The notes below the pieces were generated by a model that ran no database searches, had not been told where the DNA came from, and was given only the letters and a program-made list of their open reading frames with translations. Made by a program: the position numbers and the translations under genes. DNA of 64,000 nucleotides, taken from contig CP036201.1 in NCBI GenBank assembly GCA_004299845.1, forward strand, positions 744,001 through 808,000. The letters run 5' to 3'. The stretch comes from Verrucomicrobia bacterium S94 (GTDB taxonomy: Bacteria; Verrucomicrobiota; Kiritimatiellia; Kiritimatiellales; Pontiellaceae). Positions 1 through 64,000 of this stretch are shown here, piece by piece. Position 1 is the stretch's first letter, and the number at the start of each line of letters is the position of its first letter.

Positions 1-672
1 CTAAGGGCATGGCATGTAGGGGCTGATATACTGGAGGCGGAATATGTTACCCGGATGGGTGATAAAGTGGTGCTGAAGGATGCGCGGGGAAAACAGCGGA
101 AAGTGCTTTGGAAAAAACTTTCAGCCGAGGATCTTGAATATATTGAACTTTGCAATCCTCCGGATTTGCAGGTTTCGGTCACCAGTAAGGAGGAACCGGT
201 ATTTGCGTATAGTGACGGGGTTAAAGTGGAAGTGGTCGGACATGATGCCGTTTATACCGGAAAAATCCGGCAGAAGAGTCCGAAGGCCTATCCACATGAG
301 CTCACGGCGGAATTTTTCGCCATCGGTGTGCAGAACTATGCGGACACCTATCTGCTGCTGGATCGGCAGGAATCCACTTTTGTGCTGAATGAAGAGAATA
401 AACGGGAGTTTGATTTTTCCGGAGATCCGGTTCATCTGCGCAAGATTGAGCCGCGTGAGTGGGAAACGGCGGACTTGACGGTTCGTGGCGAAAAGCATTA
501 CGGCTACCTCATCGTGGTAAAGGATAAGCGGGGGGAAATTATTGCGAAGAAAGCGACGGCTCAGTGGATTGAAGATGCCTATGAAAAACTCAAGGTATTT
601 CCGATCGGGCGCTATATGAATAAGCAGGGGGATCGCGTATTTCCGCAGGGTCCGCCGCGAGCGCGTTATTGA
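1..672 (+). CDS. SHD1-domain protein, C-terminal part (5' end outside window)
   Basis: The frame is open from the first base, so this is the C-terminal ~223 residues of a longer protein. It opens with a stretch of SLA1-homology-domain-1 type (RAWHVGADILEAEYV, then a VLKD-RGK strand and a KKLSAEDLEYIE helix), a fold common in secreted proteins of the PVC group. The rest aligns by eye with the C-terminus of the protein at 13337-15208: both carry an A(D/N)FF/MF-type strand, a YxLLDRQE(S/T) motif, a RGEKxYGYLxVVxD(K/D)RG block and an ending of the form NKQxxRVFPxxPPxxxY. The first internal ATG is at 55, but homology runs upstream of it, so I do not take it as the start. No enzyme motif is visible and the function is unknown. 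Its N-terminus may be TonB-like, as in the paralogue, but that lies outside the window. Confidence 0.75.
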   Translation, partial: LRAWHVGADILEAEYVTRMGDKVVLKDARGKQRKVLWKKLSAEDLEYIELCNPPDLQVSVTSKEEPVFAYSDGVKVEVVGHDAVYTGKIRQKSPKAYPHELTAEFFAIGVQNYADTYLLLDRQESTFVLNEENKREFDFSGDPVHLRKIEPREWETADLTVRGEKHYGYLIVVKDKRGEIIAKKATAQWIEDAYEKLKVFPIGRYMNKQGDRVFPQGPPRARY

Positions 673-697
673 TTTTAAATTCGTTTAAAACAGAATT

Positions 698-731
698 AAA
701 AGGCTCGTGCCAAGCGGTACGGGCCTTTTTT
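698..731 (+). terminator. Rho-independent terminator
   Basis: A GC-rich stem (AAAGGCTCGTGCC pairing with GGTACGGGCCTTT, with G-U pairs, loop AAGC) is followed by a T run. It lies 26 bases after the stop of the SHD1 protein and ends that transcript before the GH110 operon. Confidence 0.8.
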
Positions 732-839
732 ATGGACTACACCATTTGACGGTTTTTCATATGATTTCGGCAAGATCCTCTGTAGTCAGTCCGAGATTGC
801 GTCGTATACTGTTCCGCCGTTAATGAGAAAGGACGCGGT

Positions 840-2636
840 ATGAAGAGCGGGATAGCGAAAACGACAGCAGTATTTTTTTTATTGGCACCTTTGTGTGTTC
901 AGGCACTGGAAGTAATTCGGTTTGAACCGAAAGCGGGCGACCGGATGCCCGATCTGCGTGCGGCTCTGGAAAAGGTACAGGACCGGGAGGTGAAACTGGT
1001 GTTTGCCAAAGGGGAATATTTCTTCCGGCCCGACTTTGCATTTCAGCGGTATTGCTATATCACCAATCATGATAACGGGTTGAAAAATATTGCTTTTCTG
1101 TTCGATGATTTCGATTCGGTTGAAATCGAGGGAAATGGTTCCGATTTTATTTTTCACGGGCAGATGTTTCCGTTCCGCTTTGAACATTGCGCCGGTGTTC
1201 GAGTGAAAGACGTCGTGATTGATTGGGATATCCCGTTTTGTTTTCAGGGTGAAGTGGTTGCCGTGAATGAAAAAGAAGGCTGGCGGGAAATCCGGCCGGC
1301 AACAGAGGGATTCCACTGGCGGATCAGAAATAATCATCTGATATTTCCGGATATCGACGGATTTTCATATAATTTGGTAGGATCGACCCTGGCTTTTGAC
1401 AAAGAAACCAAAGAGGTGTCGTATGGTGCGTGGGATTTTACGAGTCAACCCACCCGGGTTGAAAAACTGAAAAATGGTAATCTCCGCTTTTACGAAAAGC
1501 TGAAACATTGGCCGAAGGTGGGGCAGATCCTAAATTCCAAAGGGAGAGAAAACCGGTATGCGCCGGCTTTTCATGGCGTCTCCTCTTCAAACTTGCTGTT
1601 TGAGAATGTGGTGATTCATCATGCGCTGGGCATGGGTTTTCTGCTGGAACGTTGCGATACCGGAACGATTCGCGGTGGCGGGGTTTTTGTGCGCGAAGGC
1701 TCAGAACGCGTGGTTTCGATCATCGCTGATGGGACGCACTTTGCAAACTGCAAAGGGGATATTCTTGTGGAAGGAGCGCGTTTCAAAGGCATGCTTGATG
1801 ATTCCACTAACGTGCATGGAACCTATGTTGAAGTGGATAAGGTCCTTGATCAGCACAGCGTGCGCGTCAGACTGATGCATTATCAGCAGCTCGGTTTTGA
1901 ATTTGCCGGTGTAGGCGACGAGTGCTGGTTTATTCATCATCCCGATCCGTTCCGCGGTGAAGTGAATACGGTTTCCAGAGTCAAAGTGCTGAATGATCGG
2001 TTCATTGAACTGACGTTTACAAATCCGGTTCCCGGAAAACTGAAGAAAGGCGATGTGCTGGAAAATAAGACCTGGAATCCGGCGTTCACCATGCGTGGAA
2101 ACCATTTTGAAAAGCATCGGGCCCGGAATGTGGTGATTAAAACGCCGCGCCGGATTGTGATTGAGGACAATGATTTTTCTTCGCATATGTCGGCGATATT
2201 TCTGCGTGGAGAGACTTTTTACTGGTTTGAATCCGGTGCTGTTGAAGATGTGCTGATTAAAGGGAACCGCTTCCGGGACTGTGCTTCGAGCGGGATGGAG
2301 CATGCGGTGTTCAATGTGACTCCGCGGCTTGGAAAAGCTTTTGATGATACGATTCCTTATGACCGGAATATCCGCATCATTAATAATACCATCGAAACTT
2401 TTGATAACCGGATTGTATGGATGGATCGGGTGGACGGTGTTATTTTCAGAAATAATGTCATCAGGCAGACCAACTCGTATAAGCCGATGCGTAATGATGC
2501 TTATCTGCTGGACTTCAGAAACTGCAGAAATGTCGAAATCAGCGGCAATCTCTATGAGGGTAGAAACTCAAAGGGAATTCTTGCCGATGAAACCACCAAG
2601 GCCACATTATCGGTAAAAGACAACAAAGGATTTTAA
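840..2636 (+). CDS. GH110 family alpha-galactosidase (secreted)
   Basis: Predicted 598-residue exo-glycosidase of family GH110, whose known members remove terminal alpha-1,3-linked galactose. Marine members act on galactans, gut members on blood-group B glycans. The N-terminus is a signal peptide (about residues 1-22, ending CVQA). The body matches the GH110 beta-helix pattern: a YITNHDNGLKNIAFLF block, FDSVEIEGNG, and VKDVVIDWDIPF followed by a QG strand, then many short turns rich in N, I and R (IKGNRFRDC, IINNTIETFDNR, FRNNVIRQT). Acidic residues in the central helix (for example LDDSTNVHGTYVEV) are typical of the family's active-site region. ATG at 840 is preceded by a GAAAGGA Shine-Dalgarno sequence. 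It is first in an operon with galM (5-base gap) and a sulfatase. The family call is fairly firm; the substrate is inferred from neighbours. Confidence 0.82.
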   Translation: MKSGIAKTTAVFFLLAPLCVQALEVIRFEPKAGDRMPDLRAALEKVQDREVKLVFAKGEYFFRPDFAFQRYCYITNHDNGLKNIAFLFDDFDSVEIEGNGSDFIFHGQMFPFRFEHCAGVRVKDVVIDWDIPFCFQGEVVAVNEKEGWREIRPATEGFHWRIRNNHLIFPDIDGFSYNLVGSTLAFDKETKEVSYGAWDFTSQPTRVEKLKNGNLRFYEKLKHWPKVGQILNSKGRENRYAPAFHGVSSSNLLFENVVIHHALGMGFLLERCDTGTIRGGGVFVREGSERVVSIIADGTHFANCKGDILVEGARFKGMLDDSTNVHGTYVEVDKVLDQHSVRVRLMHYQQLGFEFAGVGDECWFIHHPDPFRGEVNTVSRVKVLNDRFIELTFTNPVPGKLKKGDVLENKTWNPAFTMRGNHFEKHRARNVVIKTPRRIVIEDNDFSSHMSAIFLRGETFYWFESGAVEDVLIKGNRFRDCASSGMEHAVFNVTPRLGKAFDDTIPYDRNIRIINNTIETFDNRIVWMDRVDGVIFRNNVIRQTNSYKPMRNDAYLLDFRNCRNVEISGNLYEGRNSKGILADETTKATLSVKDNKGF

Positions 2637-2641
2637 AGCCG

Positions 2642-3712
2642 ATGGTGCAATGGAGTTTGTTTTTAGGGATGGCGATGGTGTTGTCCGGATGTGTTTCACA
2701 AAAGGTTGTTGAGCACGGTCCGGGACAGTATACGCTAACAAATTCCAAAGGGGTGGAAGTGCGGCTGGCATCATACGGTGCCCGCATTACCGCCATTAGA
2801 GTGCCTGATCGTTATGGAAGTGCTGCGGATGTGGTGCTGGGTTATGATGATATTGAATCGTATAAGACGGTTGCGAAGAAGCCCTTTTTCGGCTGTGTGA
2901 CCGGGCGCTATGCCGGGCGCATAGCGGAAGGAACATTCATGCTGGACGGTCGGAATTATACGCTGGCGAAAAACAACGGACCGAACCATCTGCATGGCGG
3001 AAAAAACGGGTTTGATAAGGTGGAGTGGGACGCTGTGCCGGTCGGGAACGATGTGCAATTCAGCTATGTTTCAAAGGATGGTGAAGAGGGGTATCCCGGA
3101 ACGCTGCAGGTTCAGGTTCGGTATACGCTTACGGATGCCAATGAACTGGTGATTCACTACCGGGCGGTAACGGATCAGGCGACTCCGGTTAATCTGACCA
3201 ATCATGCCTATTTTAATCTGTCCGGTGAGGGGGCGCCGACGGTGCTGGATCATGAACTGATGATCGGTGCTGAATATATTCTTGAGATCGATGAATCCGC
3301 TATTCCGACCGGAAGAAAAATGCCGGTGGCAGGAACGCCGTTCGATTTCCGGAAAGCCAAGCTGATCGGCTGTGATATCAGTGCGGACCATGAACAGTTG
3401 AAACGGGCCCATGGTTATGATCATACCTTTGTATTGAATGACGCGGAAATTGCAGCGGAACTTTATGATCCAATATCGGGAAGATGTCTGGAGATCATTA
3501 CGGACGAGCCGGCCATCCAGCTTTATACGGGAAACTTTCTGGACGGAAGTCTGGTCGGAAAAGCCGGGCGTCCATATGAAAGGCGCAGTGCACTGTGTTT
3601 AGAGACACAGCATTTTCCTGACAGTCCGAACCATCCGGAGTTTCCGAATACCATTCTGAGGCCGGGTGAAGAGTTTGAGTCGCAGACCATTTACCGTTTT
3701 TCAGTTCGTTAA
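2642..3712 (+). CDS. galM: Aldose 1-epimerase (mutarotase), lipoprotein
   Basis: Interconverts alpha and beta anomers of galactose and similar aldoses. The 356-residue protein shows GalM hallmarks: an FFGCVTGRYAGRIAEGTF block, NHLHGG, NLTNHAYFNLSG (catalytic His), and a C-terminal CLETQHFPDSPNHPEF segment carrying the catalytic Glu. It begins with a lipoprotein signal (LSGC, Cys17), so it should sit in the envelope rather than the cytoplasm, as expected for a sugar released outside the inner membrane. ATG at 2642 is 5 bases past the GH110 stop, with AAAGGA upstream inside that gene, so the two are probably translated from one transcript. The next gene, a sulfatase, starts 19 bases downstream. 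Family assignment is strong. Confidence 0.93.
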   Translation: MVQWSLFLGMAMVLSGCVSQKVVEHGPGQYTLTNSKGVEVRLASYGARITAIRVPDRYGSAADVVLGYDDIESYKTVAKKPFFGCVTGRYAGRIAEGTFMLDGRNYTLAKNNGPNHLHGGKNGFDKVEWDAVPVGNDVQFSYVSKDGEEGYPGTLQVQVRYTLTDANELVIHYRAVTDQATPVNLTNHAYFNLSGEGAPTVLDHELMIGAEYILEIDESAIPTGRKMPVAGTPFDFRKAKLIGCDISADHEQLKRAHGYDHTFVLNDAEIAAELYDPISGRCLEIITDEPAIQLYTGNFLDGSLVGKAGRPYERRSALCLETQHFPDSPNHPEFPNTILRPGEEFESQTIYRFSVR

Positions 3713-3731
3713 GTTAACAAGGAGAGATTAG

Positions 3732-5297
3732 ATGAAATCCAGACTGATTCTTTCGGTATTGGCGTTGACTGTCGCAGCCTTTGCGGCATCAGCCGAAAAA
3801 CCGAATATTGTTTTTATTTATGGCGATGACATCGGCTACGGCGACTTCAGCTGCTATGGGGGCGAGGTCGATACCGCAGCAATTGACACGCTGGCGGAAG
3901 AGGGGGTTCGGTTCACCGGCGGTTACTGTACGGCGGCCACCTGCACGCCGTCGCGGTATTCACTGCTGACCGGGGAATATGCCTTCCGGAACAAGGCTGC
4001 AAAAATTCTGCCGGGTAATGCGCCGCTGATCATCGATCCGTCACGTCCGACCATTGCAAAATTTCTGGCTGACAACGGATATAAAACCATGCTGTCCGGG
4101 AAATGGCATCTTGGGCTGGGGTCGCCGGACAGGCCGCTTGACTGGAACGATGAAATTGCGCCGGGACCTAAAGAAGTCGGTTTTCAGGAATCCTTTCATA
4201 TGGCGGCAACGGCAGACCGGGTTCCCTCGGTCTATATCCACAATGGCCGTGTTGTCGGGCTTGATCCCTCCGACCCCATTGAGGTCAATTATCAGGAACC
4301 GGTGGGTAACGATCCGACCGGAATCACCCATCCACATCTGCTGAAACTGCAGGCCGATGAACAGCATGGTAAAACCATTATCAACGGTGTAAGCCGCATC
4401 GGGTGGATGAGCGGAGGAAACAGTGCCCGGTTTAAGGATGAGGATATGGCCGATACGTATCTTCGTAAGGCGCAGGCGTTTATTCGTGAAAACAAAGATA
4501 ACCCTTTTTTCCTTTATTATGCATTGAATGAAAACCATGTGCCGCGTGTGGTGCATCCGCGTTTTCAGGGATCAACCAGTCTGGGACCGCGCGGCGATGC
4601 CCTGGCGGTTTTTGACTGGTGTGTCGGCCGGATTGTCCAGACGCTGAAGGAAACCGGGCAGTATGAAAATACGCTGATCGTGGTTACATCGGATAACGGT
4701 CCGGTTCTGTTTGATGGCTATTGGGAAGCAGGGATTGAGCGTCAGGGCACTCACGATGCTTCAGGCCCCTGGCGCGGTGGAAAATACAGTCGGTGGGAAG
4801 GCGGCACCCGTGTCCCGTTCATTGTTACCTGGCCGGGAAGATCAAAACCGGGCATTTCGGATGCGATTGTGAGTCAGGTAGACCTTTATGCTTCCATTGC
4901 TGAGCTGATCGGTAAACCGATGCCGGAAAATGCGGGGCAGGACGGACAGCCGCTGCTTGCCACGTTGCTCGGAGAAAAACCGGAAGGTCGGGAATATGTT
5001 ATTCAGGAAGCGCTGACCCAGATTGCCGTGCGTAAAGGAAACTGGAAATATATTCCGCCTGGCAGTGTAACCGAGCGCCTTGGCATCATGACCTGGAAGG
5101 CCGGAAGCGGCTGGAAAGAAACCACGGTTCAGGAACCGGGTCTGCTGTTCCATCTCACCGAGGATCCCTCCGAGGAAAGGGATCTGGCCGCTCTTTATCC
5201 GAATCGCGTGGAAGAAATGAAAGCGATTATCGCCGAAGTGGCACCGGAAAAAGCAGCGGGTGAAAAAGGGCTTAATAAAAAACAGCTAGGATTTTAA
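3732..5297 (+). CDS. S1-family (formylglycine-dependent) sulfatase, secreted
   Basis: Hydrolyses sulfate esters, probably on an algal polysaccharide fragment. The 521-residue protein has a signal peptide (about residues 1-21), the KPNIVFIYGDDIGYGD metal-binding opening, and the maturation motif C71-T-P-S-R, where Cys is converted to formylglycine. Further family signatures are SGKWHLGLG, a TSDNGP metal ligand block near the centre, and the C-terminal GGTRVPFIVTWPG segment. The start has a strong AAGGAGAG Shine-Dalgarno. It is the third gene of the GH110-galM-sulfatase operon and is followed by a terminator at 5330. No formylglycine-generating enzyme or anaerobic sulfatase maturase is visible in the window, so maturation must be encoded elsewhere. 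The position of sulfate removed cannot be told from sequence. Confidence 0.93.
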   Translation: MKSRLILSVLALTVAAFAASAEKPNIVFIYGDDIGYGDFSCYGGEVDTAAIDTLAEEGVRFTGGYCTAATCTPSRYSLLTGEYAFRNKAAKILPGNAPLIIDPSRPTIAKFLADNGYKTMLSGKWHLGLGSPDRPLDWNDEIAPGPKEVGFQESFHMAATADRVPSVYIHNGRVVGLDPSDPIEVNYQEPVGNDPTGITHPHLLKLQADEQHGKTIINGVSRIGWMSGGNSARFKDEDMADTYLRKAQAFIRENKDNPFFLYYALNENHVPRVVHPRFQGSTSLGPRGDALAVFDWCVGRIVQTLKETGQYENTLIVVTSDNGPVLFDGYWEAGIERQGTHDASGPWRGGKYSRWEGGTRVPFIVTWPGRSKPGISDAIVSQVDLYASIAELIGKPMPENAGQDGQPLLATLLGEKPEGREYVIQEALTQIAVRKGNWKYIPPGSVTERLGIMTWKAGSGWKETTVQEPGLLFHLTEDPSEERDLAALYPNRVEEMKAIIAEVAPEKAAGEKGLNKKQLGF

Positions 5298-5329
5298 CCG
5301 CCCGGAATCCGGAATATTTCAATTCCTGC

Positions 5330-5356
5330 AAAGCCGTCCTTCGGGGCGGCTTTTTA
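5330..5356 (+). terminator. Rho-independent terminator
   Basis: A stem AAAGCCGTCC/GGGCGGCTTT with a TTCG tetraloop is followed by T5. It closes the GH110-galM-sulfatase operon 32 bases after the last stop. Confidence 0.88.
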
Positions 5357-5702
5357 TTTGTCCTGTCGAGCCTGTGTTCCCTGATTTTTCAAGCCCGGTA
5401 ACGTAGCGGGATGAAGCGGGAAAATTTGAGGTTTGGTCTATGGGGCTTCTGTTCTGCTCAGCATCCGGAAATTCTTACACTGCATCATTCTGAATGTTCA
5501 AAAATGATAATTAAAGCCGATTGATATGAGTGGCTGTAAATTTACAGAAAAAATAATGCAAAAATATTAAGTAAAATAATTTTATTTAAAAAATCGTTCG
5601 TAATGGCGTAAGTAATGCGTACTCAAATCCCTATACGTTCAGTTTTCCTTTTGGGTTTGTTGCTCAAAAAAGCTGATGGTTCAAATAAAGGAGAGGGATA
5701 CG
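5357..5702. other. Intergenic region, AT-rich leader of the PEP-CTERM gene
   Basis: This ~345-base stretch has no credible gene. Its second half (about 5500-5600) is strongly AT-rich compared with its surroundings, and it ends in a clear Shine-Dalgarno (AAGGAGAGGG, from about 5687) before ATG 5703. A possible sigma-54-type promoter core lies at 5604-5618 and is listed separately. Nothing else with recognisable structure was found. Confidence 0.6.
5604..5618 (+). promoter_or_regulatory. Possible sigma-54 (-24/-12) promoter core
   Basis: The sequence reads TGGC-N8-TGC, which places GG and GC exactly 10 bases apart, the invariant part of the RpoN consensus TGGCACG-N4-TTGCA. The inner positions match only partly. 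It lies about 85 bases before the PEP-CTERM gene, giving a ~70-base leader. PEP-CTERM genes in other bacteria are known to be controlled by RpoN with PrsK/PrsR, which makes the position suggestive. It is a short motif and could be chance. Confidence 0.35.
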
Positions 5703-6287
5703 ATGAAAAATAGAATAATAGCCATACTGACAGCGGCATTTGTTTGTGGTGCTGTTCAGGCTGAGCTCATCACAGCGACAATAACAGGAAGCGGAAGCGG
5801 ATCGCTTGGAATCAGCTCTTTCACAGATAGTGTATTTACGTGGACGATTTCATATGACAGTGAAAATGTGTATAAACCGGCTGGCGAAACCACTTCCGTT
5901 TTTCTGAACCCCTCGGTATCAGAAATAACAATAGCCGGTTTTGCTTCTGCCTCTGTAACTCTGGAACACGGTGTTTTAACTGCACCCAACGATGCTGCTC
6001 TTGTATTTATTCCCATTGCAATGACAGGAATAGTGCAGGGTTCAAATATTCTTACGATTACTGATCCGAGCAAGCCGGGTTGGAATGGAACTTCTGCTTA
6101 TTCCGCCAGTGGAGGAATTCTCGCGGACTTTACGCTGTTTTCCAATATTATAACTTCTGAAGGTACGTTAACGATGTTGACTGGAGAGGTTGAGTCCTTT
6201 TCGGCTATTCCTGAACCGGCAACGATTGGATTTGTCGGATTGTTTGGAGGAGGCCTTCTTGCGGTTCGGCGTTTTTTTATGATGTAA
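5703..6287 (+). CDS. PEP-CTERM sorting domain protein
   Basis: Predicted 194-residue exported protein. It has an N-terminal signal peptide (MKNRIIAILTAAFVCGAVQA), a Ser/Thr/Gly-rich beta-type body, and a classic PEP-CTERM tail: IPEP motif, hydrophobic segment (IGFVGLFGGGLLAV) and a basic end (RRFF). Such tails are recognised by exosortase, which cleaves and anchors or releases the protein, often in connection with exopolysaccharide. The ATG at 5703 is chosen because of the Shine-Dalgarno AAGGAGAGGG just upstream; an ATG at 5676 would add 9 residues before the signal peptide and place that site inside the gene. The body matches no enzyme I recognise. It stands alone between two terminators. 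No exosortase gene is in the window. Confidence 0.88.
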   Translation: MKNRIIAILTAAFVCGAVQAELITATITGSGSGSLGISSFTDSVFTWTISYDSENVYKPAGETTSVFLNPSVSEITIAGFASASVTLEHGVLTAPNDAALVFIPIAMTGIVQGSNILTITDPSKPGWNGTSAYSASGGILADFTLFSNIITSEGTLTMLTGEVESFSAIPEPATIGFVGLFGGGLLAVRRFFMM

Positions 6288-6307
6288 GTTTCTGTATAGG
6301 CGGGAAG

Positions 6308-6338
6308 AAGGCGAATGGAAAATTCCATTCGCCTTTTG
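6308..6338 (+). terminator. Rho-independent terminator
   Basis: Perfect 13-bp inverted repeat (AAGGCGAATGGAA / TTCCATTCGCCTT, 2-base loop) ending in TTTTG TTT. It follows the PEP-CTERM stop by 20 bases. The A run on the other side may let it also serve the convergent regulator gene. Confidence 0.85.
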
Positions 6339-6417
6339 TTTATCCGGCAAAGACGTACTGCCCGGTCGGGAAAGAGATACATAGCAGGGTCTTGATGGCT
6401 CTGCTTTGATTGCCCGG

Positions 6418-7524
6418 TTATCGGGATTTCCGGTAGGCGAGGGGGCTTTGTCCGAAATGTTTTCTGAAGCTGTTGCTGAGGTGGGAGGCGTGGGTGAAGC
6501 CGGTTTCGGCGGCGATGTGTTCGATGGTCCAGTTGGTGTAAAGCAGCAGTTCGGCGGCTTTGTTGAGGCGCATTTTCATGAGGGTCTGGTGCAGGGTGGT
6601 TTGAGCTGATTCCCGGAACCGCCGGTTGAGCAGGCTGCGGGAAATGCCCAGTTCGGCGGCGACTTCGGGGGTGCCGATTTTTTCATCCAGATGTTGCTGC
6701 AGGTAATGGATGGCCCGTCGAATCAGTTCGTCGGCCATGACAAAGGTATCGGAACTGGCGCGGGTGATTACCCCTTTGGGCTGAATGAATGCCGTATTGG
6801 CCGGAACGGTTTCGCCGTCCATGGCGGCCTGCAGCAGCTCCGCGCCCTTTCGAACCATGCCGGAGGTGTCGCGGTCGATGCTGGAAATGGGCACACTCTG
6901 TACTTCACAGACCAGCGGGTTGTTGTCGACACCCAGAATTGAAAAATCGAGCGGAACCTGAAATCCGGCTTCCAGGCTGAGGGCGGAAATCCAGGCGGCG
7001 TCGGCATCGTTTGCGGTGAAGATTGCACAGGGGCGGGGCAGGTTCCGTAGTCGGTCGGCCATGGTGTTATTGTTCAGGCTGCCGGCTCCATCGATGCGGA
7101 TTACCGTTTTTCCGCTTTTCTGCAGTTCAGCACTGAATGCGCCCTGGCGGGCTTCGCCGAACGGTGTCGGTGTGCTGGCATACCAGGCAAAGTGGCGGTG
7201 GTTATAGGAGAGAAAATGGCGCGCGGCGATCCGGCCGATGGCCGTGTTGTCGGCGCCGACGCGTGGAAGTTTAATATCATTGCGCCAGGTGGAAAGGTCG
7301 ACACAGGGGATTTCCGGATGCTGCAGGATAAAGCCGGCTGTGCGCGGATTGTCGGTGAGCGAACTCAGAATTCCGTCGCCGCGCCACCGGTTGACCATGC
7401 CGGTGGGGGTGAGCAGATTGGTATCCAGGTGCCAGTTGAATTTCCGGGCGGCTTCAACGGCGGCCTGATGGGTGGGCAGGTCGTAGGCGTTGAGCAGCAG
7501 CAGCACTCTTCGTTTATTCAGCAT
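6418..7524 (-). CDS. XylR-like transcription regulator (sugar-binding domain plus AraC HTH)
   Basis: Predicted 368-residue regulator with the architecture of E. coli XylR. The N-terminal ~260 residues resemble a LacI/periplasmic-binding sensory domain (KRRVLLLLNAY, VGADNTAIGRIAARHFL, FTANDADAAW, ILGVDNNPLVCE). The C-terminal ~105 residues form an AraC-type double helix-turn-helix (IGTPEVAAELGISRSLLNRRF, then TIEHIAAETGFTHASHLSNSFRKHFGQSP). It is divergent from the uxaB-uxaA-GH2 operon, which it probably controls in response to a sugar or uronate. Start at 7524 is chosen because the XylR family begins with this MxxKRR segment. A TATAAT element lies only 3 bases upstream of the start codon and there is no Shine-Dalgarno, so the message may be nearly leaderless. 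Confidence 0.88.
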   Translation of the reverse strand: MLNKRRVLLLLNAYDLPTHQAAVEAARKFNWHLDTNLLTPTGMVNRWRGDGILSSLTDNPRTAGFILQHPEIPCVDLSTWRNDIKLPRVGADNTAIGRIAARHFLSYNHRHFAWYASTPTPFGEARQGAFSAELQKSGKTVIRIDGAGSLNNNTMADRLRNLPRPCAIFTANDADAAWISALSLEAGFQVPLDFSILGVDNNPLVCEVQSVPISSIDRDTSGMVRKGAELLQAAMDGETVPANTAFIQPKGVITRASSDTFVMADELIRRAIHYLQQHLDEKIGTPEVAAELGISRSLLNRRFRESAQTTLHQTLMKMRLNKAAELLLYTNWTIEHIAAETGFTHASHLSNSFRKHFGQSPLAYRKSR

Positions 7525-7625
7525 GGAATTATAGAAATGTGTTGTGGCGTATTTTGCAATAATAAATAATAAACCATGCAATATGAATTCTGTCCGTCCC
7601 GGCGTAGGCTGTTGCGTTGGTTGTG

Positions 7626-7644
7626 TATTCCAATTGTTGGAATA
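7626..7644. promoter_or_regulatory. Palindromic operator candidate TATTCCAA-N3-TTGGAATA
   Basis: A perfect inverted repeat with 8-base arms and a 3-base spacer lies 23 bases before the uxaB start codon, in the divergent promoter region shared with the XylR-like regulator. Its core TTCCAA-N3-TTGGAA recurs at 53959-53977. It is a candidate binding site for the adjacent regulator or for a global one. Confidence 0.5.
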
Positions 7645-7667
7645 TAGAGAAGAAGGACAAGAGGGAC

Positions 7668-9101
7668 ATGGAACGGATAGATCAAAAGAGGATGACGGCT
7701 TCATTGCCGCCGGAACGGGTATTGCAGTTTGGAGAGGGCAATTTTCTGCGGGCGTTTATCGACTGGATGTTCCACCGCATGAACGAGAGCGGTGTGTTCG
7801 GCGGAAGCGCTGTGGTGGTTCAGCCGCTGGAAAACGGTCTGGTTGAAAAGCTGAATGATCAGAAAGGCCTTTATACACTTTATCTGCGGGGAATTCAGAA
7901 TGGTGAACAGGTGGACTCTCATGAAGTGATCAGTTCGATCAGCCGGGGAATCAATCCTTATTCCGACTGGGAAGGTTTTCTGGAAACGGCGGCCAATCCG
8001 GATATGCGTTTTGTGGTTTCGAATACGACGGAAGCGGGCATTGCCTATCAGCGTATGGAACCACCGGATTCCTGTCCTGCATCCTTTCCGGCAAAACTGA
8101 CCGCCTGGCTCGTCCGGCGCTTTGAACTGCTTGGCGGCACTGCTGATTCCGCGATGATTTTCATGCCCTGCGAACTGATCAACTATAACGGCCGTAAATT
8201 GAAGGAGTGCATTCTGAAGCATTCTGCGGACTGGAAGCTGGGCGGGGACTTTGATGCCTGGATTGAAAACGACTGTATTTTTCTCAGTACGCTGGTGGAC
8301 CGTATTGTGCCGGGATATCCCGGCGATGAAGCGGAATCGATGATAAGTCAGCTGGGTTATTCGGACGATCTGATCTGTACCGGAGAAATTTTTCATCTGC
8401 TGGTGATTGAAGGGCCTGAGGAGTTGAAAGCCGAGTTGCCGTTTCATAAGGCGGGATTGAATGCAGTCTGGACGGACGACATGCAGCCGTACCGGAATCT
8501 GAAGGTCAGTATTCTGAACGGTGCTCATACATCGAGTGTGCTGGCGGCCTATCTGGGCGGTCTGGATCTTGTACGTGAGATGGTGGAGGACGGGCTTTTC
8601 GGAAGATACGTGCAGGCGGTTCTGTTTAATGAGATTATTCCGACGCTGGATGTGGAGCGGGAAGAAGCGAAGGTCTATGCGGGGGCGGTACTGGAACGGT
8701 TTAGAAATCCGTTTATTCGGCACGAGCTGCTTTCCATCAGTCTGAATTCGGTTTCAAAATGGAAAGTGCGCGTCTTACCGTCGGTAAAAAACTATATCGT
8801 GAAATTCGGCGAAGTACCTTCACTACTGGCTTTTTCCATGGCGGCGCTGATTGCCTTTTATAAAGGAGATCTGCGGGACGGGTATGAACCGAATGATGAT
8901 CCGGCGGTTCTCGAATTTTTCCAAACGGCCTGGTCGGGGCCTGAGGTGGTTGCGCGGGTGCTGGAACATACGGATTTCTGGGGCGAGGATCTTACGGCAC
9001 TGCCGGGGTTCGAGCTGGAGGTTTCAAAAGCGCTGGGCCGGATGCTGCATGGTGGTATGCGTAAAGCGGTAAAAGACTGGTTGGATCATGAAGACGCTTA
9101 A
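7668..9101 (+). CDS. uxaB: Tagaturonate reductase (altronate oxidoreductase)
   Basis: NAD-dependent reduction of D-tagaturonate to D-altronate, in the galacturonate branch that leads to 2-keto-3-deoxygluconate. The ~477-residue protein belongs to the mannitol dehydrogenase/polyol long-chain family: N-terminal VLQFGEGNFLRAFIDWMF nucleotide-binding strand, VVSNTTEAGIAY, MPCELINYNGRKLKECIL and the central KVSILNGAHTSSVLAAYLGG block with its catalytic Lys/Asn/His residues. The start at 7668 is preferred over an in-frame start 51 bases earlier because AAGGACAAGAGGG lies directly before it. Its 3' end overlaps uxaA by 14 bases, so the two are translationally coupled. No uronate isomerase (uxaC) is nearby. 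Confidence 0.9.
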   Translation: MERIDQKRMTASLPPERVLQFGEGNFLRAFIDWMFHRMNESGVFGGSAVVVQPLENGLVEKLNDQKGLYTLYLRGIQNGEQVDSHEVISSISRGINPYSDWEGFLETAANPDMRFVVSNTTEAGIAYQRMEPPDSCPASFPAKLTAWLVRRFELLGGTADSAMIFMPCELINYNGRKLKECILKHSADWKLGGDFDAWIENDCIFLSTLVDRIVPGYPGDEAESMISQLGYSDDLICTGEIFHLLVIEGPEELKAELPFHKAGLNAVWTDDMQPYRNLKVSILNGAHTSSVLAAYLGGLDLVREMVEDGLFGRYVQAVLFNEIIPTLDVEREEAKVYAGAVLERFRNPFIRHELLSISLNSVSKWKVRVLPSVKNYIVKFGEVPSLLAFSMAALIAFYKGDLRDGYEPNDDPAVLEFFQTAWSGPEVVARVLEHTDFWGEDLTALPGFELEVSKALGRMLHGGMRKAVKDWLDHEDA

Positions 9102-10407
9102 AATCAATGAACGCGATAACGTCGCCGTCGTCATTTCCGACGATTCGGATAAAATTCCGAGAGGGCATAAAACAGCCCTGGTTCCGATTGGAAAAGGAGA
9201 GGCAGTCATTAAATACGGCTTCCCGATCGGTTATGCGACTGAGGCGATTGCAGCCGGCGACTGGGTGCATGATCATAATGTAAAGACCGGGTTGTCCGGG
9301 GTTCAGGCATATACGTATGAACCGGACTTCCAGCCGCTGGAGCGTATTGCGGATGGGAAAACCTTTATGGGGTATCCTCGGGCCAACGGGGATGTCGGGA
9401 TACGTAATGAACTCTGGATTGTACCGACGGTTGGATGTGTGAACGGACTGGCGGAAAAGGCGGCGGCGCGGCTTTGTGCAGAAGGTTTGCCGGATAACGT
9501 GGATGATGTGGTCGTTCTGGCACATCCGTACGGCTGTTCCCAGCTGGGGGATGATCATGAAGCTTCGCGGGCGATTCTTTCGGCATTGGTAAAGCATCCG
9601 AATGCCGGAGGTGTGCTGGTGGTTGGTCTGGGATGCGAAAACAACACCATGAAAGAATTCCGGGAACTGATCGGGGAGGTGGATGAGCGCCGTGTCAAAT
9701 TTCTGGTAACGCAGGCGGTGGAGGATGAGCTGGAAGAATGTGGGAAACGGCTGCATGAACTGTGCGAAACGGCGGCGGAGGATCGGCGCGAGCCGTTACC
9801 GGTTTCCAGACTCCGGATCGGATTGAAGTGCGGCGGGTCGGATGCTTTTTCCGGCCTGACGGCCAATGCACTGGTAGGCGCGGCTTCGGACCGTTTGATT
9901 GCGCGCGGTGGATCCGCGGTACTGACCGAGATTCCGGAAGCGTTCGGGGCTGAAACCATACTGTTCAACCGGGCCGAGGATGAGCAGGTATTTCAGGATG
10001 CGGTTGATGTGGTGAACGATTTTAAAACCTATTTTCTCTCGCACGGTGAACCGGTGGGGGAAAATCCGTCGCCGGGTAATAAAGCCGGCGGGATTACGAC
10101 ACTTGAAGATAAATCGCTCGGCTGTGTGCAGAAGGGCGGAACTGCACCGTTGAGTGATGTGCTGCGGTACGGTGCGCGGATTCGGAAAAACGGGCTGACC
10201 CTGCTGGAGGGTCCCGGTAATGACATTGTAGCCGTCACTGCGCTGGCTGCTGCCGGCTGCCATATGGTGCTGTTTACTACAGGACGGGGTACTCCATTGG
10301 GCGGACCGGTTCCGGTGGTGAAGATTTCTTCCAATTCGGTGCTCGCTGAGCGGAAGAAAAACTGGATCGATTTCAATGCAGGTGTGCTGTTGGAGGGGCT
10401 GAAATGA
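9088..10407 (+). CDS. uxaA: Altronate dehydratase, main part (frameshifted near the C-terminus)
   Basis: Dehydrates D-altronate to 2-keto-3-deoxygluconate, directly after UxaB. The N-terminus carries the SAF-like domain (LKINERDNVAVVI ... IPRGHKTALVPIGKGEAVIKYG). The core has YPRANGDVGIRNELWIVPTVGCVN, HPYGCSQLGDDHE, GLGCENNT and the LKCGGSDAFSGLTANALVG block expected of UxaA. The protein stops after NWIDFNAGVLLEGLK, about 40 residues short of the family end. The missing tail is encoded at once in the -1 frame (10404-10526) and would be restored by one extra A in the AAA at 10402-10404. This is probably a sequence error; a natural ATGA-overlap split is the alternative. Confidence 0.9.
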   Translation: MKTLKINERDNVAVVISDDSDKIPRGHKTALVPIGKGEAVIKYGFPIGYATEAIAAGDWVHDHNVKTGLSGVQAYTYEPDFQPLERIADGKTFMGYPRANGDVGIRNELWIVPTVGCVNGLAEKAAARLCAEGLPDNVDDVVVLAHPYGCSQLGDDHEASRAILSALVKHPNAGGVLVVGLGCENNTMKEFRELIGEVDERRVKFLVTQAVEDELEECGKRLHELCETAAEDRREPLPVSRLRIGLKCGGSDAFSGLTANALVGAASDRLIARGGSAVLTEIPEAFGAETILFNRAEDEQVFQDAVDVVNDFKTYFLSHGEPVGENPSPGNKAGGITTLEDKSLGCVQKGGTAPLSDVLRYGARIRKNGLTLLEGPGNDIVAVTALAAAGCHMVLFTTGRGTPLGGPVPVVKISSNSVLAERKKNWIDFNAGVLLEGLK

Positions 10408-10526
10408 CTCCGGTTGGTAACGAATTTTTTGATTATCTGGTCGATGTGGCCTCAGGACGTAAAACGCGGTCGGAAGAAAACGGGTATCGTGATTTTGCCA
10501 TTTGGAAACAGGGGGTGACGTTGTGA
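10404..10526 (+). CDS. uxaA: Altronate dehydratase C-terminal fragment (frameshift remainder)
   Basis: Forty residues that match the end of UxaA family proteins (FFDYLVDVASGRKTRSEENG, then YRDFAIWKQGVTL). It starts with an ATG overlapping the stop of the preceding part (ATGA). A stand-alone 40-residue tail has no known function, so I read it as the separated C-terminus of uxaA. Its TGA overlaps the ATG of the GH2 gene (TGATG), which shows the operon is tightly packed and translationally coupled. Confidence 0.75.
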   Translation: MTPVGNEFFDYLVDVASGRKTRSEENGYRDFAIWKQGVTL

Positions 10527-13306
10527 TGAGAGGGATACTGGTTGCATTGAGTTCATGGATCGCATTCAGTGCTGCAGCACAGCACGCTGAGCGGGTTTAT
10601 CTGAGCGGTAAAGGGCCGTCGGATGCGGTCGAGTGGGATTTCTTCTGTTCCAAGGGTCGGAAGAGCGGGGAGTGGACGAAGATTCCGGTGCCGTCGAACT
10701 GGGAGCAGCAGGGGTTCGGCGCATACAATTATGGCCATGAACCGGCCGCGGAAAAAGCGGACGAAACGGGCCGCTATAAGACCACTTTTTTTGCTCCGAA
10801 GGAGTGGAAAGATAAACATGTGCGTCTGGTGTTTGAAGGGTCCATGACGCAGACCGAGGTGACGATTAACGGTAAGCAGGCCGGGTTCCCGAATTATGGC
10901 GGCTATCTTCCGTTCCGCTATATTCTGGATAAAACCAAGCTTAAATACGGCGAGGAAAATGTTCTTGAAGTGCTGGTAAAGAAGAAACCGGACAACGACA
11001 GCCTGGATCAGGCGGAGCGTAAGGCGGATTTCTGGGTATTCGGCGGGATCTACCGTCCGGTTTATCTGGAAGTGCTTCCGCGTGAATTTGTGAACCGGGT
11101 AGCGATTGATGCGCGGATGGACGGATCGTTCAGAATGGATGTATTTCCGCAGGTGCAGCAGCCTACCAAATTCCGTGAGGAGTTTAAGGAATACGTGGAT
11201 GAACTCACTGCGCAGATCCAGACGCTGGACGGGGAGAATGTCGGAAAGCCGATGATCGCCCCCATTTATGGTTCGGCCGGACGCATACGCCTTGAAAACC
11301 ACATTAAAAAACCGTCGCTGTGGTCGCCGGAACATCCGAATCTGTATCAGGTAAAACTGACGATGAAACACAAGGGGAAGGTGCTGTCGACAACGGTTGA
11401 ACGTTTCGGTTTCCGGACGTTTGAACATCGGCTGGGCGATGGACTTTATCTGAATGGCAAACGTATTCTGATCAAAGGGGTGAACCGCAATGTGTTTGAT
11501 CCGCAGCATGGGCGGGCGATTGATGCGGAGCGGGTCTGGCGCGAAGCGTGTGAGATCAAGGCGATGAATGCCAACCTGGTACGTTCCCATATGCCGCCGA
11601 CGATGGAGTTTATGAGGGCGTGTGATGAGCTGGGTCTGATGGTGATTACGGAGCTGTGCAACTGGCATGATCCGGTGATTGATACGCCGATTGCACGTAA
11701 TCTGGTGTATGAGCTGGTTACAACCTATCAGAATCATCCGTCGGTGATTATCTGGGCGAACGGCAATGAAAACGGGTTTAATCTGGAAGTGGATGAACTG
11801 TATCATCTTTACGATCTGCAGAATCGTCCGATCATTCATCCATGGGCTTATTTTGAGGGGATGAATACCAAGCATTATCCGGACTGGAAGGAATTCCAGC
11901 TGCGCCTGAGTCATGATAAGGTTTATCTGCCGACCGAGTTTCTGCATGGTCTTTATGATGGAGGTCACGGGGCCGGACTGCAGGATTACTGGGATGCAAT
12001 TAAAGCTTCGCCGATCGCGGCCGGCGGGGTGCTCTGGTGCTGGGCCGATGCGGCGATTGCCCGTACAGACCGGGAGGGAATGCTGGATACCGACGGCAAT
12101 CATTCGGCGGATGGTATTGTCGGTCCGAACGGAGAGAAGGAGGCCAGCTATTATTCCATTCGTGAAATCTGGTCACCGATACAAATTGCCATGAAAAGTT
12201 TGCCGGATAATTTCAGCGGAAAAATCCCGCTGGAAAACCGGTTTTATGAAACCCGCCTGGATGCCTGTTCGTTTGAGTGGAAACTTGTGAATCATACCGG
12301 ACCGTTTGAAGAAACACAGAGCAGTGTGCAGGCCGAAGGACGGGTGACAGGACCGAAAATAAAACCTGGAAAAACGGGGATGCTGAAACTGCGGCTTCCG
12401 GAGAATTGGAAAAAGGCTACGGCACTAGAACTGCGAGCATTCAGTTCCGGCGGACGGGAAATTATGCAGTGGGCCTGGCCGATCCGTTCCCCGGAAATTA
12501 AAGGTGCCGAAGCTGTCGTGCGGCAGGCTGATGACAATCCGTTCGAGATTACAGCCGGTACAACTACCTGGAAATTTTCTCCCGAAACCGGACAGTTGCT
12601 GAACTGCAGTGCCGAAGGATTCGGCCGGGGCCCCGTACTTTATGCGGGCACGCTGGATGGCGCTTTGGAATTTTCCTGTGTCTGGAAAACCTCGGTTGCG
12701 AAAAAGAACAATACCGTTGTCATTCGTTCGGTCAGCGAAGATGCGTCATTCAGCTGGACGGTTCTTCCGGATGGTTCGGCGGTGCTGGATTATGATTTTT
12801 CGGCTCCGACTAACGAACTGGTGTATGCCGCAATCGGGTTTGATCTGGAAGAAGCCGCGGTGGCTTCGAAGCGGTGGCTGGGGCAGGGCCCGGACCGTAT
12901 CTGGGGCAACCGGCTGCGCGGTCCGCAGTTCGGGCTGTGGGAAAATGAATATAACGATCATGTTGTCGGTGTGAACTGGGGCGAAACGCCCTTTAAAGGC
13001 ATTTTCGGAAATGTCGACTGGATGCAGCTGAATCTGAAATCCGGAAAGACGCTGGTAGCCGATACGGATTATGCGGCGGTCGGTGTGCTGCGTCCGGCCA
13101 ATGCGGAGGGCGAGCGGAATAAACACGGGCCGACCAGTCCGGTGCATGCATGGTGGCATTACCCGGAATCCGGCGGTTTGTATCTGTTCCATAAACTTCC
13201 CGGGACGGGAACCAAATTCGCCAACGCGTGGGAGCTGGGACCGCAAGGAAATGTGACTGTACTCAAAAGAACAATTGCCGGCCGGATACAATTGATGGTT
13301 AAATAA
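10526..13306 (+). CDS. GH2 family beta-galactosidase-like glycoside hydrolase, secreted
   Basis: Predicted 926-residue exo-hydrolase of family GH2, probably removing beta-linked galactose. It has a signal peptide (about residues 1-19, ending SAAAQ). The order of domains is a jelly-roll sugar-binding domain (VPSNWEQQGFGAYNYG, VRLVFEGSMTQTEVTING), an immunoglobulin-like domain ending in VERFGFRTFE, and a TIM barrel starting LYLNGKRILIKGVNRN. The acid/base Glu is in IIWANGNENG and the likely nucleophile in YLPTEFLHGLYDGGH. A C-terminal beta-sandwich follows (LGQGPDRIWGNRLRG, WWHYPESGG). The start at 10526 overlaps the preceding stop (TGATG); upstream non-ATG starts in this frame lack a signal peptide. 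It sits in an operon with uxaB-uxaA. GH2 also contains glucuronidases and mannosidases, so galactosidase is the likeliest but not the only activity. Confidence 0.87.
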   Translation: MRGILVALSSWIAFSAAAQHAERVYLSGKGPSDAVEWDFFCSKGRKSGEWTKIPVPSNWEQQGFGAYNYGHEPAAEKADETGRYKTTFFAPKEWKDKHVRLVFEGSMTQTEVTINGKQAGFPNYGGYLPFRYILDKTKLKYGEENVLEVLVKKKPDNDSLDQAERKADFWVFGGIYRPVYLEVLPREFVNRVAIDARMDGSFRMDVFPQVQQPTKFREEFKEYVDELTAQIQTLDGENVGKPMIAPIYGSAGRIRLENHIKKPSLWSPEHPNLYQVKLTMKHKGKVLSTTVERFGFRTFEHRLGDGLYLNGKRILIKGVNRNVFDPQHGRAIDAERVWREACEIKAMNANLVRSHMPPTMEFMRACDELGLMVITELCNWHDPVIDTPIARNLVYELVTTYQNHPSVIIWANGNENGFNLEVDELYHLYDLQNRPIIHPWAYFEGMNTKHYPDWKEFQLRLSHDKVYLPTEFLHGLYDGGHGAGLQDYWDAIKASPIAAGGVLWCWADAAIARTDREGMLDTDGNHSADGIVGPNGEKEASYYSIREIWSPIQIAMKSLPDNFSGKIPLENRFYETRLDACSFEWKLVNHTGPFEETQSSVQAEGRVTGPKIKPGKTGMLKLRLPENWKKATALELRAFSSGGREIMQWAWPIRSPEIKGAEAVVRQADDNPFEITAGTTTWKFSPETGQLLNCSAEGFGRGPVLYAGTLDGALEFSCVWKTSVAKKNNTVVIRSVSEDASFSWTVLPDGSAVLDYDFSAPTNELVYAAIGFDLEEAAVASKRWLGQGPDRIWGNRLRGPQFGLWENEYNDHVVGVNWGETPFKGIFGNVDWMQLNLKSGKTLVADTDYAAVGVLRPANAEGERNKHGPTSPVHAWWHYPESGGLYLFHKLPGTGTKFANAWELGPQGNVTVLKRTIAGRIQLMVK

Positions 13307-13336
13307 TTACCCATTAGAATTCATTCGGAGGGGATT

Positions 13337-15208
13337 ATGAAAAATGAGAATAATAGAGGGATCTCAAAAGGAGCGCCGAGCGGTTTTCTTATTAGTATAA
13401 TCGTTCATGCTGCGGCATTTATGCTGGCCGGATTGCTGGTGGTCTTTTCGGTCACTCAGAAAGAAGAGAAAAAATTCGTGCCGCCCAAACCGGTTGACCG
13501 TCCGAAGATGAAACTGAAAAAGCCGAAGGTGAAGGTGAAAAAATCATCGAAACCGAAGGCGACCAACCGGATTGTTACCAAGGTGCAGAAAGCCAGTATG
13601 CCCGATATACAGCTTCCGGAACTGTCCGGAATCGGAGAGAACCTGAGCGGGGATATCGGCGGTTTTGAGATTATGCCGGATTTGGAATCGCTATCGGTAC
13701 TGGGAAGTTCGCAGTCAATCGGCAGCGACCTGGAAGGCACGTATTATGACCTGAAGCTGGATCGGCAGGGTCGGTTTATTTCCAACGATAAAGAGACTTT
13801 CCGGGCCAACATGATTGATTTTGTCCGGAAGGGCTGGAAGCCTTCGGTGCTGTCGAAATTTTATCGTGCGCCGAAAAAGATTTATGCGACTTCTCTGATT
13901 GTTCCGACAACGCAGTCGTCCATTGCGCCGGCCGCTTTCGGCGACCGCGATGCCAGTGGGGCCCAGTGGATGGTGCATTATAAAGGCCAGCTGGTCCATG
14001 CGGAAGGCATTACGTTCCGCTTCTGGGCGGCGGCCGATGAAACACTGCTGGTCCGGGTGGATGGAAAAATTGTGGTGGGTGCAAAATGGGCGAATACAGA
14101 TACCGGGTGGTCCAATGTTGAACCGGATACCGTGACACCGTTCTGGCAGAGTTCATCCATGGATTCCTACCGGTTTATTCTGGGGAACAGCCGGGCTGCT
14201 GTGGGGGACTGGATTACGCTGGAACCGGGCGTTCCGCTTGATCTGGAAATCATCATCGGTGATAACGGAGGTAAGGCCAGTTTCTTCCTCGCCGTAGAAG
14301 AAAAAGGGGTGGAGTACCCGAAAAGCAAGCAGGGTGGTCCGATTCTTCCGGTGTTTAAAACGGCTCCGATTTCCCGTGATATGATGGATATCATTTATAA
14401 GGATCTGGTTGAAGGCGAGGTGAGCCTGACCGACGGACCTGTATTCAATGACTATGCCGGCGGTTCTGCTGAAATGAGTCCGGAACCGGCTCAGGCCGCG
14501 AATCCGGTGCCGGTTGAGCCGAATCTTCCGGAGTCGGATGTCGCCACCTGGGAGCTGCAGGATGGTACCGCTTTCGAGGCCGAGCTGGTGAATGTGATGG
14601 CCGGTACGGCTGTTTTTAAGAATGCACGGAATAAGGCGGTGAAGGTGCCGCTTGAAAAGCTGACCGAGCTCAGTCTGCGGAATGTGGAGCTTTCTCTCCC
14701 GCCGGAATTCGACATTAATTTTGTGCGGGACAGTAATCAGAAGACGTTTGCGATGGACAGTTATGATGCGGATAATATACGGCCGCCCGAACAGCGCTGT
14801 TATTATGGGTTCCGGCTGAAACAGGTCGGCACCGGAGATTATCCTTATCGTGTAAACGCCGAGATGTTTGTGATTGGTCAGGAAAGGCTGGGTACAAAAT
14901 ATATTCTGCTGGACCGGCAGGAGACGTCGTTTATTCCTACCCGGGAAAATAAGAAATCGTACAGTTTTAAGAGCGGACGCGAAGTGGTACTTCAGAATTA
15001 TGAAGTGGAAGGAGAACCGCGTGGCGAAAAATATGCCGGTTATCTGGTGGTTCTGACGGATGAGCGGGGCCGGGAAATCGGTTACAGCACTTCGGATGAG
15101 TGGCTGTATGAAAATCTGGATAATCTGAAACGGCAGAAACCGGGAAATTATATCAATAAGCAGTGTGAACGTGTTTTCCCGACGCGGCCTCCGGCTACAC
15201 TTTATTAA
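13337..15208 (+). CDS. TonB-like N-terminus fused to PA14-like and SHD1 domains
   Basis: A 623-residue protein of unusual layout. Residues 16-40 form one membrane segment in a TonB-like context (SGFLISIIVHAAAFMLAG), followed by a Pro/Lys-rich spacer (about 46-80). Residues ~185-325 look like a PA14-type beta sandwich (WMVHYKGQLVHAEGITFRFW, DETLLVRVDGKIVV). Residues ~403-455 resemble SHD1 (WELQDGTAFEAELVNVMAG, VKVPLEKLTEL). The last ~170 residues match the protein at 1-672. There is no TonB C-terminal domain, so it is not an ordinary TonB. I infer an inner-membrane-anchored periplasmic protein that may bind glycan or span the envelope. It begins 31 bases after the GH2 gene with GGAGGGG upstream, so it belongs to the same operon. 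Function unknown. Confidence 0.75.
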   Translation: MKNENNRGISKGAPSGFLISIIVHAAAFMLAGLLVVFSVTQKEEKKFVPPKPVDRPKMKLKKPKVKVKKSSKPKATNRIVTKVQKASMPDIQLPELSGIGENLSGDIGGFEIMPDLESLSVLGSSQSIGSDLEGTYYDLKLDRQGRFISNDKETFRANMIDFVRKGWKPSVLSKFYRAPKKIYATSLIVPTTQSSIAPAAFGDRDASGAQWMVHYKGQLVHAEGITFRFWAAADETLLVRVDGKIVVGAKWANTDTGWSNVEPDTVTPFWQSSSMDSYRFILGNSRAAVGDWITLEPGVPLDLEIIIGDNGGKASFFLAVEEKGVEYPKSKQGGPILPVFKTAPISRDMMDIIYKDLVEGEVSLTDGPVFNDYAGGSAEMSPEPAQAANPVPVEPNLPESDVATWELQDGTAFEAELVNVMAGTAVFKNARNKAVKVPLEKLTELSLRNVELSLPPEFDINFVRDSNQKTFAMDSYDADNIRPPEQRCYYGFRLKQVGTGDYPYRVNAEMFVIGQERLGTKYILLDRQETSFIPTRENKKSYSFKSGREVVLQNYEVEGEPRGEKYAGYLVVLTDERGREIGYSTSDEWLYENLDNLKRQKPGNYINKQCERVFPTRPPATLY

Positions 15209-15220
15209 TGTCCTGCAAGG

Positions 15221-15616
15221 ATGTTGTGTGATGCCGGGCTGGATCTGAATGCTTTGAATGCCGAACAGCAGGAGGCTTATGCTCGGCTGGGCAGGGTCCT
15301 TGATCAGCATAAGTATGTTCCGGTGGAGCGGTTGCAGATTATTAAATGTGAGGTGCCGGTGAGACCGGGGCGGAAAAGCCGGCTTTCCTGTAAAGTCTAC
15401 CCGTCCAATGCAATGCGCAACGGGGTGATTTGGGAAAGTACTGACCCGGAGATTGCCGCGGTGGATAAGTTCGGGGTGCTGCATGCGCATCAGCCCGGTA
15501 AGGTTAAGGTGAATGCCTATTCCTGGGATGATGCAAAACCTTCGGCTAAAAATGAAGGTGAGACCTATCTCCGGGACGGGATCCAAAGTTCCGTAACCGT
15601 AGCGATCGAAGAATGA
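15221..15616 (+). CDS. Orphan Big_2 (bacterial Ig-like) domain protein or remnant
   Basis: Encodes 131 residues. After a short helical segment (LNALNAEQQEAYARLGRVL) it shows a Big_2-like Ig domain: RPGRKSRLSCKVYPSNA, then VIWESTDPEIAAVDKFGVL, AHQPGKVKVNAYS and a final VTVAIEE strand. Such domains normally sit at the ends of secreted enzymes or adhesins, yet here there is no signal peptide. The AAGG upstream touches the ATG, too close for normal initiation. No stop-free extension exists in this frame before 15209. It may be a small lone protein or the 3' remnant of a lost secreted enzyme. It follows the TonB-like/SHD1 gene by 12 bases. Confidence 0.5.
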   Translation: MLCDAGLDLNALNAEQQEAYARLGRVLDQHKYVPVERLQIIKCEVPVRPGRKSRLSCKVYPSNAMRNGVIWESTDPEIAAVDKFGVLHAHQPGKVKVNAYSWDDAKPSAKNEGETYLRDGIQSSVTVAIEE

Positions 15617-15759
15617 ACTCGGGGCGCGTACATTGTAGCAGAGTGGAAATGTGTTATTTAGAAAATTTGGACAGAAAAAAACAACCAATATGCCCAGTGA
15701 CAGTCGTTTTCATAACTGAGATATTGTTCGTTGCCTGAACCGTTTGAAAGGATGAAATT

Positions 15760-17337
15760 ATGAAGAAGTTAATGTTATTTATTGCAGTTTCGTTGGTTGC
15801 GGGAGTCGGGGCGGTTTTTGCGGCTCCGGAGCGACCGAATATTGTGGTTATTCTCGCGGATGATGTGGGGTCCGGGGATATCAGCTATTACCGCAAACAT
15901 TTCATGGACGGGAAGCCGGTGTTTGAGACCCCGAATATTGATGCGCTGGCGGAAAACGGCATGTGGTTCACGGATGGACACTCCTCCACATCGCTCTGTG
16001 CTCCGACGCGTTATGCGATCATGAGTGGGAAAAACAACTACCGGTCGGAAGCCCCGTGGGGCGTCTGGAATTCTTTTTATGAAGGGGCCATCAAGAAGGG
16101 CGATACCACGCTGGGAACGGTGGCTCGCGACGGCGGATATGCAACCGGCTTTATCGGTAAATGGCATCTGGGCCTGAACTTTAAAAAACTCAAGGGTGAA
16201 GGGTATTATCGAGGCAACGATAAAGACGACAAAGTGGTGAATGCGGATATGACACAGGTGGCGTATGGCGGTCCGATTGATATGGGATTTGAGTACAGCT
16301 ATGCTCTCCCGACCGGGGTGCAGGGGCCGCTCTATCTGGCCTACGAAAATGAGAAGTGGGCACCGTTTGAAGAAGGAGTATCTGAAATCATCTGTTTCAA
16401 TGAGGAGAATGGATGGGATCCTGAAACAGTGACAGAAGAGGATAAAAAAAGTGTTGGAGTGGAAGGGGTTCTTACGATCTCCGACAAAGGTCCGGGTATG
16501 GGGGATTCCCGCTGGGATACCTCGCGCATTCCCGATATCATTTCGAGCAAAGCGGTGGGCTTCATCAATGAGTATGCCAATAAAAAACCGTTTTTCCTCT
16601 ACTACTGCAGTCCTGAAGCTCACCGTCCGCATATCCCGCCGGCCGAAATGGATGGAGTTAAGATCCGCGGAACGCTGCCGTCGCGCCATATGGAGTGCAT
16701 CAAGGCACTGGACCTTGAAGTCAAGCGGATTGTGGATGCTCTGAAAGCCAATAATGTGCTGGAGGACACGTTGATCTTTTTCATGACGGATAACGGCGGG
16801 CTGACCTGGAAGGTTCCGGGAACGCTGGAATCCGGACACCGGCCGAGCGGAAACTACCGCGGGGCAAAGAGTGCTCCGCATGAAGGCGGCCATCGTGTTC
16901 CGTTTATTGCTCATTGGCCGAAACATATCAAACCCGGCCAGACCTCTGATGAACTGGTGGTTACTCACGATCTGATGGCGACCGTGGCCCAGATTGTCGG
17001 AATCGAACTGACCGATGAGGATACGCTGGATTCAACGAGCATTCTTCCGATTCTTCTGGGGAAGGAGTTTAAACCGCGCGATTTTCTGGCCTGGCAGTCG
17101 GGAGCCACTTTTGAGGTGATGTATCGGGAAGGTCCGTGGAAACTGATTATCCAGAGCAATCACCCGCTTAGCAGGTGGGAGCCGATTGAGCTGTATAATC
17201 TGGAGACCAATCCGAATGAAAATCCGAAGAAAAACCTGATCAACCATCCGGAATACAAAGCACGTGCGGAGAAAATGTTCGAAAAGTATATGAAAATCCG
17301 GAAGAGCGGAGTGCGCACGGCACCGGTTAATTCTTAA
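15760..17337 (+). CDS. S1-family sulfatase, secreted (C-A-P-T-R motif)
   Basis: A 525-residue exported sulfatase. It has a signal peptide (about residues 1-21), the metal-binding opening RPNIVVILADDVGSGD, and the maturation motif C80-A-P-T-R. This keeps the Cys-x-Pro-x-Arg core, but has Thr where most S1 enzymes have Ser. Other signatures are TGFIGKWHLGLN, FLYYCSPEAHRPH, FFMTDNGG and GGHRVPFIAHWP. The ATG has GAAAGGA ahead of it. It opens a run of same-strand genes (15760-26593) with gaps of about 11-45 bases, which reads as one long operon: two sulfatases, a nucleoside-hydrolase-like gene, two more sulfatases, GH16 and a transporter. Confidence 0.92.
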   Translation: MKKLMLFIAVSLVAGVGAVFAAPERPNIVVILADDVGSGDISYYRKHFMDGKPVFETPNIDALAENGMWFTDGHSSTSLCAPTRYAIMSGKNNYRSEAPWGVWNSFYEGAIKKGDTTLGTVARDGGYATGFIGKWHLGLNFKKLKGEGYYRGNDKDDKVVNADMTQVAYGGPIDMGFEYSYALPTGVQGPLYLAYENEKWAPFEEGVSEIICFNEENGWDPETVTEEDKKSVGVEGVLTISDKGPGMGDSRWDTSRIPDIISSKAVGFINEYANKKPFFLYYCSPEAHRPHIPPAEMDGVKIRGTLPSRHMECIKALDLEVKRIVDALKANNVLEDTLIFFMTDNGGLTWKVPGTLESGHRPSGNYRGAKSAPHEGGHRVPFIAHWPKHIKPGQTSDELVVTHDLMATVAQIVGIELTDEDTLDSTSILPILLGKEFKPRDFLAWQSGATFEVMYREGPWKLIIQSNHPLSRWEPIELYNLETNPNENPKKNLINHPEYKARAEKMFEKYMKIRKSGVRTAPVNS

Positions 17338-17348
17338 GGAACAGTGTT

Positions 17349-18995
17349 ATGAAAAAAATATGGATTCTTTTCCTGATTCTCTCGGGCATGGTTCTTTCGG
17401 GAACTGCGGCTAAACGAAAACCGAATGTGGTAATTCTTTATACCGATGACCAGCCGATGGATTCGTTCGGTTTCATCGGGGGCAAGGCACATACCCCGAA
17501 TATTGATAAGCTGGCGAAGGAAGGGGCTTATTTCTCGCGGGCCTATGCCACGAGCAGTGTCTGTTCGCCGAGTCGTTATTCCGCGCTGACGGGGCAGTAT
17601 GCCAGCCGTTGTCCGTCGCCACAGTTCCGTAAGGAAATCAGTGCCGAAGGTGTGACGAAAGTGCTTTGGAATATGGGCATGGAAGAGGGCCAGTGGAACT
17701 TCCCTCGGGTCATGCAGGCCAATGGATATAAAACCGGTATGGTCGGCAAATGGCATGTGGGATCGAGCGGTAAACACGGCCACCGCAAAACGGTTCCGGG
17801 TACTGATCCCAAAGATCCGGCGGTTATTGAAGTGTTGAAATATAATCAGGAATACTACTGCAAGGATATTGCCGAGTTCGGTTTCGATTATGTGGGTGCG
17901 GCGTTTCACGGTAATCCGAATGATGATCCGAACCTGGTAAAAACCGGATGCAATGTACACGTGCCGGAATGGCAGACGATGCATGCGCTGAAGTTTATCG
18001 AGGAGAACAAGGACCGGCCGTTTGTGTTGTATTTTGCCACGACGTTGCTGCACGTTCCGGACTGTACGGCCGATCTGAAGAAGGATCCGCGTCTGACGCC
18101 GCTGGGCTGGATGGATGAACCGATCGCTCCGGGGGTTCTGCCTCCGCGTGAAGATGTGCTGCGTCGGGCCCGTGAAGCCGGAGTTCCGGAAAGTCAGAAC
18201 GGAAAACTGATTGCAGCCACCTGGCTGGATGATGTGGTCGGTGCCGTACAGAACAAGTTGAAAGAACTGGGGCTGGATGACAATACGCTGATCATTTATT
18301 TCAATGACAACAGCACGGATGACCAGGGTAAAGGTTCCTGTTATCAGGGGGGCGCACATGTGCCGATGATGGTAAGACTGCCGGGGGTTGTAAAACCGGG
18401 AGAACGGAAGGAGCTGGTAGCCAATATTGACATTGCTCCGACGATCTTTGATTTCTGCGGCGTTACTCCGCCGGAAGATATGGTTCTTGACGGGGCCAGT
18501 CTGATGCCGCTGTGCCGTGGAGAAAAGGTCGAGGATTGGCGCGATGCGATGTACCTGGAAATCGGGCTGACGCGTGCGGTGGTTACCGACGATAATTTCA
18601 AGTATCTCGCGTTCCGTGTTCCGGAAAGCTACACCAACCGTCCGAAAGAAGTGATTCAGCAGGAGCACCGTGAAGCATTGGCGAAAATCCATAAAATGTT
18701 CCCGTGGACGCAGAAGATGTGGCATGAAGAAGAGAATCCGCGTTATATGCACATGGGGATGGCTCCGGGAGGGCATCATATGGAGCGCTTCCAGCTTTAT
18801 CTGAACAATCCGCCGTTCAAGGATAATTATTTTGATCCGGACCAGCTCTATGATCTGAACCGTGATCCGCGCGAAACAACCAATCTGGCCAACAATCCTG
18901 AATATCAGGCGAAGTTGCAGAAGATGCAGAAAAAACTGAGAAAGCTGCTGCAGGATGTTCCGGGTACCTTTGCGGATCTGAAGCCGGAAGAATAA
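17349..18995 (+). CDS. S1-family sulfatase, secreted
   Basis: A 548-residue sulfatase with signal peptide (MKKIWILFLILSGMVLSGTA), the opening KPNVVILYTDDQPMDSFG, the maturation motif C72-S-P-S-R, and TGMVGKWHVGSSGKHGH. The second metal site reads IIYFNDNSTDDQGKGS instead of the usual DNG, so the Asn remains but the following residues differ. This is typical of some S1 subfamilies. A long C-terminal insertion (about residues 420-500, rich in H, M and E) precedes the DPDQLYDLNRDPRETTNLA ending. It starts 12 bases after the previous sulfatase, with AAGGA before the ATG. Substrate unknown; the difference from its neighbours suggests it removes sulfate at another position. Confidence 0.9.
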   Translation: MKKIWILFLILSGMVLSGTAAKRKPNVVILYTDDQPMDSFGFIGGKAHTPNIDKLAKEGAYFSRAYATSSVCSPSRYSALTGQYASRCPSPQFRKEISAEGVTKVLWNMGMEEGQWNFPRVMQANGYKTGMVGKWHVGSSGKHGHRKTVPGTDPKDPAVIEVLKYNQEYYCKDIAEFGFDYVGAAFHGNPNDDPNLVKTGCNVHVPEWQTMHALKFIEENKDRPFVLYFATTLLHVPDCTADLKKDPRLTPLGWMDEPIAPGVLPPREDVLRRAREAGVPESQNGKLIAATWLDDVVGAVQNKLKELGLDDNTLIIYFNDNSTDDQGKGSCYQGGAHVPMMVRLPGVVKPGERKELVANIDIAPTIFDFCGVTPPEDMVLDGASLMPLCRGEKVEDWRDAMYLEIGLTRAVVTDDNFKYLAFRVPESYTNRPKEVIQQEHREALAKIHKMFPWTQKMWHEEENPRYMHMGMAPGGHHMERFQLYLNNPPFKDNYFDPDQLYDLNRDPRETTNLANNPEYQAKLQKMQKKLRKLLQDVPGTFADLKPEE

Positions 18996-19007
18996 CCGGA
19001 ATCGGCG

Positions 19008-20456
19008 ATGGCGGTACTGGGCAGAAGAGTTTTGTGTGTGGCTGTTCTTTTGGTGACGGCCCAAACTCCGGATGCCGGTGCTGCGGAATCGCCGTGGGAA
19101 CGGAATAACCGGATTGCTATCAGCGCGGATGGCAATCCGGATGCCGATGCGGATGATGTCGGCGCCACGCCCTTTTCGCTGGCCATGCTTGCGAAAGCGG
19201 GACTGCAGGACAATCTGGTCCATTTTGATTTCAATAATTTTCTGGAATACCGGAAAATTGAGCCGGCTGATAACCGGATGTGGATCGGAGCTATGGGCGG
19301 GCAGGCCCGCTGGGGCTTTGAGCGCAGTCGTTTTTTTGATGCGGCCATGGATCCGGCCGGTGCAATTGCTCATCTGATAGAAGTCATCAATGCATCCTCC
19401 GCCGAAGATCCGCTCTATCTGATTGTGGCCGGGCCGATGGAGTTGATTTATCGGGCGTTGGAGGCGGCTGATCCGGTTGCACGGAAAGAGGTGATTCTGG
19501 TTTCCCATCATAATTACAATGAATATTTCAAGGCGCGTCTCTGGCATCGCAACTGGAATGATATTCAGGCGCTGGTGCCGGAGATCGGCTATTTGAGAAT
19601 TAAAGATCAGAACGGCTGGAACGGCAGCGGCCTGAAAGGAAAAGACGATGCCGATTTTCACTGGCTGCGGGATCATGCGGATCCGAACCTGAACTGGGTT
19701 TATGAACGGATCGTGGCCGGAAAACCGGATGTTTCAGATGCAGGGATGCTGGCCTGGCTTATCGGTATTAACGGTGAAGAAGAAAGGGTGACGATTCCGG
19801 AAATGGCGGCCTGGTTCGGTACGGAACCTATTCCGCAAAAAAACGGAAATGCTGACGTTCCGAAAGCTCCGGCAGGGGTTGAACCCGACGTTGTTCCGCC
19901 CGAAACCGAATTTGTTTTTCAGGAGGTGGACGGGAAGATTGTGATCGAAGCTGAAAGCGTACCGCTTTCCGATTACTGGGTGCTGGATAAGGCGGACGGA
20001 GCAATCTGCTGGATGCCGCCCGGCAGGCATAGAATCAGTCATCAGCATCAGGGGGTACTGCTTTATAAACTCCGTATTTCCAATCCTGGGAAATACCGTA
20101 TGGCACTGAAGGCTGCGCATGAGAGCATCGGTTTCAAAGACCGATGGAGCAGCTGTTTTACGCTGATGGGACTCAATCCGGTCCATCCATACGGGGTTAC
20201 ACGGAAGACCGGTTTTGAATCGGGGAAATATTCCGGTTTTACGTGGGATACGGCTCATAAGAACTATGGCGCATTTCGGTCGAAAGAGGGCAGTCTGTCA
20301 GAACCGGTTTATAATTTATCAGCGGGAGATCACTGTTTCTGGATCTGTGGAAGCTCCGGCGGTTTTCGGATTGATAAAATTCATTTTTATAAAGAAGGAG
20401 TCGCAGGCTTTAAGAGCGATGCTGAAGCGGTTACTCCGATGATTCCGGGGAAATAA
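19008..20456 (+). CDS. Secreted nucleoside-hydrolase-like protein with C-terminal beta-sandwich
   Basis: A 482-residue exported protein (signal peptide about residues 1-26). The first ~290 residues resemble the inosine-uridine nucleoside hydrolase fold: an Asp-rich opening RIAISADGNPDADADDVGA, in place of the canonical DxDxGxDD calcium site, and a Rossmann-like alpha/beta pattern (PLYLIVAGPMELIYRALEA, VILVSHHNYNEY). The last ~160 residues (FQEVDGKIVIEAESVPLSDYW ... DHCFWICGSSGGFRIDKIHF) look like a carbohydrate-binding sandwich of the kind found at the end of GH115. It starts 13 bases after one sulfatase and 25 bases before the next, so a role on the same glycan is likely, perhaps cleavage of an unusual N- or O-glycosidic bond. 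The fold call is moderate and the activity is not assignable. Confidence 0.6.
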   Translation: MAVLGRRVLCVAVLLVTAQTPDAGAAESPWERNNRIAISADGNPDADADDVGATPFSLAMLAKAGLQDNLVHFDFNNFLEYRKIEPADNRMWIGAMGGQARWGFERSRFFDAAMDPAGAIAHLIEVINASSAEDPLYLIVAGPMELIYRALEAADPVARKEVILVSHHNYNEYFKARLWHRNWNDIQALVPEIGYLRIKDQNGWNGSGLKGKDDADFHWLRDHADPNLNWVYERIVAGKPDVSDAGMLAWLIGINGEEERVTIPEMAAWFGTEPIPQKNGNADVPKAPAGVEPDVVPPETEFVFQEVDGKIVIEAESVPLSDYWVLDKADGAICWMPPGRHRISHQHQGVLLYKLRISNPGKYRMALKAAHESIGFKDRWSSCFTLMGLNPVHPYGVTRKTGFESGKYSGFTWDTAHKNYGAFRSKEGSLSEPVYNLSAGDHCFWICGSSGGFRIDKIHFYKEGVAGFKSDAEAVTPMIPGK

Positions 20457-20480
20457 TCAGAAAAGGAGAATGTATTGACG

Positions 20481-22328
20481 ATGAAAAAAATAAGTTTGCT
20501 TTTAATCAGCGGGCTTTGTGCTGCTGCCGCCGGTGCTGCCGAAAAAAGACCGAATGTTCTCTGGATTGTAACGGACGACCAGCGGCCGGATTCGCTGCAA
20601 TGTTTCAATCGGGCGGTTTACGGTACGGATGAAAGTCCGCTGGGTTATGTGGAATCGCCGAATGTTGATGCGCTGGCGGAAGAAGGGGTGCTGTTTACAC
20701 GGGCTATCTGCAATTCTCCGGCGTGCGGGCCGTCGCGTGGGTCCATGCACAGTGGTCGCTATCCGTTCCGCAACGGGCACTATCAGTTTGAGCTGACCCA
20801 TCAGTTTCCTGATTTCGTGAAACCGATTATTCATCAGACACTGCGCAAAAACGGTTACAGTACCGCAGTATTCGGCAAGTCGGATTCCTATATTTACACC
20901 GAAGTGGGCAAATACGTGACGACCGGACTGTTCGGCACAAAGGTTCACTTTAAGCATGATCTTCAGGCGAACGGTTTCGGCGATATTTATGCCGGAGGGT
21001 GGAGCCCGGAAGGGTCGACGGAAAAGGTGATGTATCCCGACGGAACCATCCGTGAATATTTTCTTAAACGGAATTCGGGTGAACTGACCGAAGAGGATAT
21101 TGCCCAACGGAAAAAAACGGATGAGGAATTTGATATTCTCCGAGCCGATACGGAAGGTTTTTACAGTAAAAAGCTGATCTATGGCGGGGTTAACCCGCAG
21201 CCGGAAGATAAGACGATCGACGCCTATATTGTTAAGGAGTTCGAGCGCTATCTTGATCATGCCGATACGGAGTACAGCACGTGCTTCGGCCGGAAACAGC
21301 AGGGTGTACCGACAGCAAAACCGGCGATGACAGAAATCGGTTTCCGCCTGCCGCATACGCCGGTGCTGCCGCCGAAATCCTTCCGCGACCGTTTCCAGAA
21401 GAAGCACTACCGGGTTCCGGAGTTCAGTAATGATGAAGTGGCGAAACTTCCGCCGCAGCTGCAGCAGCTCTCCCGGGGCATGAAGGTGCTCGGTACGCCG
21501 GAGGACATTTCAGCGAACCGCGCCTATACACCTGAAAAATTTCAGCAGGCGGTTCAGGATTATTATGCCTTCTGTGCCCATGGCGATGCGCTGATCGGTG
21601 AAGCGGTGAAGAAATTCAAAGAATACTGTGCGGAGAACGGACGGGATTATCTGATTATCTACACGGTCGGGGATCATGGCTGGCATCTGGGCGAGCAGGG
21701 TATTGAGACCAAATTCAGTCCATGGCGTCAGTCGGTTCATAACGCGGCGATTGTGGTGTCGTCCGATAAAACGAAATTCCCGGCGGGTATGATCTACGAT
21801 GAAATCATTGAATATGTTGACTTCATGCCGACGATTCTTGCGGCTGCAGGGGTGGATATTCATGATCCGCAGTATGATTATCTGGATGGATACGATCTGG
21901 CCGAAGTGCTTTCCGGTAAAGCCGTTAAGCGCGAGTATGGGCTGGGGGAAATGAATCTGATTTACGGTCCGCGCGCCTATATGCGCTCGAAGGATTTCGC
22001 TTTTTCAATGCGCACCCGCCCGAATAACGGAAAGCCGAAAGAAGGTAATCTGAATAAAGACATCAAGTGGGCATTGGAGTGTCCGGTGGAGAAAGCGGAG
22101 CTGGCGCTGTATGATCTGCGCAAGGATCCGCTGGAACGCAACAATGTGGCAGCGGATCCGGAATACCGTCAGCTGGCGGAATGGTTCCGTCAGAAACTGG
22201 GTCGTATTGTGTTGGGTGACGGTCGGGTGGAATGCGACTGGGATCAGAAAAACAGTTATAAAATCAGTAATTTTGCCCAGGGCGCTGACGATAAGAAACT
22301 GGATATTCCGCCGGAAATTATTCCGTAA
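20481..22328 (+). CDS. S1-family sulfatase, iduronate-sulfatase-like (tandem copy 1)
   Basis: A 615-residue exported sulfatase with signal peptide (about residues 1-20), the opening [19 protein letters not shown] and the maturation motif C82-G-P-S-R. The second metal site is [11 protein letters not shown], the form seen in iduronate-2-sulfatase and choline-sulfatase type enzymes. The ATG at 20481 has AAGGAG upstream; a TTG two codons earlier is less likely. It is closely similar along its whole length to the next gene. The C-terminal ~150 residues are nearly identical (for example [39 protein letters not shown]). This shows a tandem duplication followed by divergence around the central loops, where substrate contacts usually lie. 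Confidence 0.92.
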
Positions 22329-22358
22329 TTCGTGATGTTCTCAAAGGAGTGAAGAAAT

Positions 22359-24257
22359 ATGAGACTCAGCAGTGTTTTTTTGCTGGCGGCAGTCTGTTCG
22401 GCGGTGTCGGGGATGGCTTCGGAAAAAATGTCGGACCGCCGGCCGAATATTCTGTGGATTGTAACCGATGATCAGCGGGCGGACTCACTGTGCTGTTTTA
22501 ATCGGGCGGTTTACGGCTGTGATGAAAACCTGCTGGGCTATGTGGAATCGCCGAATGTTGACGCGCTGGCCGAAGAGGGGGTGCTGTTTACACGCGCCAT
22601 CTGTAATTCTCCGGCCTGCGGTCCGTCGCGCGGTTCCATGCACACGGGGCGCTATCCGTTCCGTAACGGGCATTATGCTTTTGAGCAGACGCATCAGGAG
22701 CCCGATTTTGTGAAGCCGGTTATTCATCAGATCATGCGGAAATACGGTTACAGCACCGGTGCTTTCGGTAAATCGGATTCCTACATCTATAACTATCCGG
22801 CGGACACCTATGACAATGACGGGATATTCGGAATGGATGTTCATTTTAAGCATGATCTCCAGGCCAATGATAAGGGGGATATCTTTGCCCATGTCTCCCG
22901 GAGAGAAGTCGGTGGTAAAACCGTGGTGCTGGGTCAGGAAGAGAAGGTGATGTATGCGGACGGTACTGTGCGTGAATATTTCATCGATCGGAAAGACGCG
23001 GAACTGACGCCGGAGGATATCGCGGCGCGGGAACAGACTGACCGGGAATTCGGACTCCTGCGCAATTATCCGGAAGGATTCTGGAAACATACGTTGATTT
23101 ATGGCGGCCGGAATCCTCAGCCGGCGGATAAAACCATCGATGCGTACATTGTAAAGGAGTTTAAGGATTATCTTTCCAATGCGGATAAACCGTATACGAC
23201 ATCGTGGGGTAAAGCGGTGAGAGGGGTTCCTTCGGACCGGCCGTTTATGATTGATGTAGGGCTGCGGCTGCCGCATACGCCGGTTCTTCCGCCACAGTCC
23301 ATCCGCGACCGGTTTGCGGATAAAAACTATAAGATGCCGGAGTTTGATGGTGCCGAGGTGGAAAAACTTCCGCCGCAGTTGAAGTCGTTGAGCAAAGGCA
23401 TGCGGATTCTTCCGGTTTCACCGGAGGATGTTGATGCCGGTCGCGCATTTACGCCCGATGATTTCCAGCAGGCGTGCCGCGATTATTTTGCTTTCTGTGC
23501 GCATGGGGATGAACTGATCGGCGATGCGGTTAAAGCATTTAAACAGTATTGTGCGGAGAATGGACGGGATTATCTGATTATCTATACGGTTGGAGATCAT
23601 GGCTGGCAGCTGGGCGAGCAGGGCATTGAGTCTAAATTCAGCCCGTGGCGGCAGTCGGTTCATAATGCGGCGATTGTGGTGTCGTCCGATAAAACGAAAT
23701 TTCCTCCCGGGCTGGTGTACGATGAACTGGTTGAATATGTGGATTTTGTTCCAACGATTCTGGCGGCCGGCGGTGTGGATATTCACGGTCCGGAATTCGA
23801 TTATCTCGACGGGCAGGATCTGGCCGAGGTGATCGCCGGTAAAGCGGTTAAACGCGCGTATGCGCTGGGCGAAATGAATCTGGTTTATGGTCCGCGCGCC
23901 TATATGCGTTCGAAAGATTTTTCATTTTCAATGCGCACCCGTCCGAATAACGGATTACCGAAAGCAGGTAATCTGAACAAAAATATTCGATGGGCTTTAG
24001 AGTGCCCGGTGGAGAAAGCGGAGCCGGCGCTGTATGATCTGCGCAAGGATCCGCTGGAACGCAACAATGTGGCGGCGGATCCGGAGTACCGCAAACTGGC
24101 GGAATGGTTCCGTCAGAAACTGGGCCGTATCGTACTGGGCGACGGTCGGGTGGAATGCGACTGGAGCCTTAAAAACAGGTATAAAATCAGCAATTTCGTA
24201 AAAGGGGCTGATGATAAGAAGCTGGATATTCCGGCTGAGCTGATCCCTGAGTTATAA
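22359..24257 (+). CDS. S1-family sulfatase, iduronate-sulfatase-like (tandem copy 2)
   Basis: A 632-residue exported sulfatase, paralogue of the preceding gene, with signal peptide (about residues 1-21), opening [17 protein letters not shown], maturation motif C87-G-P-S-R and second metal site GDHGWQLGEQG. It differs from copy 1 mainly by a longer segment at about residues 140-200 (YNYPADTYDNDGIFGMDVHF, then VSRREVGGKTVVLGQEEKVM) and scattered changes at the ends. This suggests the two copies act on related but different sulfated units. Its ATG is preceded by AAAGGAGTGAAG and lies 30 bases after copy 1. Confidence 0.92.
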   Translation: MRLSSVFLLAAVCSAVSGMASEKMSDRRPNILWIVTDDQRADSLCCFNRAVYGCDENLLGYVESPNVDALAEEGVLFTRAICNSPACGPSRGSMHTGRYPFRNGHYAFEQTHQEPDFVKPVIHQIMRKYGYSTGAFGKSDSYIYNYPADTYDNDGIFGMDVHFKHDLQANDKGDIFAHVSRREVGGKTVVLGQEEKVMYADGTVREYFIDRKDAELTPEDIAAREQTDREFGLLRNYPEGFWKHTLIYGGRNPQPADKTIDAYIVKEFKDYLSNADKPYTTSWGKAVRGVPSDRPFMIDVGLRLPHTPVLPPQSIRDRFADKNYKMPEFDGAEVEKLPPQLKSLSKGMRILPVSPEDVDAGRAFTPDDFQQACRDYFAFCAHGDELIGDAVKAFKQYCAENGRDYLIIYTVGDHGWQLGEQGIESKFSPWRQSVHNAAIVVSSDKTKFPPGLVYDELVEYVDFVPTILAAGGVDIHGPEFDYLDGQDLAEVIAGKAVKRAYALGEMNLVYGPRAYMRSKDFSFSMRTRPNNGLPKAGNLNKNIRWALECPVEKAEPALYDLRKDPLERNNVAADPEYRKLAEWFRQKLGRIVLGDGRVECDWSLKNRYKISNFVKGADDKKLDIPAELIPEL

Positions 24258-24281
24258 TCGTAAACTGTCCTGGAGTATCGA

Positions 24282-25196
24282 ATGGTTGAAAAAAACAGTA
24301 TTCAGACGCTGGCAAAAGGAAGCGTATTGCTTTTGACTCTTTTTCTGGTGTCGTGTCAGTCCGTAACGAAATTACGCGGGCCGAAAGCCCCTACGTTTGT
24401 TGAAGGAGAAAATCCATTGCCTGCCGGTATGAAATGGAAACTTGTGGACGGCATGTCAGATGAGTTCAACGGTAAAAAAGTGGACCTGAAAAAATGGCAG
24501 GTTGAACCGGTCGGGAACAGCTTTACGTGGGAGGGCCGCCCGCCCGGACTGTTTCTTGCAGACAATATCTGGGTGGAGGAAGGCAACCTGCGTGTGAAAG
24601 TGGACGTGCTGGATGAGCCGTATGAAGGCGTGGAGGGAACCTATACGTATTCAGGCGGAATTGTCCGCTCTATCATGCCGGGACAGGTCGGCTGGTATTA
24701 TGAATGTCGGATGAAAGCCAATGCCACAGAGATGTCTTCGACGTTCTGGATGCTGACGATTGGCGGACCGGATGAAGCGTTGGAACTTGATATTCAGGAG
24801 TGTGTCGGGCGGACGACGGATCTGACAAAAAAGTGGGCGAAAAACTGGGATCGCATTTTCCACTCCAACGCAATTCACTGGCGTTATTTCAGTGAACCGA
24901 AAGAGACGAAAGCGCAGGGGTGGGCCTATCTGGAGGAAAAGAATTCCAGCCGTTATTTCGTGTATGGTGCCTGGTGGAAATCCCCCGAAGAAATCCGATT
25001 CTATCTGGATGGGAAATATATGTATTCCATTAATCCGGAAACGCACTGGGACTGGCCGGCCTATCTGCACATGGCCGTTGAAACCTATGACTGGAATCCG
25101 ATTCCGGAAGACGGCGGGTTAGTGGCTTCGGGGACTCTGGATGAACGCACTACCAAATATGACTGGATTCGTACCTGGAAGCTGGTTGAAGAGTAG
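24282..25196 (+). CDS. GH16 family endo-galactanase (agarase/carrageenase/porphyranase type), lipoprotein
   Basis: A 304-residue endo-hydrolase. Residues 1-25 are a lipoprotein signal (LFLVSC, Cys25), so it is probably displayed on an outer membrane. The mature part has the GH16 jelly-roll signatures: MSDEFNGKKVDLKKWQ, a Gly/Trp-rich strand, YTYSGGIVRS, and the catalytic motif E168-L-D170-I-Q-E173 (ExDxxE), the form found in kappa-carrageenases, beta-agarases and porphyranases rather than the ExDxE of lichenases. The C-terminal IRFYLDGKYMYSINPETHWDWP and TKYDWIRTWKLVE also fit. It is the only backbone-cutting enzyme seen in the locus and therefore the best clue to the polymer. The GH16 subfamily cannot be settled by eye. 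Confidence 0.88.
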   Translation: MVEKNSIQTLAKGSVLLLTLFLVSCQSVTKLRGPKAPTFVEGENPLPAGMKWKLVDGMSDEFNGKKVDLKKWQVEPVGNSFTWEGRPPGLFLADNIWVEEGNLRVKVDVLDEPYEGVEGTYTYSGGIVRSIMPGQVGWYYECRMKANATEMSSTFWMLTIGGPDEALELDIQECVGRTTDLTKKWAKNWDRIFHSNAIHWRYFSEPKETKAQGWAYLEEKNSSRYFVYGAWWKSPEEIRFYLDGKYMYSINPETHWDWPAYLHMAVETYDWNPIPEDGGLVASGTLDERTTKYDWIRTWKLVEE

Positions 25197-25240
25197 GCGA
25201 TGATGCGTATGGAAAACAGTGCTGTCCCGGGGATGTTCAT

Positions 25241-26593
25241 ATGAGTAGCCGTGCCGGGAATTTCCGTTGGACGATCTGTGTTCTGCTGTTTCTGTCGGTT
25301 CTGATTAATTATCTGCATCGGCTCAGTATCAGTGTGCTGAAAACACCGCTGAGCGAAATGTTCGGCTGGAGCAATACAGATTACGGCTATATTTCCGGTG
25401 CATTTTCCTTTGCCTATGCCTTCGGTTATCTGCTCGGAGGCCGCTTAAGTGACCGGTGGGGAGTACAGAAGGCATATCCCTGGTTTGTGGGGGTATGGAG
25501 TTTCTTTGCGGGATTGCATGGTTTGGCGGTGCTGCTGGATTTTGAAACCACCGTTTCCGCTATTGCTCCGGAAATCCGGACGACGTTTCCCTGGCTGGTG
25601 ATATCGGTTGTCACGGTTCCGATGACGGCTGCCGGATTCATTTATGGCCGTATTGCTCTGGGATTATGCCAGGGCGGAAACTTTCCGGCAGCCATTAAAA
25701 CGGTGGCGGAATGGTTTCCGGAAAAAGAAAGAGCTCTGGCGACGGGCTGGTTCAACGCGGGCTCCAACGCCGGGGCAATGCTCTGTCCACTGCTTGTGAG
25801 TTTTCTGTTCAGCACAGTGGGGTTTCAGCTGACGTTCTATATTACCGGAGTGATTGGTCTGCTCTGGGTCATTGCATGGAAACTTCTTTATCGACCGCCG
25901 GCGGAGCATCCGCGACTTTCAGGGGAAGAACGGGCCTATATTCAGGAAGGGCAGCCGGATAATGAAGAGATTCCGGTGAAGGTTCCGTGGCTTAAACTGT
26001 TTGGATACCGCGCGGCGTGGGCATATCTGATTGCCAGTATTCTCGCCGGGCCGGCGTGGAGTTTTTATCAGTTTTTCCTGCCCGATTTTCTGCAGAAAGG
26101 ATTTGCCCTTTCGCAGGCGGCGACCGGCGGCTGGACCAGTGCCTTTTTTGTGGTGGCCACTGCCGGTGGAATTCTGGGGGGCTGGTTTGCGGGTAAGCTG
26201 ATGGCCAGAGGATGGACGCTTAATAAGGCGCGGAAAACCGCATTGCTGGTCTGCGCTCTCTGTGTGGCCCCGATCTATTTTGCGCCATTTGTTCCGGCGG
26301 TCTGGATGGCGGTACTGATTGCGGGAATTGCAGGGTCGGCGCATCAGGGATGGTCGGCCAACCTTTTCAGTGTGGTGGCCGATACCATGCCGCGTGAAAC
26401 GATCAGTTCGGTTGTGGGCATGGGCGGTTTTACGGCGTACATGACCGGCGGTTTTGTGAATATCATTACCGGGTCCATTCTGGACCGGACAGGAAGTTAT
26501 GTGCCTGTTTTTGCCTATTTTTCCGGGATGTATCTGCTTTCTCTGGTCGTTATCCAGTTGCTGGTGCCTCAGATCGGGAAAAAGCGGTATTAG
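25241..26593 (+). CDS. MFS transporter, anion:cation symporter family (ExuT-like)
   Basis: A 450-residue inner-membrane carrier with about 12 hydrophobic segments. It matches the ACS/hexuronate transporter pattern: RWTICVLLFLSVLINYLHRLSISVL at the first helix, GGRLSDRWGVQKAY (MFS loop 2-3 motif), and ALGLCQGGNFPAAIKTVAEWFP followed by KERALATGWFNAGSNAGA, which is typical of ExuT and related uronate or acidic-sugar carriers. It ends the long sulfatase/GH16 operon (45-base gap) and probably brings in the acidic or oligomeric product. It could therefore feed UxaB/UxaA. The exact substrate is an inference. Confidence 0.88.
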   Translation: MSSRAGNFRWTICVLLFLSVLINYLHRLSISVLKTPLSEMFGWSNTDYGYISGAFSFAYAFGYLLGGRLSDRWGVQKAYPWFVGVWSFFAGLHGLAVLLDFETTVSAIAPEIRTTFPWLVISVVTVPMTAAGFIYGRIALGLCQGGNFPAAIKTVAEWFPEKERALATGWFNAGSNAGAMLCPLLVSFLFSTVGFQLTFYITGVIGLLWVIAWKLLYRPPAEHPRLSGEERAYIQEGQPDNEEIPVKVPWLKLFGYRAAWAYLIASILAGPAWSFYQFFLPDFLQKGFALSQAATGGWTSAFFVVATAGGILGGWFAGKLMARGWTLNKARKTALLVCALCVAPIYFAPFVPAVWMAVLIAGIAGSAHQGWSANLFSVVADTMPRETISSVVGMGGFTAYMTGGFVNIITGSILDRTGSYVPVFAYFSGMYLLSLVVIQLLVPQIGKKRY

Positions 26594-26684
26594 AGGCCTG
26601 CTGAATGCGGTAAACCGGAAGTTTTCAATGGTGATAATGACAGGTAATTTTTCCACATGAGCGTTTTAGAGGAACTTTGATTTG

Positions 26685-27524
26685 ATGGATGGTGCGTTCA
26701 AGCCGCTGAAGTTTCAGACTCCGGTTTATGAAGAGGGGCAACCGGTTTTTCCGGAAGCTCCGATTCGGGTGACGCCGTATATGCTGCATAATATACGGAA
26801 CTGGAAATGGGAAGTGGAGATCAAGGTGTTGACTCTGCAGTATGTGATGAGCGGGTATATTTTGTATCGTTTGGGTGAGCAGACTGTGGAAGCGACCCGG
26901 GGAATGTGTTTTCTTTTCCGACCGGGGCAGAAACTGGTAGGGCGGGCTATAGATGGTAAACCGGTGACAATGTTTGCGGCGCACTTTGAAGACCTGCCGG
27001 ATGTGGGGGAAGATGCTGGTGTTATTCATGCTCCGATTCGGGAGGTGACTCTTTTTGAAGAGACTGCGGAATATGCTGTGAAATGCCGGCAGTACGATGG
27101 CGTCCGCTCTGATATTCAGACAGAAACGGCACTGCGCCAATTATTCCATCTACTGCAGGATAATCTGGCGGTCGGCGGTCTCAGTGCAGTCCAGTTGTTG
27201 GTGGAGGAGTTGCTGGAGAAGATTAAACGGAATCTAGACGGTGACTGGCGGGTGGAGGTGATGTGTGAAATAACAGGACTTTCACGCTCGCAGCTTACCC
27301 GCTGGTTTAACCGGCTTACCGGTACGTCTCCAAACCGATATGTAATCGAGTGTCGTATTGCCCGGGCGATTCAGTTGCTTGGGATGACAACCAGCTCGGT
27401 TTCTGAAATTGCTGATACGCTGGGCTATACCGATGTGCCTTTTTTTATCCGGCAGTTCCGGAAAGAAACCGGTGTTTCTCCGGGATCATTGCGGAAGCTT
27501 AAAAATAGGAATATGACACAATAG
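26685..27524 (+). CDS. AraC family transcription regulator
   Basis: A ~279-residue regulator. The N-terminal half looks like a cupin sensory domain (YVMSGYILYRLGEQTVEATRGMCF, FRPGQKLVGRA). The C-terminal ~100 residues form the AraC double helix-turn-helix (WRVEVMCEITGLSRSQLTRWFN, then SVSEIADTLGYTDVPFFIRQF and a GVSPGSLRK ending). ATG 26685 is chosen because AGAGGAA lies 10 bases before it; a TTG one codon earlier is also possible. It follows the MFS gene and precedes the Gfo/Idh gene on the same strand, and is a plausible activator of the sulfatase operon or of the oxidoreductase/DUF1080 pair. Confidence 0.88.
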   Translation: MDGAFKPLKFQTPVYEEGQPVFPEAPIRVTPYMLHNIRNWKWEVEIKVLTLQYVMSGYILYRLGEQTVEATRGMCFLFRPGQKLVGRAIDGKPVTMFAAHFEDLPDVGEDAGVIHAPIREVTLFEETAEYAVKCRQYDGVRSDIQTETALRQLFHLLQDNLAVGGLSAVQLLVEELLEKIKRNLDGDWRVEVMCEITGLSRSQLTRWFNRLTGTSPNRYVIECRIARAIQLLGMTTSSVSEIADTLGYTDVPFFIRQFRKETGVSPGSLRKLKNRNMTQ

Positions 27525-27586
27525 TCCAGTTATTGGGAGGATAGTTTTCTTAGGAATCCGGGGTGGTTTTGCTATATTTATTCACT

Positions 27587-28888
27587 ATGAAAACAGATAA
27601 AAGTACCTCCGTCATATCTCGCCGCAGTACGCTGAAAGCCGGTGTTATTACTGCCGGTGCTGTTGCCGCACCTACAATTATTCCTTCTTCGGTTCTCGGC
27701 GATAAAGCACCGTCGAAAATGCTGACTATGGGCTTTATCGGTGTCGGTAACCAGGGCACAAAAGTGAATATGAAAAACTTTCTGCAGCAGGAGGATTGCC
27801 GGGTGATTGCGGTCTGCGATGTGAAGGCGAAAAACCAGGCCAATGCACAGCATATCGTGAATGAGAAATACGGCGATAAAGGATGCGCCGGTATTCCCGA
27901 TTTCCGCGATCTGCTGGCGAGGGATGATATTGATGCCGTCTGTATCTCCACACCGGACCACTGGCATGTTCCGCTTTCGATTCTTTCCATGGAGGCCGGT
28001 AAGCATGTGATCAGCGAAAAGCCGACCCTGACGATTGCCGAGGGGCGCGAGCTGGTGAATGTACAGAAGAAGACCGGAAAGGTGTTCACGGTCGGTCTCG
28101 AGGATCGTGCGGTCATTCACTATTATAAACTGGCTGAAGCGGTCCGCAACGGAGCTATCGGCGATCTGATAAAAATCGATGTCGGCCTGCCCTACAAATC
28201 CTGGAGCTATCCGAATCTGCCGGAAATCCCTGTTCCCGATGATTTCAACTACAGAATGTGGCTGGGTCCTGCGCACTATAAGCCGTACACGGCAAACCGT
28301 ACGGAACCGCAGGCCTGGAGGCAGCAGGATGCTTTTGCGGCAGGTGTTCTGACTGACTGGGGGATGCATCTGTGTGATACCGCTCAGGTCGCCAATTTCT
28401 CCGAACGGACCAGCGCGGTGAAAGTGGAACCCGTTAAGTTCATTATTCCGAAGAATTCCATGAATGATGTCCCGAATTATTTCGACCTGAAATTTACCTA
28501 TGCAAACGGTGTGACGATGAATGTACTCTCGTCGCAGCCCCGTATCATGTTCTATGGCACAAAGGGCTGGTGCGGATGCGACGGCTGGCGCGGGCAGCTG
28601 ATGGCGCACGATAAAAAGATTCTGAAGGCTAAATATGAAAACAGCAGAATCTGGAAGATGCCTCCCTATGAACAACGCAATTTCCTTGATGTTGTACTCA
28701 AAGGTGCGAAGCCGAATTATGATGCCGAGGATCTGCATCGTCTGAGCACGACTCTACTGACCGGTTCCATTGCCATGAAGCTGAACCGGACGGTCAAGTG
28801 GGATCCGGAAAAGGAAGAGTTTCCTGACGATGAAGAAGCTAATGCTCTTCGTTCCCGCAAGGCTTCTGAGGACTGGAAAAACGCTTAA
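27587..28888 (+). CDS. Gfo/Idh/MocA family oxidoreductase, Tat-exported
   Basis: A ~433-residue NAD(P)-dependent sugar oxidoreductase. The N-terminus is a twin-arginine signal (SRRSTLKAGVITAGAVAAP), so the enzyme is folded with its cofactor and then exported. The Rossmann motif is MGFIGVGNQGTK. The active-site block is VISEKPTLTIAEGRELV, with the EKP Lys, and is followed by the WLGPAHYKPY segment typical of the secreted PVC group members. Members of this family oxidise the C3 hydroxyl of glycosides. The gene lies just before a DUF1080 protein, a family that cleaves 3-keto-glycosides. No Shine-Dalgarno precedes ATG 27587, and a TATATT element ends 8 bases upstream, so the mRNA may be leaderless. 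Confidence 0.88.
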   Translation: MKTDKSTSVISRRSTLKAGVITAGAVAAPTIIPSSVLGDKAPSKMLTMGFIGVGNQGTKVNMKNFLQQEDCRVIAVCDVKAKNQANAQHIVNEKYGDKGCAGIPDFRDLLARDDIDAVCISTPDHWHVPLSILSMEAGKHVISEKPTLTIAEGRELVNVQKKTGKVFTVGLEDRAVIHYYKLAEAVRNGAIGDLIKIDVGLPYKSWSYPNLPEIPVPDDFNYRMWLGPAHYKPYTANRTEPQAWRQQDAFAAGVLTDWGMHLCDTAQVANFSERTSAVKVEPVKFIIPKNSMNDVPNYFDLKFTYANGVTMNVLSSQPRIMFYGTKGWCGCDGWRGQLMAHDKKILKAKYENSRIWKMPPYEQRNFLDVVLKGAKPNYDAEDLHRLSTTLLTGSIAMKLNRTVKWDPEKEEFPDDEEANALRSRKASEDWKNA

Positions 28889-28997
28889 ATCACCCCGAGA
28901 TTACATTGAATATGCGGGAAAAATGATGTTCCGAATTCGTGTGTTCAGTGGATTCGATGGTTAACTGAATAGTATCAATTAGAGACGGAGGCAGGCC

Positions 28998-29768
28998 ATG
29001 AAACAATGGATTATCTACGTTGCATTGCTGTTTTCTTTCGGCGTATTGGCTGAAGAGGGATTTCATCAATACAAAAGTCAGGGAGTGACGTGGACCCCGA
29101 AAATTCCGGGACAGGATTGGATTGTTCATCAGAAGGATCGTCCGCAGCCGCCGCGCGTTAAACCCGCACCGTATAAGGGAATGACGCCGCCGCCGTCGGA
29201 CGCCATCGTTCTTTTTGACGGAACGTCACTCGATAAACTGCATACGAAATGTCCGGTTATCGACGGAGCCATCCGGATCAATGGAGGTCTTTCGAGTAAG
29301 GATGCATTCGGTGACTGCCAGCTTCATATCGAATGGCGGACGCCGACAGAGATCAATACTGACAAGATCAATAATTCGGGCAACAGCGGAATTTTCCTGA
29401 TGGGGAAATATGAAATTCAGGTTTTTGATTCTTATTCGGTTGAGCTCTATGCCGACGGCTCGGCTGCTGCGGTGTACGGTCAAACACCGCCGATGTTTAA
29501 TGTCTGCCGCAAACCGGGTGAATGGCAGACCTATGATATCTATTTTAAAGCTCCGGTTTTCAAGGACGGCAAACTGGTGACTCCGGCGTATGTTACAGTG
29601 ATGCACAATGGGGTCTTTGTTCACGTCAATACGGAGATTACCGGACCGACCCGGCATAATAAGGTGCTGCCCTATGAAGCTCACGAGGCTAAACGTCCGT
29701 TCTGGATTCAGGCCCACGGCAGTCCGGTTGAGTATCGCAACATATGGATAAGAGATCTTGAAAAATGA
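28998..29768 (+). CDS. DUF1080 / 3-keto-disaccharide hydrolase domain protein, secreted
   Basis: A 256-residue exported protein (signal peptide about residues 1-18, ending GVLA). It has the PF06439 concanavalin-like fold: AIVLFDGTSLDKL opening, FGDCQLHIEWRTP, NSGNSGIFLMGKYEIQVFDSY, then CRKPGEWQTYDIYFKAP, VTVMHNGVFVHVN and a QAHGSPVEYRNIWIR ending. Characterised members split 3-keto-glycosides, so together with the upstream Gfo/Idh enzyme this makes an oxidise-then-cleave pair. GGAGGCAGG precedes the ATG. The 109-base gap from the oxidoreductase has no terminator. Which glycan it acts on is unknown. Confidence 0.85.
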   Translation: MKQWIIYVALLFSFGVLAEEGFHQYKSQGVTWTPKIPGQDWIVHQKDRPQPPRVKPAPYKGMTPPPSDAIVLFDGTSLDKLHTKCPVIDGAIRINGGLSSKDAFGDCQLHIEWRTPTEINTDKINNSGNSGIFLMGKYEIQVFDSYSVELYADGSAAAVYGQTPPMFNVCRKPGEWQTYDIYFKAPVFKDGKLVTPAYVTVMHNGVFVHVNTEITGPTRHNKVLPYEAHEAKRPFWIQAHGSPVEYRNIWIRDLEK

Positions 29769-29793
29769 AGAGGCCGGCGGCGGAGTGCATCTG

Positions 29794-30480
29794 CTATTTT
29801 CCGGACGCTTTGACGAGGGCGAAGAAACGGTCCTCGTACTTTTCCCATAGATTATTGAGTTTCAGCATTTTGGCCAGACCGTTGATTTTTGAGGGATCGC
29901 GCGAGGCTTCAAGAAACGCTTTGTCGATGTTATCGATCAGGCGTTTTTTCATATCAACGGACTGCTGCTGAAAATCCTGCATATTGCCCTGAGCAGAATG
30001 CTGTACCAGATCAACCATCAGTTTCATCAGGCAGACCTGCCATGGATCATCCACCCCGACCAGAATAGCACTCAGCGGATCATCTTTTGCTGCAACCTCC
30101 TTTTTTACGCGGTCCAGTACATTATTAATATGGTCGGTGACCATGTATTCCTTCAGTTCCTGTTTTTCCAGTGTGAAGCCATACTGGATAATCCGGAGTT
30201 CATTGGCGTGTTCCCGGAGCCAGTCGGCATATGCCTGAGCATCAGCACCCAGATCTCCGACATCGACCTGTCCCAGAGACTGCGGGGTGATGATGGCCGG
30301 TTTCAGGGCCTTTAAATGGCCCTCGCGCACGATGACGGTGTCGATGCGGTCCATCTGCTGACAGACGAGGTGGTAATTAACCACGGTATCGCCGAAGGTT
30401 TCCAGTTGACCGGACGGTGTAGTGATCAGCTCGGTATTGTTTACCGCATACCAGAAATCAAATTGTTTATCTGTGCTCAT
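29794..30480 (-). CDS. Conserved-looking hypothetical protein downstream of smc
   Basis: A 228-residue protein I do not recognise. It has no signal peptide or membrane segment and should be cytoplasmic. The first ~65 residues look like a small beta domain (KQFDFWYAVNNTELITTP, VNYHLVCQQMDRIDTVIVREG). The rest is helical and acidic/basic mixed (VTDHINNVLDRVKKEVAAKDD, FLEASRDPSKINGLAKMLKL). It lies 91 bases after the end of smc on the same strand and may be co-transcribed with it. No clear Shine-Dalgarno is visible before its ATG. The convergent DUF1080 gene ends 25 bases away. Coding status is supported by length and codon pattern, not by a known family. Confidence 0.65.
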   Translation of the reverse strand: MSTDKQFDFWYAVNNTELITTPSGQLETFGDTVVNYHLVCQQMDRIDTVIVREGHLKALKPAIITPQSLGQVDVGDLGADAQAYADWLREHANELRIIQYGFTLEKQELKEYMVTDHINNVLDRVKKEVAAKDDPLSAILVGVDDPWQVCLMKLMVDLVQHSAQGNMQDFQQQSVDMKKRLIDNIDKAFLEASRDPSKINGLAKMLKLNNLWEKYEDRFFALVKASGK

Positions 30481-30571
30481 AAAAACGATTATCTTTTTTT
30501 GTATACCAGAAAGTTCACAGCTTCTGACCGGTCTTCGGGATAAACGCTCAATACCGGTCGGTTTTTCGTGT

Positions 30572-31240
30572 TTATTTCATATTTTTTTCATTTGCCTGAT
30601 AGTCGGCAAACTTCATGGAAACAACCTTTGAAATACCGCGGGTCTGCATCGTTACACCATAGATTACACTGGCTGCGGCAATCGTCTGGCGGCTGTGAGT
30701 AATAATGATGAACTGCGACTGAGTCAGGAAGTCGGTGAGTGCTTCGACAAAGCGGTTGATGTTGGCATCGTCCAGTGCCGCGTCAAGTTCATCGAGTACA
30801 CAGAATGGGCTCGGTTTCACTTTAAACAGCGAGAAGAGCAAAGCCACCGCCGTCATTGTGCGTTCTCCACCGGATAACAATGAGATGGTCTGCAGTTTTT
30901 TTCCGGGCGGACGGGCAATGATTTCGATACCCGCCTCCAGAACGTCTTCATCGTCAGTCAGAACCAGTTTTGCCGAGCCGCCGCCGAAGAGTTTCTTGAA
31001 CATTTCCTGAAACTCGGCATTCACTTTGTCGAACGTATTTTTAAAGAGTTCTGTGGTGGTGCTGTTGATAGTTTTGATCATTTCAAGCAGCTGTTGTTTG
31101 GCGGCAGACAGATCCTCCTGCTGTTTCATCAGGAAGGCGTAGCGCTCTTCATGTTCTGCATGTTCTTCGATGGCCACCAGGTTGACCGGTCCCATTGAGT
31201 CCAGTTTGGCCCGCAGCTCGGCTACGCGGGTTTCGATCAC
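30572..31240 (-). CDS. smc: SMC ATPase, C-terminal part (separated by frameshift)
   Basis: About 222 residues forming the end of the SMC protein: the last coiled coil (VAELRAKLDSMGPVNLVAIEE), the ABC signature LLSGGERTMTAVALLFSLF and the Walker B/D-loop PFCVLDELDAALDDANINRF. The H-switch ITHSRQTI is also present. It cannot work alone because Walker A is on the N-terminal part at 31237-34146. Reading back across 31241-31321 in this frame gives a sensible SMC continuation (YHITKEELAEADPPQWEN), which shows that the break is a single missing base near 31318-31320. Confidence 0.88.
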   Translation of the reverse strand: MIETRVAELRAKLDSMGPVNLVAIEEHAEHEERYAFLMKQQEDLSAAKQQLLEMIKTINSTTTELFKNTFDKVNAEFQEMFKKLFGGGSAKLVLTDDEDVLEAGIEIIARPPGKKLQTISLLSGGERTMTAVALLFSLFKVKPSPFCVLDELDAALDDANINRFVEALTDFLTQSQFIIITHSRQTIAAASVIYGVTMQTRGISKVVSMKFADYQANEKNMK

Positions 31241-34146
31241 TTCACGTTCCGGAATTTCATCGTTTTCCCATTGCGGAGGGTCGGCTTCCGCCAGTTCTTC
31301 TTTCGTGATGTGATAGGCCCGGTGATACGCTCCAGGGCATTATCATACCTCATTTTGAACTCAGCCTTTTCCACTTCAAATTTTGATTTTCTGTTCTGTT
31401 CGGTCTCAAGATCCTTCCGGATTCCCCGGAGGCGGTTTTCGGCCGTGGTCAGCAGTTGTATGGTTTCTTCGCGGCGCGAACGTTCCGCTTCCAGTGTCCG
31501 GGAGGTTTCTTCCAGCCGCTCTTCCAGCGGCTGGATCCTGCTCTGCTCCTCTTCGATGGAAATTCTAAGATCTTCAATGCGGCGGTTATAGGAATCCACG
31601 CCGCTCGACCGCTCGTTGATCAGTTCTTCAAGTTCCGCGATGCGGGCTTCCATCGGCTGTTTCCGATTGTTCAGATGTTCCAGAATATTGGTCTTCTGCG
31701 AGTAGATAATCCGGTGTTCGGAGGTAACCTGCAAAGCACAGTTCCTCTCTTCCTCCAGAGTCGTCAGCATGCGGGTCTGCTCGGCACTGGTCTGGCGCAC
31801 CTCGGCCTGACGGTCGCGGCACTCCTTCAGTTCTGTCGCCAGTTTCTGTCTGAGCTCCGTACCTTCGCTCTCGTTTTCCTGCAGACTGTTCAGTTCAAAC
31901 GTTACCGTTTCAATGCGATCCCGGGCTGTTTTCGTTTCCCGGACAATGACCTGTTTTTCACCCTCCTGCAACGCGAGTTCGCGGCGGAACTCTTCGAGCA
32001 TACTGCGCGCATGGTTGATGGTTTCGGCAATGGTGGATTCATCAGAGCGTAGCGTGTCCAGTTCGGTTTCCAGCGATTGGATTTCCTGTTCCAGTGTGGA
32101 AATTTCGTCCTGCAGCTGCTCACGCATCTGATGGCGGGCGAGAGGACTTTTGTCTTCCGTTCCCGGCATCCAGAGCTCGGAGGAACCGCATCCGGATACA
32201 ACGGTTCCATTCTGGGTGACAACAACCGTATCGGCGGAAAGGACGTCCGGAATTTCAACTTCGGACCCCACCACGCGGACATTCCAGAAGAGCCGGCGAA
32301 TCAGTGGGGCAACCGTATCGTCAAACGTAATGCAGTCGAGCAATGACCGGCCAATGGCCGAAGAGTCAAGTTGTGCCTCCTCTTTTGAGGAGGCAACGCT
32401 CAGAAGGCGCACACTGCCGGCTTCATTATCGCGCAGCCAGTTAAGGGTCTCGCGGGCGAGGGCTTCATCGCGAACCACAATGGCATCGATGCATGGACGA
32501 AGAATCGCTTCCAGTGCTGTCTGGTATTCCGGCGATGTGGTCATCTGTTCGGCCAGCGGGCCGATAATGCCTGAACGGTCGGGGGTAAAATCATCCTTGG
32601 GATTGAGCAGGATCTGTGCACCGGGCGGGAAGCCTTCCTGACGCGCTTCACCACCGGAGAGCATTTCGTGCCGGGCGCGTTTGGCCGCGACGGTTTTCTG
32701 CAGCTCGTTGAGTTTGCGCTCGTTTTCAACAATGCGGTCTTTACGTGATGCGCGGTCTGAATTGAGATTGTTCAATGTTTCAGCCTGCTCAGATACCTTA
32801 TCCTGAAGCATTTCCACCATGGCGGTCATTTCCGCTTCACGCTCCGTGTACGAAGCCAGAGAGCGTTCCAGTTCGGCCTTTTCGGTGGCCAGCCGCTCTT
32901 TTTTCAGCATGGCCTCGCGGTCGCGCGCATCCAGTGCATTGAGTTCATTCTGCATTTTGGAGGCTCGGGAATCGAGGGCCACGGATTCATTGCGCAGATC
33001 ATTAAGCGCCAGGCGGGTGGCGTTCATTTTTTCCTCGGCCTGTTTCTGAATCTCGGTAACCTTTTCCAGTTCTATGCCGGCGGCCTCTTTGGCGACTTCC
33101 GCCTCCTGGATATCGTGAATGATTTTTTCGAGTTCTGCACGGTGGGCTTCCAGGCGAACCCGCGCTTCTTCAGTTTCCTGCGTATTGCGCTGCGCGAGGG
33201 TCGTCAGCTCGGCAATGCGGTCGGTGTTCATGGTAATCAGGTTTCTGGTTCGTTCCAGTTCACTTCGTGCACCGGAAGCCTGTTCCATGGCCCGGGATAT
33301 GGTTTCTTCCAGCTGAGTCAGAGCGGCCCGCGAGCTTTCAGCCTCCTTTTCGGCTGATTCCACCTGGGCGTGAAGTTCGCTGACTTTGTGCTCCAGTACC
33401 TGCAGTTCGCCGGTCAGTTCATTGAGTTTCTGTGCATATTCTGTGAGGCGCTGATTGGTGACATAGATATCGAGGGTGCGCATCTCTTCGGAAAGTTCCT
33501 TATAGCGGCGCGCCTTACCGGCCTGGCGCTGCAGCGAAATAATCTGACGCTTCACTTCACGGACCACATCGTCCAGCCGCAGCAGGTTGGCTTCGGTGTG
33601 TTCGAGTTTGCGCAGAGCCTCTTTTTTGTCGGCTTTGTATTTCGTGATTCCGGCGGCTTCCTCGAAGACGATTCGACGGTCGTCGGCCCGTGCAGAAAGA
33701 ATCTGGTCGATTTTACCCTGTTCCAGTACGGAGTAGGAATCCGTGCCGACGCCGGTGTCCATGAACAGGCGCTGAATATCCTTCAGTCGGCAGGCTTTAC
33801 GATTGAGAAAATAGCCGGATTCGCCGGAGCGGAAAACGCGGCGGGTAATGCAGACTTCGTCGTATTCGATTCCGAGAGCTTCCGAGCAGTCGGCCAGTGT
33901 AATGCTGACTTCTGCCATACCCAGCGGTTTGGCGGAATCGGTACCGTTGAAAATGACATCCTCCATTTTCGCCCCGCGCAGGGCACGGGCGCGCTGCTCA
34001 CCAAGCACCCAGCGAACCGCGTCGGAAACATTACTTTTTCCACAACCATTCGGGCCCACAATCGCTGTCATGCCCGGCTCGAAGTCCAGCTTGGTCTTGT
34101 TCGCGAAGCTTTTAAATCCAACAATTTCAAGGGTTTTCAGATACAC
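31237..34146 (-). CDS. smc: SMC chromosome-condensation ATPase, N-terminal part (frameshifted)
   Basis: Structural maintenance of chromosomes protein, which condenses and segregates DNA with ScpA/ScpB. The N-terminal head begins VYLKTLEIVGFKSFANKT and has Walker A GPNGCGKSNVSDAV, then a Q-loop region and a long coiled coil (about residues 165-500). The hinge (SGIIGPLAEQMTTSPEYQTA ... VVTQNGTVVSGCG, about 510-650) and the return coil follow. The start is a GTG at 34146 with GGAGGAAGA before it; an upstream ATG gives a non-homologous extension. The frame fails at 31318-31320 (CCC on the + strand). One added C restores an intact protein of ~1190 residues, the normal SMC length, so this is very likely a sequence error in an essential gene. 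Confidence 0.9.
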   Translation of the reverse strand: MYLKTLEIVGFKSFANKTKLDFEPGMTAIVGPNGCGKSNVSDAVRWVLGEQRARALRGAKMEDVIFNGTDSAKPLGMAEVSITLADCSEALGIEYDEVCITRRVFRSGESGYFLNRKACRLKDIQRLFMDTGVGTDSYSVLEQGKIDQILSARADDRRIVFEEAAGITKYKADKKEALRKLEHTEANLLRLDDVVREVKRQIISLQRQAGKARRYKELSEEMRTLDIYVTNQRLTEYAQKLNELTGELQVLEHKVSELHAQVESAEKEAESSRAALTQLEETISRAMEQASGARSELERTRNLITMNTDRIAELTTLAQRNTQETEEARVRLEAHRAELEKIIHDIQEAEVAKEAAGIELEKVTEIQKQAEEKMNATRLALNDLRNESVALDSRASKMQNELNALDARDREAMLKKERLATEKAELERSLASYTEREAEMTAMVEMLQDKVSEQAETLNNLNSDRASRKDRIVENERKLNELQKTVAAKRARHEMLSGGEARQEGFPPGAQILLNPKDDFTPDRSGIIGPLAEQMTTSPEYQTALEAILRPCIDAIVVRDEALARETLNWLRDNEAGSVRLLSVASSKEEAQLDSSAIGRSLLDCITFDDTVAPLIRRLFWNVRVVGSEVEIPDVLSADTVVVTQNGTVVSGCGSSELWMPGTEDKSPLARHQMREQLQDEISTLEQEIQSLETELDTLRSDESTIAETINHARSMLEEFRRELALQEGEKQVIVRETKTARDRIETVTFELNSLQENESEGTELRQKLATELKECRDRQAEVRQTSAEQTRMLTTLEEERNCALQVTSEHRIIYSQKTNILEHLNNRKQPMEARIAELEELINERSSGVDSYNRRIEDLRISIEEEQSRIQPLEERLEETSRTLEAERSRREETIQLLTTAENRLRGIRKDLETEQNRKSKFEVEKAEFKMRYDNALERITGPITSRKKNWRKPTLRNGKTMKFRNVK

Positions 34147-34253
34147 AGAATCTTCCTCCAAAAAAACGATTGCCGAAACTAGCACAATCCGCAGAACGGA
34201 GAAAAACCGAAACTGGCCGGAAATCAGGTGTTGCCATAACGTTCCGATGGTTG

Positions 34254-34299
34254 AAAAAAGGAGCCGGGGCGGCCTCGGCCGTCCGGAACTCGGCCGAGG
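34254..34299 (-). terminator. Rho-independent terminator (minus strand)
   Basis: On the minus strand a 9-bp GC stem (CCTCGGCCG/CGGCCGAGG) is followed by GC-rich sequence and then T6. It lies 69 bases after the response-regulator stop and before smc. A second hairpin with 8-bp arms (AACCGCCG/CGGCGGTT) sits between it and the stop. Together they end the symporter-kinase-regulator operon. Confidence 0.6.
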
Positions 34300-34367
34300 A
34301 GCCGGAACCGTCAACCGCCGCGTTTTTCCGGCGGTTCCGCTCGGTCTGATTCTCCCGGTTGAAACGC

Positions 34368-34859
34368 CTATTTATCAGTGCCGAATTTGGCAATTTCAGT
34401 CATGAGGCGCGCTCCGTCGAGGCAGGCGACGTAGGGCTTGAGATCTTCGGCGTTTTCGATGACGTAGTCGGTGAGTTGTTTTTTGACCACTTCGGTCAGT
34501 TTTTCGGGGTTCCAGGGTTTTGAAATGTAGTGGTGGAGGTTGGCTTCATTTACGGCGCGGACGGTGTCCTCGAGACCGGCCTGGCCGGTGATGAGGACTT
34601 TACGGGAATTCTGATATTCATCATCATTTTCAAGCGATACCAGAAATTCAACGCCGCTTTCGCCGGGCATCATGTGGTCGCAAAGGGCAAGCCCGAGTTC
34701 AATCCCTTCGTCTTTAAATTCCTGAAGGACATCGCGGGCATCGCTGACATCTTCTGCGGCTTCGATACGGAAGGTATCGGCAAATGGTTTGAGGTCGCGG
34801 AGGATGGCTTCGCGGACTTCGGTTTCATCTTCTACACACAGTATGGCGATTTTTTTCAT
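34368..34859 (-). CDS. Single-domain response regulator (CheY-like)
   Basis: A 163-residue receiver domain: acidic pair V-E-D-E at the start, phospho-acceptor D61 in ALCDHMMPGESG, conserved Thr in VLITGQAG, and Lys in YISKPWNPEKL. It has no output domain; the C-terminal ~40 residues are a helical tail. Its start overlaps the end of the histidine kinase by 4 bases (ATGA), so the pair are translated together and the kinase is its likely partner. With no DNA-binding domain it must act by protein contact or as a phosphorelay step. Confidence 0.92.
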   Translation of the reverse strand: MKKIAILCVEDETEVREAILRDLKPFADTFRIEAAEDVSDARDVLQEFKDEGIELGLALCDHMMPGESGVEFLVSLENDDEYQNSRKVLITGQAGLEDTVRAVNEANLHHYISKPWNPEKLTEVVKKQLTDYVIENAEDLKPYVACLDGARLMTEIAKFGTDK

Positions 34860-36352
34860 GATGCGTTCTCCTGACTTGATATTAATACGGATTTCGACGG
34901 GCCTTCAACGGGGAGGGTGATGGAAAATTCCGTGCGTCCCGGTTCCGAAGTGACGTCGATGGTTCCTCCGTGCCGGGTGACTATATTTTTAGTGATCGAG
35001 AGCCCGAGCCCGAGCCCGAAGTCGACCCGCCCTTTGCGGGTGGTGAATCGGAGCTCAAAAATTTTCGGAATGTTTTCCGGAGGAATTCCGGGGCCGTTGT
35101 CGATGATTCCGACGCTGATTGTTCCGTCATCGTTCTGTCGGGTCCGGATGATCAGCCGGCCTTCGTCGCCCATGGCATCAAGCGCATTGCCGATGATGTT
35201 GGTCCAGACCTGGTTCAGTTCTCCGGCGCAGGCAATGATTCCGGGGATTTGTCCGTATTCTTTTTCAATGGTAATATTCCGCAGCCGGTTGGAAAAGAGC
35301 AGGAGGGTGTCGTCGATTCCTTTGTGGACGGAAATGTATTCGTTTTCCGGACTGTCGGCGTGGATGTAGGAGCGCAGACTCTGCACAATGCCGGAGATGC
35401 GTTCGGCGCAGCTGTTGATGTTGCGAAGCGCGGAGCCGATCTGATGATAGAGCTCGAGTTTGTTGAGTCGTTCGTCCGGGCTCCCGGGAATGCCGGAGGC
35501 GAGTTTTTCGTATTCTCCGAGATCGTGGATGCCGATTTTGACCATGCGCTCGGCAAGTTCCCGGCTATTGAGCTGTTCCGTTAGTTTTTTCCGTAAAGCG
35601 CGTTGCTCCCGGGTGGAGATCGGCTCTGAATGAAAGGAACGGTTGAGTATTTCCTGCATGCTGCGGCTGTCGGTCATCTGGTCGGCAAGAGCCAGCAGAT
35701 CTTTATGTACAAAGTCAGAGGCGCGGATGAGGGCGGAGACGGGGTTGTTGAGTTCGTGAGCGACTCCGGCGGAAAGCTGGCCGAGTGTGGCCATTTTTTC
35801 CGATTCAACAAGCATGGCCTGGGCTTTCTGCAGTTCGTCGAGCGTCTGAACCACCTGTTTGTGCTGAGAGGCCATATCCTTGTTGAGTTTGAAAATCTCT
35901 TCCTGAAGTTCGATCTGCCGTTTGTGCCGCCGGCCCATGGATTGGAGCAGCACGGATATGAACAGGTTGCGCAGAGTTTCACTTTTCTGAAGGGCGGAGT
36001 CGAGCTGCTGATGGGTCACCCGCAGCAGTTTGAGCGGGGTCTTGGCGCAGCAGGAAAAAACTGCACGGGAGTTCCGGGCCAGTGCAATCAGGCCGAGAAT
36101 GCGTCCGGCGGTTTGTGAATGGAAGATGATCCGTTCGCCGTTGATTTTCCGGTAGAGTTCAACCTGTCCTTCGAGAAGAATCCATATGCCGTTAAGGATC
36201 TGTTCCTCTTCAAACAGAGTGACCCCCGGTTCGATACTGAGCCGGGGCGGAGAATTGAGCTGATAGTCGAGTTCGGAGATCAGGCCGTCTTCAATCTCTT
36301 CTTCGGGAAGATTGAGCAGGCCTATCTGAAGGGGGTTGAAGGCTTCACTCAT
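34856..36352 (-). CDS. Cytoplasmic histidine kinase with cyclic-nucleotide-binding-like sensor
   Basis: A 498-residue kinase without membrane segments. Residues ~35-130 form a CRP/cNMP-binding-like beta roll (IEPGVTLFEEEQILNGIWILL, EGQVELYRKINGERIIF). A coiled coil (~140-185) leads to the HisKA H-box AGVAHELNNPVSALI with H199. A long dimerisation/insert region follows, and the HATPase domain carries the N box ELNQVWTNIIGNALDAM, G1 IIDNGPGIP, the F box FTTRKG and G2 GLGLGLSITKNIV. It overlaps the symporter gene upstream and the receiver gene downstream by 4 bases each (ATGA at both ends). A kinase sensing from the cytoplasm and coupled to an anion carrier suggests regulation by the transported ion or its metabolite. 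Confidence 0.92.
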   Translation of the reverse strand: MSEAFNPLQIGLLNLPEEEIEDGLISELDYQLNSPPRLSIEPGVTLFEEEQILNGIWILLEGQVELYRKINGERIIFHSQTAGRILGLIALARNSRAVFSCCAKTPLKLLRVTHQQLDSALQKSETLRNLFISVLLQSMGRRHKRQIELQEEIFKLNKDMASQHKQVVQTLDELQKAQAMLVESEKMATLGQLSAGVAHELNNPVSALIRASDFVHKDLLALADQMTDSRSMQEILNRSFHSEPISTREQRALRKKLTEQLNSRELAERMVKIGIHDLGEYEKLASGIPGSPDERLNKLELYHQIGSALRNINSCAERISGIVQSLRSYIHADSPENEYISVHKGIDDTLLLFSNRLRNITIEKEYGQIPGIIACAGELNQVWTNIIGNALDAMGDEGRLIIRTRQNDDGTISVGIIDNGPGIPPENIPKIFELRFTTRKGRVDFGLGLGLSITKNIVTRHGGTIDVTSEPGRTEFSITLPVEGPSKSVLISSQENAS

Positions 36353-37761
36353 TCAGGCATGACTCCAAGGAGATTCCAGAGTTTTGACGCAAAACCGACG
36401 TACAGAATACTGCCGAGAAGGCCGAAGATAATACCGGTGATGGCCATATCCTTGGTTTTGATGGCGCCGGTGGCGTAGGCGATGGCATTCGGCGGGGTTG
36501 AAATCGGCAGAGCCATGGCGAGCGAGGAGCCGATGGCGATGAATACGGCAGAGGCCACCGGGCTGATGGCCACACCGGGGGCGGTGGCCAGGCTCATACC
36601 GATGGGGACCAGCAGGTTGGCGGTGGCCGAGTGAGAGATGACGGAGCCCATCAGCAGAGCGGCGATAAACATGCCGGCGGCAATAAAGGCCGGAGACATT
36701 TCCGACCAGTTGATCAGGCCGATCAGCCATTGATCCAGCCCGCTTCTGCCGACTCCGCTGCCCATAGCAATGCCGCCGGCGACGAGCCAGAGTACGCTCC
36801 ACTGCATGGAGTGGAATTCCTTGGTATTGATTACGCCGGTGGCAAGCAGTACGACAACGGGCATGAAGCCGACAATGGTCGAAGGAATGCCGTGCAGTTT
36901 TTCGGTGAACCAGAGCAGAATCGTGGCTGCGGCAACAATATAGAAAAGAATAGCCTTCGGAGTGGTTTGGAATTTGGAGTCGATATCAATTTCAATTTTG
37001 GAATCGTTCCGGGCGTAGAATTTCGCAAGGACAAACCAGGCGAAGAACAGCACGATGAGCATGAACGGGATGACCATGATCATCCAGTTCACGAAGCTGA
37101 TGTTAATACCTTCCTTGGCCAGCGCTCCCAGCGCGATGGCGTTTGGCGGGGTGCCGACCGGGGTGCCCATCCCGCCGATGTTCGCCGCAACCGGAATGGC
37201 AAGAACGAGGCCGATTTTCGTGCGGTCGCCTTCCGGAAGCTTGGCAATGAGCGGCAGGACCACGGCGATCATTGTTGCGGTGGTGGCGGTGTTGCTCATG
37301 AACATCGAGAAAATGGCGGTGATGAGCATAAGCCCCAGAATCACCCGGGAGGGTTTGGTTCCGAAGGGTTTAATCAGAACGCGGACGAGATTGGTATCGA
37401 GATTGAATTTGGCCGCACCGTCGGCGAGGAAAAAGCCGCCGAGAAAGAGCATAAGGACCGGACTGGCAAGTGCGCCGTAGAAGCTTTTATAAGAGGGTGC
37501 ATCAAATCCGTCCGGCAGAGGAAGCATGGCTTTGTCGGATATAAAGAGAATTTCCAGAATGATGATGAGTGCTGCTGTGGCGTGGAGCGGAATGGCTTCT
37601 GAAATCCATAGCGCAATCGCCATCAGAAAGATGGAAAGCACACGGTGGCCGGTAAGCGAAAGACCTTCGAATTGAACCGCAAACGGAATAATGAATGCAA
37701 TGATTGCAATGAAAAGACCCGCCATTTTGGTTTTACTGAACCCTGAAGCTTTTACTGTCAT
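36349..37761 (-). CDS. DASS (SLC13) family sodium/anion symporter
   Basis: A 470-residue inner-membrane carrier with about 11-12 hydrophobic segments. Both SNT-type motifs of the divalent-anion:Na+ family are present: MSNTATTATM in the first half and SHSATANLLVP in the second. Each is followed by a substrate-loop ending TPPNAIA (GTPVGTPPNAIALG and PISTPPNAIAYA). Family members move sulfate or C4-dicarboxylates. In a genome full of sulfatases either is plausible. A GGGGGAAAA Shine-Dalgarno precedes the ATG. It is the first gene of a three-gene operon with the kinase and receiver. Confidence 0.9.
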   Translation of the reverse strand: MTVKASGFSKTKMAGLFIAIIAFIIPFAVQFEGLSLTGHRVLSIFLMAIALWISEAIPLHATAALIIILEILFISDKAMLPLPDGFDAPSYKSFYGALASPVLMLFLGGFFLADGAAKFNLDTNLVRVLIKPFGTKPSRVILGLMLITAIFSMFMSNTATTATMIAVVLPLIAKLPEGDRTKIGLVLAIPVAANIGGMGTPVGTPPNAIALGALAKEGINISFVNWMIMVIPFMLIVLFFAWFVLAKFYARNDSKIEIDIDSKFQTTPKAILFYIVAAATILLWFTEKLHGIPSTIVGFMPVVVLLATGVINTKEFHSMQWSVLWLVAGGIAMGSGVGRSGLDQWLIGLINWSEMSPAFIAAGMFIAALLMGSVISHSATANLLVPIGMSLATAPGVAISPVASAVFIAIGSSLAMALPISTPPNAIAYATGAIKTKDMAITGIIFGLLGSILYVGFASKLWNLLGVMPE

Positions 37762-37953
37762 ATTAACTTTTCCCCCGAATAGTAAATCTGCGCATTATGC
37801 ATAAAGCTGTTTTCAAGGCAATCGGCAAACAGAAATATCGGATAGAATATTATGATGCTGTGGTGTCATCTTCGCCTTCTTACAAAAAATACAGGTAGAC
37901 AAGGCCGGAGCAGTTTGCAACCGTGTACGCTTTGGTAATCGGGAGAGATATAC

Positions 37954-38757
37954 ATGCCGGCAAAACGTAAGTATAATGTTAAAGGAACTAACGATTTTAT
38001 CGTGCTCGCCGCGATTTTCTTCTTTCTCTGCCTATGGGCGATCAAAGATGCCTGGTTTCCTTCAGAAAAAGTTCTCAGAAAACACCCGCTGGAGATGATG
38101 GCCACGTTTGAGGTGGACGGGACGGTTGAGGATGTACTGGTCGAGGTCGGGGATTCCGTGGGTGAAGGTCAGGTGATTGCCCGGTTGCGCAGCGATCGGA
38201 TTGCTGAAGAGTATGAAAAAGCCAAAAAGGAATTTACTGAAAAACGCAAAAAACATCAGATGATGGAGCTGGCGCGCAAGAATGCAGAGAAAAACGGGGT
38301 TTCGGATCAGGGGTATGCCGATATCGTGAAAAGCGAAGAGGAGGCTCTTGCTGCACGTGAAAAAGCGCACGCACGGGTGACTGAATTAAAGAACAAAATC
38401 GATTCTGCTGTACTGCTTTCGCCGACAAAAGGGAAGGTGGTGGAGATCAGGGTCGGGGCGCATACGATGGTGGACCGTGTTCCGGCTGAATTTGATGGTA
38501 CGGTTGCGCTTGATAAAGAATCCCGGAAAATAACAGTCACCGGTGCAGACGGTCAGCTGCAGGAGTTTACTGCCGGTGATACTCAGGTATTCAAAGTTCA
38601 TGATGGTGATGAGGTGGCGGCGGGTGATGTGCTGGCCGCCGATGCGGCGGTTCTGATTGATCCGAAAGACCATTTTTATCTGTTTAATAAAAGCCTCGCG
38701 ATTTTCAGCTTTTTTGCATTCTGGACGTTTCTGGCCATTCATATTCTGGGCCGGTGA
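37954..38757 (+). CDS. HlyD-like biotinyl/lipoyl-domain membrane protein
   Basis: A 267-residue protein with a membrane segment near each end (about residues 14-30 and 245-264). The part between resembles a short membrane-fusion protein. A lipoyl-like half (MMATFEVDGTVEDVLVEVGD, then VGEGQVIARL) is followed by an alpha-hairpin (EEYEKAKKEFTEKRKKHQ ... KAHARVTELKNKID) and the returning lipoyl half (VLLSPTKGKVVEIRVG). A C-terminal tail (FKVHDGDEVAAGDVLAAD) could be another barrel. Unlike normal HlyD/AcrA proteins it has a second C-terminal membrane helix and no neighbouring ABC or RND pump. It is divergent from the DASS operon and upstream of the HU promoter. Function unknown. Confidence 0.75.
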   Translation: MPAKRKYNVKGTNDFIVLAAIFFFLCLWAIKDAWFPSEKVLRKHPLEMMATFEVDGTVEDVLVEVGDSVGEGQVIARLRSDRIAEEYEKAKKEFTEKRKKHQMMELARKNAEKNGVSDQGYADIVKSEEEALAAREKAHARVTELKNKIDSAVLLSPTKGKVVEIRVGAHTMVDRVPAEFDGTVALDKESRKITVTGADGQLQEFTAGDTQVFKVHDGDEVAAGDVLAADAAVLIDPKDHFYLFNKSLAIFSFFAFWTFLAIHILGR

Positions 38758-38808
38758 TTTCCGGGAAGTGGTAAATCACCCTAATCTTCTAATTATCACC
38801 GGATTAGC

Positions 38809-38836
38809 TTGACCGCGAAAAGCGGCGGATTATTAT
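38809..38836 (+). promoter_or_regulatory. Sigma-70-type promoter of the HU-hisS-aspS operon
   Basis: TTGACC and TATTAT are separated by 16 bases, five of six matches in each box. It lies ~72 bases before the HU start codon, which has AAGGAGA ahead of it. The context (start of a housekeeping operon) supports it. Confidence 0.6.
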
Positions 38837-38907
38837 CCGTGGTTCATTTTTGCGAAAACAAGCGTTCTTTTTATTGAAACGTCTATAAATCAAGGAGATA
38901 CATCAAA

Positions 38908-39189
38908 ATGACGAAACGTGATTTGGTAATGCGCATCGCCGACGAAACCGGCCTGATTCAGCAGGATGTTTATGCGGTGATTCAGAAGAGCCTCGACTAT
39001 ATTGTTGAAGCTCTTGAAAACGACGATACGGTTGAGTTTCGTAATTTTGGTGTGTTTGAAGTCCGTGAGCGCAAACAGCGCATCGGCCGTAATCCGAACA
39101 AGCCCGAAAACGTGGTAACCATTCCGGCCCGTAAGGTTGTGAAGTTCAAGCCGGGCAAAATCATGCGTGAACGTATTACCGGCGAGTAA
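38908..39189 (+). CDS. HU/IHF family DNA-binding protein
   Basis: A 93-residue nucleoid protein that bends and compacts DNA. It starts MTKRDLVMRIADETGL, has the helix pair VYAVIQKSLDYIVEAL, the FRNFGVFEVRERKQRIGRNP beta-arm signature and an IPARKVVKFKPGK ending, all typical of the family. The IGRNP arm tip includes the intercalating Pro. It is first in an operon with hisS (3-base gap) and aspS. HU and IHF subunits cannot be told apart here. Confidence 0.95.
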   Translation: MTKRDLVMRIADETGLIQQDVYAVIQKSLDYIVEALENDDTVEFRNFGVFEVRERKQRIGRNPNKPENVVTIPARKVVKFKPGKIMRERITGE

Positions 39190-39192
39190 TCG

Positions 39193-40434
39193 ATGGCTTC
39201 CAACGAGTTTCAGCCGCTTCAGGGCATGTCCGACATTCAGGCGCCGGAGATTTATCTCTGGCGCATGATGGAGGAACGGGCGCGCAACGTTTTCACCAGC
39301 TACGGCTACGACGAGCTGCGCACTCCGGTGCTTGAAAAAATCACCGTTTTCCAGCGTTCGCTCGGCGAAACCACCGATGTGGTGAAAAAGGAGATGTACT
39401 CCTTCAAACCGAGCAAACACGAGCTGGCGATGCGTCCGGAAGGCACGGCAGGGACTATGCGGCATCTGGCCGGACGTGGTGAAGAGGGGCTGAATGCGCG
39501 TGTGTTTTACATCGCGCCGATGTTCCGCTATGAACGTCCGCAGGCCGGGCGGAAACGGCAGTTTCATCAGGTCGGCGTGGAGGCTACCGGTGAACCGAAT
39601 CCGCTGGCCGATGCCGAAGCCATTGCGTTGCAGAAAAGTCTGCTGGATGCCTGGGGACTGACCGGTTCCACCATCAGAGTAAGCACCCGCGGCGAACCGG
39701 CCGACCGCCCGAAAGTGGCGGAAGGTCTGCGGGAAGCATTGCGTCCGTATGAGCAGGAGCTTTGTGAGGACTGTCAGCGCCGGATTGATGAAAATGTGCT
39801 GCGCGTGATCGACTGTAAAAACGAGAGCTGCCAGAAGGTTGTTGACCGGATTCCTTCACCGATTGAATTCATGAGCGAGGCATCGCGCAGCTATCTTGAT
39901 CAGGTTATCCGGGCGCTGGAAACGATGGGTGTTGAGGTGACGGTGGATCCGAAGCTCATCCGCGGGCTTGATTATTATGTGCATACGGTCTGGGAAATCA
40001 GTCATTCCGCACTCGGTGCTCAGGATGCTCTGGCCGGCGGCGGCCGTTATCTGATCGATCTCGGCCGGAAAAATATTCCGGGCGTGGGGTTTGCGGTTGG
40101 TTTTGAGCGGGCGATTATGGCGCTGGAAGCCTGCGGGATTACCGGAGAGCAGTTTGCGCCGGAAGGCGGAATCTGGCTGGTTTCGCTTGGTGAACGCGCG
40201 CTGATGGAGAATATGAAACTGGCTGCTGAACTTCGGGCTAAAGGAATCCGCTGCGGCATGGAGCTGGCACCGAAAAGTATGAAGGCGCAGATGCGCAAGG
40301 CCAGCCGGTCCGGTGCGGCCAAGGTGATTATCCGCGGTGACGATGAAATTGCCGGCGAGACTTTAGTTATTAAGGATATGGAGCAGGGGACGCAGGAAAA
40401 CGCGCCGCTTGCGGAGTTGTTCGAAAAGATTTAA
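39193..40434 (+). CDS. hisS: Histidyl-tRNA synthetase
   Basis: Class II synthetase of 413 residues that charges tRNA-His. Seen motifs are the N-terminal GMSDIQAPE segment, motif 1 region [12 protein letters not shown], TxRPEGTA-type substrate loop [13 protein letters not shown], motif 2 [20 protein letters not shown], the HisA signature [13 protein letters not shown], and motif 3 [15 protein letters not shown]. The C-terminal anticodon domain ([16 protein letters not shown] ... [11 protein letters not shown]) is complete. It starts 3 bases after the HU stop, and its TAA overlaps an ATG in the following aspS region. Confidence 0.97.
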
Positions 40435-40445
40435 TGGAGAATACG

Positions 40446-42251
40446 ATGCATCGTTACAGAACGCATACTTGCGGCGAACTTAGAAAAGAACACATCGACG
40501 AAACCGTCAGGATTTCCGGGTGGGTGCACAGTGTGCGTGACCATGGCGGAATCATCTTTATCGATCTGCGCGACCATTACGGTCTGACCCAGGTGGTGAT
40601 TGACCCTTCCAAACCGTTTTACAAAGGGGTTGAGCACTGGCGTGTGGAATCCACCATCTGCTTTACGGGTAAAGTGGTTGCCCGTTTTGAAGAGGCGGTT
40701 AATCCGAACCTCGCGACCGGCGAAATTGAAGTGGTTGCCGAAGAGATGGAAACACTCGGCGAAGCCAAGGTGATTCCGTTTCAGGTGGCGAAGGATGAGG
40801 ACTGTAACGAAGCGCTGCGCCTGGAATACCGTTTCCTCGATATGCGCCGTGAAAGTCTGCATCGTAATCTGGTGCTGCGTTCCCGGATCATCAGTCGTCT
40901 GCGTGAACTGATGACGGCTGAGGGCTTTATGGAAATGCAGACGCCGATTCTGACCAGCAGCTCGCCGGAAGGTGCGCGGGATTATCTGGTTCCGAGCCGG
41001 GTGCATCCCGGTAAATTCTATGCATTGCCGCAGGCGCCGCAGCAGTTTAAGCAGTTGCTGATGACCTCCGGTTTTGACCGCTATTTCCAGATTGCACCGT
41101 GTTTCCGTGACGAAGATGCGCGTGCCGACCGTTCTCCGGGTGAATTCTATCAGCTTGATATGGAGCTGGCTTTTGCGACGCAGGAGGATGTGTTCGAAGT
41201 GAACGAAAAGGTGCTGCACAAAGTGTTCACTGAATTTTCGGATAAAAAAGTCGACGATATCCCGTTTACGCGCATTCCGTATAAGGAAGCGATGGCGAAA
41301 TACGGAACTGATAAGCCGGATCTGCGCAATCCGCTGATTATACAGGATGCGACCGAGCTGTTCCGCGACTGCGATTTCAAGGCTTTTGCCGGCGTCGTTG
41401 CTTCCGGCGGTAAAGTACTGACCATTGCCGCGAAAGGCTGTGCCGGCGAATCCCGTAAGTTTTTTGACGACATGATCAGGTTTGCGCAGTCGGTCGGTTC
41501 GAAAGGACTCGGCTATCTGCGCTGGAACAACGGTGAAGTGCAGAGTCCGATTGCCAAATTCCTTTCTGAGGGAACGCTCAATGCGCTGAAGGAACTCGGT
41601 AATGTGGAAGACGGGGATGTGATGTTCTTTATTGCGGATAAAGAAAAGGAAGCGACTGAAATCGGGGCGCATGTCCGCGATGAACTCGGTAAGCGTCTTG
41701 ATCTGATTGATCCGAATGTCTTTAAATTCTGCTGGATCGTTGATTTCCCGATGTATGAACTTGATGACGACGGTAAGGTTGAGTTTTCGCACAACCCGTT
41801 CTCGATGCCGCAGGGCGGTATGGATGATCTGCTGAACAAAGATCCGCTGGAAATTCTGGCGTATCAGTATGACATTGTGGTGAACGGGGTGGAACTCTCT
41901 TCCGGTGCGGTGCGTAACCACAGTCCGGAAATGATGATCAAGGCCTTTGATATTGCCGGTTATGATCAGTCGGTCGTGGAAAGTAAATTCCCGGCACTTT
42001 ACAAAGCGTTCCAGTATGGTGCTCCGCCGCATGCCGGTATTGCCCCGGGCGTTGACCGCATGGTCATGCTGCTTGCCGACGAGCCGAACATTCGTGAAGT
42101 GATTGCGTTTCCGATGAACCAGAAAGCGCAGGATTTGTTGATGGGTGCTCCGGGCAATGTGGAATTCAATCAGATTCGCGACCTTCACCTCCGTCTGCAT
42201 CTGCCGAAAAAGGCTGAGAAGGAAGAGGGTAAAGAAGGAGCGGCGGAATAG
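40446..42251 (+). CDS. aspS: Aspartyl-tRNA synthetase (bacterial type)
   Basis: Class II synthetase of ~601 residues. An OB-fold anticodon domain ([21 protein letters not shown]) leads to motif 1 ([19 protein letters not shown]), flipping loop and [11 protein letters not shown], and motif 2 [20 protein letters not shown]. The GAD insertion of the bacterial type (about residues 280-415) and motif 3 [13 protein letters not shown] follow. ATG 40446 is chosen because TGGAGAA lies just before it; an ATG four codons earlier (40434) overlaps the hisS stop and is also possible. A terminator follows at 42282. I cannot say whether it also charges tRNA-Asn; no gatCAB genes are in view. Confidence 0.96.
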
Positions 42252-42281
42252 TTCCGATCCGTGAAGTTTTCCGATCTCTGG

Positions 42282-42310
42282 AAAAGCCGTCCATTGCGGG
42301 CGGCTTTTTT
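42282..42310 (+). terminator. Rho-independent terminator
   Basis: AAAAGCCGTCC pairs with GGGCGGCTTTT around an ATTGC loop, followed by T6. It closes the HU-hisS-aspS operon 30 bases after the stop. Confidence 0.88.
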
Positions 42311-42533
42311 GTTCCCGGAGTCCAGGTTGGCGATTGCTGTTAAGGCCGTTTAACAGGGCCTGTTCGGGGGGACAGAACTGAATATACCTGCAGTTCAGGT
42401 TGCGTTAATCCGAGACAAATGCAGCTGATCGTATTATTGTGCTGCATTGTCATCTATCGGTTGGCAGGGGAAAACGTCCGCGTATTTTTTTGCCAAGACG
42501 GTCCGGGACAGGCATATTTCCCGGACTTTTTTT
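42311..42533 (+). ncRNA. Structured non-coding leader with terminator-like hairpin before gpmI (possible attenuator or small RNA)
   Basis: No protein gene fits here. Several hairpins can be drawn: ATGCAGC/GCTGCAT at about 42419-42447, TTGGCA/TGCCAA at about 42461-42496, and finally GTCCGGGA (42501-42508) with TCCCGGAC (42519-42526) followed by T7. The last has the form of an intrinsic terminator, but sits only 31 bases before the gpmI start. It could end a small RNA or act as an attenuator controlling gpmI. I do not recognise a known RNA family. Confidence 0.35.
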
Positions 42534-42564
42534 GAACATTGGAAACTTCAGGAGATGAACTACC

Positions 42565-44214
42565 ATGGAACAGTTGAAGAAAAATGAAGCTTTTAGCGGT
42601 CCCGAAGGGCCGGTCGTTCTCGTTATTATGGATGGTGTCGGCATTGGGAAAAATCCGGAAACGGATTATGTGAAGATTGCGAATACACCGAATCTGGACT
42701 GGCTGAAGGAAAATGCCATCTATACTGAAGTTGCGGCGCATGGCCGGGCAGCCGGATTGCCGGATGACGGTGATATGGGCAACTCCGAAGTCGGTCATAA
42801 TGCAATCGGCTGCGGCAGGGTGTTTGATCAGGGTGCGGCGCTGGTGCGTAATGCCATCAATACCGGATCCATGTATGAAGGCGAAGTCTGGAAAAAGGTG
42901 ATCGGAAATGTGACCGAAAAGGATTCGACGCTCCATTTTATCGGTCTCTGTTCCGACGGTAATGTGCATTCCAATCTTGAGCATTTTGAGGCGATGGTGA
43001 AACAGGCCAAAGCTGAAGGCATTAAAAAAATACGTCTGCACGCATTGATTGACGGCCGGGACGTTCCGCCGACATCGGCTCTGGAATATGTAGAACGCAT
43101 TGAAAATTTCCTGACGGAAATGAATGCGGATGGAACGGTGGATTACAGCGTGGCTTCGGGGGGCGGCCGCATGGCGATTACGATGGATCGCTATGATGCG
43201 AACTGGTCGATGGTTGAAGCGGGCTGGAAAACGCACGTGAAAGCGGAAGGTCGGATGTTTACTTCCATGAAAGAAGCGGTTGAAACCTTCCGTGCGGAAA
43301 AACCGGGTATTCTGGACCAGGACCTTCCACCGTTTGTTATCGAGCGCGACGGCGCTCCGGTCGGTCCGATTGTGGACGGTGACAGTGTGATTCTGTTCAA
43401 TTTCCGCGGTGACCGTGCGCTGGAAATCACCAAAGCTTTTGAAGCGGAGGAACTGAAAGAGTTTCCGCGCGGTCCGAAGCCGGATGTGCTGTACGCCGGT
43501 ATGATGCAGTACGACGGCGACCTGGGGGTTCCGAAGCTGTTCCTGGTTGCGCCGCCGGCTATTGACCGGACGATGAGTGAATATCTTTCGAATGCAGGTG
43601 TGAAGCAGTTCGCAATTTCAGAAACCCAGAAATTCGGCCATGTGACCTATTTCTTCAACGGCAATAATTCCGGAAAATTTGAAACGGAAACCTGGAAGGA
43701 AATTCTTTCCGATGTCTGCCCGTTTGAAGATGCACCGCGCATGAAAGCTGAAGAGATCACCGATGAAGTCGTTGCGGCGATCAAAAGCGGTGAATATAAA
43801 TTTATCCGTCTGAATTTCCCGAATGGCGATATGGTCGGTCATACCGGTGTGTTCGAAGCGGTGAAAGTGGCGATTGAGGCGGTGGACGAAGGTGTCGGCC
43901 GTATTATGGAAGCGCTGAAGGAAACCGGCGGTATCATGGTCTGTTCGGCCGACCATGGTAACTCGGATGATATGTGTGCGCTGGATAAAAAGACCGGGGA
44001 GATTAAACGCGATGAAGATGGAAAGCCGCTGCCGAAGACAGCGCACTCGCTGAATCCGGTTCCGGTGTTTGTTTATGACCCGTCGAATGCGGCGCATGCG
44101 AAGAAGGCCGATGTTGAAAAACCGGGGATTGCGAATCTGGCGGCGACCTGCATCACACTGCTGGGATATGAGCCTCCGGAGGATTATACGCCGAGTCTGG
44201 TAACAGTCGGCTAA
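42565..44214 (+). CDS. gpmI: 2,3-bisphosphoglycerate-independent phosphoglycerate mutase
   Basis: Glycolytic enzyme that interconverts 3- and 2-phosphoglycerate with two Mn ions. The 549-residue protein has the alkaline-phosphatase-fold opening VVLVIMDGVGIGKN and the catalytic Ser74 in MGNSEVGHNAIGCGR. The inserted transferase domain carries LHALIDGRDVPPTSALEYV and ASGGGRMAITMDRY, and the C-terminal metal sites are FPNGDMVGHTG and VCSADHGNSDD. It is ~35 residues longer than the E. coli enzyme, mostly through an extra segment near the end (CALDKKTGEIKRDEDGKPLP). CAGGAGATG precedes the ATG. A terminator-like hairpin in the leader may affect its expression. Confidence 0.96.
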   Translation: MEQLKKNEAFSGPEGPVVLVIMDGVGIGKNPETDYVKIANTPNLDWLKENAIYTEVAAHGRAAGLPDDGDMGNSEVGHNAIGCGRVFDQGAALVRNAINTGSMYEGEVWKKVIGNVTEKDSTLHFIGLCSDGNVHSNLEHFEAMVKQAKAEGIKKIRLHALIDGRDVPPTSALEYVERIENFLTEMNADGTVDYSVASGGGRMAITMDRYDANWSMVEAGWKTHVKAEGRMFTSMKEAVETFRAEKPGILDQDLPPFVIERDGAPVGPIVDGDSVILFNFRGDRALEITKAFEAEELKEFPRGPKPDVLYAGMMQYDGDLGVPKLFLVAPPAIDRTMSEYLSNAGVKQFAISETQKFGHVTYFFNGNNSGKFETETWKEILSDVCPFEDAPRMKAEEITDEVVAAIKSGEYKFIRLNFPNGDMVGHTGVFEAVKVAIEAVDEGVGRIMEALKETGGIMVCSADHGNSDDMCALDKKTGEIKRDEDGKPLPKTAHSLNPVPVFVYDPSNAAHAKKADVEKPGIANLAATCITLLGYEPPEDYTPSLVTVG

Positions 44215-44225
44215 ACGAACGTTAA

Positions 44226-44278
44226 CCGTGAAGTTCGCGAAGAACGCGAAGGTGTGCATGGATTACTTTGCGCCCTTG
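44226..44278. repeat. Possible dispersed intergenic repeat with short palindrome
   Basis: The spacer between gpmI and the lptC-like gene has a low-complexity run of TTCGCG-AAGAA-CGCGAA (a 6-bp inverted repeat) followed by a GCGCCCTTGGCGTTCTT segment that partly repeats it in reverse. Segments of this style are often multi-copy spacers in environmental bacteria. Only one copy is in this window, so the call is tentative. Confidence 0.3.
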
Positions 44279-44305
44279 GCGTTCTTCTGTTATTAGATAG
44301 GATCT

Positions 44306-44794
44306 ATGAAGCTTACTCTGCAATCAGCTCTGGCACTGACTGTTTTATGCGGAATTGTATCTGCACAGATTCCGGATGTCGGGTCTTCCGTAAACCTGTA
44401 TGATTATTTCGATTCCGGAGACGGGATCGAAGGGATTAATGTGCCTTATTACGGGGAGGATGGAGAGCTGCAGGCCCGTCTGTTCGGCGGTTATGCAAAA
44501 CTGCTTGACGGCGGGAAGGTTGAGGTCACGAATATCCGGATTGATGTCTATGATGAGGGCCGGGTGATAATGACTGTTTATGCACCGCAGTGTTATACAG
44601 CACTGGAAGAAACGGAGCATGAGAAGGTCCTGAGCATTTATTCCGATGGGGATGTGCTGATTGAAATGGAGCAAATGACTGTGGCCGGGCGCGGTTTCCG
44701 TTTCAGTTCAGGCAGGAACCGTTTTGAAATTCTGGAGGATTCCCGGATTCTGGTTAAAAAGGGTGCGCGCGGGATGAAGGGGGAGGATCTGTGA
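44306..44794 (+). CDS. LptC/LptA-family periplasmic protein of LPS export
   Basis: A 162-residue exported protein (signal peptide about residues 1-20, ending VSA). The body repeats short beta strands of the OstA/LptC type: INVPYYGEDGELQARLFGG, VEVTNIRIDVYDEGRVI, VLSIYSDGDVLIEM and a GRGFRFSSGRNRFEI ending. These edge-stacked strands form the bridge that passes LPS across the periplasm. It overlaps the next OstA-like gene by 4 bases (ATGA), and lptB follows, so the group is an Lpt module. Whether it plays the LptC or an LptA role cannot be decided by eye. Confidence 0.75.
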   Translation: MKLTLQSALALTVLCGIVSAQIPDVGSSVNLYDYFDSGDGIEGINVPYYGEDGELQARLFGGYAKLLDGGKVEVTNIRIDVYDEGRVIMTVYAPQCYTALEETEHEKVLSIYSDGDVLIEMEQMTVAGRGFRFSSGRNRFEILEDSRILVKKGARGMKGEDL

Positions 44795-45549
44795 TCCGGT
44801 ACTTCTTTGTTTTTTCGGGCCTTTTACTGCTGGTTTCATGTTCACCGCAGAATGATGCCGAGGGGGATGAGTCGTGGGCGGATATCGAAGCTATTGCTGA
44901 CGATGCCGGCACGGTTTCGTCTGCTGCCGGTGATGAGCCGGGAGATCGTATGCCGGCGTCCGGAGCTGCGGTTGCGGAAGAGTTTATTCCGTTTTCCGAG
45001 CGTCTGGAAGCGATGAAAACGGTGGGGCGTAAAGCGGGGGAAACGCTGCTGAGCGGAAGAAGTCTGACGCTGGATTATGAGCGGCGTTATGTTGCACTGA
45101 ACGAAAATGTGGTGGTGCAGGATGATGAGGGCCGGTTGACATCGGAGCGTTTGATCGGGCGTTTTTCGACTTCGAATACTGTAGAGTTTATTGAGGCGGA
45201 AGGCGGAGTGACGCTGGTTCAAAGTAACCGGACGGCGACAGCGGATCATGTCATCTATAATCACCGCAGCGGTTTTGTGAAGCTGGAGGGCCGGGCCTCG
45301 GCATCGCAGGACGGAAATCGATTGTCGGGCGAGCGGATTCAGCTGTGGATTCGCGGTGACCGCCGGATGATCTGTGAGCCGAATGCATTGCTGCAAATTA
45401 CCGGAGATTCGGCGCTGGTGCTGGATGGAATTGAAGGTGAATCCAGACTGGATACGGAAATCCGTGCGGACCGGGCGGTTTATGATGAAGCTCAGGGGTG
45501 GCGGAGCTGGTGGGAAATGTGCGTGTGCGTGATCCGCGGGCGGCAATGA
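44791..45549 (+). CDS. LptA/OstA-like lipoprotein, N-terminal part (frameshifted)
   Basis: About 235 residues of valid sequence. It starts with a lipoprotein signal (LLLVSC, Cys17), an acidic low-complexity linker (about 20-65), and then OstA-type strands: LLSGRSLTLDYERRYVAL, NVVVQDDEGRLTSERLIGRF, VEFIEAEGGVTLVQSNRTAT and RLSGERIQLWIRGDRRM. After EAQGW the frame becomes meaningless. One extra G in the GGGG at 45495-45498 joins it to the part at 45498-45857 as YDEAQGVAELVGNVRVRDP, a natural OstA strand. The whole would be ~355 residues, with two OstA-like halves. It lies between the lptC-like gene and lptB. Confidence 0.8.
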   Translation: MIRYFFVFSGLLLLVSCSPQNDAEGDESWADIEAIADDAGTVSSAAGDEPGDRMPASGAAVAEEFIPFSERLEAMKTVGRKAGETLLSGRSLTLDYERRYVALNENVVVQDDEGRLTSERLIGRFSTSNTVEFIEAEGGVTLVQSNRTATADHVIYNHRSGFVKLEGRASASQDGNRLSGERIQLWIRGDRRMICEPNALLQITGDSALVLDGIEGESRLDTEIRADRAVYDEAQGWRSWWEMCVCVIRGRQ

Positions 45550-45857
45550 ATTGTGAAAATGTGCGCCTGTTTCTGAAAGATGATCACGAAATTGATTGGA
45601 TAGAGGCGGTCGGCGGAGTAATAATCCAATCAGACGACAGGAGAGCGTTGGCCGGGCGTGCGCTGTACCATGCTGATGAGGGAAGATTTACGCTCGAAGA
45701 TGAGCCGAAGGTGAAGCAGGGACTGAATGTGATGACGGGAGAGCGGATTTTTTTCTGGCATGAAAACCGGCGAATGCTGTGTGAACCGAACGCCCGTGTG
45801 CTGCTCTATCTGGATGAGGAAACCAAAGCAAAATTCCTGAAAGATTTAGACGAATAA
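45498..45857 (+). CDS. LptA/OstA-like lipoprotein, C-terminal part (frameshift remainder)
   Basis: About 119 residues that continue the OstA-type strand pattern (VAELVGNVRVRDP, WIEAVGGVIIQSDDRRALAG, PKVKQGLNVMTGERIFFW, NRRMLCEPNARVLLY). The repeat 'RRMxCEPNA' is found in both halves, showing internal duplication of the OstA unit. It has no signal peptide or Shine-Dalgarno of its own and is best read as the rest of the lipoprotein begun at 44791. The stop at 45857 touches the lptB ATG. Confidence 0.75.
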   Translation: MAELVGNVRVRDPRAAMNCENVRLFLKDDHEIDWIEAVGGVIIQSDDRRALAGRALYHADEGRFTLEDEPKVKQGLNVMTGERIFFWHENRRMLCEPNARVLLYLDEETKAKFLKDLDE

Positions 45858-46595
45858 ATGGCTGCTGAAGAAACCTATCTGATCCGGACCGAAAAGCTGG
45901 TGAAGGCATATAAAGGCCGTAAGGTCGTCCGCGAAGTTGATGTGAATGTCAAAGCCGGTGAAATTGTCGGGCTGCTGGGGCCCAATGGCGCGGGTAAGAC
46001 CACCACATTCTACATGATTGTCGGGCTGATTAAGCCAACGAAGGGCAAGGTCTTTTTTCGCGACAAGAATGTTACCGGCACACCGATGTTCAAGCGGGCA
46101 CGTATGGGCATGGGCTATCTTTCGCAGGAACCTTCCATTTTCCGTAAGCTCACCGTGCAGGAGAATGTGATGTCTATTCTGGAGACGCTGCCGCTCTCTT
46201 CGAAGGAGCGGAAAGAGCGGCTCGAGCAGTTGCTGGATGACCTGAAAATTACAAAACTGGCGAAACAGAAAGCCTATACCCTTTCCGGCGGGGAGCGCCG
46301 GCGGTTGGAAATTGCCCGCTCGCTGGTTACAAATCCGGCGATTATTCTGCTGGATGAACCGTTTGCCGGTGTGGATCCGCTGGCGGTTGCTGATGTTCAG
46401 GAAATTGTTAAAACGCTGAAGGATAGGGGATTGGGCGTTCTGATTACCGATCACAGTGTGCGCGATACCCTGGAGGTGGTGGACCGGGCTTATCTGCTGT
46501 GTGACGGCCAGGTGCTGCGTGAGGGCGACAGTGACTTTTTGGTGAATGACGAAATGAGCCGTGAACTTTATCTGGGTCCACGGTTCAGTATGTAA
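45858..46595 (+). CDS. lptB: LPS export ABC transporter ATP-binding protein
   Basis: A 245-residue cytoplasmic ATPase that powers LPS extraction with LptF/LptG. Walker A is LLGPNGAGKTTTFYMI, the Q-loop region is GMGYLSQEPSIFRKLTV, the signature is LSGGERRRLEIARSL, and Walker B is IILLDEPFAGVDP followed by ITDHSVRDTLEVVDRAYLL. The SQEPSIFRKL and ITDHSVRDTL segments are diagnostic of LptB among ABC proteins. It directly follows the OstA-like genes. lptF and lptG are not in the window. Confidence 0.96.
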   Translation: MAAEETYLIRTEKLVKAYKGRKVVREVDVNVKAGEIVGLLGPNGAGKTTTFYMIVGLIKPTKGKVFFRDKNVTGTPMFKRARMGMGYLSQEPSIFRKLTVQENVMSILETLPLSSKERKERLEQLLDDLKITKLAKQKAYTLSGGERRRLEIARSLVTNPAIILLDEPFAGVDPLAVADVQEIVKTLKDRGLGVLITDHSVRDTLEVVDRAYLLCDGQVLREGDSDFLVNDEMSRELYLGPRFSM

Positions 46596-46614
46596 ACTAC
46601 GAAAGGAGCAACCC

Positions 46615-46911
46615 ATGCAAGTTAGCATTACAGGTCGGCATCTCAATGTCACTGACAACGTCAAAGCTCACGTGGAAGAGAAGCTGGAGCGATGTCTGGG
46701 TGTGTTTCCGCGAATAGAAACCATTCGGGTGATTCTTGATCAGGAAGCTCGGGAAAATGTGTCTGAAGTGATTATTCAGGCTTCGAATCATATTCGCGTA
46801 ACGGCAAAAGAGAGGTCGGAGAATCTGTATGATGCGATCGACCGCTCCATTGAACATGCCGAGCGCCAGATGCGCAAAGAGCGAGATAAAGTACAGGATC
46901 ATCATAAGTAA
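46615..46911 (+). CDS. hpf: Ribosome hibernation-promoting factor (HPF/YfiA family)
   Basis: A 98-residue short-form HPF that binds the 30S subunit and quiets idle ribosomes. It starts MQVSITGRHLNVTDNVKAHV and has the family's central AREN(V)SEVIIQ strand and the DLYDAIDRSIEHAERQM-like helix (ENLYDAIDRSIEHAERQMRK). ATG 46615 has GAAAGGAGC before it; the longer upstream frame overlaps lptB and is not homologous. The order lptB-hpf-hprK-ptsH mirrors the rpoN region of proteobacteria, without rpoN. Confidence 0.93.
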   Translation: MQVSITGRHLNVTDNVKAHVEEKLERCLGVFPRIETIRVILDQEARENVSEVIIQASNHIRVTAKERSENLYDAIDRSIEHAERQMRKERDKVQDHHK

Positions 46912-46926
46912 AGATTCGTGAAGAAT

Positions 46927-46971
46927 TCAGAATGAAGAGTTGCTATTCAGGTGGTAAATTCTTCATTCTGA
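46927..46971. repeat. Intergenic inverted repeat (possible dispersed element)
   Basis: Arms TCAGAATGAAGA and TCTTCATTCTGA are perfectly complementary (12 bp) around a 21-base loop, in the spacer between hpf and hprK. There is no T run after it, so it is not a standard terminator. It may protect the message 3' end or be a copy of a mobile palindrome. Confidence 0.5.
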
Positions 46972-46999
46972 TGTTCTGAATAGATTTTGGAGACCGATC

Positions 47000-47938
47000 G
47001 TGGCCATTACCGTTAAAACTCTGTGGGATGAGGGTGCAGATAAGCTGCAGCTCAGCATTATTGCGGGCGAACAGTATCTGGACCGTAAACTGCCCGAAAC
47101 CACCATGAACCGTCCGGGGTTGGCGCTGACCGGTTTTTTTCAGTACTTTGCGAATCAGCGTCTTCAGATTTTCGGTCTGGCTGAATTTACTTATATGAAG
47201 AGTCTGACGCAGGAGGAGCGTTCCCGGCGGCTGGCGGACCTTTTTGATCAGCAGATTCCCGGCATCGTCATTACCCGGAATCGCAAACCGTCGAAAGAGA
47301 TGATTGAACTGGCTGAAAAACATAGAGTGCCGGTTTTCCGTACGCCGATGGTGACAATGAACTTTGTGAATGAGTGCACCGTGATTCTTGAGAAGCTGAC
47401 AGCGCCTCAGGAACGCATTCAGGGTACCTGTCTGGAGATTATGGGTATTGGTGTACTGCTTCGCGGTGATCCCGGGATTGGTAAAAGCGAAACAGCGTTG
47501 GCGCTTATCGAACGCGGTTACAGTCTGGTTTCTGACGATGTCACTGAAGTGCGTGCAAATTCCCGTGGCCGGCTGGTCTGCTGGGCCAATGAAGTGACGC
47601 GTTATCATATGGAAATCCGGGGTCTGGGGATCATCCATGTGCCGAGCCTGTTCGGGATTGCCGCTATTCGCCGGCAGACGGAACTCGACCTGGTGGTTGA
47701 TCTGAAAAATCCGACAGGTAATGAGGATCGCACGGGAGTGCAGCCTGAAACGGTTGAAATTATGGGTATAAAGGTTCCGTATATCACGTTGCCGGTCCGT
47801 TCCGGGCGTGATATGGCGAATATTGTAGAGGTAGCCGCATTGAACCAGAAGCTGAAGGAGCTGGGTCATGATGCGGCGAAAGAGCTGGATGATAAAATTA
47901 TCAGCCGGCTTACCAGAGGGCGGGTGCGCAATGGCTGA
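47000..47938 (+). CDS. hprK: HPr kinase/phosphorylase
   Basis: A 312-residue bifunctional enzyme that phosphorylates and dephosphorylates the regulatory Ser of HPr. Its N-terminal domain is followed by the P-loop GVLLRGDPGIGKSETALALI and the SLVSDDVTEVRA segment. The family signature EIRGLGIIHVPSLFGIAAI is present, and the C-terminus has the LPVRSGRDMANIVEVAA helix. The start is GTG at 47000 with TTGGAGACC ahead. Its 3' end overlaps ptsH by 8 bases. Confidence 0.96.
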   Translation: MAITVKTLWDEGADKLQLSIIAGEQYLDRKLPETTMNRPGLALTGFFQYFANQRLQIFGLAEFTYMKSLTQEERSRRLADLFDQQIPGIVITRNRKPSKEMIELAEKHRVPVFRTPMVTMNFVNECTVILEKLTAPQERIQGTCLEIMGIGVLLRGDPGIGKSETALALIERGYSLVSDDVTEVRANSRGRLVCWANEVTRYHMEIRGLGIIHVPSLFGIAAIRRQTELDLVVDLKNPTGNEDRTGVQPETVEIMGIKVPYITLPVRSGRDMANIVEVAALNQKLKELGHDAAKELDDKIISRLTRGRVRNG

Positions 47939-48209
47939 TCAGATCGTGGAGAAAAAGTTTGAAGTGCTCAACGAGTACGGCATCCATGCCCGTCCGGCAG
48001 CTCTGCTGGTGAAAGCGGCAGGAAAATATGATTGCGATATTTTCATCGAAAAGGATGGAAACAAAGTGTCGTGTAAAAGCATTATGGGGCTGATGACCAT
48101 TGAGGGTTATCCGGGAAGTATCATGAAGGTAACTGCGTCGGGGATTGATGCCCAGGAAGCCATGGATGAAATTGAGGAGCTTTTTGTTAACAAATTCGGC
48201 GAGGACTGA
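47931..48209 (+). CDS. ptsH: Phosphocarrier protein HPr
   Basis: A 92-residue HPr. The catalytic His19 lies in YGIHARPAALLVKAA, and the regulatory Ser50 in VSCKSIMGLMTIEG, the target of HprK. Start 47931 is set by AGAGGGCGGG upstream and by homology; an earlier in-frame ATG would add 21 unrelated residues. It overlaps hprK and is followed 6 bases later by ptsI. Confidence 0.96.
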   Translation: MADQIVEKKFEVLNEYGIHARPAALLVKAAGKYDCDIFIEKDGNKVSCKSIMGLMTIEGYPGSIMKVTASGIDAQEAMDEIEELFVNKFGED

Positions 48210-48214
48210 TTCCG

Positions 48215-49990
48215 GTGTCTGAATCACAGGTGAAAAACGAGATTGCCCTGAAGGGGATCGGCGTATCTCCGGGCATTGCGGTATACACCTGCCGTCTATT
48301 TGCTCCTCAGACTGAAAAAGCGGTCCGGCGGTCTATTTCCGAGGAGGAAGTTCCGTTTGAAATAGCGCGTTTTGAAGAAGCGCTTATTGCCACTCATGAA
48401 CAGATCAGACATATCCAGAAAGAGGTGGCTGATGTGCTGGGTGATGAACATGCCAGTATTTTCGATGCACATATTCTGGTGGTTGATGATCGTACATTTA
48501 TTGAAGAGGTCATTCGCTCCATCAAGAATGATCTGATCAATGTTGAACCCATTCTGCAGACCGTATCCAACCGTTATGCGGATATGCTGTCAAAAATGGA
48601 AGATTCCTATCTCTCGGAACGCGCTGCGGATATCCGGGATGTTACAAAGCGTATTCTTGCCAATCTGGCCGGCGAAACCATCGATCAGATGAAACAGGTG
48701 AAAGAGCCCTGTCTTGTGGTGGCGCACGATCTGGCCCCATCCGATACCGCGAGTATTGACCGTAATCTGGTTAAGGCTTTTGCAACTGATCTCGGCAGCT
48801 CTACATCACACACCGCTATTATGGCGAAAGCGCTGGAAGTTCCGGCGGTGGTGGGATTGCATAATATAACGGCGGTGGTTTCACCCGGAGATCAGGTGCT
48901 TCTTGACGGAGGAAAAGGACTGGTATTTGTCAATCCGACCCGGGAGCGTCTGGAAGAATACCGGAAACGCGCTGAGGAACAGCAGCAGATCCGTACCGAA
49001 CTGGAGTCTCTGCGGGATAAGGCCCCGGAAACACTCGATGGCTATCTGGTTCCGATCACGGCGAATATTGAACTGCTGGAAGAGCTGGAGGGTGTGGATG
49101 CCCGTGGCGCTAAAGGTATTGGTCTGTTCCGGACGGAATTCATGTTTCTGGGCGCTCACAGGCTTCCTTCCGAAGATGAGCAGGCAGCGGCTTATACGCG
49201 GGCTGCGAAAAGTCAGTATCCGTCGCCGGTGGTTATTCGTACGCTGGATCTTGGGGCGGATAAAATGCCGGTGGGTTTCGAGAATCCCGATGAGTTGAAT
49301 CCTTTTCTGGGGGATCGTGCAATCCGGTTGTGTCTTGCGCGGCCGGAGCTGTTTAAAACTCAGCTTCGTGCAATTCTGAGGGCCAGCGTGTATGATAATG
49401 TGCGGATCATGTATCCCATGGTCTGCTGTGTTCGGGAGGTGCAGGATGCTAATACGCTGCTGCGCCAATGCATGATGGAACTGAGCGAGGAGGGCGTTCC
49501 GTTTAATAAAGACATCCAGATCGGCACGATGATCGAAGTGCCTTCCGCCGCTCTGATTGCTGATATTATTGCGCCGCATGTCAGTTTTTTCAGTCTGGGA
49601 ACTAACGATCTGATCCAGTACACCATGGCCGTGGATCGTGGAAATGAAAATGTGGCGCACCTTTACAATCCCACACATATGGCCATCATCCGGCTGATTG
49701 ACCATGTGGTTAAAGTGAGTCATAAAAACGGTTTATGGACGTGTGTCTGCGGACAGATGGCTGCGACGGCTCCGTATGTCCCGTTGCTGATCGGTCTGGG
49801 AGTGGATGAGTTGTCGGTGAGTCCGTCGCAGGCACCGTTGATCAAAGATGTAATCCGTAAACTGCATTATTCCAGTGCAGTTGAGCTGGCCCAGACTGCG
49901 TTGAATTCACACTCTGCTGAGCATGTTGAGCAACTGTGTATTGATCTTATCCGTAGAATTGCGCCGGAAGTGCTCGAACTTTCGGAATAA
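48215..49990 (+). CDS. ptsI: PTS enzyme I (phosphoenolpyruvate-protein phosphotransferase)
   Basis: A 591-residue EI that passes phosphate from PEP to HPr. It has the N-terminal KGIGVSPGIAV opening, the active-site His199 in TDLGSSTSHTAIMA, and the PEP-binding barrel signatures GIGLFRTEFMFL, RTLDLGADKMP, IGTMIEVPSAAL and FFSLGTNDLIQYTMAVDR. The catalytic Cys lies near the end in CVCGQMA. The start is GTG (GTGTCTGAATC). With HPr and HprK but no sugar-specific EII in the window, the set may serve regulation rather than sugar uptake. Confidence 0.96.
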   Translation: MSESQVKNEIALKGIGVSPGIAVYTCRLFAPQTEKAVRRSISEEEVPFEIARFEEALIATHEQIRHIQKEVADVLGDEHASIFDAHILVVDDRTFIEEVIRSIKNDLINVEPILQTVSNRYADMLSKMEDSYLSERAADIRDVTKRILANLAGETIDQMKQVKEPCLVVAHDLAPSDTASIDRNLVKAFATDLGSSTSHTAIMAKALEVPAVVGLHNITAVVSPGDQVLLDGGKGLVFVNPTRERLEEYRKRAEEQQQIRTELESLRDKAPETLDGYLVPITANIELLEELEGVDARGAKGIGLFRTEFMFLGAHRLPSEDEQAAAYTRAAKSQYPSPVVIRTLDLGADKMPVGFENPDELNPFLGDRAIRLCLARPELFKTQLRAILRASVYDNVRIMYPMVCCVREVQDANTLLRQCMMELSEEGVPFNKDIQIGTMIEVPSAALIADIIAPHVSFFSLGTNDLIQYTMAVDRGNENVAHLYNPTHMAIIRLIDHVVKVSHKNGLWTCVCGQMAATAPYVPLLIGLGVDELSVSPSQAPLIKDVIRKLHYSSAVELAQTALNSHSAEHVEQLCIDLIRRIAPEVLELSE

Positions 49991-50015
49991 CGGTTCTTTC
50001 AATCCCCGGAACGGT

Positions 50016-50735
50016 TCAGGCGTCGCCGGCGCGTAAATGCTGTACCTGGACCATCGTGTATTCCCAGCCCTGCTGAATGTACTGCCATGTATAACTGTAA
50101 ACGGCGACCGTGTCATCTTTCAGTAAATCCCGGAAGGTGGCGGCTTGCGGAGTTCCGACCAGCACCATCCACAGACCGATCACCAGCAGATTCGCAATAT
50201 AGATGACCGCATACGAGAAGATGCGGCCATGTTCCTGCACATCCGGCTGCTGTTCGGCCAGCATGCTGATGGTGAATGTTACATGAAAGGCCCAGGTGAG
50301 GCCTACGCCGGCCAGCCACCAGATACGGTAAGGTTCCACGTCGAGCGACAAGGAAAGCAGATAGTATACGGCAATAACAATGACGGTATAAAACGGAAAA
50401 AAATAGGGGGACAGTGTAATCAGAAAATTAGTTCTGGAGAGTTCAACGTGTCCGCCATCTTTACCGACTTTCATGCCGCCGACGCGGCTGCCCATCATCA
50501 GGGCCCAGAGGGCATGGGTAAGTTCATGGGCAAGGACATAGGTTCGGACCGGGCGGGGGAGAATGAAATAGATCGCCACCCATACGGCAAATCCGATAGG
50601 TAGTGCCCATATTTCCTGCGGATGAGTCGGAGCAGTGGATACCGAATCCTGATAAAGGGCATAAATGGCTGTGGAGACGGCCCAGCAGAGTGGGAGCAGG
50701 CCGATCCCGATCAGCATTTTGATGAATTTCCACAT
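50016..50735 (-). CDS. M50-like membrane metalloprotease
   Basis: A 239-residue inner-membrane protein with about 5-6 hydrophobic segments. The zinc motif HELTHALWALMMG (HExxH) lies at the start of the third helix region, as in site-2-type proteases. There follow GHVELSRTNFLITLSPYFFPFY, with a Ser-Pro that may help line the active site, and LTWAFHVTFTISMLAEQQPDV, whose Asp in QPD fits the third zinc ligand position. It is convergent with ptsI and follows the cytochrome-TPR gene on the same strand after 66 bases. Substrate unknown. Confidence 0.72.
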   Translation of the reverse strand: MWKFIKMLIGIGLLPLCWAVSTAIYALYQDSVSTAPTHPQEIWALPIGFAVWVAIYFILPRPVRTYVLAHELTHALWALMMGSRVGGMKVGKDGGHVELSRTNFLITLSPYFFPFYTVIVIAVYYLLSLSLDVEPYRIWWLAGVGLTWAFHVTFTISMLAEQQPDVQEHGRIFSYAVIYIANLLVIGLWMVLVGTPQAATFRDLLKDDTVAVYSYTWQYIQQGWEYTMVQVQHLRAGDA

Positions 50736-50801
50736 GCCGGGTAAGTAGCATTTCCAGGAGGTGGAAGCAATGGATTCCAGCTCCTGAAAACGATACAGAT
50801 T

Positions 50802-51884
50802 CTACTGTGCTCCGGAGCGCAGACGCCGTTCCTGATTGACGGCGTAGCGTTTTGCCTCCATCGGAAGCTGCTTGGCTGTTTTGGCTTTTTTGTAAATTTC
50901 AAGAGCTTCGGAGATACGGCCCTGTTGCTCAAGGGTGCCGGCCAGTGTGAAATAGGCCTCAGGTGCTGCACGACCGGTGTCGATAACGCGGCGCATGATT
51001 TCTTCGGATTCGGATGCGCGCCCGGCCTGCTGAAGGAAATAGAGGTAGGAAGAGGTGTAATTCCAGTTTTCAGGAACCTGAAGCGCCGCCTTTTCGAGCC
51101 ATTCGAATCCTTCTTTTTCGCCTTTTCGAGCCAGCAGAATCCCCAGGTTATAGGCTGCCTGAGCCATTTGGGGTTCTGCAGCCAATGCGGTTTTCAGATG
51201 ATTTTCGGCATCGCTCATTTTTCCGAATTCAGCATCCAGCAGGGCGATATTGAAATTAACCATCGGGCTGTTCGGTTCGATTTTCAGTGCGCGCTGTAAC
51301 ATTTCGTAGGCTTTGTCACTGTTGCCGGTGCGGGCATGCACCATAGAAGCGTTGATGAGCGGCTGTACGACATCATCACGCAGTTCCATCGATTTTTCGT
51401 AGGCGGCGAGTGCTTTTTCGGGTTCGCCGATACGGTCGTAATAGATTCCCTGATTATAGTGGGTGGACCATCGGTCGGGCCAGATGATCAGTGAGTTCCA
51501 ATATTCGTCGTGTGCTTTTTCGTAGGCTTCGCGTTCGGCCTCGGAAAAACCGGACAGGTTGCGGGCGATCAACGACTGGGCAGCTCGGATACGAACGGTG
51601 CGGAAACGGTCGGTGCAGCGTTCGAGGAGGGCTTTGGTGGTTTCGTAAGAGTTGTCGTACTGAATCGAGGCTGCGGCCGCGGCACGAACCCACTCGTGTT
51701 TGTGGTTCAGCTGTTCGCGCATTTTCGGCCATTTTTCGGGATAAGGGCAGTTTACCAGCAGGCGGAGCATGGCTACGCTGACTGCAGGATCGCAGTCCTC
51801 ATCGTCGAAGAACGCCAGAATTTCCGGAAGACGGTCCCATTCGCCTTCGCGGCAGAGGCTTATGATGCGGCCCTGCTTGAGCAC
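50802..51884 (-). CDS. TPR-rich C-terminal part of octaheme cytochrome protein (frameshift remainder)
   Basis: About 360 residues with HEAT-like helices at first (VSVAMLRLLVNCPYPEKWPK, WVRAAAAASIQYDNSYE) and then several tetratricopeptide repeats (STHYNQGIYYDRIGEPEKAL, AAYNLGILLARKGEKEG, EAYFTLAGTLEQQGRISEAL). It lacks a signal peptide. Reading back in this frame past its ATG gives EDVEWAARYVKEWFG, a natural link to the heme domain at 51860-53194. The two form one periplasmic protein once a base is added at 51948-51952. Confidence 0.82.
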   Translation of the reverse strand: MLKQGRIISLCREGEWDRLPEILAFFDDEDCDPAVSVAMLRLLVNCPYPEKWPKMREQLNHKHEWVRAAAAASIQYDNSYETTKALLERCTDRFRTVRIRAAQSLIARNLSGFSEAEREAYEKAHDEYWNSLIIWPDRWSTHYNQGIYYDRIGEPEKALAAYEKSMELRDDVVQPLINASMVHARTGNSDKAYEMLQRALKIEPNSPMVNFNIALLDAEFGKMSDAENHLKTALAAEPQMAQAAYNLGILLARKGEKEGFEWLEKAALQVPENWNYTSSYLYFLQQAGRASESEEIMRRVIDTGRAAPEAYFTLAGTLEQQGRISEALEIYKKAKTAKQLPMEAKRYAVNQERRLRSGAQ

Positions 51885-53194
51885 CGGTTCGCCGGATTTT
51901 TCGCCGAACCATTCTTTGACATAGCGTGCGGCCCATTCGACATCCTCTTTTTGTGGCCTTTATAATCGCCCATGATGGCTTCGGGATTGTTATGGCAGAG
52001 GTTGCAGGCGTTCGGGGAGCCGAATTCAAGGGTTGCCTGCGGAGACGGGGGGCGGAAAGTGTGATCGGAGCGTGACATGAATGCCTGTGCAGTTGTCGGC
52101 ATATGACAATCGATGCAGGTAACTCCGGCTTCGGCGCTATGATGTGAATGTTCGAGAATATTGTCTACCCGTTCCCGGTGGCAGGGGAGGCAGGACTGGT
52201 TCGGGTTGTCTTTGAAACGGAAACGGCCGCTTGATGTGTGGCAGTGAATGCATTCCAGCTGTCCGGAGAGTGCGCATTGGTTGGCCATCCAGGCGGTTTG
52301 AGTGTAGTTTTCGCCGAGATCCCGACCGTCCGGCCAGAAATCGCGGTCTTCGTAGGAGGTGAGGTCGTAGTGGTCGAAAAAGAGTTCGCCCGGGGTGAAG
52401 TCGCGGGTGAGGATCTGGCCTTTGGCGTGGCAGGGGCCGCAGGTGGAGTCGCGCTGTTCAAGATTGAGATCTTCGTGGAAACGAAGGAGTTTGAGATCTT
52501 TCAGCTTCTCTCCTTTTGCCGCCGCTTCTTCGGCGGCTTTTACATGGGCTTCGGCGGGGCCGTGGCATACTTCGCAGTTAATACCTTCCTCTTTCCAGGT
52601 GGTGTTGTAGGAATCGTCTTCGGGATTATAGTTTTTTTCGAGCTGGCTTACATGGCAGTCATGACAGGAGGTGTTGAAGGTGAGCGAGCGGTCGGTCCAG
52701 TGTACGGCTGAATCAGCCGGGCCGTCGTCCTGGAAATCGCGCACCATGCTGCCGGTGGCATCATACCATTCGCCGCTATGAACATAATAGGCAACCGGTG
52801 CGACCTGCAGTTTCCCTTTTTCCATGGGAATAAGGAAATAACGGACATTGCGTCCGCCGAAGGAGTGGCGGATCCGCCAGGTTTTTTCTGTGCCGTCGGC
52901 CAGAATTCCATGGAGGACACCGCCCTGTTCGTCGAATTTGACAATGAAGGATTCATCGCCGATTTTCAGAGGTTCCTTCATCGGTTTCATGGTTTTCACC
53001 AGACGTGCGCTGAAAGCCTCCATCGCTTTCCCGTGGTGTGAAGTGCTCCAGAGTTCGTAAAACCGTTCGTGGCAGGCCAGGCAGTCGGATGAACCGAGAT
53101 ATTCACCCTGAGCGGTGAAGTCTATGGCTGAAGCCGATGTGGCGGACAGAAGAAGTGTTGTGGTGTAGGCAGCGATTTTGGTTAGCTTTTTCAT
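51860..53194 (-). CDS. Octaheme c-type cytochrome, N-terminal part (frameshifted before TPR domain)
   Basis: Exported multiheme protein (signal peptide MKKLTKIAAYTTTLLLSATSASA). Eight CxxCH heme motifs are visible in order: CLACH, CHDCH, CEVCH, CGPCH, CIHCH, CLPCH, CIDCH and CNLCH. The spacing and the SSDCLACHERFYELW opening fit the cytochrome c554/octaheme group, which act in anaerobic electron transfer to nitrogen or sulfur compounds or to outside acceptors. After NNPEAIMGDYKGHKK the frame is lost. One more A in the A5 run (T5 at 51948-51952 on the + strand) restores KKEDVEWAARYVKEWFGEK and joins the TPR part. The full protein would be ~800 residues. The reaction is unknown. Confidence 0.85.
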   Translation of the reverse strand: MKKLTKIAAYTTTLLLSATSASAIDFTAQGEYLGSSDCLACHERFYELWSTSHHGKAMEAFSARLVKTMKPMKEPLKIGDESFIVKFDEQGGVLHGILADGTEKTWRIRHSFGGRNVRYFLIPMEKGKLQVAPVAYYVHSGEWYDATGSMVRDFQDDGPADSAVHWTDRSLTFNTSCHDCHVSQLEKNYNPEDDSYNTTWKEEGINCEVCHGPAEAHVKAAEEAAAKGEKLKDLKLLRFHEDLNLEQRDSTCGPCHAKGQILTRDFTPGELFFDHYDLTSYEDRDFWPDGRDLGENYTQTAWMANQCALSGQLECIHCHTSSGRFRFKDNPNQSCLPCHRERVDNILEHSHHSAEAGVTCIDCHMPTTAQAFMSRSDHTFRPPSPQATLEFGSPNACNLCHNNPEAIMGDYKGHKKRMSNGPHAMSKNGSAKNPANRCSSRAAS

Positions 53195-53314
53195 GTTCTC
53201 AGTATGTAGTGTTTTTTCTGCTGTAAGTACAGTCATTTAGGATGACAGACATGTAATAAGACGGCGCGAATCTACTGGTTTTGCAATCTTTCTGACGCTA
53301 TCTTAAAGGTCTAA

Positions 53315-53956
53315 ATGAGTGATAAGAAAACGACGATTCTATTCGATTTTGATGGTACATTGGCTGAAACCATGATGCTGATTCATGAGGTGTTCAACAG
53401 CCTTTCGGGTATTTACGGCTATCGACATCTTCCGACAGAGGAGATTGCGGCCGCGCGTCATTTAACAGTGCGTGAGTTTATTGATCATGTTGGTATTCCG
53501 CTTTGGAAGGTGCCGATCATTGCGATTCATGCACGCCGTTTAATGCACGCTTCCATGGAGCAGGTTATGCCTCCTGAAGGATTGGTGGATGTGCTGACGC
53601 AGATCCATGAGAGTGGCCGGTATATGATGGACATTCTCACATCCAACCGTCGGAAAAATGTCATGACCTTTCTGGCCCGGCACCGGATCAACTGGTTTGA
53701 TGAGGTTGAAGCCACGCATGCTATTCTCAGCAAACGCCGGCGGGTGGAGAAATATATCCGCAACAGGGGGCTGAATCCCGGCGATCTCTATTATATCGGG
53801 GACACGACCGTTGATGTGGAGAGTGCACGGTATGCCGGGGCAAAGACGGTGGCGGTTTCCTGGGGACTGAATACGCCGGAGGCCCTGGCTAAAGTGAATC
53901 CTGATTTTCTGGTGAATGATCCTGCAGAACTGCTCGCTATTTTTCCTTCGGTTTAA
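53315..53956 (+). CDS. HAD-family hydrolase (phosphoglycolate phosphatase-like)
   Basis: A 213-residue cytoplasmic phosphatase. Motif I is ILFDFDGTLAET with the two catalytic Asp residues. Motif II is the Ser/Thr in DILTSNRRK, the motif III Lys lies in the SKRRRVEKYI region, and motif IV is YYIGDTTVDVESARYAGAK. The helical cap between motifs I and II (about residues 18-85) is of the C1 type found in Gph/PGP enzymes. Its substrate could be phosphoglycolate or another small phosphate ester. It is divergent from the cytochrome gene and just upstream of the kinase gene, with an intervening palindrome. Confidence 0.85.
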   Translation: MSDKKTTILFDFDGTLAETMMLIHEVFNSLSGIYGYRHLPTEEIAAARHLTVREFIDHVGIPLWKVPIIAIHARRLMHASMEQVMPPEGLVDVLTQIHESGRYMMDILTSNRRKNVMTFLARHRINWFDEVEATHAILSKRRRVEKYIRNRGLNPGDLYYIGDTTVDVESARYAGAKTVAVSWGLNTPEALAKVNPDFLVNDPAELLAIFPSV

Positions 53957-53958
53957 CG

Positions 53959-53977
53959 GTTTCCAATGATTGGAAAC
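53959..53977. promoter_or_regulatory. Palindromic site GTTTCCAA-N3-TTGGAAAC
   Basis: Perfect 8-bp arms with a 3-base spacer lie between the HAD gene stop and the kinase gene, 36 bases before its ATG. The core TTCCAA-N3-TTGGAA is the same as in the operator candidate at 7626-7644. There is no T run, so it is not a terminator. Confidence 0.5.
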
Positions 53978-54013
53978 GGGATATAGTGGTATCTCTAACC
54001 ATTGGAAGTGAAG

Positions 54014-56164
54014 ATGAACGACGGGGACAGCAAGGAACTGGAGCGGGATTTCAGTGAGCGTTTTGAAACGCTCGCCAGTTTTTATGATACGGATGCCCTC
54101 ACTATGTCAGAGGAGGAAGTGCAATCTCTGACGCCGATTCTTAATTCGCTGAAACAGGATAAGCACCGGTATCGGGTTATTGATGAAATTGCCGAGGGCG
54201 GCGAAAAAAAGATTCTGCTCGTTCACGATCACCGGTTGGACCGTCGCATTGCCATGGCACGAGCTGTTCGGAACAAGTCGCCGCAGGATCTTGAGCAGTT
54301 TCTGCGCGAAGCGCGTCTGACGGCCAATCTTGCCCACCCGAATATCATGCCGGTTTACAATATGGGTCTGGATGAGGAGGGCGAGCCGTTTTTCTCCATG
54401 GAGTTGATTCCCGGGGACAGTCTGAAGACGATTATCCGTAAATTGCGCGACGGCGATCCGGCCTACCGGATGGATTATCCGATTGAAACCCTGCTGAATA
54501 TTTTTCTGAAAATCTGTGAGGCGATTGCCTATGCGCATTCACGCGGGGTGCTTCATCTCGATATAAAGCCGGATAATATCCGCGTCGGGGAATTCGGAGA
54601 GGTGCTGGTTTGTGACTGGGGGCTTGCGCGGGTAGTTCATGGTACACCTGATCAGAATGCTGAAGATTCCACAGAACTCGACGGGGATATTCTCAATGAT
54701 ATGACGCTGTCGGGTACGCTGAAAGGTACGCCGGGATTTATGGCGCCGGAACAGACGCAGGCCTATGGTGAAAAAACGGAGAAAACCGATATCTATGCTC
54801 TTGGAGCACTGTTGTATAATCTATTGACGTATCGGCTTCCGGTTGAGGGAAATTCGGCCAATGAAGTCATTCAGAATACGCGGGCCGGAAAAGTCATTTC
54901 TCCGCGACGGCGCCGCCCGGACCGCAGGGTTCCGAAGAGTCTGGTGGCGGTGGTGATGAAGGCGTTGGCACTGGAACCGGCGGACCGGTATGACAGCGTG
55001 CTGGAGTTGCGGTCTGAGATTCAGCAGTTTCTGAGCGGGCATCCGACCAAAGCCGAGCATGCCGGCTGGATTACGAAAACTTCACTGCTGCTGCAGCGCC
55101 ACAGCCGCGTTTCGTTTCTGCTGATTTCGTTTCTGATTATCCTGGCCTTTGTTATTTCCGGTTATCTGGTTGAAATTGCTCATGAAAAGGCGGAGGCGAT
55201 TGCGGCACGTAAAAATGCTGAAGCCAATTTCCAGCTGTATAAAAAGGAGCAGCAGCAACGCCAGCAGCTCGGCGTGAATCTGGGCGAGGCGGTTTCCTAT
55301 ACGGTACGCAGCCGTGACTTTGTGAATGCGGCCTCTATGATTCAGCTGCTTGAAACCGGGCTGAAAGAAAATGTGGATACGGTCAAGCGGCAGAACCTTT
55401 TTGAGCAGAAGGGTATTCTTCATTTTGTGCTGCAGGAGTTCAATGCCGCCAACGACAGTTTCGAGAAGGCCGGTGAATCCAAGCGGATCGGGCAGCTTCG
55501 AACGCTCAGCGAAAAATATGCAAAAATCAAACCGGTGGATAAAAAGCAACTCACCGACCGGCAGCTGGCTGATCTTATTCATGAGTCGAACTCAGCGCAG
55601 CAGATGACTATTTTTTATGTCTATTATCACCATATGCGCCGTCGGCCTTCACTTGCAAAGGCGGTGGATTATGAGCCGCTGGCCGCTGCCGTGCTGGATA
55701 AGCTGAACTATACGAACTACGCTAAAAAGAACGGACTTAAGTATACCTGGACGAAAGAGGGCGGTATACTTGATCTCAAAGGATCGCCCTACACCGTTTT
55801 TTCAATCAACATCATTGGCGTCTATCGCCGGAATGTGCTCGAACCGCTTGAGCTGAAATCGCTGGATTTGAGTAATACCCGGATTGAGCATCTGTATGAG
55901 TTGCGTGGCATGCAGCTGGACGAATTGAAAATTTCGGGCGTTGCCATCTCCAGTAAATCGAAATCCTCGATGCTGAATCAGCTCAATCCTCTTCGTTTGA
56001 AGCGGATCGTGATGGATGTTAACAAGTTTCCTGAAGATACCGTTGCGGCTCTTAAGGAGAAAATGGAGGTGGTCGGCACTTATGCCGAAGCTGAACGCTT
56101 GAAAAAGATTGCGGAGGAACGGCGGAACGCTGGGCGTAAAAACCGGGCGGCCACGAAGAAGTAG
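54014..56164 (+). CDS. Membrane Ser/Thr protein kinase, degenerate catalytic motifs
   Basis: A 716-residue Hanks-type kinase. The kinase domain covers about residues 53-340: HRD is replaced by H181-L-D183 in VLHLDIKPDNIRVG, DFG by D201-W-G in VCDWGLAR, and the APE motif is GFMAPEQTQAYG. The Gly-rich loop reads IAEGGEKKILL and the usual VAIK lysine position reads IAMAR, with no Lys. ATP handling may therefore be altered or lost. One membrane segment (about 365-385, FLLISFLIILAFVISGYLV) leads to a coiled coil and an extracytoplasmic TPR-like and leucine-rich part (LKSLDLSNTRIEHLYEL). The start at 54014 has GGAAGTGAAG before it. It is convergent, with a 5-base gap, to an ECF sigma gene, a recurring partnership in the PVC group. 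Confidence 0.85.
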   Translation: MNDGDSKELERDFSERFETLASFYDTDALTMSEEEVQSLTPILNSLKQDKHRYRVIDEIAEGGEKKILLVHDHRLDRRIAMARAVRNKSPQDLEQFLREARLTANLAHPNIMPVYNMGLDEEGEPFFSMELIPGDSLKTIIRKLRDGDPAYRMDYPIETLLNIFLKICEAIAYAHSRGVLHLDIKPDNIRVGEFGEVLVCDWGLARVVHGTPDQNAEDSTELDGDILNDMTLSGTLKGTPGFMAPEQTQAYGEKTEKTDIYALGALLYNLLTYRLPVEGNSANEVIQNTRAGKVISPRRRRPDRRVPKSLVAVVMKALALEPADRYDSVLELRSEIQQFLSGHPTKAEHAGWITKTSLLLQRHSRVSFLLISFLIILAFVISGYLVEIAHEKAEAIAARKNAEANFQLYKKEQQQRQQLGVNLGEAVSYTVRSRDFVNAASMIQLLETGLKENVDTVKRQNLFEQKGILHFVLQEFNAANDSFEKAGESKRIGQLRTLSEKYAKIKPVDKKQLTDRQLADLIHESNSAQQMTIFYVYYHHMRRRPSLAKAVDYEPLAAAVLDKLNYTNYAKKNGLKYTWTKEGGILDLKGSPYTVFSINIIGVYRRNVLEPLELKSLDLSNTRIEHLYELRGMQLDELKISGVAISSKSKSSMLNQLNPLRLKRIVMDVNKFPEDTVAALKEKMEVVGTYAEAERLKKIAEERRNAGRKNRAATKK

Positions 56165-56169
56165 CAGGT

Positions 56170-56775
56170 CTATTCAAGCTCGTTGCGAAGGTGCCGGATT
56201 TCCTGAATCAGACGTTCTTTCACGCGGTTTTTCAGACGGTAAACCGAGTTCTCTTTCAGGCCCAGTTCGCAGGCGATCTCTTCAACGCTTTTGCCCTTCA
56301 GGGTGAGGCGGAATGCATCGACGGCCTTACCGGAAAAAAGCGGTTCAATGTTTTCCAGTGCCATATTGGTGAGATGGATTTCCCACTCCCGTTCCGCAAT
56401 ATCATTGATTTCCGGAAGGCGGATGGCTTTGAGATAGGTGAGTGTGTCGTCTTTGCTGGCTTTCTCCAGGCGGTTGGCTTCGCGGGTGCGTTTGCGAATG
56501 AAATCCGTAACACAGTTTTTGGTTACCGTACTGAGCCAGCTGCGGAAACGGTTGATTTTTTCGTATTCCATTTTGGGCAGACTGTTCCATAGATTAATCA
56601 GCACCTGCTGCAGGATATCCTCGGTATCGTGCTCGGAAATATTCATGCTCCGGATGATGGCATAAATATAACGACGATATACGCGTACAAACTCTTCCCA
56701 GGACTGTTCGTCCTGCTGGTTCTGAACGCGCTGAATAAGGGTTGCTCGGGTTTGATACTGATCTTCGGCCGCCAC
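56170..56775 (-). CDS. ECF-type RNA polymerase sigma factor
   Basis: A 201-residue sigma-70 family protein with regions 2 and 4 only. Region 2 is WEEFVRVYRRYIYAIIRSM, DTEDILQQVLINLWNSLPKM and RFRSWLSTVTKNCVTDFIRK. Region 4 has the helix-turn-helix GKSVEEIACELGLKENSVYRLKNRVKERL. There is no anti-sigma factor beside it; the convergent membrane kinase is the probable regulator, as in ECF groups linked to Ser/Thr kinases. Its target promoters are not known. It is divergent from coaE. Confidence 0.9.
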   Translation of the reverse strand: MAAEDQYQTRATLIQRVQNQQDEQSWEEFVRVYRRYIYAIIRSMNISEHDTEDILQQVLINLWNSLPKMEYEKINRFRSWLSTVTKNCVTDFIRKRTREANRLEKASKDDTLTYLKAIRLPEINDIAEREWEIHLTNMALENIEPLFSGKAVDAFRLTLKGKSVEEIACELGLKENSVYRLKNRVKERLIQEIRHLRNELE

Positions 56776-56868
56776 GGGTCTGTCTCTCCTGCTGAAAATG
56801 AACTGTTAAGCTAGGCCCGGAGCGCTGAAAAAGCAAAGAGATAATTGGCTGAATGTAGTGGCAGGGGG

Positions 56869-56897
56869 TTGACATATCCGGTGGAAATCCCTAAAAC
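56869..56897 (+). promoter_or_regulatory. Sigma-70-type promoter of coaE-rho
   Basis: A perfect TTGACA is followed 17 bases later by TAAAAC (four of six matches to TATAAT). It lies ~73 bases before the coaE start in the spacer between the divergent sigma gene and coaE. Confidence 0.5.
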
Positions 56898-56969
56898 GTC
56901 ACAAGTTTCAGAGTGAAACGCTTCTCTTATGTTCTGGGGATTCCAACTCAAACTTTCATTCCAACATTC

Positions 56970-57587
56970 ATGTCGGATCTACATCGTAAGACCATCACAT
57001 TAGGGATAACCGGTGGTATTGCGTGCGGAAAATCGGAAGTGGGAAGGATTCTCGGTGAGATGGGTTTTGCTGTGTGCGATGCAGATCGTGTTGCACATGG
57101 TCTGATGGACAAGGGGACGCCGGTTTTTCAGCGGGTTATTGATCACTTCGGTGATGAAATACTTACGGAAGACGGGCGGATATCGCGTCCCGATCTTGGT
57201 AAAATAGTGTTTGAAGATTCATCCCGGCTCAAACTGCTGAATGCGCTGGTACACCCGGCTGTCAGGGAAGCATTGGAAACGTGGATGACGGCACGGAAAA
57301 ATGAAAATAGATCTTCGGCCATCCTGCTGCCATTGTTGTTTGAAAGCGGAATGGACGATCTCGGATGGGATGCGGTGGTCTGTGTTTCAAGCTCTGAACA
57401 AACTGTTTTTCAACGATTGGAAAAGCGCGGGCTGAGTCCGGAAGAAGCTGAACAGAGAGTTCTCTCCCAAATGCCGCTGGCTGAAAAAGAGAGTCGGGCG
57501 GATGTTGTGATTCCAAATCATGGAACTCTGGGGGAACTGGAGTTGGCCGTACGGAGAATCGTTGGGGCCATCATGCTTGAAAGGTAA
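56970..57587 (+). CDS. coaE: Dephospho-CoA kinase
   Basis: A ~205-residue enzyme for the last step of coenzyme A synthesis, adding phosphate to the 3' hydroxyl of dephospho-CoA. It has the P-loop [18 protein letters not shown], the [11 protein letters not shown] substrate segment, the [14 protein letters not shown] helix and the [20 protein letters not shown] strand, all expected in CoaE. The ATG at 56970 fits the family's N-terminus; a GTG at 56913 would add 19 residues and leave almost no leader after the promoter at 56869. Neither start has a good Shine-Dalgarno. rho starts 2 bases after its stop. Confidence 0.93.
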
Positions 57588-57589
57588 AT

Positions 57590-59311
57590 ATGAACGACGA
57601 AAAAGACGTGGTTGAAGAGGTTAAACCCGCTGCGGAAGAGCCTGCGGCACCGGCAAAGAAAAAAGCGAGCAAGAAGAAAGCTTCAAAAAAGAAAGCAGCC
57701 GCAAAGAAAACGGCAGAAAAGGCCGAGCCGAAAGAAAAGGTTGAAGCGGTAGAAAAGACTGAGCCGGTGAAAACAACGGAACCGGCAGAAAAAAGTGAGC
57801 CGGAGGAAAAGACCGAAGCCCCTAAAGCCGAAGCGCCGGAAACGGCAACTGCCGAAGCGCCGGCTTCCAAACCGGCCGAAGCGCAGAAAAGGCCGCCGCA
57901 GGAAAATGATCAGGGTGGAGACCGGAAGCAGAATAACCATCCGCGCCAGAACAATGGCAAACAGAATAACGGAAAGTTTAATAAAAAGAACCGGAATAAA
58001 AACAAGCAGCGCCGCAATGAAGAGCCGCCGCCGAATACCGAAAATCTGCCGCCGTTTTCCCTGCACGAAATGCAGGTGACACCGATTAACGATATCAAAA
58101 ACCTGGCCGAAGAATACGGCCTGCAGGACTATGCCGGCTACAGTAAGCATCAGCTGATTTTCGAACTGCTGAAAAATCACGGTCGTCGTGGAGGGCCGTT
58201 GCAGGGCCGCGGAGTGCTGGAAGTGCTGCCCGACGGATTCGGGTTCCTTCGCTCGCCGCTGAACAGTTACCAGCCTGCTCCGGATGATATCTATGTCTCT
58301 CCATCGCAGATTCGGCGCTTCGGTATCCGCACCGGCGATTATATCGAGGGTTCCATTCGCGCCCCGAAAGAAAAGGAACGTTTCTTTGCGCTCTACAAAA
58401 TTGAACGCATCAATGAGGACGAGCCCGAACATGCGCGCAAGCGGGTACCTTTTGAAAACCTGACCCCGCTCTTTCCGGATGAACGATTGGTCATGGAAGT
58501 GGAAAACCCGAAAGAGATCTCTATGCGGGTAATCGATCTTGTTACGCCGGTCGGTAAAGGCCAGCGCGGGCTGATTGTGGCTCCGCCGCGAACCGGTAAA
58601 ACGGTTCTCATGCAGAAAATGGCCAATAGTATTTCGGCGAATAATCCGGAAGCAAAACTGATCATTCTGCTGATTGATGAACGTCCGGAGGAGGTGACGG
58701 ACATGCGGCGGAATACTAAAGCCGAAGTGCTTGCTTCCACGTTTGATGAGCCGCCGGAGCGGCATACTCAGGTGGCTGAAATTGTGATCGAAATGTCAAA
58801 GCGTCTTGTGGAAAAAGGACAGGATGTTGTTATCCTGCTCGACTCCATCACCCGCCTTGCACGTGCGTACAACACCACGTCGCCGCACTCAGGGAAGATT
58901 CTTTCCGGTGGTGTTGATTCGAATGCGCTGCATAAACCGAAGCGCTTTTTCGGTGCGGCACGGAATATTGAAAATGGCGGCAGTCTGAGCATTATTGCCA
59001 CGGCCCTGGTCGATACGGGAAGCCGAATGGACGAGGTGATTTTTGAGGAATTCAAAGGCACCGGTAACATGGAGCTTCATCTGGACCGCGAATGTGTGAA
59101 TAAGCGGATTTATCCCGCGATTCATATCGAAAAATCGGGGACGCGAAAGGAAGAGCTTCTGCTTCATCCTGATGAACTTTCCAGAATATGGACCCTCCGT
59201 AAGGCCCTGAAAGATGTGCCGGGCGTGGAGGCCATGGAACTGCTCATCAACCGGCTCAAAAAAACCAGCAGCAATCTGGAGTTTCTGATGACTCTGCAGG
59301 GCAATCAGTAA
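57590..59311 (+). CDS. rho: Transcription termination factor Rho with long disordered N-terminal extension
   Basis: Hexameric RNA helicase that ends transcription. The conserved part begins at about residue 155: N-terminal domain with [20 protein letters not shown], cold-shock-like RNA-binding fold [16 protein letters not shown], Walker [14 protein letters not shown], Walker [18 protein letters not shown], and R-loop [17 protein letters not shown]. Before it lie 155 residues of low complexity: Lys/Ala/Glu/Pro repeats (about 10-100, with [17 protein letters not shown]) and an Asn/Gln/Lys/Arg-rich tract (about 103-142). E. coli Rho lacks this; similar tails in other phyla change RNA binding or drive condensation. 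A terminator follows at 59333. Confidence 0.96.
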
Positions 59312-59332
59312 GGACATTTTCAGTGATTGGGG

Positions 59333-59360
59333 AAAGGCGGCTGGATGGCCGCCTTTTCTA
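59333..59360 (+). terminator. Rho-independent terminator
   Basis: AAAGGCGGC pairs with GCCGCCTTT (loop TGGATG), followed by a T-rich tract, 22 bases after the rho stop. Confidence 0.82.
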
Positions 59361-59371
59361 TTTTCCGGCTT

Positions 59372-59400
59372 TTGACAATATTGCTCCGGTGGGTTAGCCT
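59372..59400 (+). promoter_or_regulatory. Possible promoter of the nucleotidyltransferase gene
   Basis: A perfect TTGACA box lies directly after the rho terminator; the -10 at 17 bases (TAGCCT) is weak. A GGAGGATGT Shine-Dalgarno then precedes the ATG at 59425. Position supports it more than sequence does. Confidence 0.4.
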
Positions 59401-59424
59401 GCGCTAGGTGTCAACGGAGGATGT

Positions 59425-60378
59425 ATGCAGACGACGTCTAAGGTGAATGCGATACTGCTGGCCGGTGATCGACGTGCGAGTATTGCACTCCATAATGAAA
59501 ATAAAGCCTTTCTGGAGCTTCGTGGAAAACCGCTCTTTATCCATGTGCTCGAAGCCTTGCTTGGGGCTGCGCATGTAGGCGGGGTTGTGATTGTCGGACC
59601 TCGTGAGCGACTGCTCAAATCGTTGGATACCTTTCAGATTTCGGATAGAGTTACCGTAGTCGAACAGCGCGAAAATATGATCGACAATTTCAAGGTCGGT
59701 TATATCTGCTCACTGGGGTTGGATGAAACAACCGAATTCTGGAGTCTGAAGGAGTCCGGTCATAAATCCACTCCGGTGCTGGTGGCTCCCTGCGATATCC
59801 CGATGCTGCTTCCCGAGGAAGTGGATGAATTTTTAAACCGTTCTAACATGCATGAGTACGACTATTCCATCGGGGTGACCTCGAAAAACGTACTGCGGCA
59901 TTATCATCCGGATGAGAACCATCCCGGCATTCGCATGATTTATTTTCATGTGAAAGAGGATTTCATGCGGCATAACAACCTGCATGTTGCCAAACCATTG
60001 ATGCTTAATCATCTGGACTACATTGAAAAGATGTATGAATGGCGGTACCAGACCCGGCTGGCCAATATTGTCCGGATGATTTTTTCAGCACTCACGCACG
60101 GATTCCGTTTTGCCAAGGGGCTCCGTGTGTTTATTTTGATGCAGTTTTCTCTGTACTGCGATCGGCACAGGCATCCGAAACTGGCCGACCGGATTCGCTC
60201 AATGGCCGGTTTTAACCGGCTTTCGGAAGGGATCGGTAATGTTCTGGGGGCGCGGGTTCAGATCGTTTATACGCATTTCGGCGGTGCTGCGCTTGATGCT
60301 GACAATGAAAAGGATCTGGCGGTCATGGAGCAGCGTTATGAAGATTGGATGAAGGATCAGCGGAGTCTGTTCTCCTGA
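59425..60378 (+). CDS. MobA-like nucleotidyltransferase family protein
   Basis: A 317-residue protein with the NTP-transferase opening NAILLAGDRRAS (a variant of LAGGxSxRxG), KAFLELRGKPLFIHVLEAL with its Lys, and the metal-binding strand VLVAPCDIPMLLPEEVDEF, where Asp fits the catalytic position. After about residue 180 the sequence departs from MobA: a basic helical part (FRFAKGLRVFILMQFSLYCDR) that may touch the membrane, and a C-terminal VQIVYTHFGGAALDADNEKDL segment also found in this group. It probably transfers a nucleotide to a sugar or alcohol phosphate, but the acceptor is unknown. It stands alone and converges on the NfeD-like gene, whose stop abuts its own. Confidence 0.75.
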   Translation: MQTTSKVNAILLAGDRRASIALHNENKAFLELRGKPLFIHVLEALLGAAHVGGVVIVGPRERLLKSLDTFQISDRVTVVEQRENMIDNFKVGYICSLGLDETTEFWSLKESGHKSTPVLVAPCDIPMLLPEEVDEFLNRSNMHEYDYSIGVTSKNVLRHYHPDENHPGIRMIYFHVKEDFMRHNNLHVAKPLMLNHLDYIEKMYEWRYQTRLANIVRMIFSALTHGFRFAKGLRVFILMQFSLYCDRHRHPKLADRIRSMAGFNRLSEGIGNVLGARVQIVYTHFGGAALDADNEKDLAVMEQRYEDWMKDQRSLFS

Positions 60379-61410
60379 TCAGGAGATTTTTTCAACAACA
60401 ATGCGGTTGCCGTGTATTTCCACCACTCGGATTTCGGTTTGTCGGGCGATAAAATCGCCGCGCGTTACTACATCAGTTTTCCGTTCGTCAATGTAGGCTG
60501 TTCCGCCGGGCCGCAGGTCGGAATGTGCAATTCCCTGCAGGCCCAGCAGCGTGTTGTCCTCCTCCGGGTCCGGTACTACATCCTGCAGGCTCAGACTTTT
60601 CAGGGCTTTGGTTTCCGGAAGAAATTTCCCGGCGAGAATGGCAATGAAAAATGTGCCGATGAAGGCAATCATGACTTTCAGCAAGGGGACTGAAAATGTT
60701 TCCGGAGAGAAATCCACCGGCCGCCAGGAGCCGGGCATACGTTCGCTCATGGCATTGACAAAGGATGCAAAAATGAGCAGAAGGCCGGAAAACCCCATAA
60801 TACCGAAGCCGGGAGTGATGAAAATTTCAATCGCCAGCAGGCTGAGGCCGAGAAAAAACAGGATCAGGTCTTCATAACCCGAGAGTCCGGCGATGTGGTG
60901 GCCGAAGAAAAAGAGCAGCAGACAGACAGCGCCGGCAATGCCGAAAATACCGATGCCCGGTGTTTTGAATTCCAGCCACAGGCCGCCGAGTCCGATCATC
61001 ATTAGAACCGGAGCGATGGAGGCAATCAGTCGAGCCAGTTTTTCGGCAGCCGTCACTTTGAGTATCCGTTTTTCCGCGCCGGTCAGTTCTATTTTGTCTA
61101 GCAGAGCATCAATATCCTTTACGGTACCTTTTGAAAGCAGGGGCGTTTGGTTTTCGCCGACGAGCTGCTCGGCCTCTTTGTTTGTGAGTGTGAGGAGCCG
61201 TCCTTCCTCACTGATGACTGTTCCGTTTACACTGTATTCCATGTCGGCACGGACCATGGCTTCAGCCAGTTCGGGATCATAGCCGCCCTGTTCCGCAGCG
61301 GCCCGAACCATTGCTGCAACGGCTGAGGTCATTTTTTCCTGCACTTCATCCGGCATATCCTGAACGCCGCCCATGGGAGACATCATCATCGGGGTGGCTG
61401 CACCGATCAC
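60379..61410 (-). CDS. NfeD/ClpP-class membrane serine protease, C-terminal part (frameshift remainder)
   Basis: About 343 residues. The first ~120 continue the ClpP-like protease fold (IGAATPMMM, ELAEAMVRADMEYSVNG, LTLTNKEAEQLVG). Four to five membrane helices follow (APVLMMIGLGGLWLEFKTPG, IFGIAGAVCLLLFFFGHHIA and further), and then the OB-fold NfeD tail (LLGLQGIAHSDLRPGGTAYI ... IRVVEIHGNRIVVEKI). Its ATG is only the point where the frame resumes. The preceding part at 61407-61760 carries the signal peptide and catalytic Ser. Confidence 0.85.
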   Translation of the reverse strand: MIGAATPMMMSPMGGVQDMPDEVQEKMTSAVAAMVRAAAEQGGYDPELAEAMVRADMEYSVNGTVISEEGRLLTLTNKEAEQLVGENQTPLLSKGTVKDIDALLDKIELTGAEKRILKVTAAEKLARLIASIAPVLMMIGLGGLWLEFKTPGIGIFGIAGAVCLLLFFFGHHIAGLSGYEDLILFFLGLSLLAIEIFITPGFGIMGFSGLLLIFASFVNAMSERMPGSWRPVDFSPETFSVPLLKVMIAFIGTFFIAILAGKFLPETKALKSLSLQDVVPDPEEDNTLLGLQGIAHSDLRPGGTAYIDERKTDVVTRGDFIARQTEIRVVEIHGNRIVVEKIS

Positions 61411-61760
61411 ACTGCCGGGGCCATATAGATGTTCGGGGTGGCCATGGCAATGATCGCGCCGGCGGAATAGGCATCCTGTTCAATAAAGGTATAGGTCGGG
61501 ATTTCGATCTTACCGATGATGTCAATGATCTCCTTGGCCGCATTCACTGCGCCGCCGGGGGTATCCATTTCAAAGATGATGGCATCGGCGTTTTTGCTGA
61601 CGGCGTCATTGACGCCGCGCCGGATCACATAGACCAATGCGGGTTCAATCATATCTCTGATCGGTACGATGTAAACCAGCGGGGTTTCATTGGTAGTCCG
61701 GCCTTTTGCCGGGAGCGACAGCAGCAGGGAAGTCAGTGTGAATAGGAATATCCGAAGCAT
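61407..61760 (-). CDS. NfeD/ClpP-class membrane serine protease, N-terminal part (frameshifted)
   Basis: About 117 residues: signal peptide (MLRIFLFTLTSLLLSLPAKG), VYIVPIRDMIEPALVYVIRRG, the substrate strand FEMDTPGGAVNAAKEI, and the nucleophile Ser in QDAYSAGAIIAMA. It ends after ATPNIYMAPAV. One extra base in the GGGG at 61417-61420 gives MAPGSVIGAATP, the normal family sequence, and restores a full-length ~460-residue protein. Such proteases cut stomatin-like partners and affect membrane quality control. ACGGAGAAA precedes the ATG at 61760. Confidence 0.85.
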   Translation of the reverse strand: MLRIFLFTLTSLLLSLPAKGRTTNETPLVYIVPIRDMIEPALVYVIRRGVNDAVSKNADAIIFEMDTPGGAVNAAKEIIDIIGKIEIPTYTFIEQDAYSAGAIIAMATPNIYMAPAV

Positions 61761-61863
61761 GGAAATTTCTCCGTTAGATGCAGAAGTATTTTTTTCCAGA
61801 GTCAGGAAAAAGGAAAGGCTAAACTTCCAATGACTGAAAAAGGTGCTTATGCTGGAGTTTATT

Positions 61864-62574
61864 ATGAATCTTTCAGGAAAAAGAGCGTTGGTGACCGGTG
61901 GAGCGGTGCGAATCGGCAAAGCGATTGTTCGGGCCCTTCAGGCGGAAGGTGCAGAGGTGGTGGTTCACTATCTCGGTTCTCAAGCGGAGGCTGAGGCACT
62001 TTCACCTTATACGGTTCGGGCAGATCTGGGTAATTTGGAAGAGGTATCCGGACTGGTCGAGACTGCAGGACCGCTGGATATACTGATCAACAATGCCTCA
62101 CTTTTCACGAGAGATTCTCTGGCTGAGGCCCGGCCTGAGCGTGCGCTTCGGGAACTGAATGTAAATCTGCTTGCACCGTTGGAACTGATCCGCTGTTTTG
62201 CACAACAGGCCGGAAGCGGTGCGGTGATAAACCTACTTGATCGACGTATTCGTGCCAATGATTCTTCGGCACTGCCGTATTCTCTTTCCAAGAAAGGATT
62301 GGAAGAGCTGACCAGACTGGCTGCGCTCGAACTGGCACCGGGGATCCGTGTGAATGGTGTTGCACCGGGACCGATTCTTCCTCCTCCGGGGGATAGCGGA
62401 GAACATTTTGCTGAGCGGGCAGGGCGGATTCCTCTGGAGATTTTTCCAACACCTGGAAATATTGCGGAGGCCGCTATTTTTCTTCTGAAAGCAGACTACT
62501 GTACCGGTCAGGTTATTTTCGTGGACGGCGGTCAGCATCTGCTGGGTAATGGTGTGTTTAATCAGGGAGTATAG
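61864..62574 (+). CDS. Short-chain dehydrogenase/reductase, possibly pteridine reductase (FolM-like)
   Basis: A ~236-residue NAD(P)-dependent reductase: Rossmann motif ALVTGGAVRIGKAIV, the ILINNASLF strand (NNAS in place of NNAG), the active-site Tyr and Lys in YSLSKKGLEELTRLAA, and IRVNGVAPGPI. The GGAVRIG opening, the LLDRRI segment and the NNAS motif fit the FolM/PTR1 type that reduces dihydromonapterin or folate, and the next gene encodes dihydroneopterin aldolase. ATG 61864 is chosen for the GGAG 6 bases ahead; an upstream GTG adds 7 residues. It is divergent from the NfeD gene. The pteridine role is inferred from context. Confidence 0.78.
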   Translation: MNLSGKRALVTGGAVRIGKAIVRALQAEGAEVVVHYLGSQAEAEALSPYTVRADLGNLEEVSGLVETAGPLDILINNASLFTRDSLAEARPERALRELNVNLLAPLELIRCFAQQAGSGAVINLLDRRIRANDSSALPYSLSKKGLEELTRLAALELAPGIRVNGVAPGPILPPPGDSGEHFAERAGRIPLEIFPTPGNIAEAAIFLLKADYCTGQVIFVDGGQHLLGNGVFNQGV

Positions 62575-62654
62575 GCGGCTTTGCCGTATTTTTAAATTGT
62601 TGATTTCCAATTGCGGTTGAGGGGGGCTGCGATGGGAGCAATATAGGAGAGGTT

Positions 62655-63002
62655 ATGGATAAGATTTTTATTCGCGATTTGGCGCTACGGTGCATCATCG
62701 GCATTTATCCGGAAGAACGCCGTGAAAAGCAGGATGTTGTGATTAATGTGGAAATGCATGCCGATCTGCGTTCGGCGGGACGGTCGGATAACATTGAGGA
62801 AACGGTCGATTACAAAGCCATAAAGAAGGCCATTCTAGCTCTTGTAGAGGGTAGTTCGTTCCAGCTGATAGAATCATTGGCAGAACATGTCGCCGAAATT
62901 GCTCTGGCAAACAAAATGGTCAAGCGAGTGATTGTGACCATTGATAAACCGGGAGCCCTGCGCTTTGCCCGGGCGTCTGCCGTCGAAATCAGCCGGCCCT
63001 GA
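62655..63002 (+). CDS. folB: Dihydroneopterin aldolase
   Basis: A 115-residue enzyme of folate synthesis that converts dihydroneopterin to 6-hydroxymethyl-dihydropterin; relatives epimerise the triphosphate (FolX). It starts MDKIFIRDLALRCIIGIYPEER, with the family's G-x-x-x-x-E substrate strand, and has ETVDYKAIKKAILALVEGSSF, the LIESLAEHVAEIAL helix with the conserved Glu, and VTIDKPGALRFARASAVEI, whose Lys is catalytic. TAGGAGAGG precedes the ATG. It follows the FolM-like gene by 80 bases on the same strand. Confidence 0.93.
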   Translation: MDKIFIRDLALRCIIGIYPEERREKQDVVINVEMHADLRSAGRSDNIEETVDYKAIKKAILALVEGSSFQLIESLAEHVAEIALANKMVKRVIVTIDKPGALRFARASAVEISRP

Positions 63003-63012
63003 AGTATCTATT

Positions 63013-63032
63013 TCATACATTTGAATGTATGA
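63013..63032. repeat. Perfect palindrome, first of a pair
   Basis: TCATACATT-TG-AATGTATGA, 9-bp arms, in the spacer between convergent folB and accA. It shares the 12-base word TTTCATACATTT with the second palindrome 57 bases further on. There is no GC stem or T run of a usual terminator. Confidence 0.6.
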
Positions 63033-63068
63033 GTTATAAATCCGCAATCACACTGAATATTTATGAGT

Positions 63069-63090
63069 TTCATACATTTAAATGTGTGAA
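63069..63090. repeat. Near-perfect palindrome, second of a pair
   Basis: TTCATACATTT-AAATGTGTGAA, 11-bp arms with one mismatch, in the same convergent spacer. The pair looks more like tandem protein-binding sites or copies of a small repeat than a terminator, although a folding role at two 3' ends is possible. Confidence 0.55.
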
Positions 63091-63141
63091 TAATTCATCA
63101 AAGTATTATTCGGGTTCACTGAAAAGCAAGGTGCTGATTTT

Positions 63142-64000
63142 TTAGGCAATGCTACCTTCAAATTCGCCCATGGCACGGAACTTGTTGTAACGGTCTTCCA
63201 GGATTTCTTCATCGGTCATGGCTTTCAGTTCGGCCAGATTTTCGAGCAGAGCGGTTTTAAGATTTGCAGCTGCCGCATCGTGATCCGTATGGGCACCGCC
63301 TTTGGGTTCAGGGATTATGGCATCCGCGAGTTTTAGCTCCATTAAATCTTTTCCGGTAATCTTCAGGGCTTCGGCAGCTTTGTCGGAGTATGCGCGGTCT
63401 TTCCAGAGAATGGCGGCGCATCCTTCCGGTGAAATCACAGAGTAGTAGGCGTGTTCCATAATGAGAATGCGGTTCCCGATGCCGATGCCGAGCGCGCCGC
63501 CGGATCCGCCTTCACCGATGATGACGCAGATGATCGGAACTTTGAGGTTAAAGCATTCCCGCAGGTTTACCGCGATGGCTTCGGCAATGTGGCGTTCCTC
63601 GGATTCCAGACCGGCGTAGGCGCCTTTGGTATCAATCAGGGTAACGATCGGTATGTTGAATTTGTCGGCAAGTTTCATCAGGCGCAGCGCTTTGCGGTAT
63701 CCTTCCGGATGAGCGCAACCGAAATTGGTTTCCACGTTGGATTTTGTATCGCGTCCTTTCTGGGAACCGATAATCATGATTTTCTGCCCGTCAAGTTTGG
63801 CGAAGCCGCCGACGATGGCTCGGTCGTCGCGGTGAATACGGTCACCATGGATTTCTACGAAGTCGGTGCACATGGCGTTGATATAATCCATGGTATAGGG
63901 CCGGTTCGGGTGACGGGCCACCTGGACTTTCTGCCATGCCGTAAGATTGGCGTAGATGTCGGTACGGGTCTGCTCGATCTTTTCCTTCATGTTCTGGATT
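63142..64000 (-). CDS. accA: Acetyl-CoA carboxylase carboxyltransferase subunit alpha (5' end outside window)
   Basis: Transfers carboxyl from biotin to acetyl-CoA, first step of fatty-acid synthesis, together with AccD. At least 286 residues are visible: TAWQKVQVARHPNRPYTMDYI, FVEIHGDRIHRDDRAIVGG, the GCAHPEGYRKALRLM segment, PIVTLIDTKGAYAGLESEER, GEGGSGGALGIGIGNRILI and AYYSVISPEGCAAILWKD, which are all diagnostic. An ATG occurs at 63990, but the frame stays open to the window edge (IQN before it) and the family has ~30 more N-terminal residues. The gene is therefore cut by the boundary and 63990 is probably not the start. It converges on folB. Confidence 0.95.
   Translation of the reverse strand, partial: IQNMKEKIEQTRTDIYANLTAWQKVQVARHPNRPYTMDYINAMCTDFVEIHGDRIHRDDRAIVGGFAKLDGQKIMIIGSQKGRDTKSNVETNFGCAHPEGYRKALRLMKLADKFNIPIVTLIDTKGAYAGLESEERHIAEAIAVNLRECFNLKVPIICVIIGEGGSGGALGIGIGNRILIMEHAYYSVISPEGCAAILWKDRAYSDKAAEALKITGKDLMELKLADAIIPEPKGGAHTDHDAAAANLKTALLENLAELKAMTDEEILEDRYNKFRAMGEFEGSIA

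Follow-up and report, generated by a model that had tools for sequence, protein, structure and literature searches.

A PA14-headed protein on a TonB-like anchor in a Kiritimatiellales bacterium: a probable motor-driven periplasmic transducer with dispersed copies at glycan loci

Introduction

What role could be played, amid genes for glycan degradation, by a protein that begins like TonB and ends in another way? The question is raised by a protein of 623 residues encoded in the window, that is, the whole stretch of 64,000 nucleotides that was analysed (G000:C1:744001-808000), in the 4.11-Mb single-contig genome of Verrucomicrobia bacterium S94. The source organism is a marine, sulfated-sugar-degrading bacterium, in which many interchangeable copies of the family lie beside polysaccharide-degradation genes. 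A sequence-only reading of the locus had proposed an energised or membrane-spanning binder for glycan handling, as a new component of the envelope. Taken as a whole, that interpretation is partly supported, and the notion of an energised binder appears to be largely right. The domain anatomy, the linkage to motor operons in relatives, the co-occurrence with a motor and the dispersal of the family are established here from sequence and from predicted structures. The PA14-headed family probably consists of periplasmic transducers that are driven by the proton motive force and share a central motor, with many of them at glycan loci.

Domain architecture

At E values up to 1, the protein is not named by any Pfam or NCBIfam profile. 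Its parts are listed in Table 1.

Table 1. Features of the window around the PA14-headed gene, with positions counted from the first letter of the window
Feature	Positions	Strand	Basis
C-terminal end of full-length paralogue G000:C1:742780-744672, start upstream of window	1..672	+	
GH2-type glycoside hydrolase, directly upstream	10502..13306	+	Annotation of the sequence-only reading; neighbour tally shows GH2 domains
PA14-headed, TonB-like-anchored putative force transducer, 623 aa	13337..15208	+	
N-terminal transmembrane helix, residues 15-37, motif S20-x3-H24 (motor-contact type)	13379..13447	+	Invariance in relatives and PMC12215075
Basic Pro/Lys linker, residues 41-112, common to vWA-headed transducers	13457..13672	+	Conservation, profile matches
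PA14 carbohydrate-binding-type fold, residues 123-372	13703..14452	+	AlphaFold2 model, VIA
SHD1 (SLA1 homology domain 1) fold, residues 400-455	14534..14701	+	2hbp match; PF03983 in relatives
C-terminal Ig-like beta-sandwich, residues 456-600, without specific fold match	14702..15136	+	AlphaFold2; weak best matches
Sulfatase, directly downstream	15760..17337	+	PF00884, E 2.9e-41
Second sulfatase downstream	17349..18995	+	PF00884 at G000:C1:761421-762461

The TonB-like N-terminus with its Pro/Lys spacer, as it had been read from the sequence, holds. Ser20 and His24 of the membrane helix are unchanged in all 36 of the aligned relatives, and the linker is the best-conserved part of the family (0.78-0.85 over residues 41-100). 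The Leu/Ser half of the TonB/TolA motif is absent from the protein, which has A31 and V35 instead. A TonB C-terminus is missing, again as proposed: neither the protein nor its relatives have a Pfam or NCBIfam match to TonB_C or to the TolA C-terminal domain, and the five PF03544 places of the genome are all away from the gene. In place of TonB_C, the C-terminus is predicted to fold as SHD1 followed by a sandwich.

AlphaFold2, run on the alignment of relatives, gives confident folds at residues ~123-372 and ~402-620, with pLDDT mostly above 88 across the PA14 part and a mean of 92.6 for residues 399-623. The PA14-like sandwich had been placed at residues 185-325; the fold is borne out, while its limits are not, the domain being larger (~123-372). 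It is structure comparison that identifies it, with a match to the Marinomonas PA14 lectin 6m8m (VIA Z 12.3, rmsd 3.4, 162 residues), the next-best PA14 matches being further Marinomonas PA14 and yeast Epa/Flo structures. The curated cut-off of PF07691 is not reached, and two of the 36 relatives match that profile at E up to 1, the best at 0.062. D234 is kept in 34 of the 36 relatives; the residue after it is D in 18 of them and E235 in the window protein, so to judge from the sequence a calcium-dependent sugar site (D234-E235) is not assured there.

The top Foldseek match is 6qe7, a clostridial protein with an anti-sigma factor domain, and regulator-like genes are found near some copies. The protein could thus be pictured as an anchored glycan sensor, comparable to the anti-sigma factors that carry PA14: its head would signal glycan binding to the inner membrane, and the motor would do no more than modulate this. 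This is very unlikely, given a cytoplasmic N-terminus of only about 15 residues without a signalling domain, an anchor that is a motor-binding helix, and motor genes as the operon neighbours in relatives. A sensor of the anti-sigma type, considered on account of the Foldseek match, was rejected for want of a cytoplasmic domain.

For the SHD1-like domain, fold and family profiles agree with the earlier proposal. Residues 400-455 match 2hbp (VIA Z 8.6, rmsd 1.5, 56 residues) and PF03983 is matched by 19 of the 36 relatives and by the paralogue at window positions 1-672 (E 5.6e-6), while the window protein alone gives no Pfam match. The sandwich that follows (~455-590) has Amuc_1102 as best Foldseek match (E 1.1e-3), with VIA Z up to 7.3; modelling of the whole module gave unspecific Ig-like matches, so no family identity was assigned to it.

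Linkage to an ExbB-ExbD-ExbD motor

Relatives were found with the same profile in Pontiella and other Kiritimatiellales. In eight loci of seven related genomes (twice in G032, as L096 and L097, and in G031, G042, G041, G028, G011 and G020), a PA14-headed family member stands in sixth place in a motor operon that runs in the order TPR protein (~1000 aa), smaller TPR/SHD1-like protein, ExbB, ExbD, ExbD, family member. Genes outside the window were called with a simple home-made codon-score script, by which small genes may be missed; in L096 and L097 the TPR gene was found at the expected distance by a TPR marker search. Over 43 genomes of the order, with the TPR protein of the PA14-type motor and the family profile as markers, motor and family occur together in 31 genomes, neither in 10, the motor alone in none and the family alone in two (Fisher 3e-8, inflated by genome kinship). 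G026 has its family member only as a fragment, at the end of a contig and adjoining the motor.

The ExbB/ExbD genes that the sequence-only reading had in mind as possible neighbours lie elsewhere in the window genome: none is near any family copy, and there are 13 ExbD-like places. One of its motors, at 1,736,979-1,742,824, has no transducer beside it. In the tree of the second ExbD, this motor and all PA14-linked motors of the order form one clade (100/100), within which it is sister to the G028 motor (90/86); the motor at 0.83 Mb groups with vWA-linked motors. As no motor gene is adjacent in the window genome, coupling there rests on the relatives and on this orphan motor.

In motor complexes solved by cryo-EM, the contacts with ExbB/TolQ are made by Ser16 and His20 in TonB and by the corresponding two residues in TolA (PMC12215075). 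By motif and synteny, S20 and H24 would dock on ExbB in the same way. Genomics makes the motor coupling of the protein well supported, and with it the earlier term "energised", since S-x3-H is the ExbB/TolQ-contacting motif and relatives stand directly behind ExbB-ExbD-ExbD.

The same anchor and linker occur in a sister motor operon, where a vWA-headed protein takes the same slot (in G003, G006, G005, G022, G027 and G017). When profile A2 of the PA14 family is used as query, the vWA anchors match across positions ~13-129 (about 1e-22); in the opposite direction the values are 1e-12 to 1e-17. These vWA transducers bear on whether the protein is, without energy coupling, a plain signal-anchored periplasmic glycan-binding protein that resembles TonB by convergence. 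Such a reading would suit a genome in which no ExbB/ExbD gene is near any copy, but it has to contend with an invariant S-x3-H, an extremely conserved linker, the eight motor-operon loci of seven relatives, the co-occurrence of motor and family, and the sharing of this anchor with vWA transducers in motor operons; we consider it highly improbable.

Some further arrangements were seen around motors of this type. In three class-level genomes of another family, a PA14-like protein occupies the same sixth slot without S-x3-H (L142, L147, L149); these proteins have a long cytoplasmic N-terminus and a membrane helix without the motif, and their motor contact may differ. In G027, G005, G022 and G017, a vWA transducer gene comes after the counterpart of the 0.83-Mb motor operon. 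The window genome lacks this gene, and its second ExbD is separated from what follows by only about 150 bp (G000:C1:831516-831664; L075 9516-9664). At G000:C1:3494482-3497605 (L074), a further ExbB-ExbD-ExbD operon has behind it a protein that combines an S-x3-H anchor with an alpha/alpha domain, prenyltransferase/squalene-cyclase-like by eye, a third type of head on a TonB-like anchor. In L148 (5228-9322, G048), three proteins starting with SAM-like domains ('LGLGQYAELFAAHNIT...') come after ExbB-ExbD-ExbD.

Paralogues and dispersal

The window genome holds about nine copies of the PA14-headed family. Six copies are full length, including the one that ends in window positions 1-672. The C-terminal module had been described as shared with a protein at 1-672; the paralogy is real, whereas the separate short protein is not, being the cut C-terminus of the first gene in Table 1. 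Two copies are split (L018, L021) into an anchor-PA14 gene and, after it, a stand-alone SHD1-module gene with its own signal peptide. As SHD1 is thus either part of the fusion or exported from a gene next door, the fused C-terminus is expected to lie outside the cytoplasm, and the fused and split forms suggest that the PA14 and SHD1 modules work together. One paralogue, at G000:C1:41873-43830 (L017 11873-13830), is frameshifted and is either a recent pseudogene or a sequence error; the gene is unbroken in L102, its probable equivalent in G027.

In a tree of the anchor and PA14 part, motor-linked and dispersed copies are intermixed, as is expected if heads swap between the motor operon and other loci; a single ancestral clade of motor-linked copies is not supported. 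In G027, an orthologue of the window gene stands in the same GH2/sulfatase setting, with a GH2-like gene likewise upstream. The window genome further contains two vWA-like-headed anchors away from any motor, at G000:C1:597971-599332 and 2567558-2569042, the latter with a MIDAS-like DASRS motif and an exported SHD1-like protein after it.

Glycan context

Between the gene and the first sulfatase, at window positions 15221-15616, an ORF of 131 residues starts 12 bp past the gene. It contains an Ig-like domain of the Big_2 type (PF02368, E 5.8e-8), has no evident signal peptide and may be a piece of some larger protein.

In the window genome alone, circular shifting gives P 0.095 for the sulfatase count within 10 kb and 0.01 for the median distance. 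Because this proximity is weak, a tally of neighbours with a control set was added. Sulfatases make up 12 of the 80 immediate neighbours of dispersed copies versus at most one of 53 control proteins from motor and other loci (p 0.0098), both sets being picked by the home-made gene caller, and the same 80 neighbours include GH2, GH95, fucosidase and GLAA-type domains. A tie between copy number and sulfatase number (Spearman 0.65) was discarded, as the partial correlation given genome size is 0.22. One copy, G000:C1:542082-543935, and its counterparts L087, L100 and L110 adjoin homoserine dehydrogenase/aspartokinase genes in four genomes, outside glycan loci. The glycan link is real in context and not exclusive, in view of the weak window-genome test, the tracking of genome size by copy number, and this last copy. 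Glycan handling, as earlier proposed, is accordingly plausible with modest genome-wide statistics: the sulfatase neighbours and the PA14 lectin fold speak for it, and the reservations about copy number and about the copy beside homoserine dehydrogenase/aspartokinase genes moderate it.

A partnership with a receptor had been disfavoured, and the evidence agrees: beside the lack of TonB_C, a genome-wide search located five plug domains in the window genome, none less than 500 kb from a family member.

The partner could also be a protein. A motor-driven transducer might grip, with its PA14/SHD1 head, a protein for secretion, sorting or envelope tethering, glycan genes being nearby since the partners are glycan-related. 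SHD1 is a protein-interaction domain in yeast Sla1. For the sister class, the vWA heads have been presented as folds that serve adhesion or protein interaction (PMC12204202). Candidate partners would be surface or outer-membrane proteins, PEP-CTERM proteins (present at 11 of 43 family loci) or the neighbouring large secreted proteins with a common FFKLxV-like C-terminus (at 15 of 43). Neither association is significant against ten control loci (Fisher 0.14 and 0.42, respectively), for which reason both were dropped as partners, and the nearest solved folds are carbohydrate-binding PA14 domains; a protein partner of this kind seems rather unlikely. The PEP-CTERM proteins are small, with a PEPAT...RRR end, and lie less than 10 kb from a quarter of the family loci (L017, L018, L101, L102, L107, L117, L118, L120).

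Proposed mode of action

It is fairly probable that the protein is a motor-driven periplasmic transducer akin to TonB/TolA, that its head, which is not that of TonB, is one of several sharing a central motor, and that it has a glycan or surface partner. The single membrane helix would dock through Ser20/His24 on an ExbB-ExbD1-ExbD2 proton motor, by analogy with TonB/TolA on the ExbB of the 1.737-Mb motor. The conserved basic linker would span part of the periplasm, and probably holds the segment engaging the periplasmic domains of ExbD. It would carry a head made up of a PA14 lectin-type domain, SHD1 and an Ig-like sandwich. In the Kiritimatiellales lineage, heads appear to have multiplied by duplication and to have left the motor operon, many for glycan-degradation loci. 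With the heads dispersed in this way, one central motor would energise several head proteins, each presumably made when its own locus is in use. The flow of protons would place the linker, together with the PA14-SHD1 head, under tension. On the periplasmic side of the outer membrane, each head would most likely bind a polysaccharide, an oligosaccharide or a glycosylated or surface partner, and the tension would pull, release or remodel what is bound. By analogy of fold and by context, a glycan is the most likely ligand; both this ligand and the pulling action are what we infer for the head.

If this is true, motor-driven force transduction extends beyond TonB/TolA and the vWA class to direct, possibly glycan-binding heads, and these heads are exchangeable modules shared by one motor. 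They would be candidates for the handling of sulfated polysaccharides by Pontiella and its relatives, with up to hundreds of sulfatases, the window genome having few TonB receptors. Growth has been described on sugars that lack an identified transporter of their own (PMC7356697). More tentatively, it may be speculated that in Kiritimatiellales a receptor-centred (SusC/TonB-receptor) glycan uptake has been replaced by a hub-and-spoke arrangement. A single proton-driven ExbB-ExbD-ExbD motor would then serve a large number of transducers, each belonging to its own locus, and their PA14/SHD1 heads would take direct hold of sulfated polysaccharides and bring them into the periplasm or across it.

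Comparison with known systems

Like TonB and TolA, the 623-residue protein has one N-terminal S-x3-H membrane helix, a Pro/Lys-rich disordered linker, a globular periplasmic end and an ExbB/ExbD-type motor. It differs from them in that the TonB_C/TolA C-terminal domain is lacking, the linker is strongly conserved and no TonB-dependent receptor is nearby, and its motor comprises two distinct ExbD proteins along with TPR partners. The protein would thus work like TonB/TolA, yet it falls outside the TonB family, since it lacks the C-terminal domain by which that family is defined. Several heads on one motor recall Bacteroides, in which multiple TonB homologues are reportedly used for carbohydrate utilisation.

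With PA14 lectin domains (Marinomonas adhesin PA14, Flo5, Epa1), the likeness is one of fold over ~160 residues (Z 10-12). Rather than a surface adhesin, the protein is inner-membrane anchored and motor-linked; its sequence stays under the Pfam threshold, and Glu replaces the second Asp of the conserved Asp-Asp pair. The SHD1 part resembles PF03983 domains in fold (rmsd 1.2-1.5 over 51-56 residues to 2hbp), with Pfam matches in half of the relatives, and departs from known SHD1 in being extracytoplasmic, bacterial and fused to an Ig-like sandwich.

The closest system is that of the vWA motor-driven force transducers, published in 2025 (Mol Biol Evol) from Tichowtungia aerotolerans and others (PMC12204202), in which PA14 is not mentioned. 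Both have the Ser-His N-terminal helix, a conserved linker (~115 residues), the same lineage and the operon TPR, TolQ/ExbB-like, two TolR/ExbD-like, transducer. The SHLS-type helix and disordered linker that define the vWA class find their homologue in the helix and linker of the PA14 family, and the position downstream of TPR, tolQ-like and paired tolR-like genes is found in relatives, not for the dispersed copy of the window. The PA14-headed family differs in its head (PA14, SHD1 and Ig-like sandwich, no vWA domain), in the many copies away from the motor, often in glycan loci, and in its own motor clade. A literature search, with most subscription papers and preprints outside its coverage, gave no paper joining PA14 heads with ExbB/ExbD in the relevant sense and none naming both Kiritimatiell- and ExbD. 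The earlier claim of a new envelope component has therefore to be narrowed: a vWA-headed sister class was already published, and it is the PA14 head with its dispersal into glycan loci that is new with respect to the literature searched. The family is best filed as a PA14-headed, dispersed variant of the published vWA force-transducer class.
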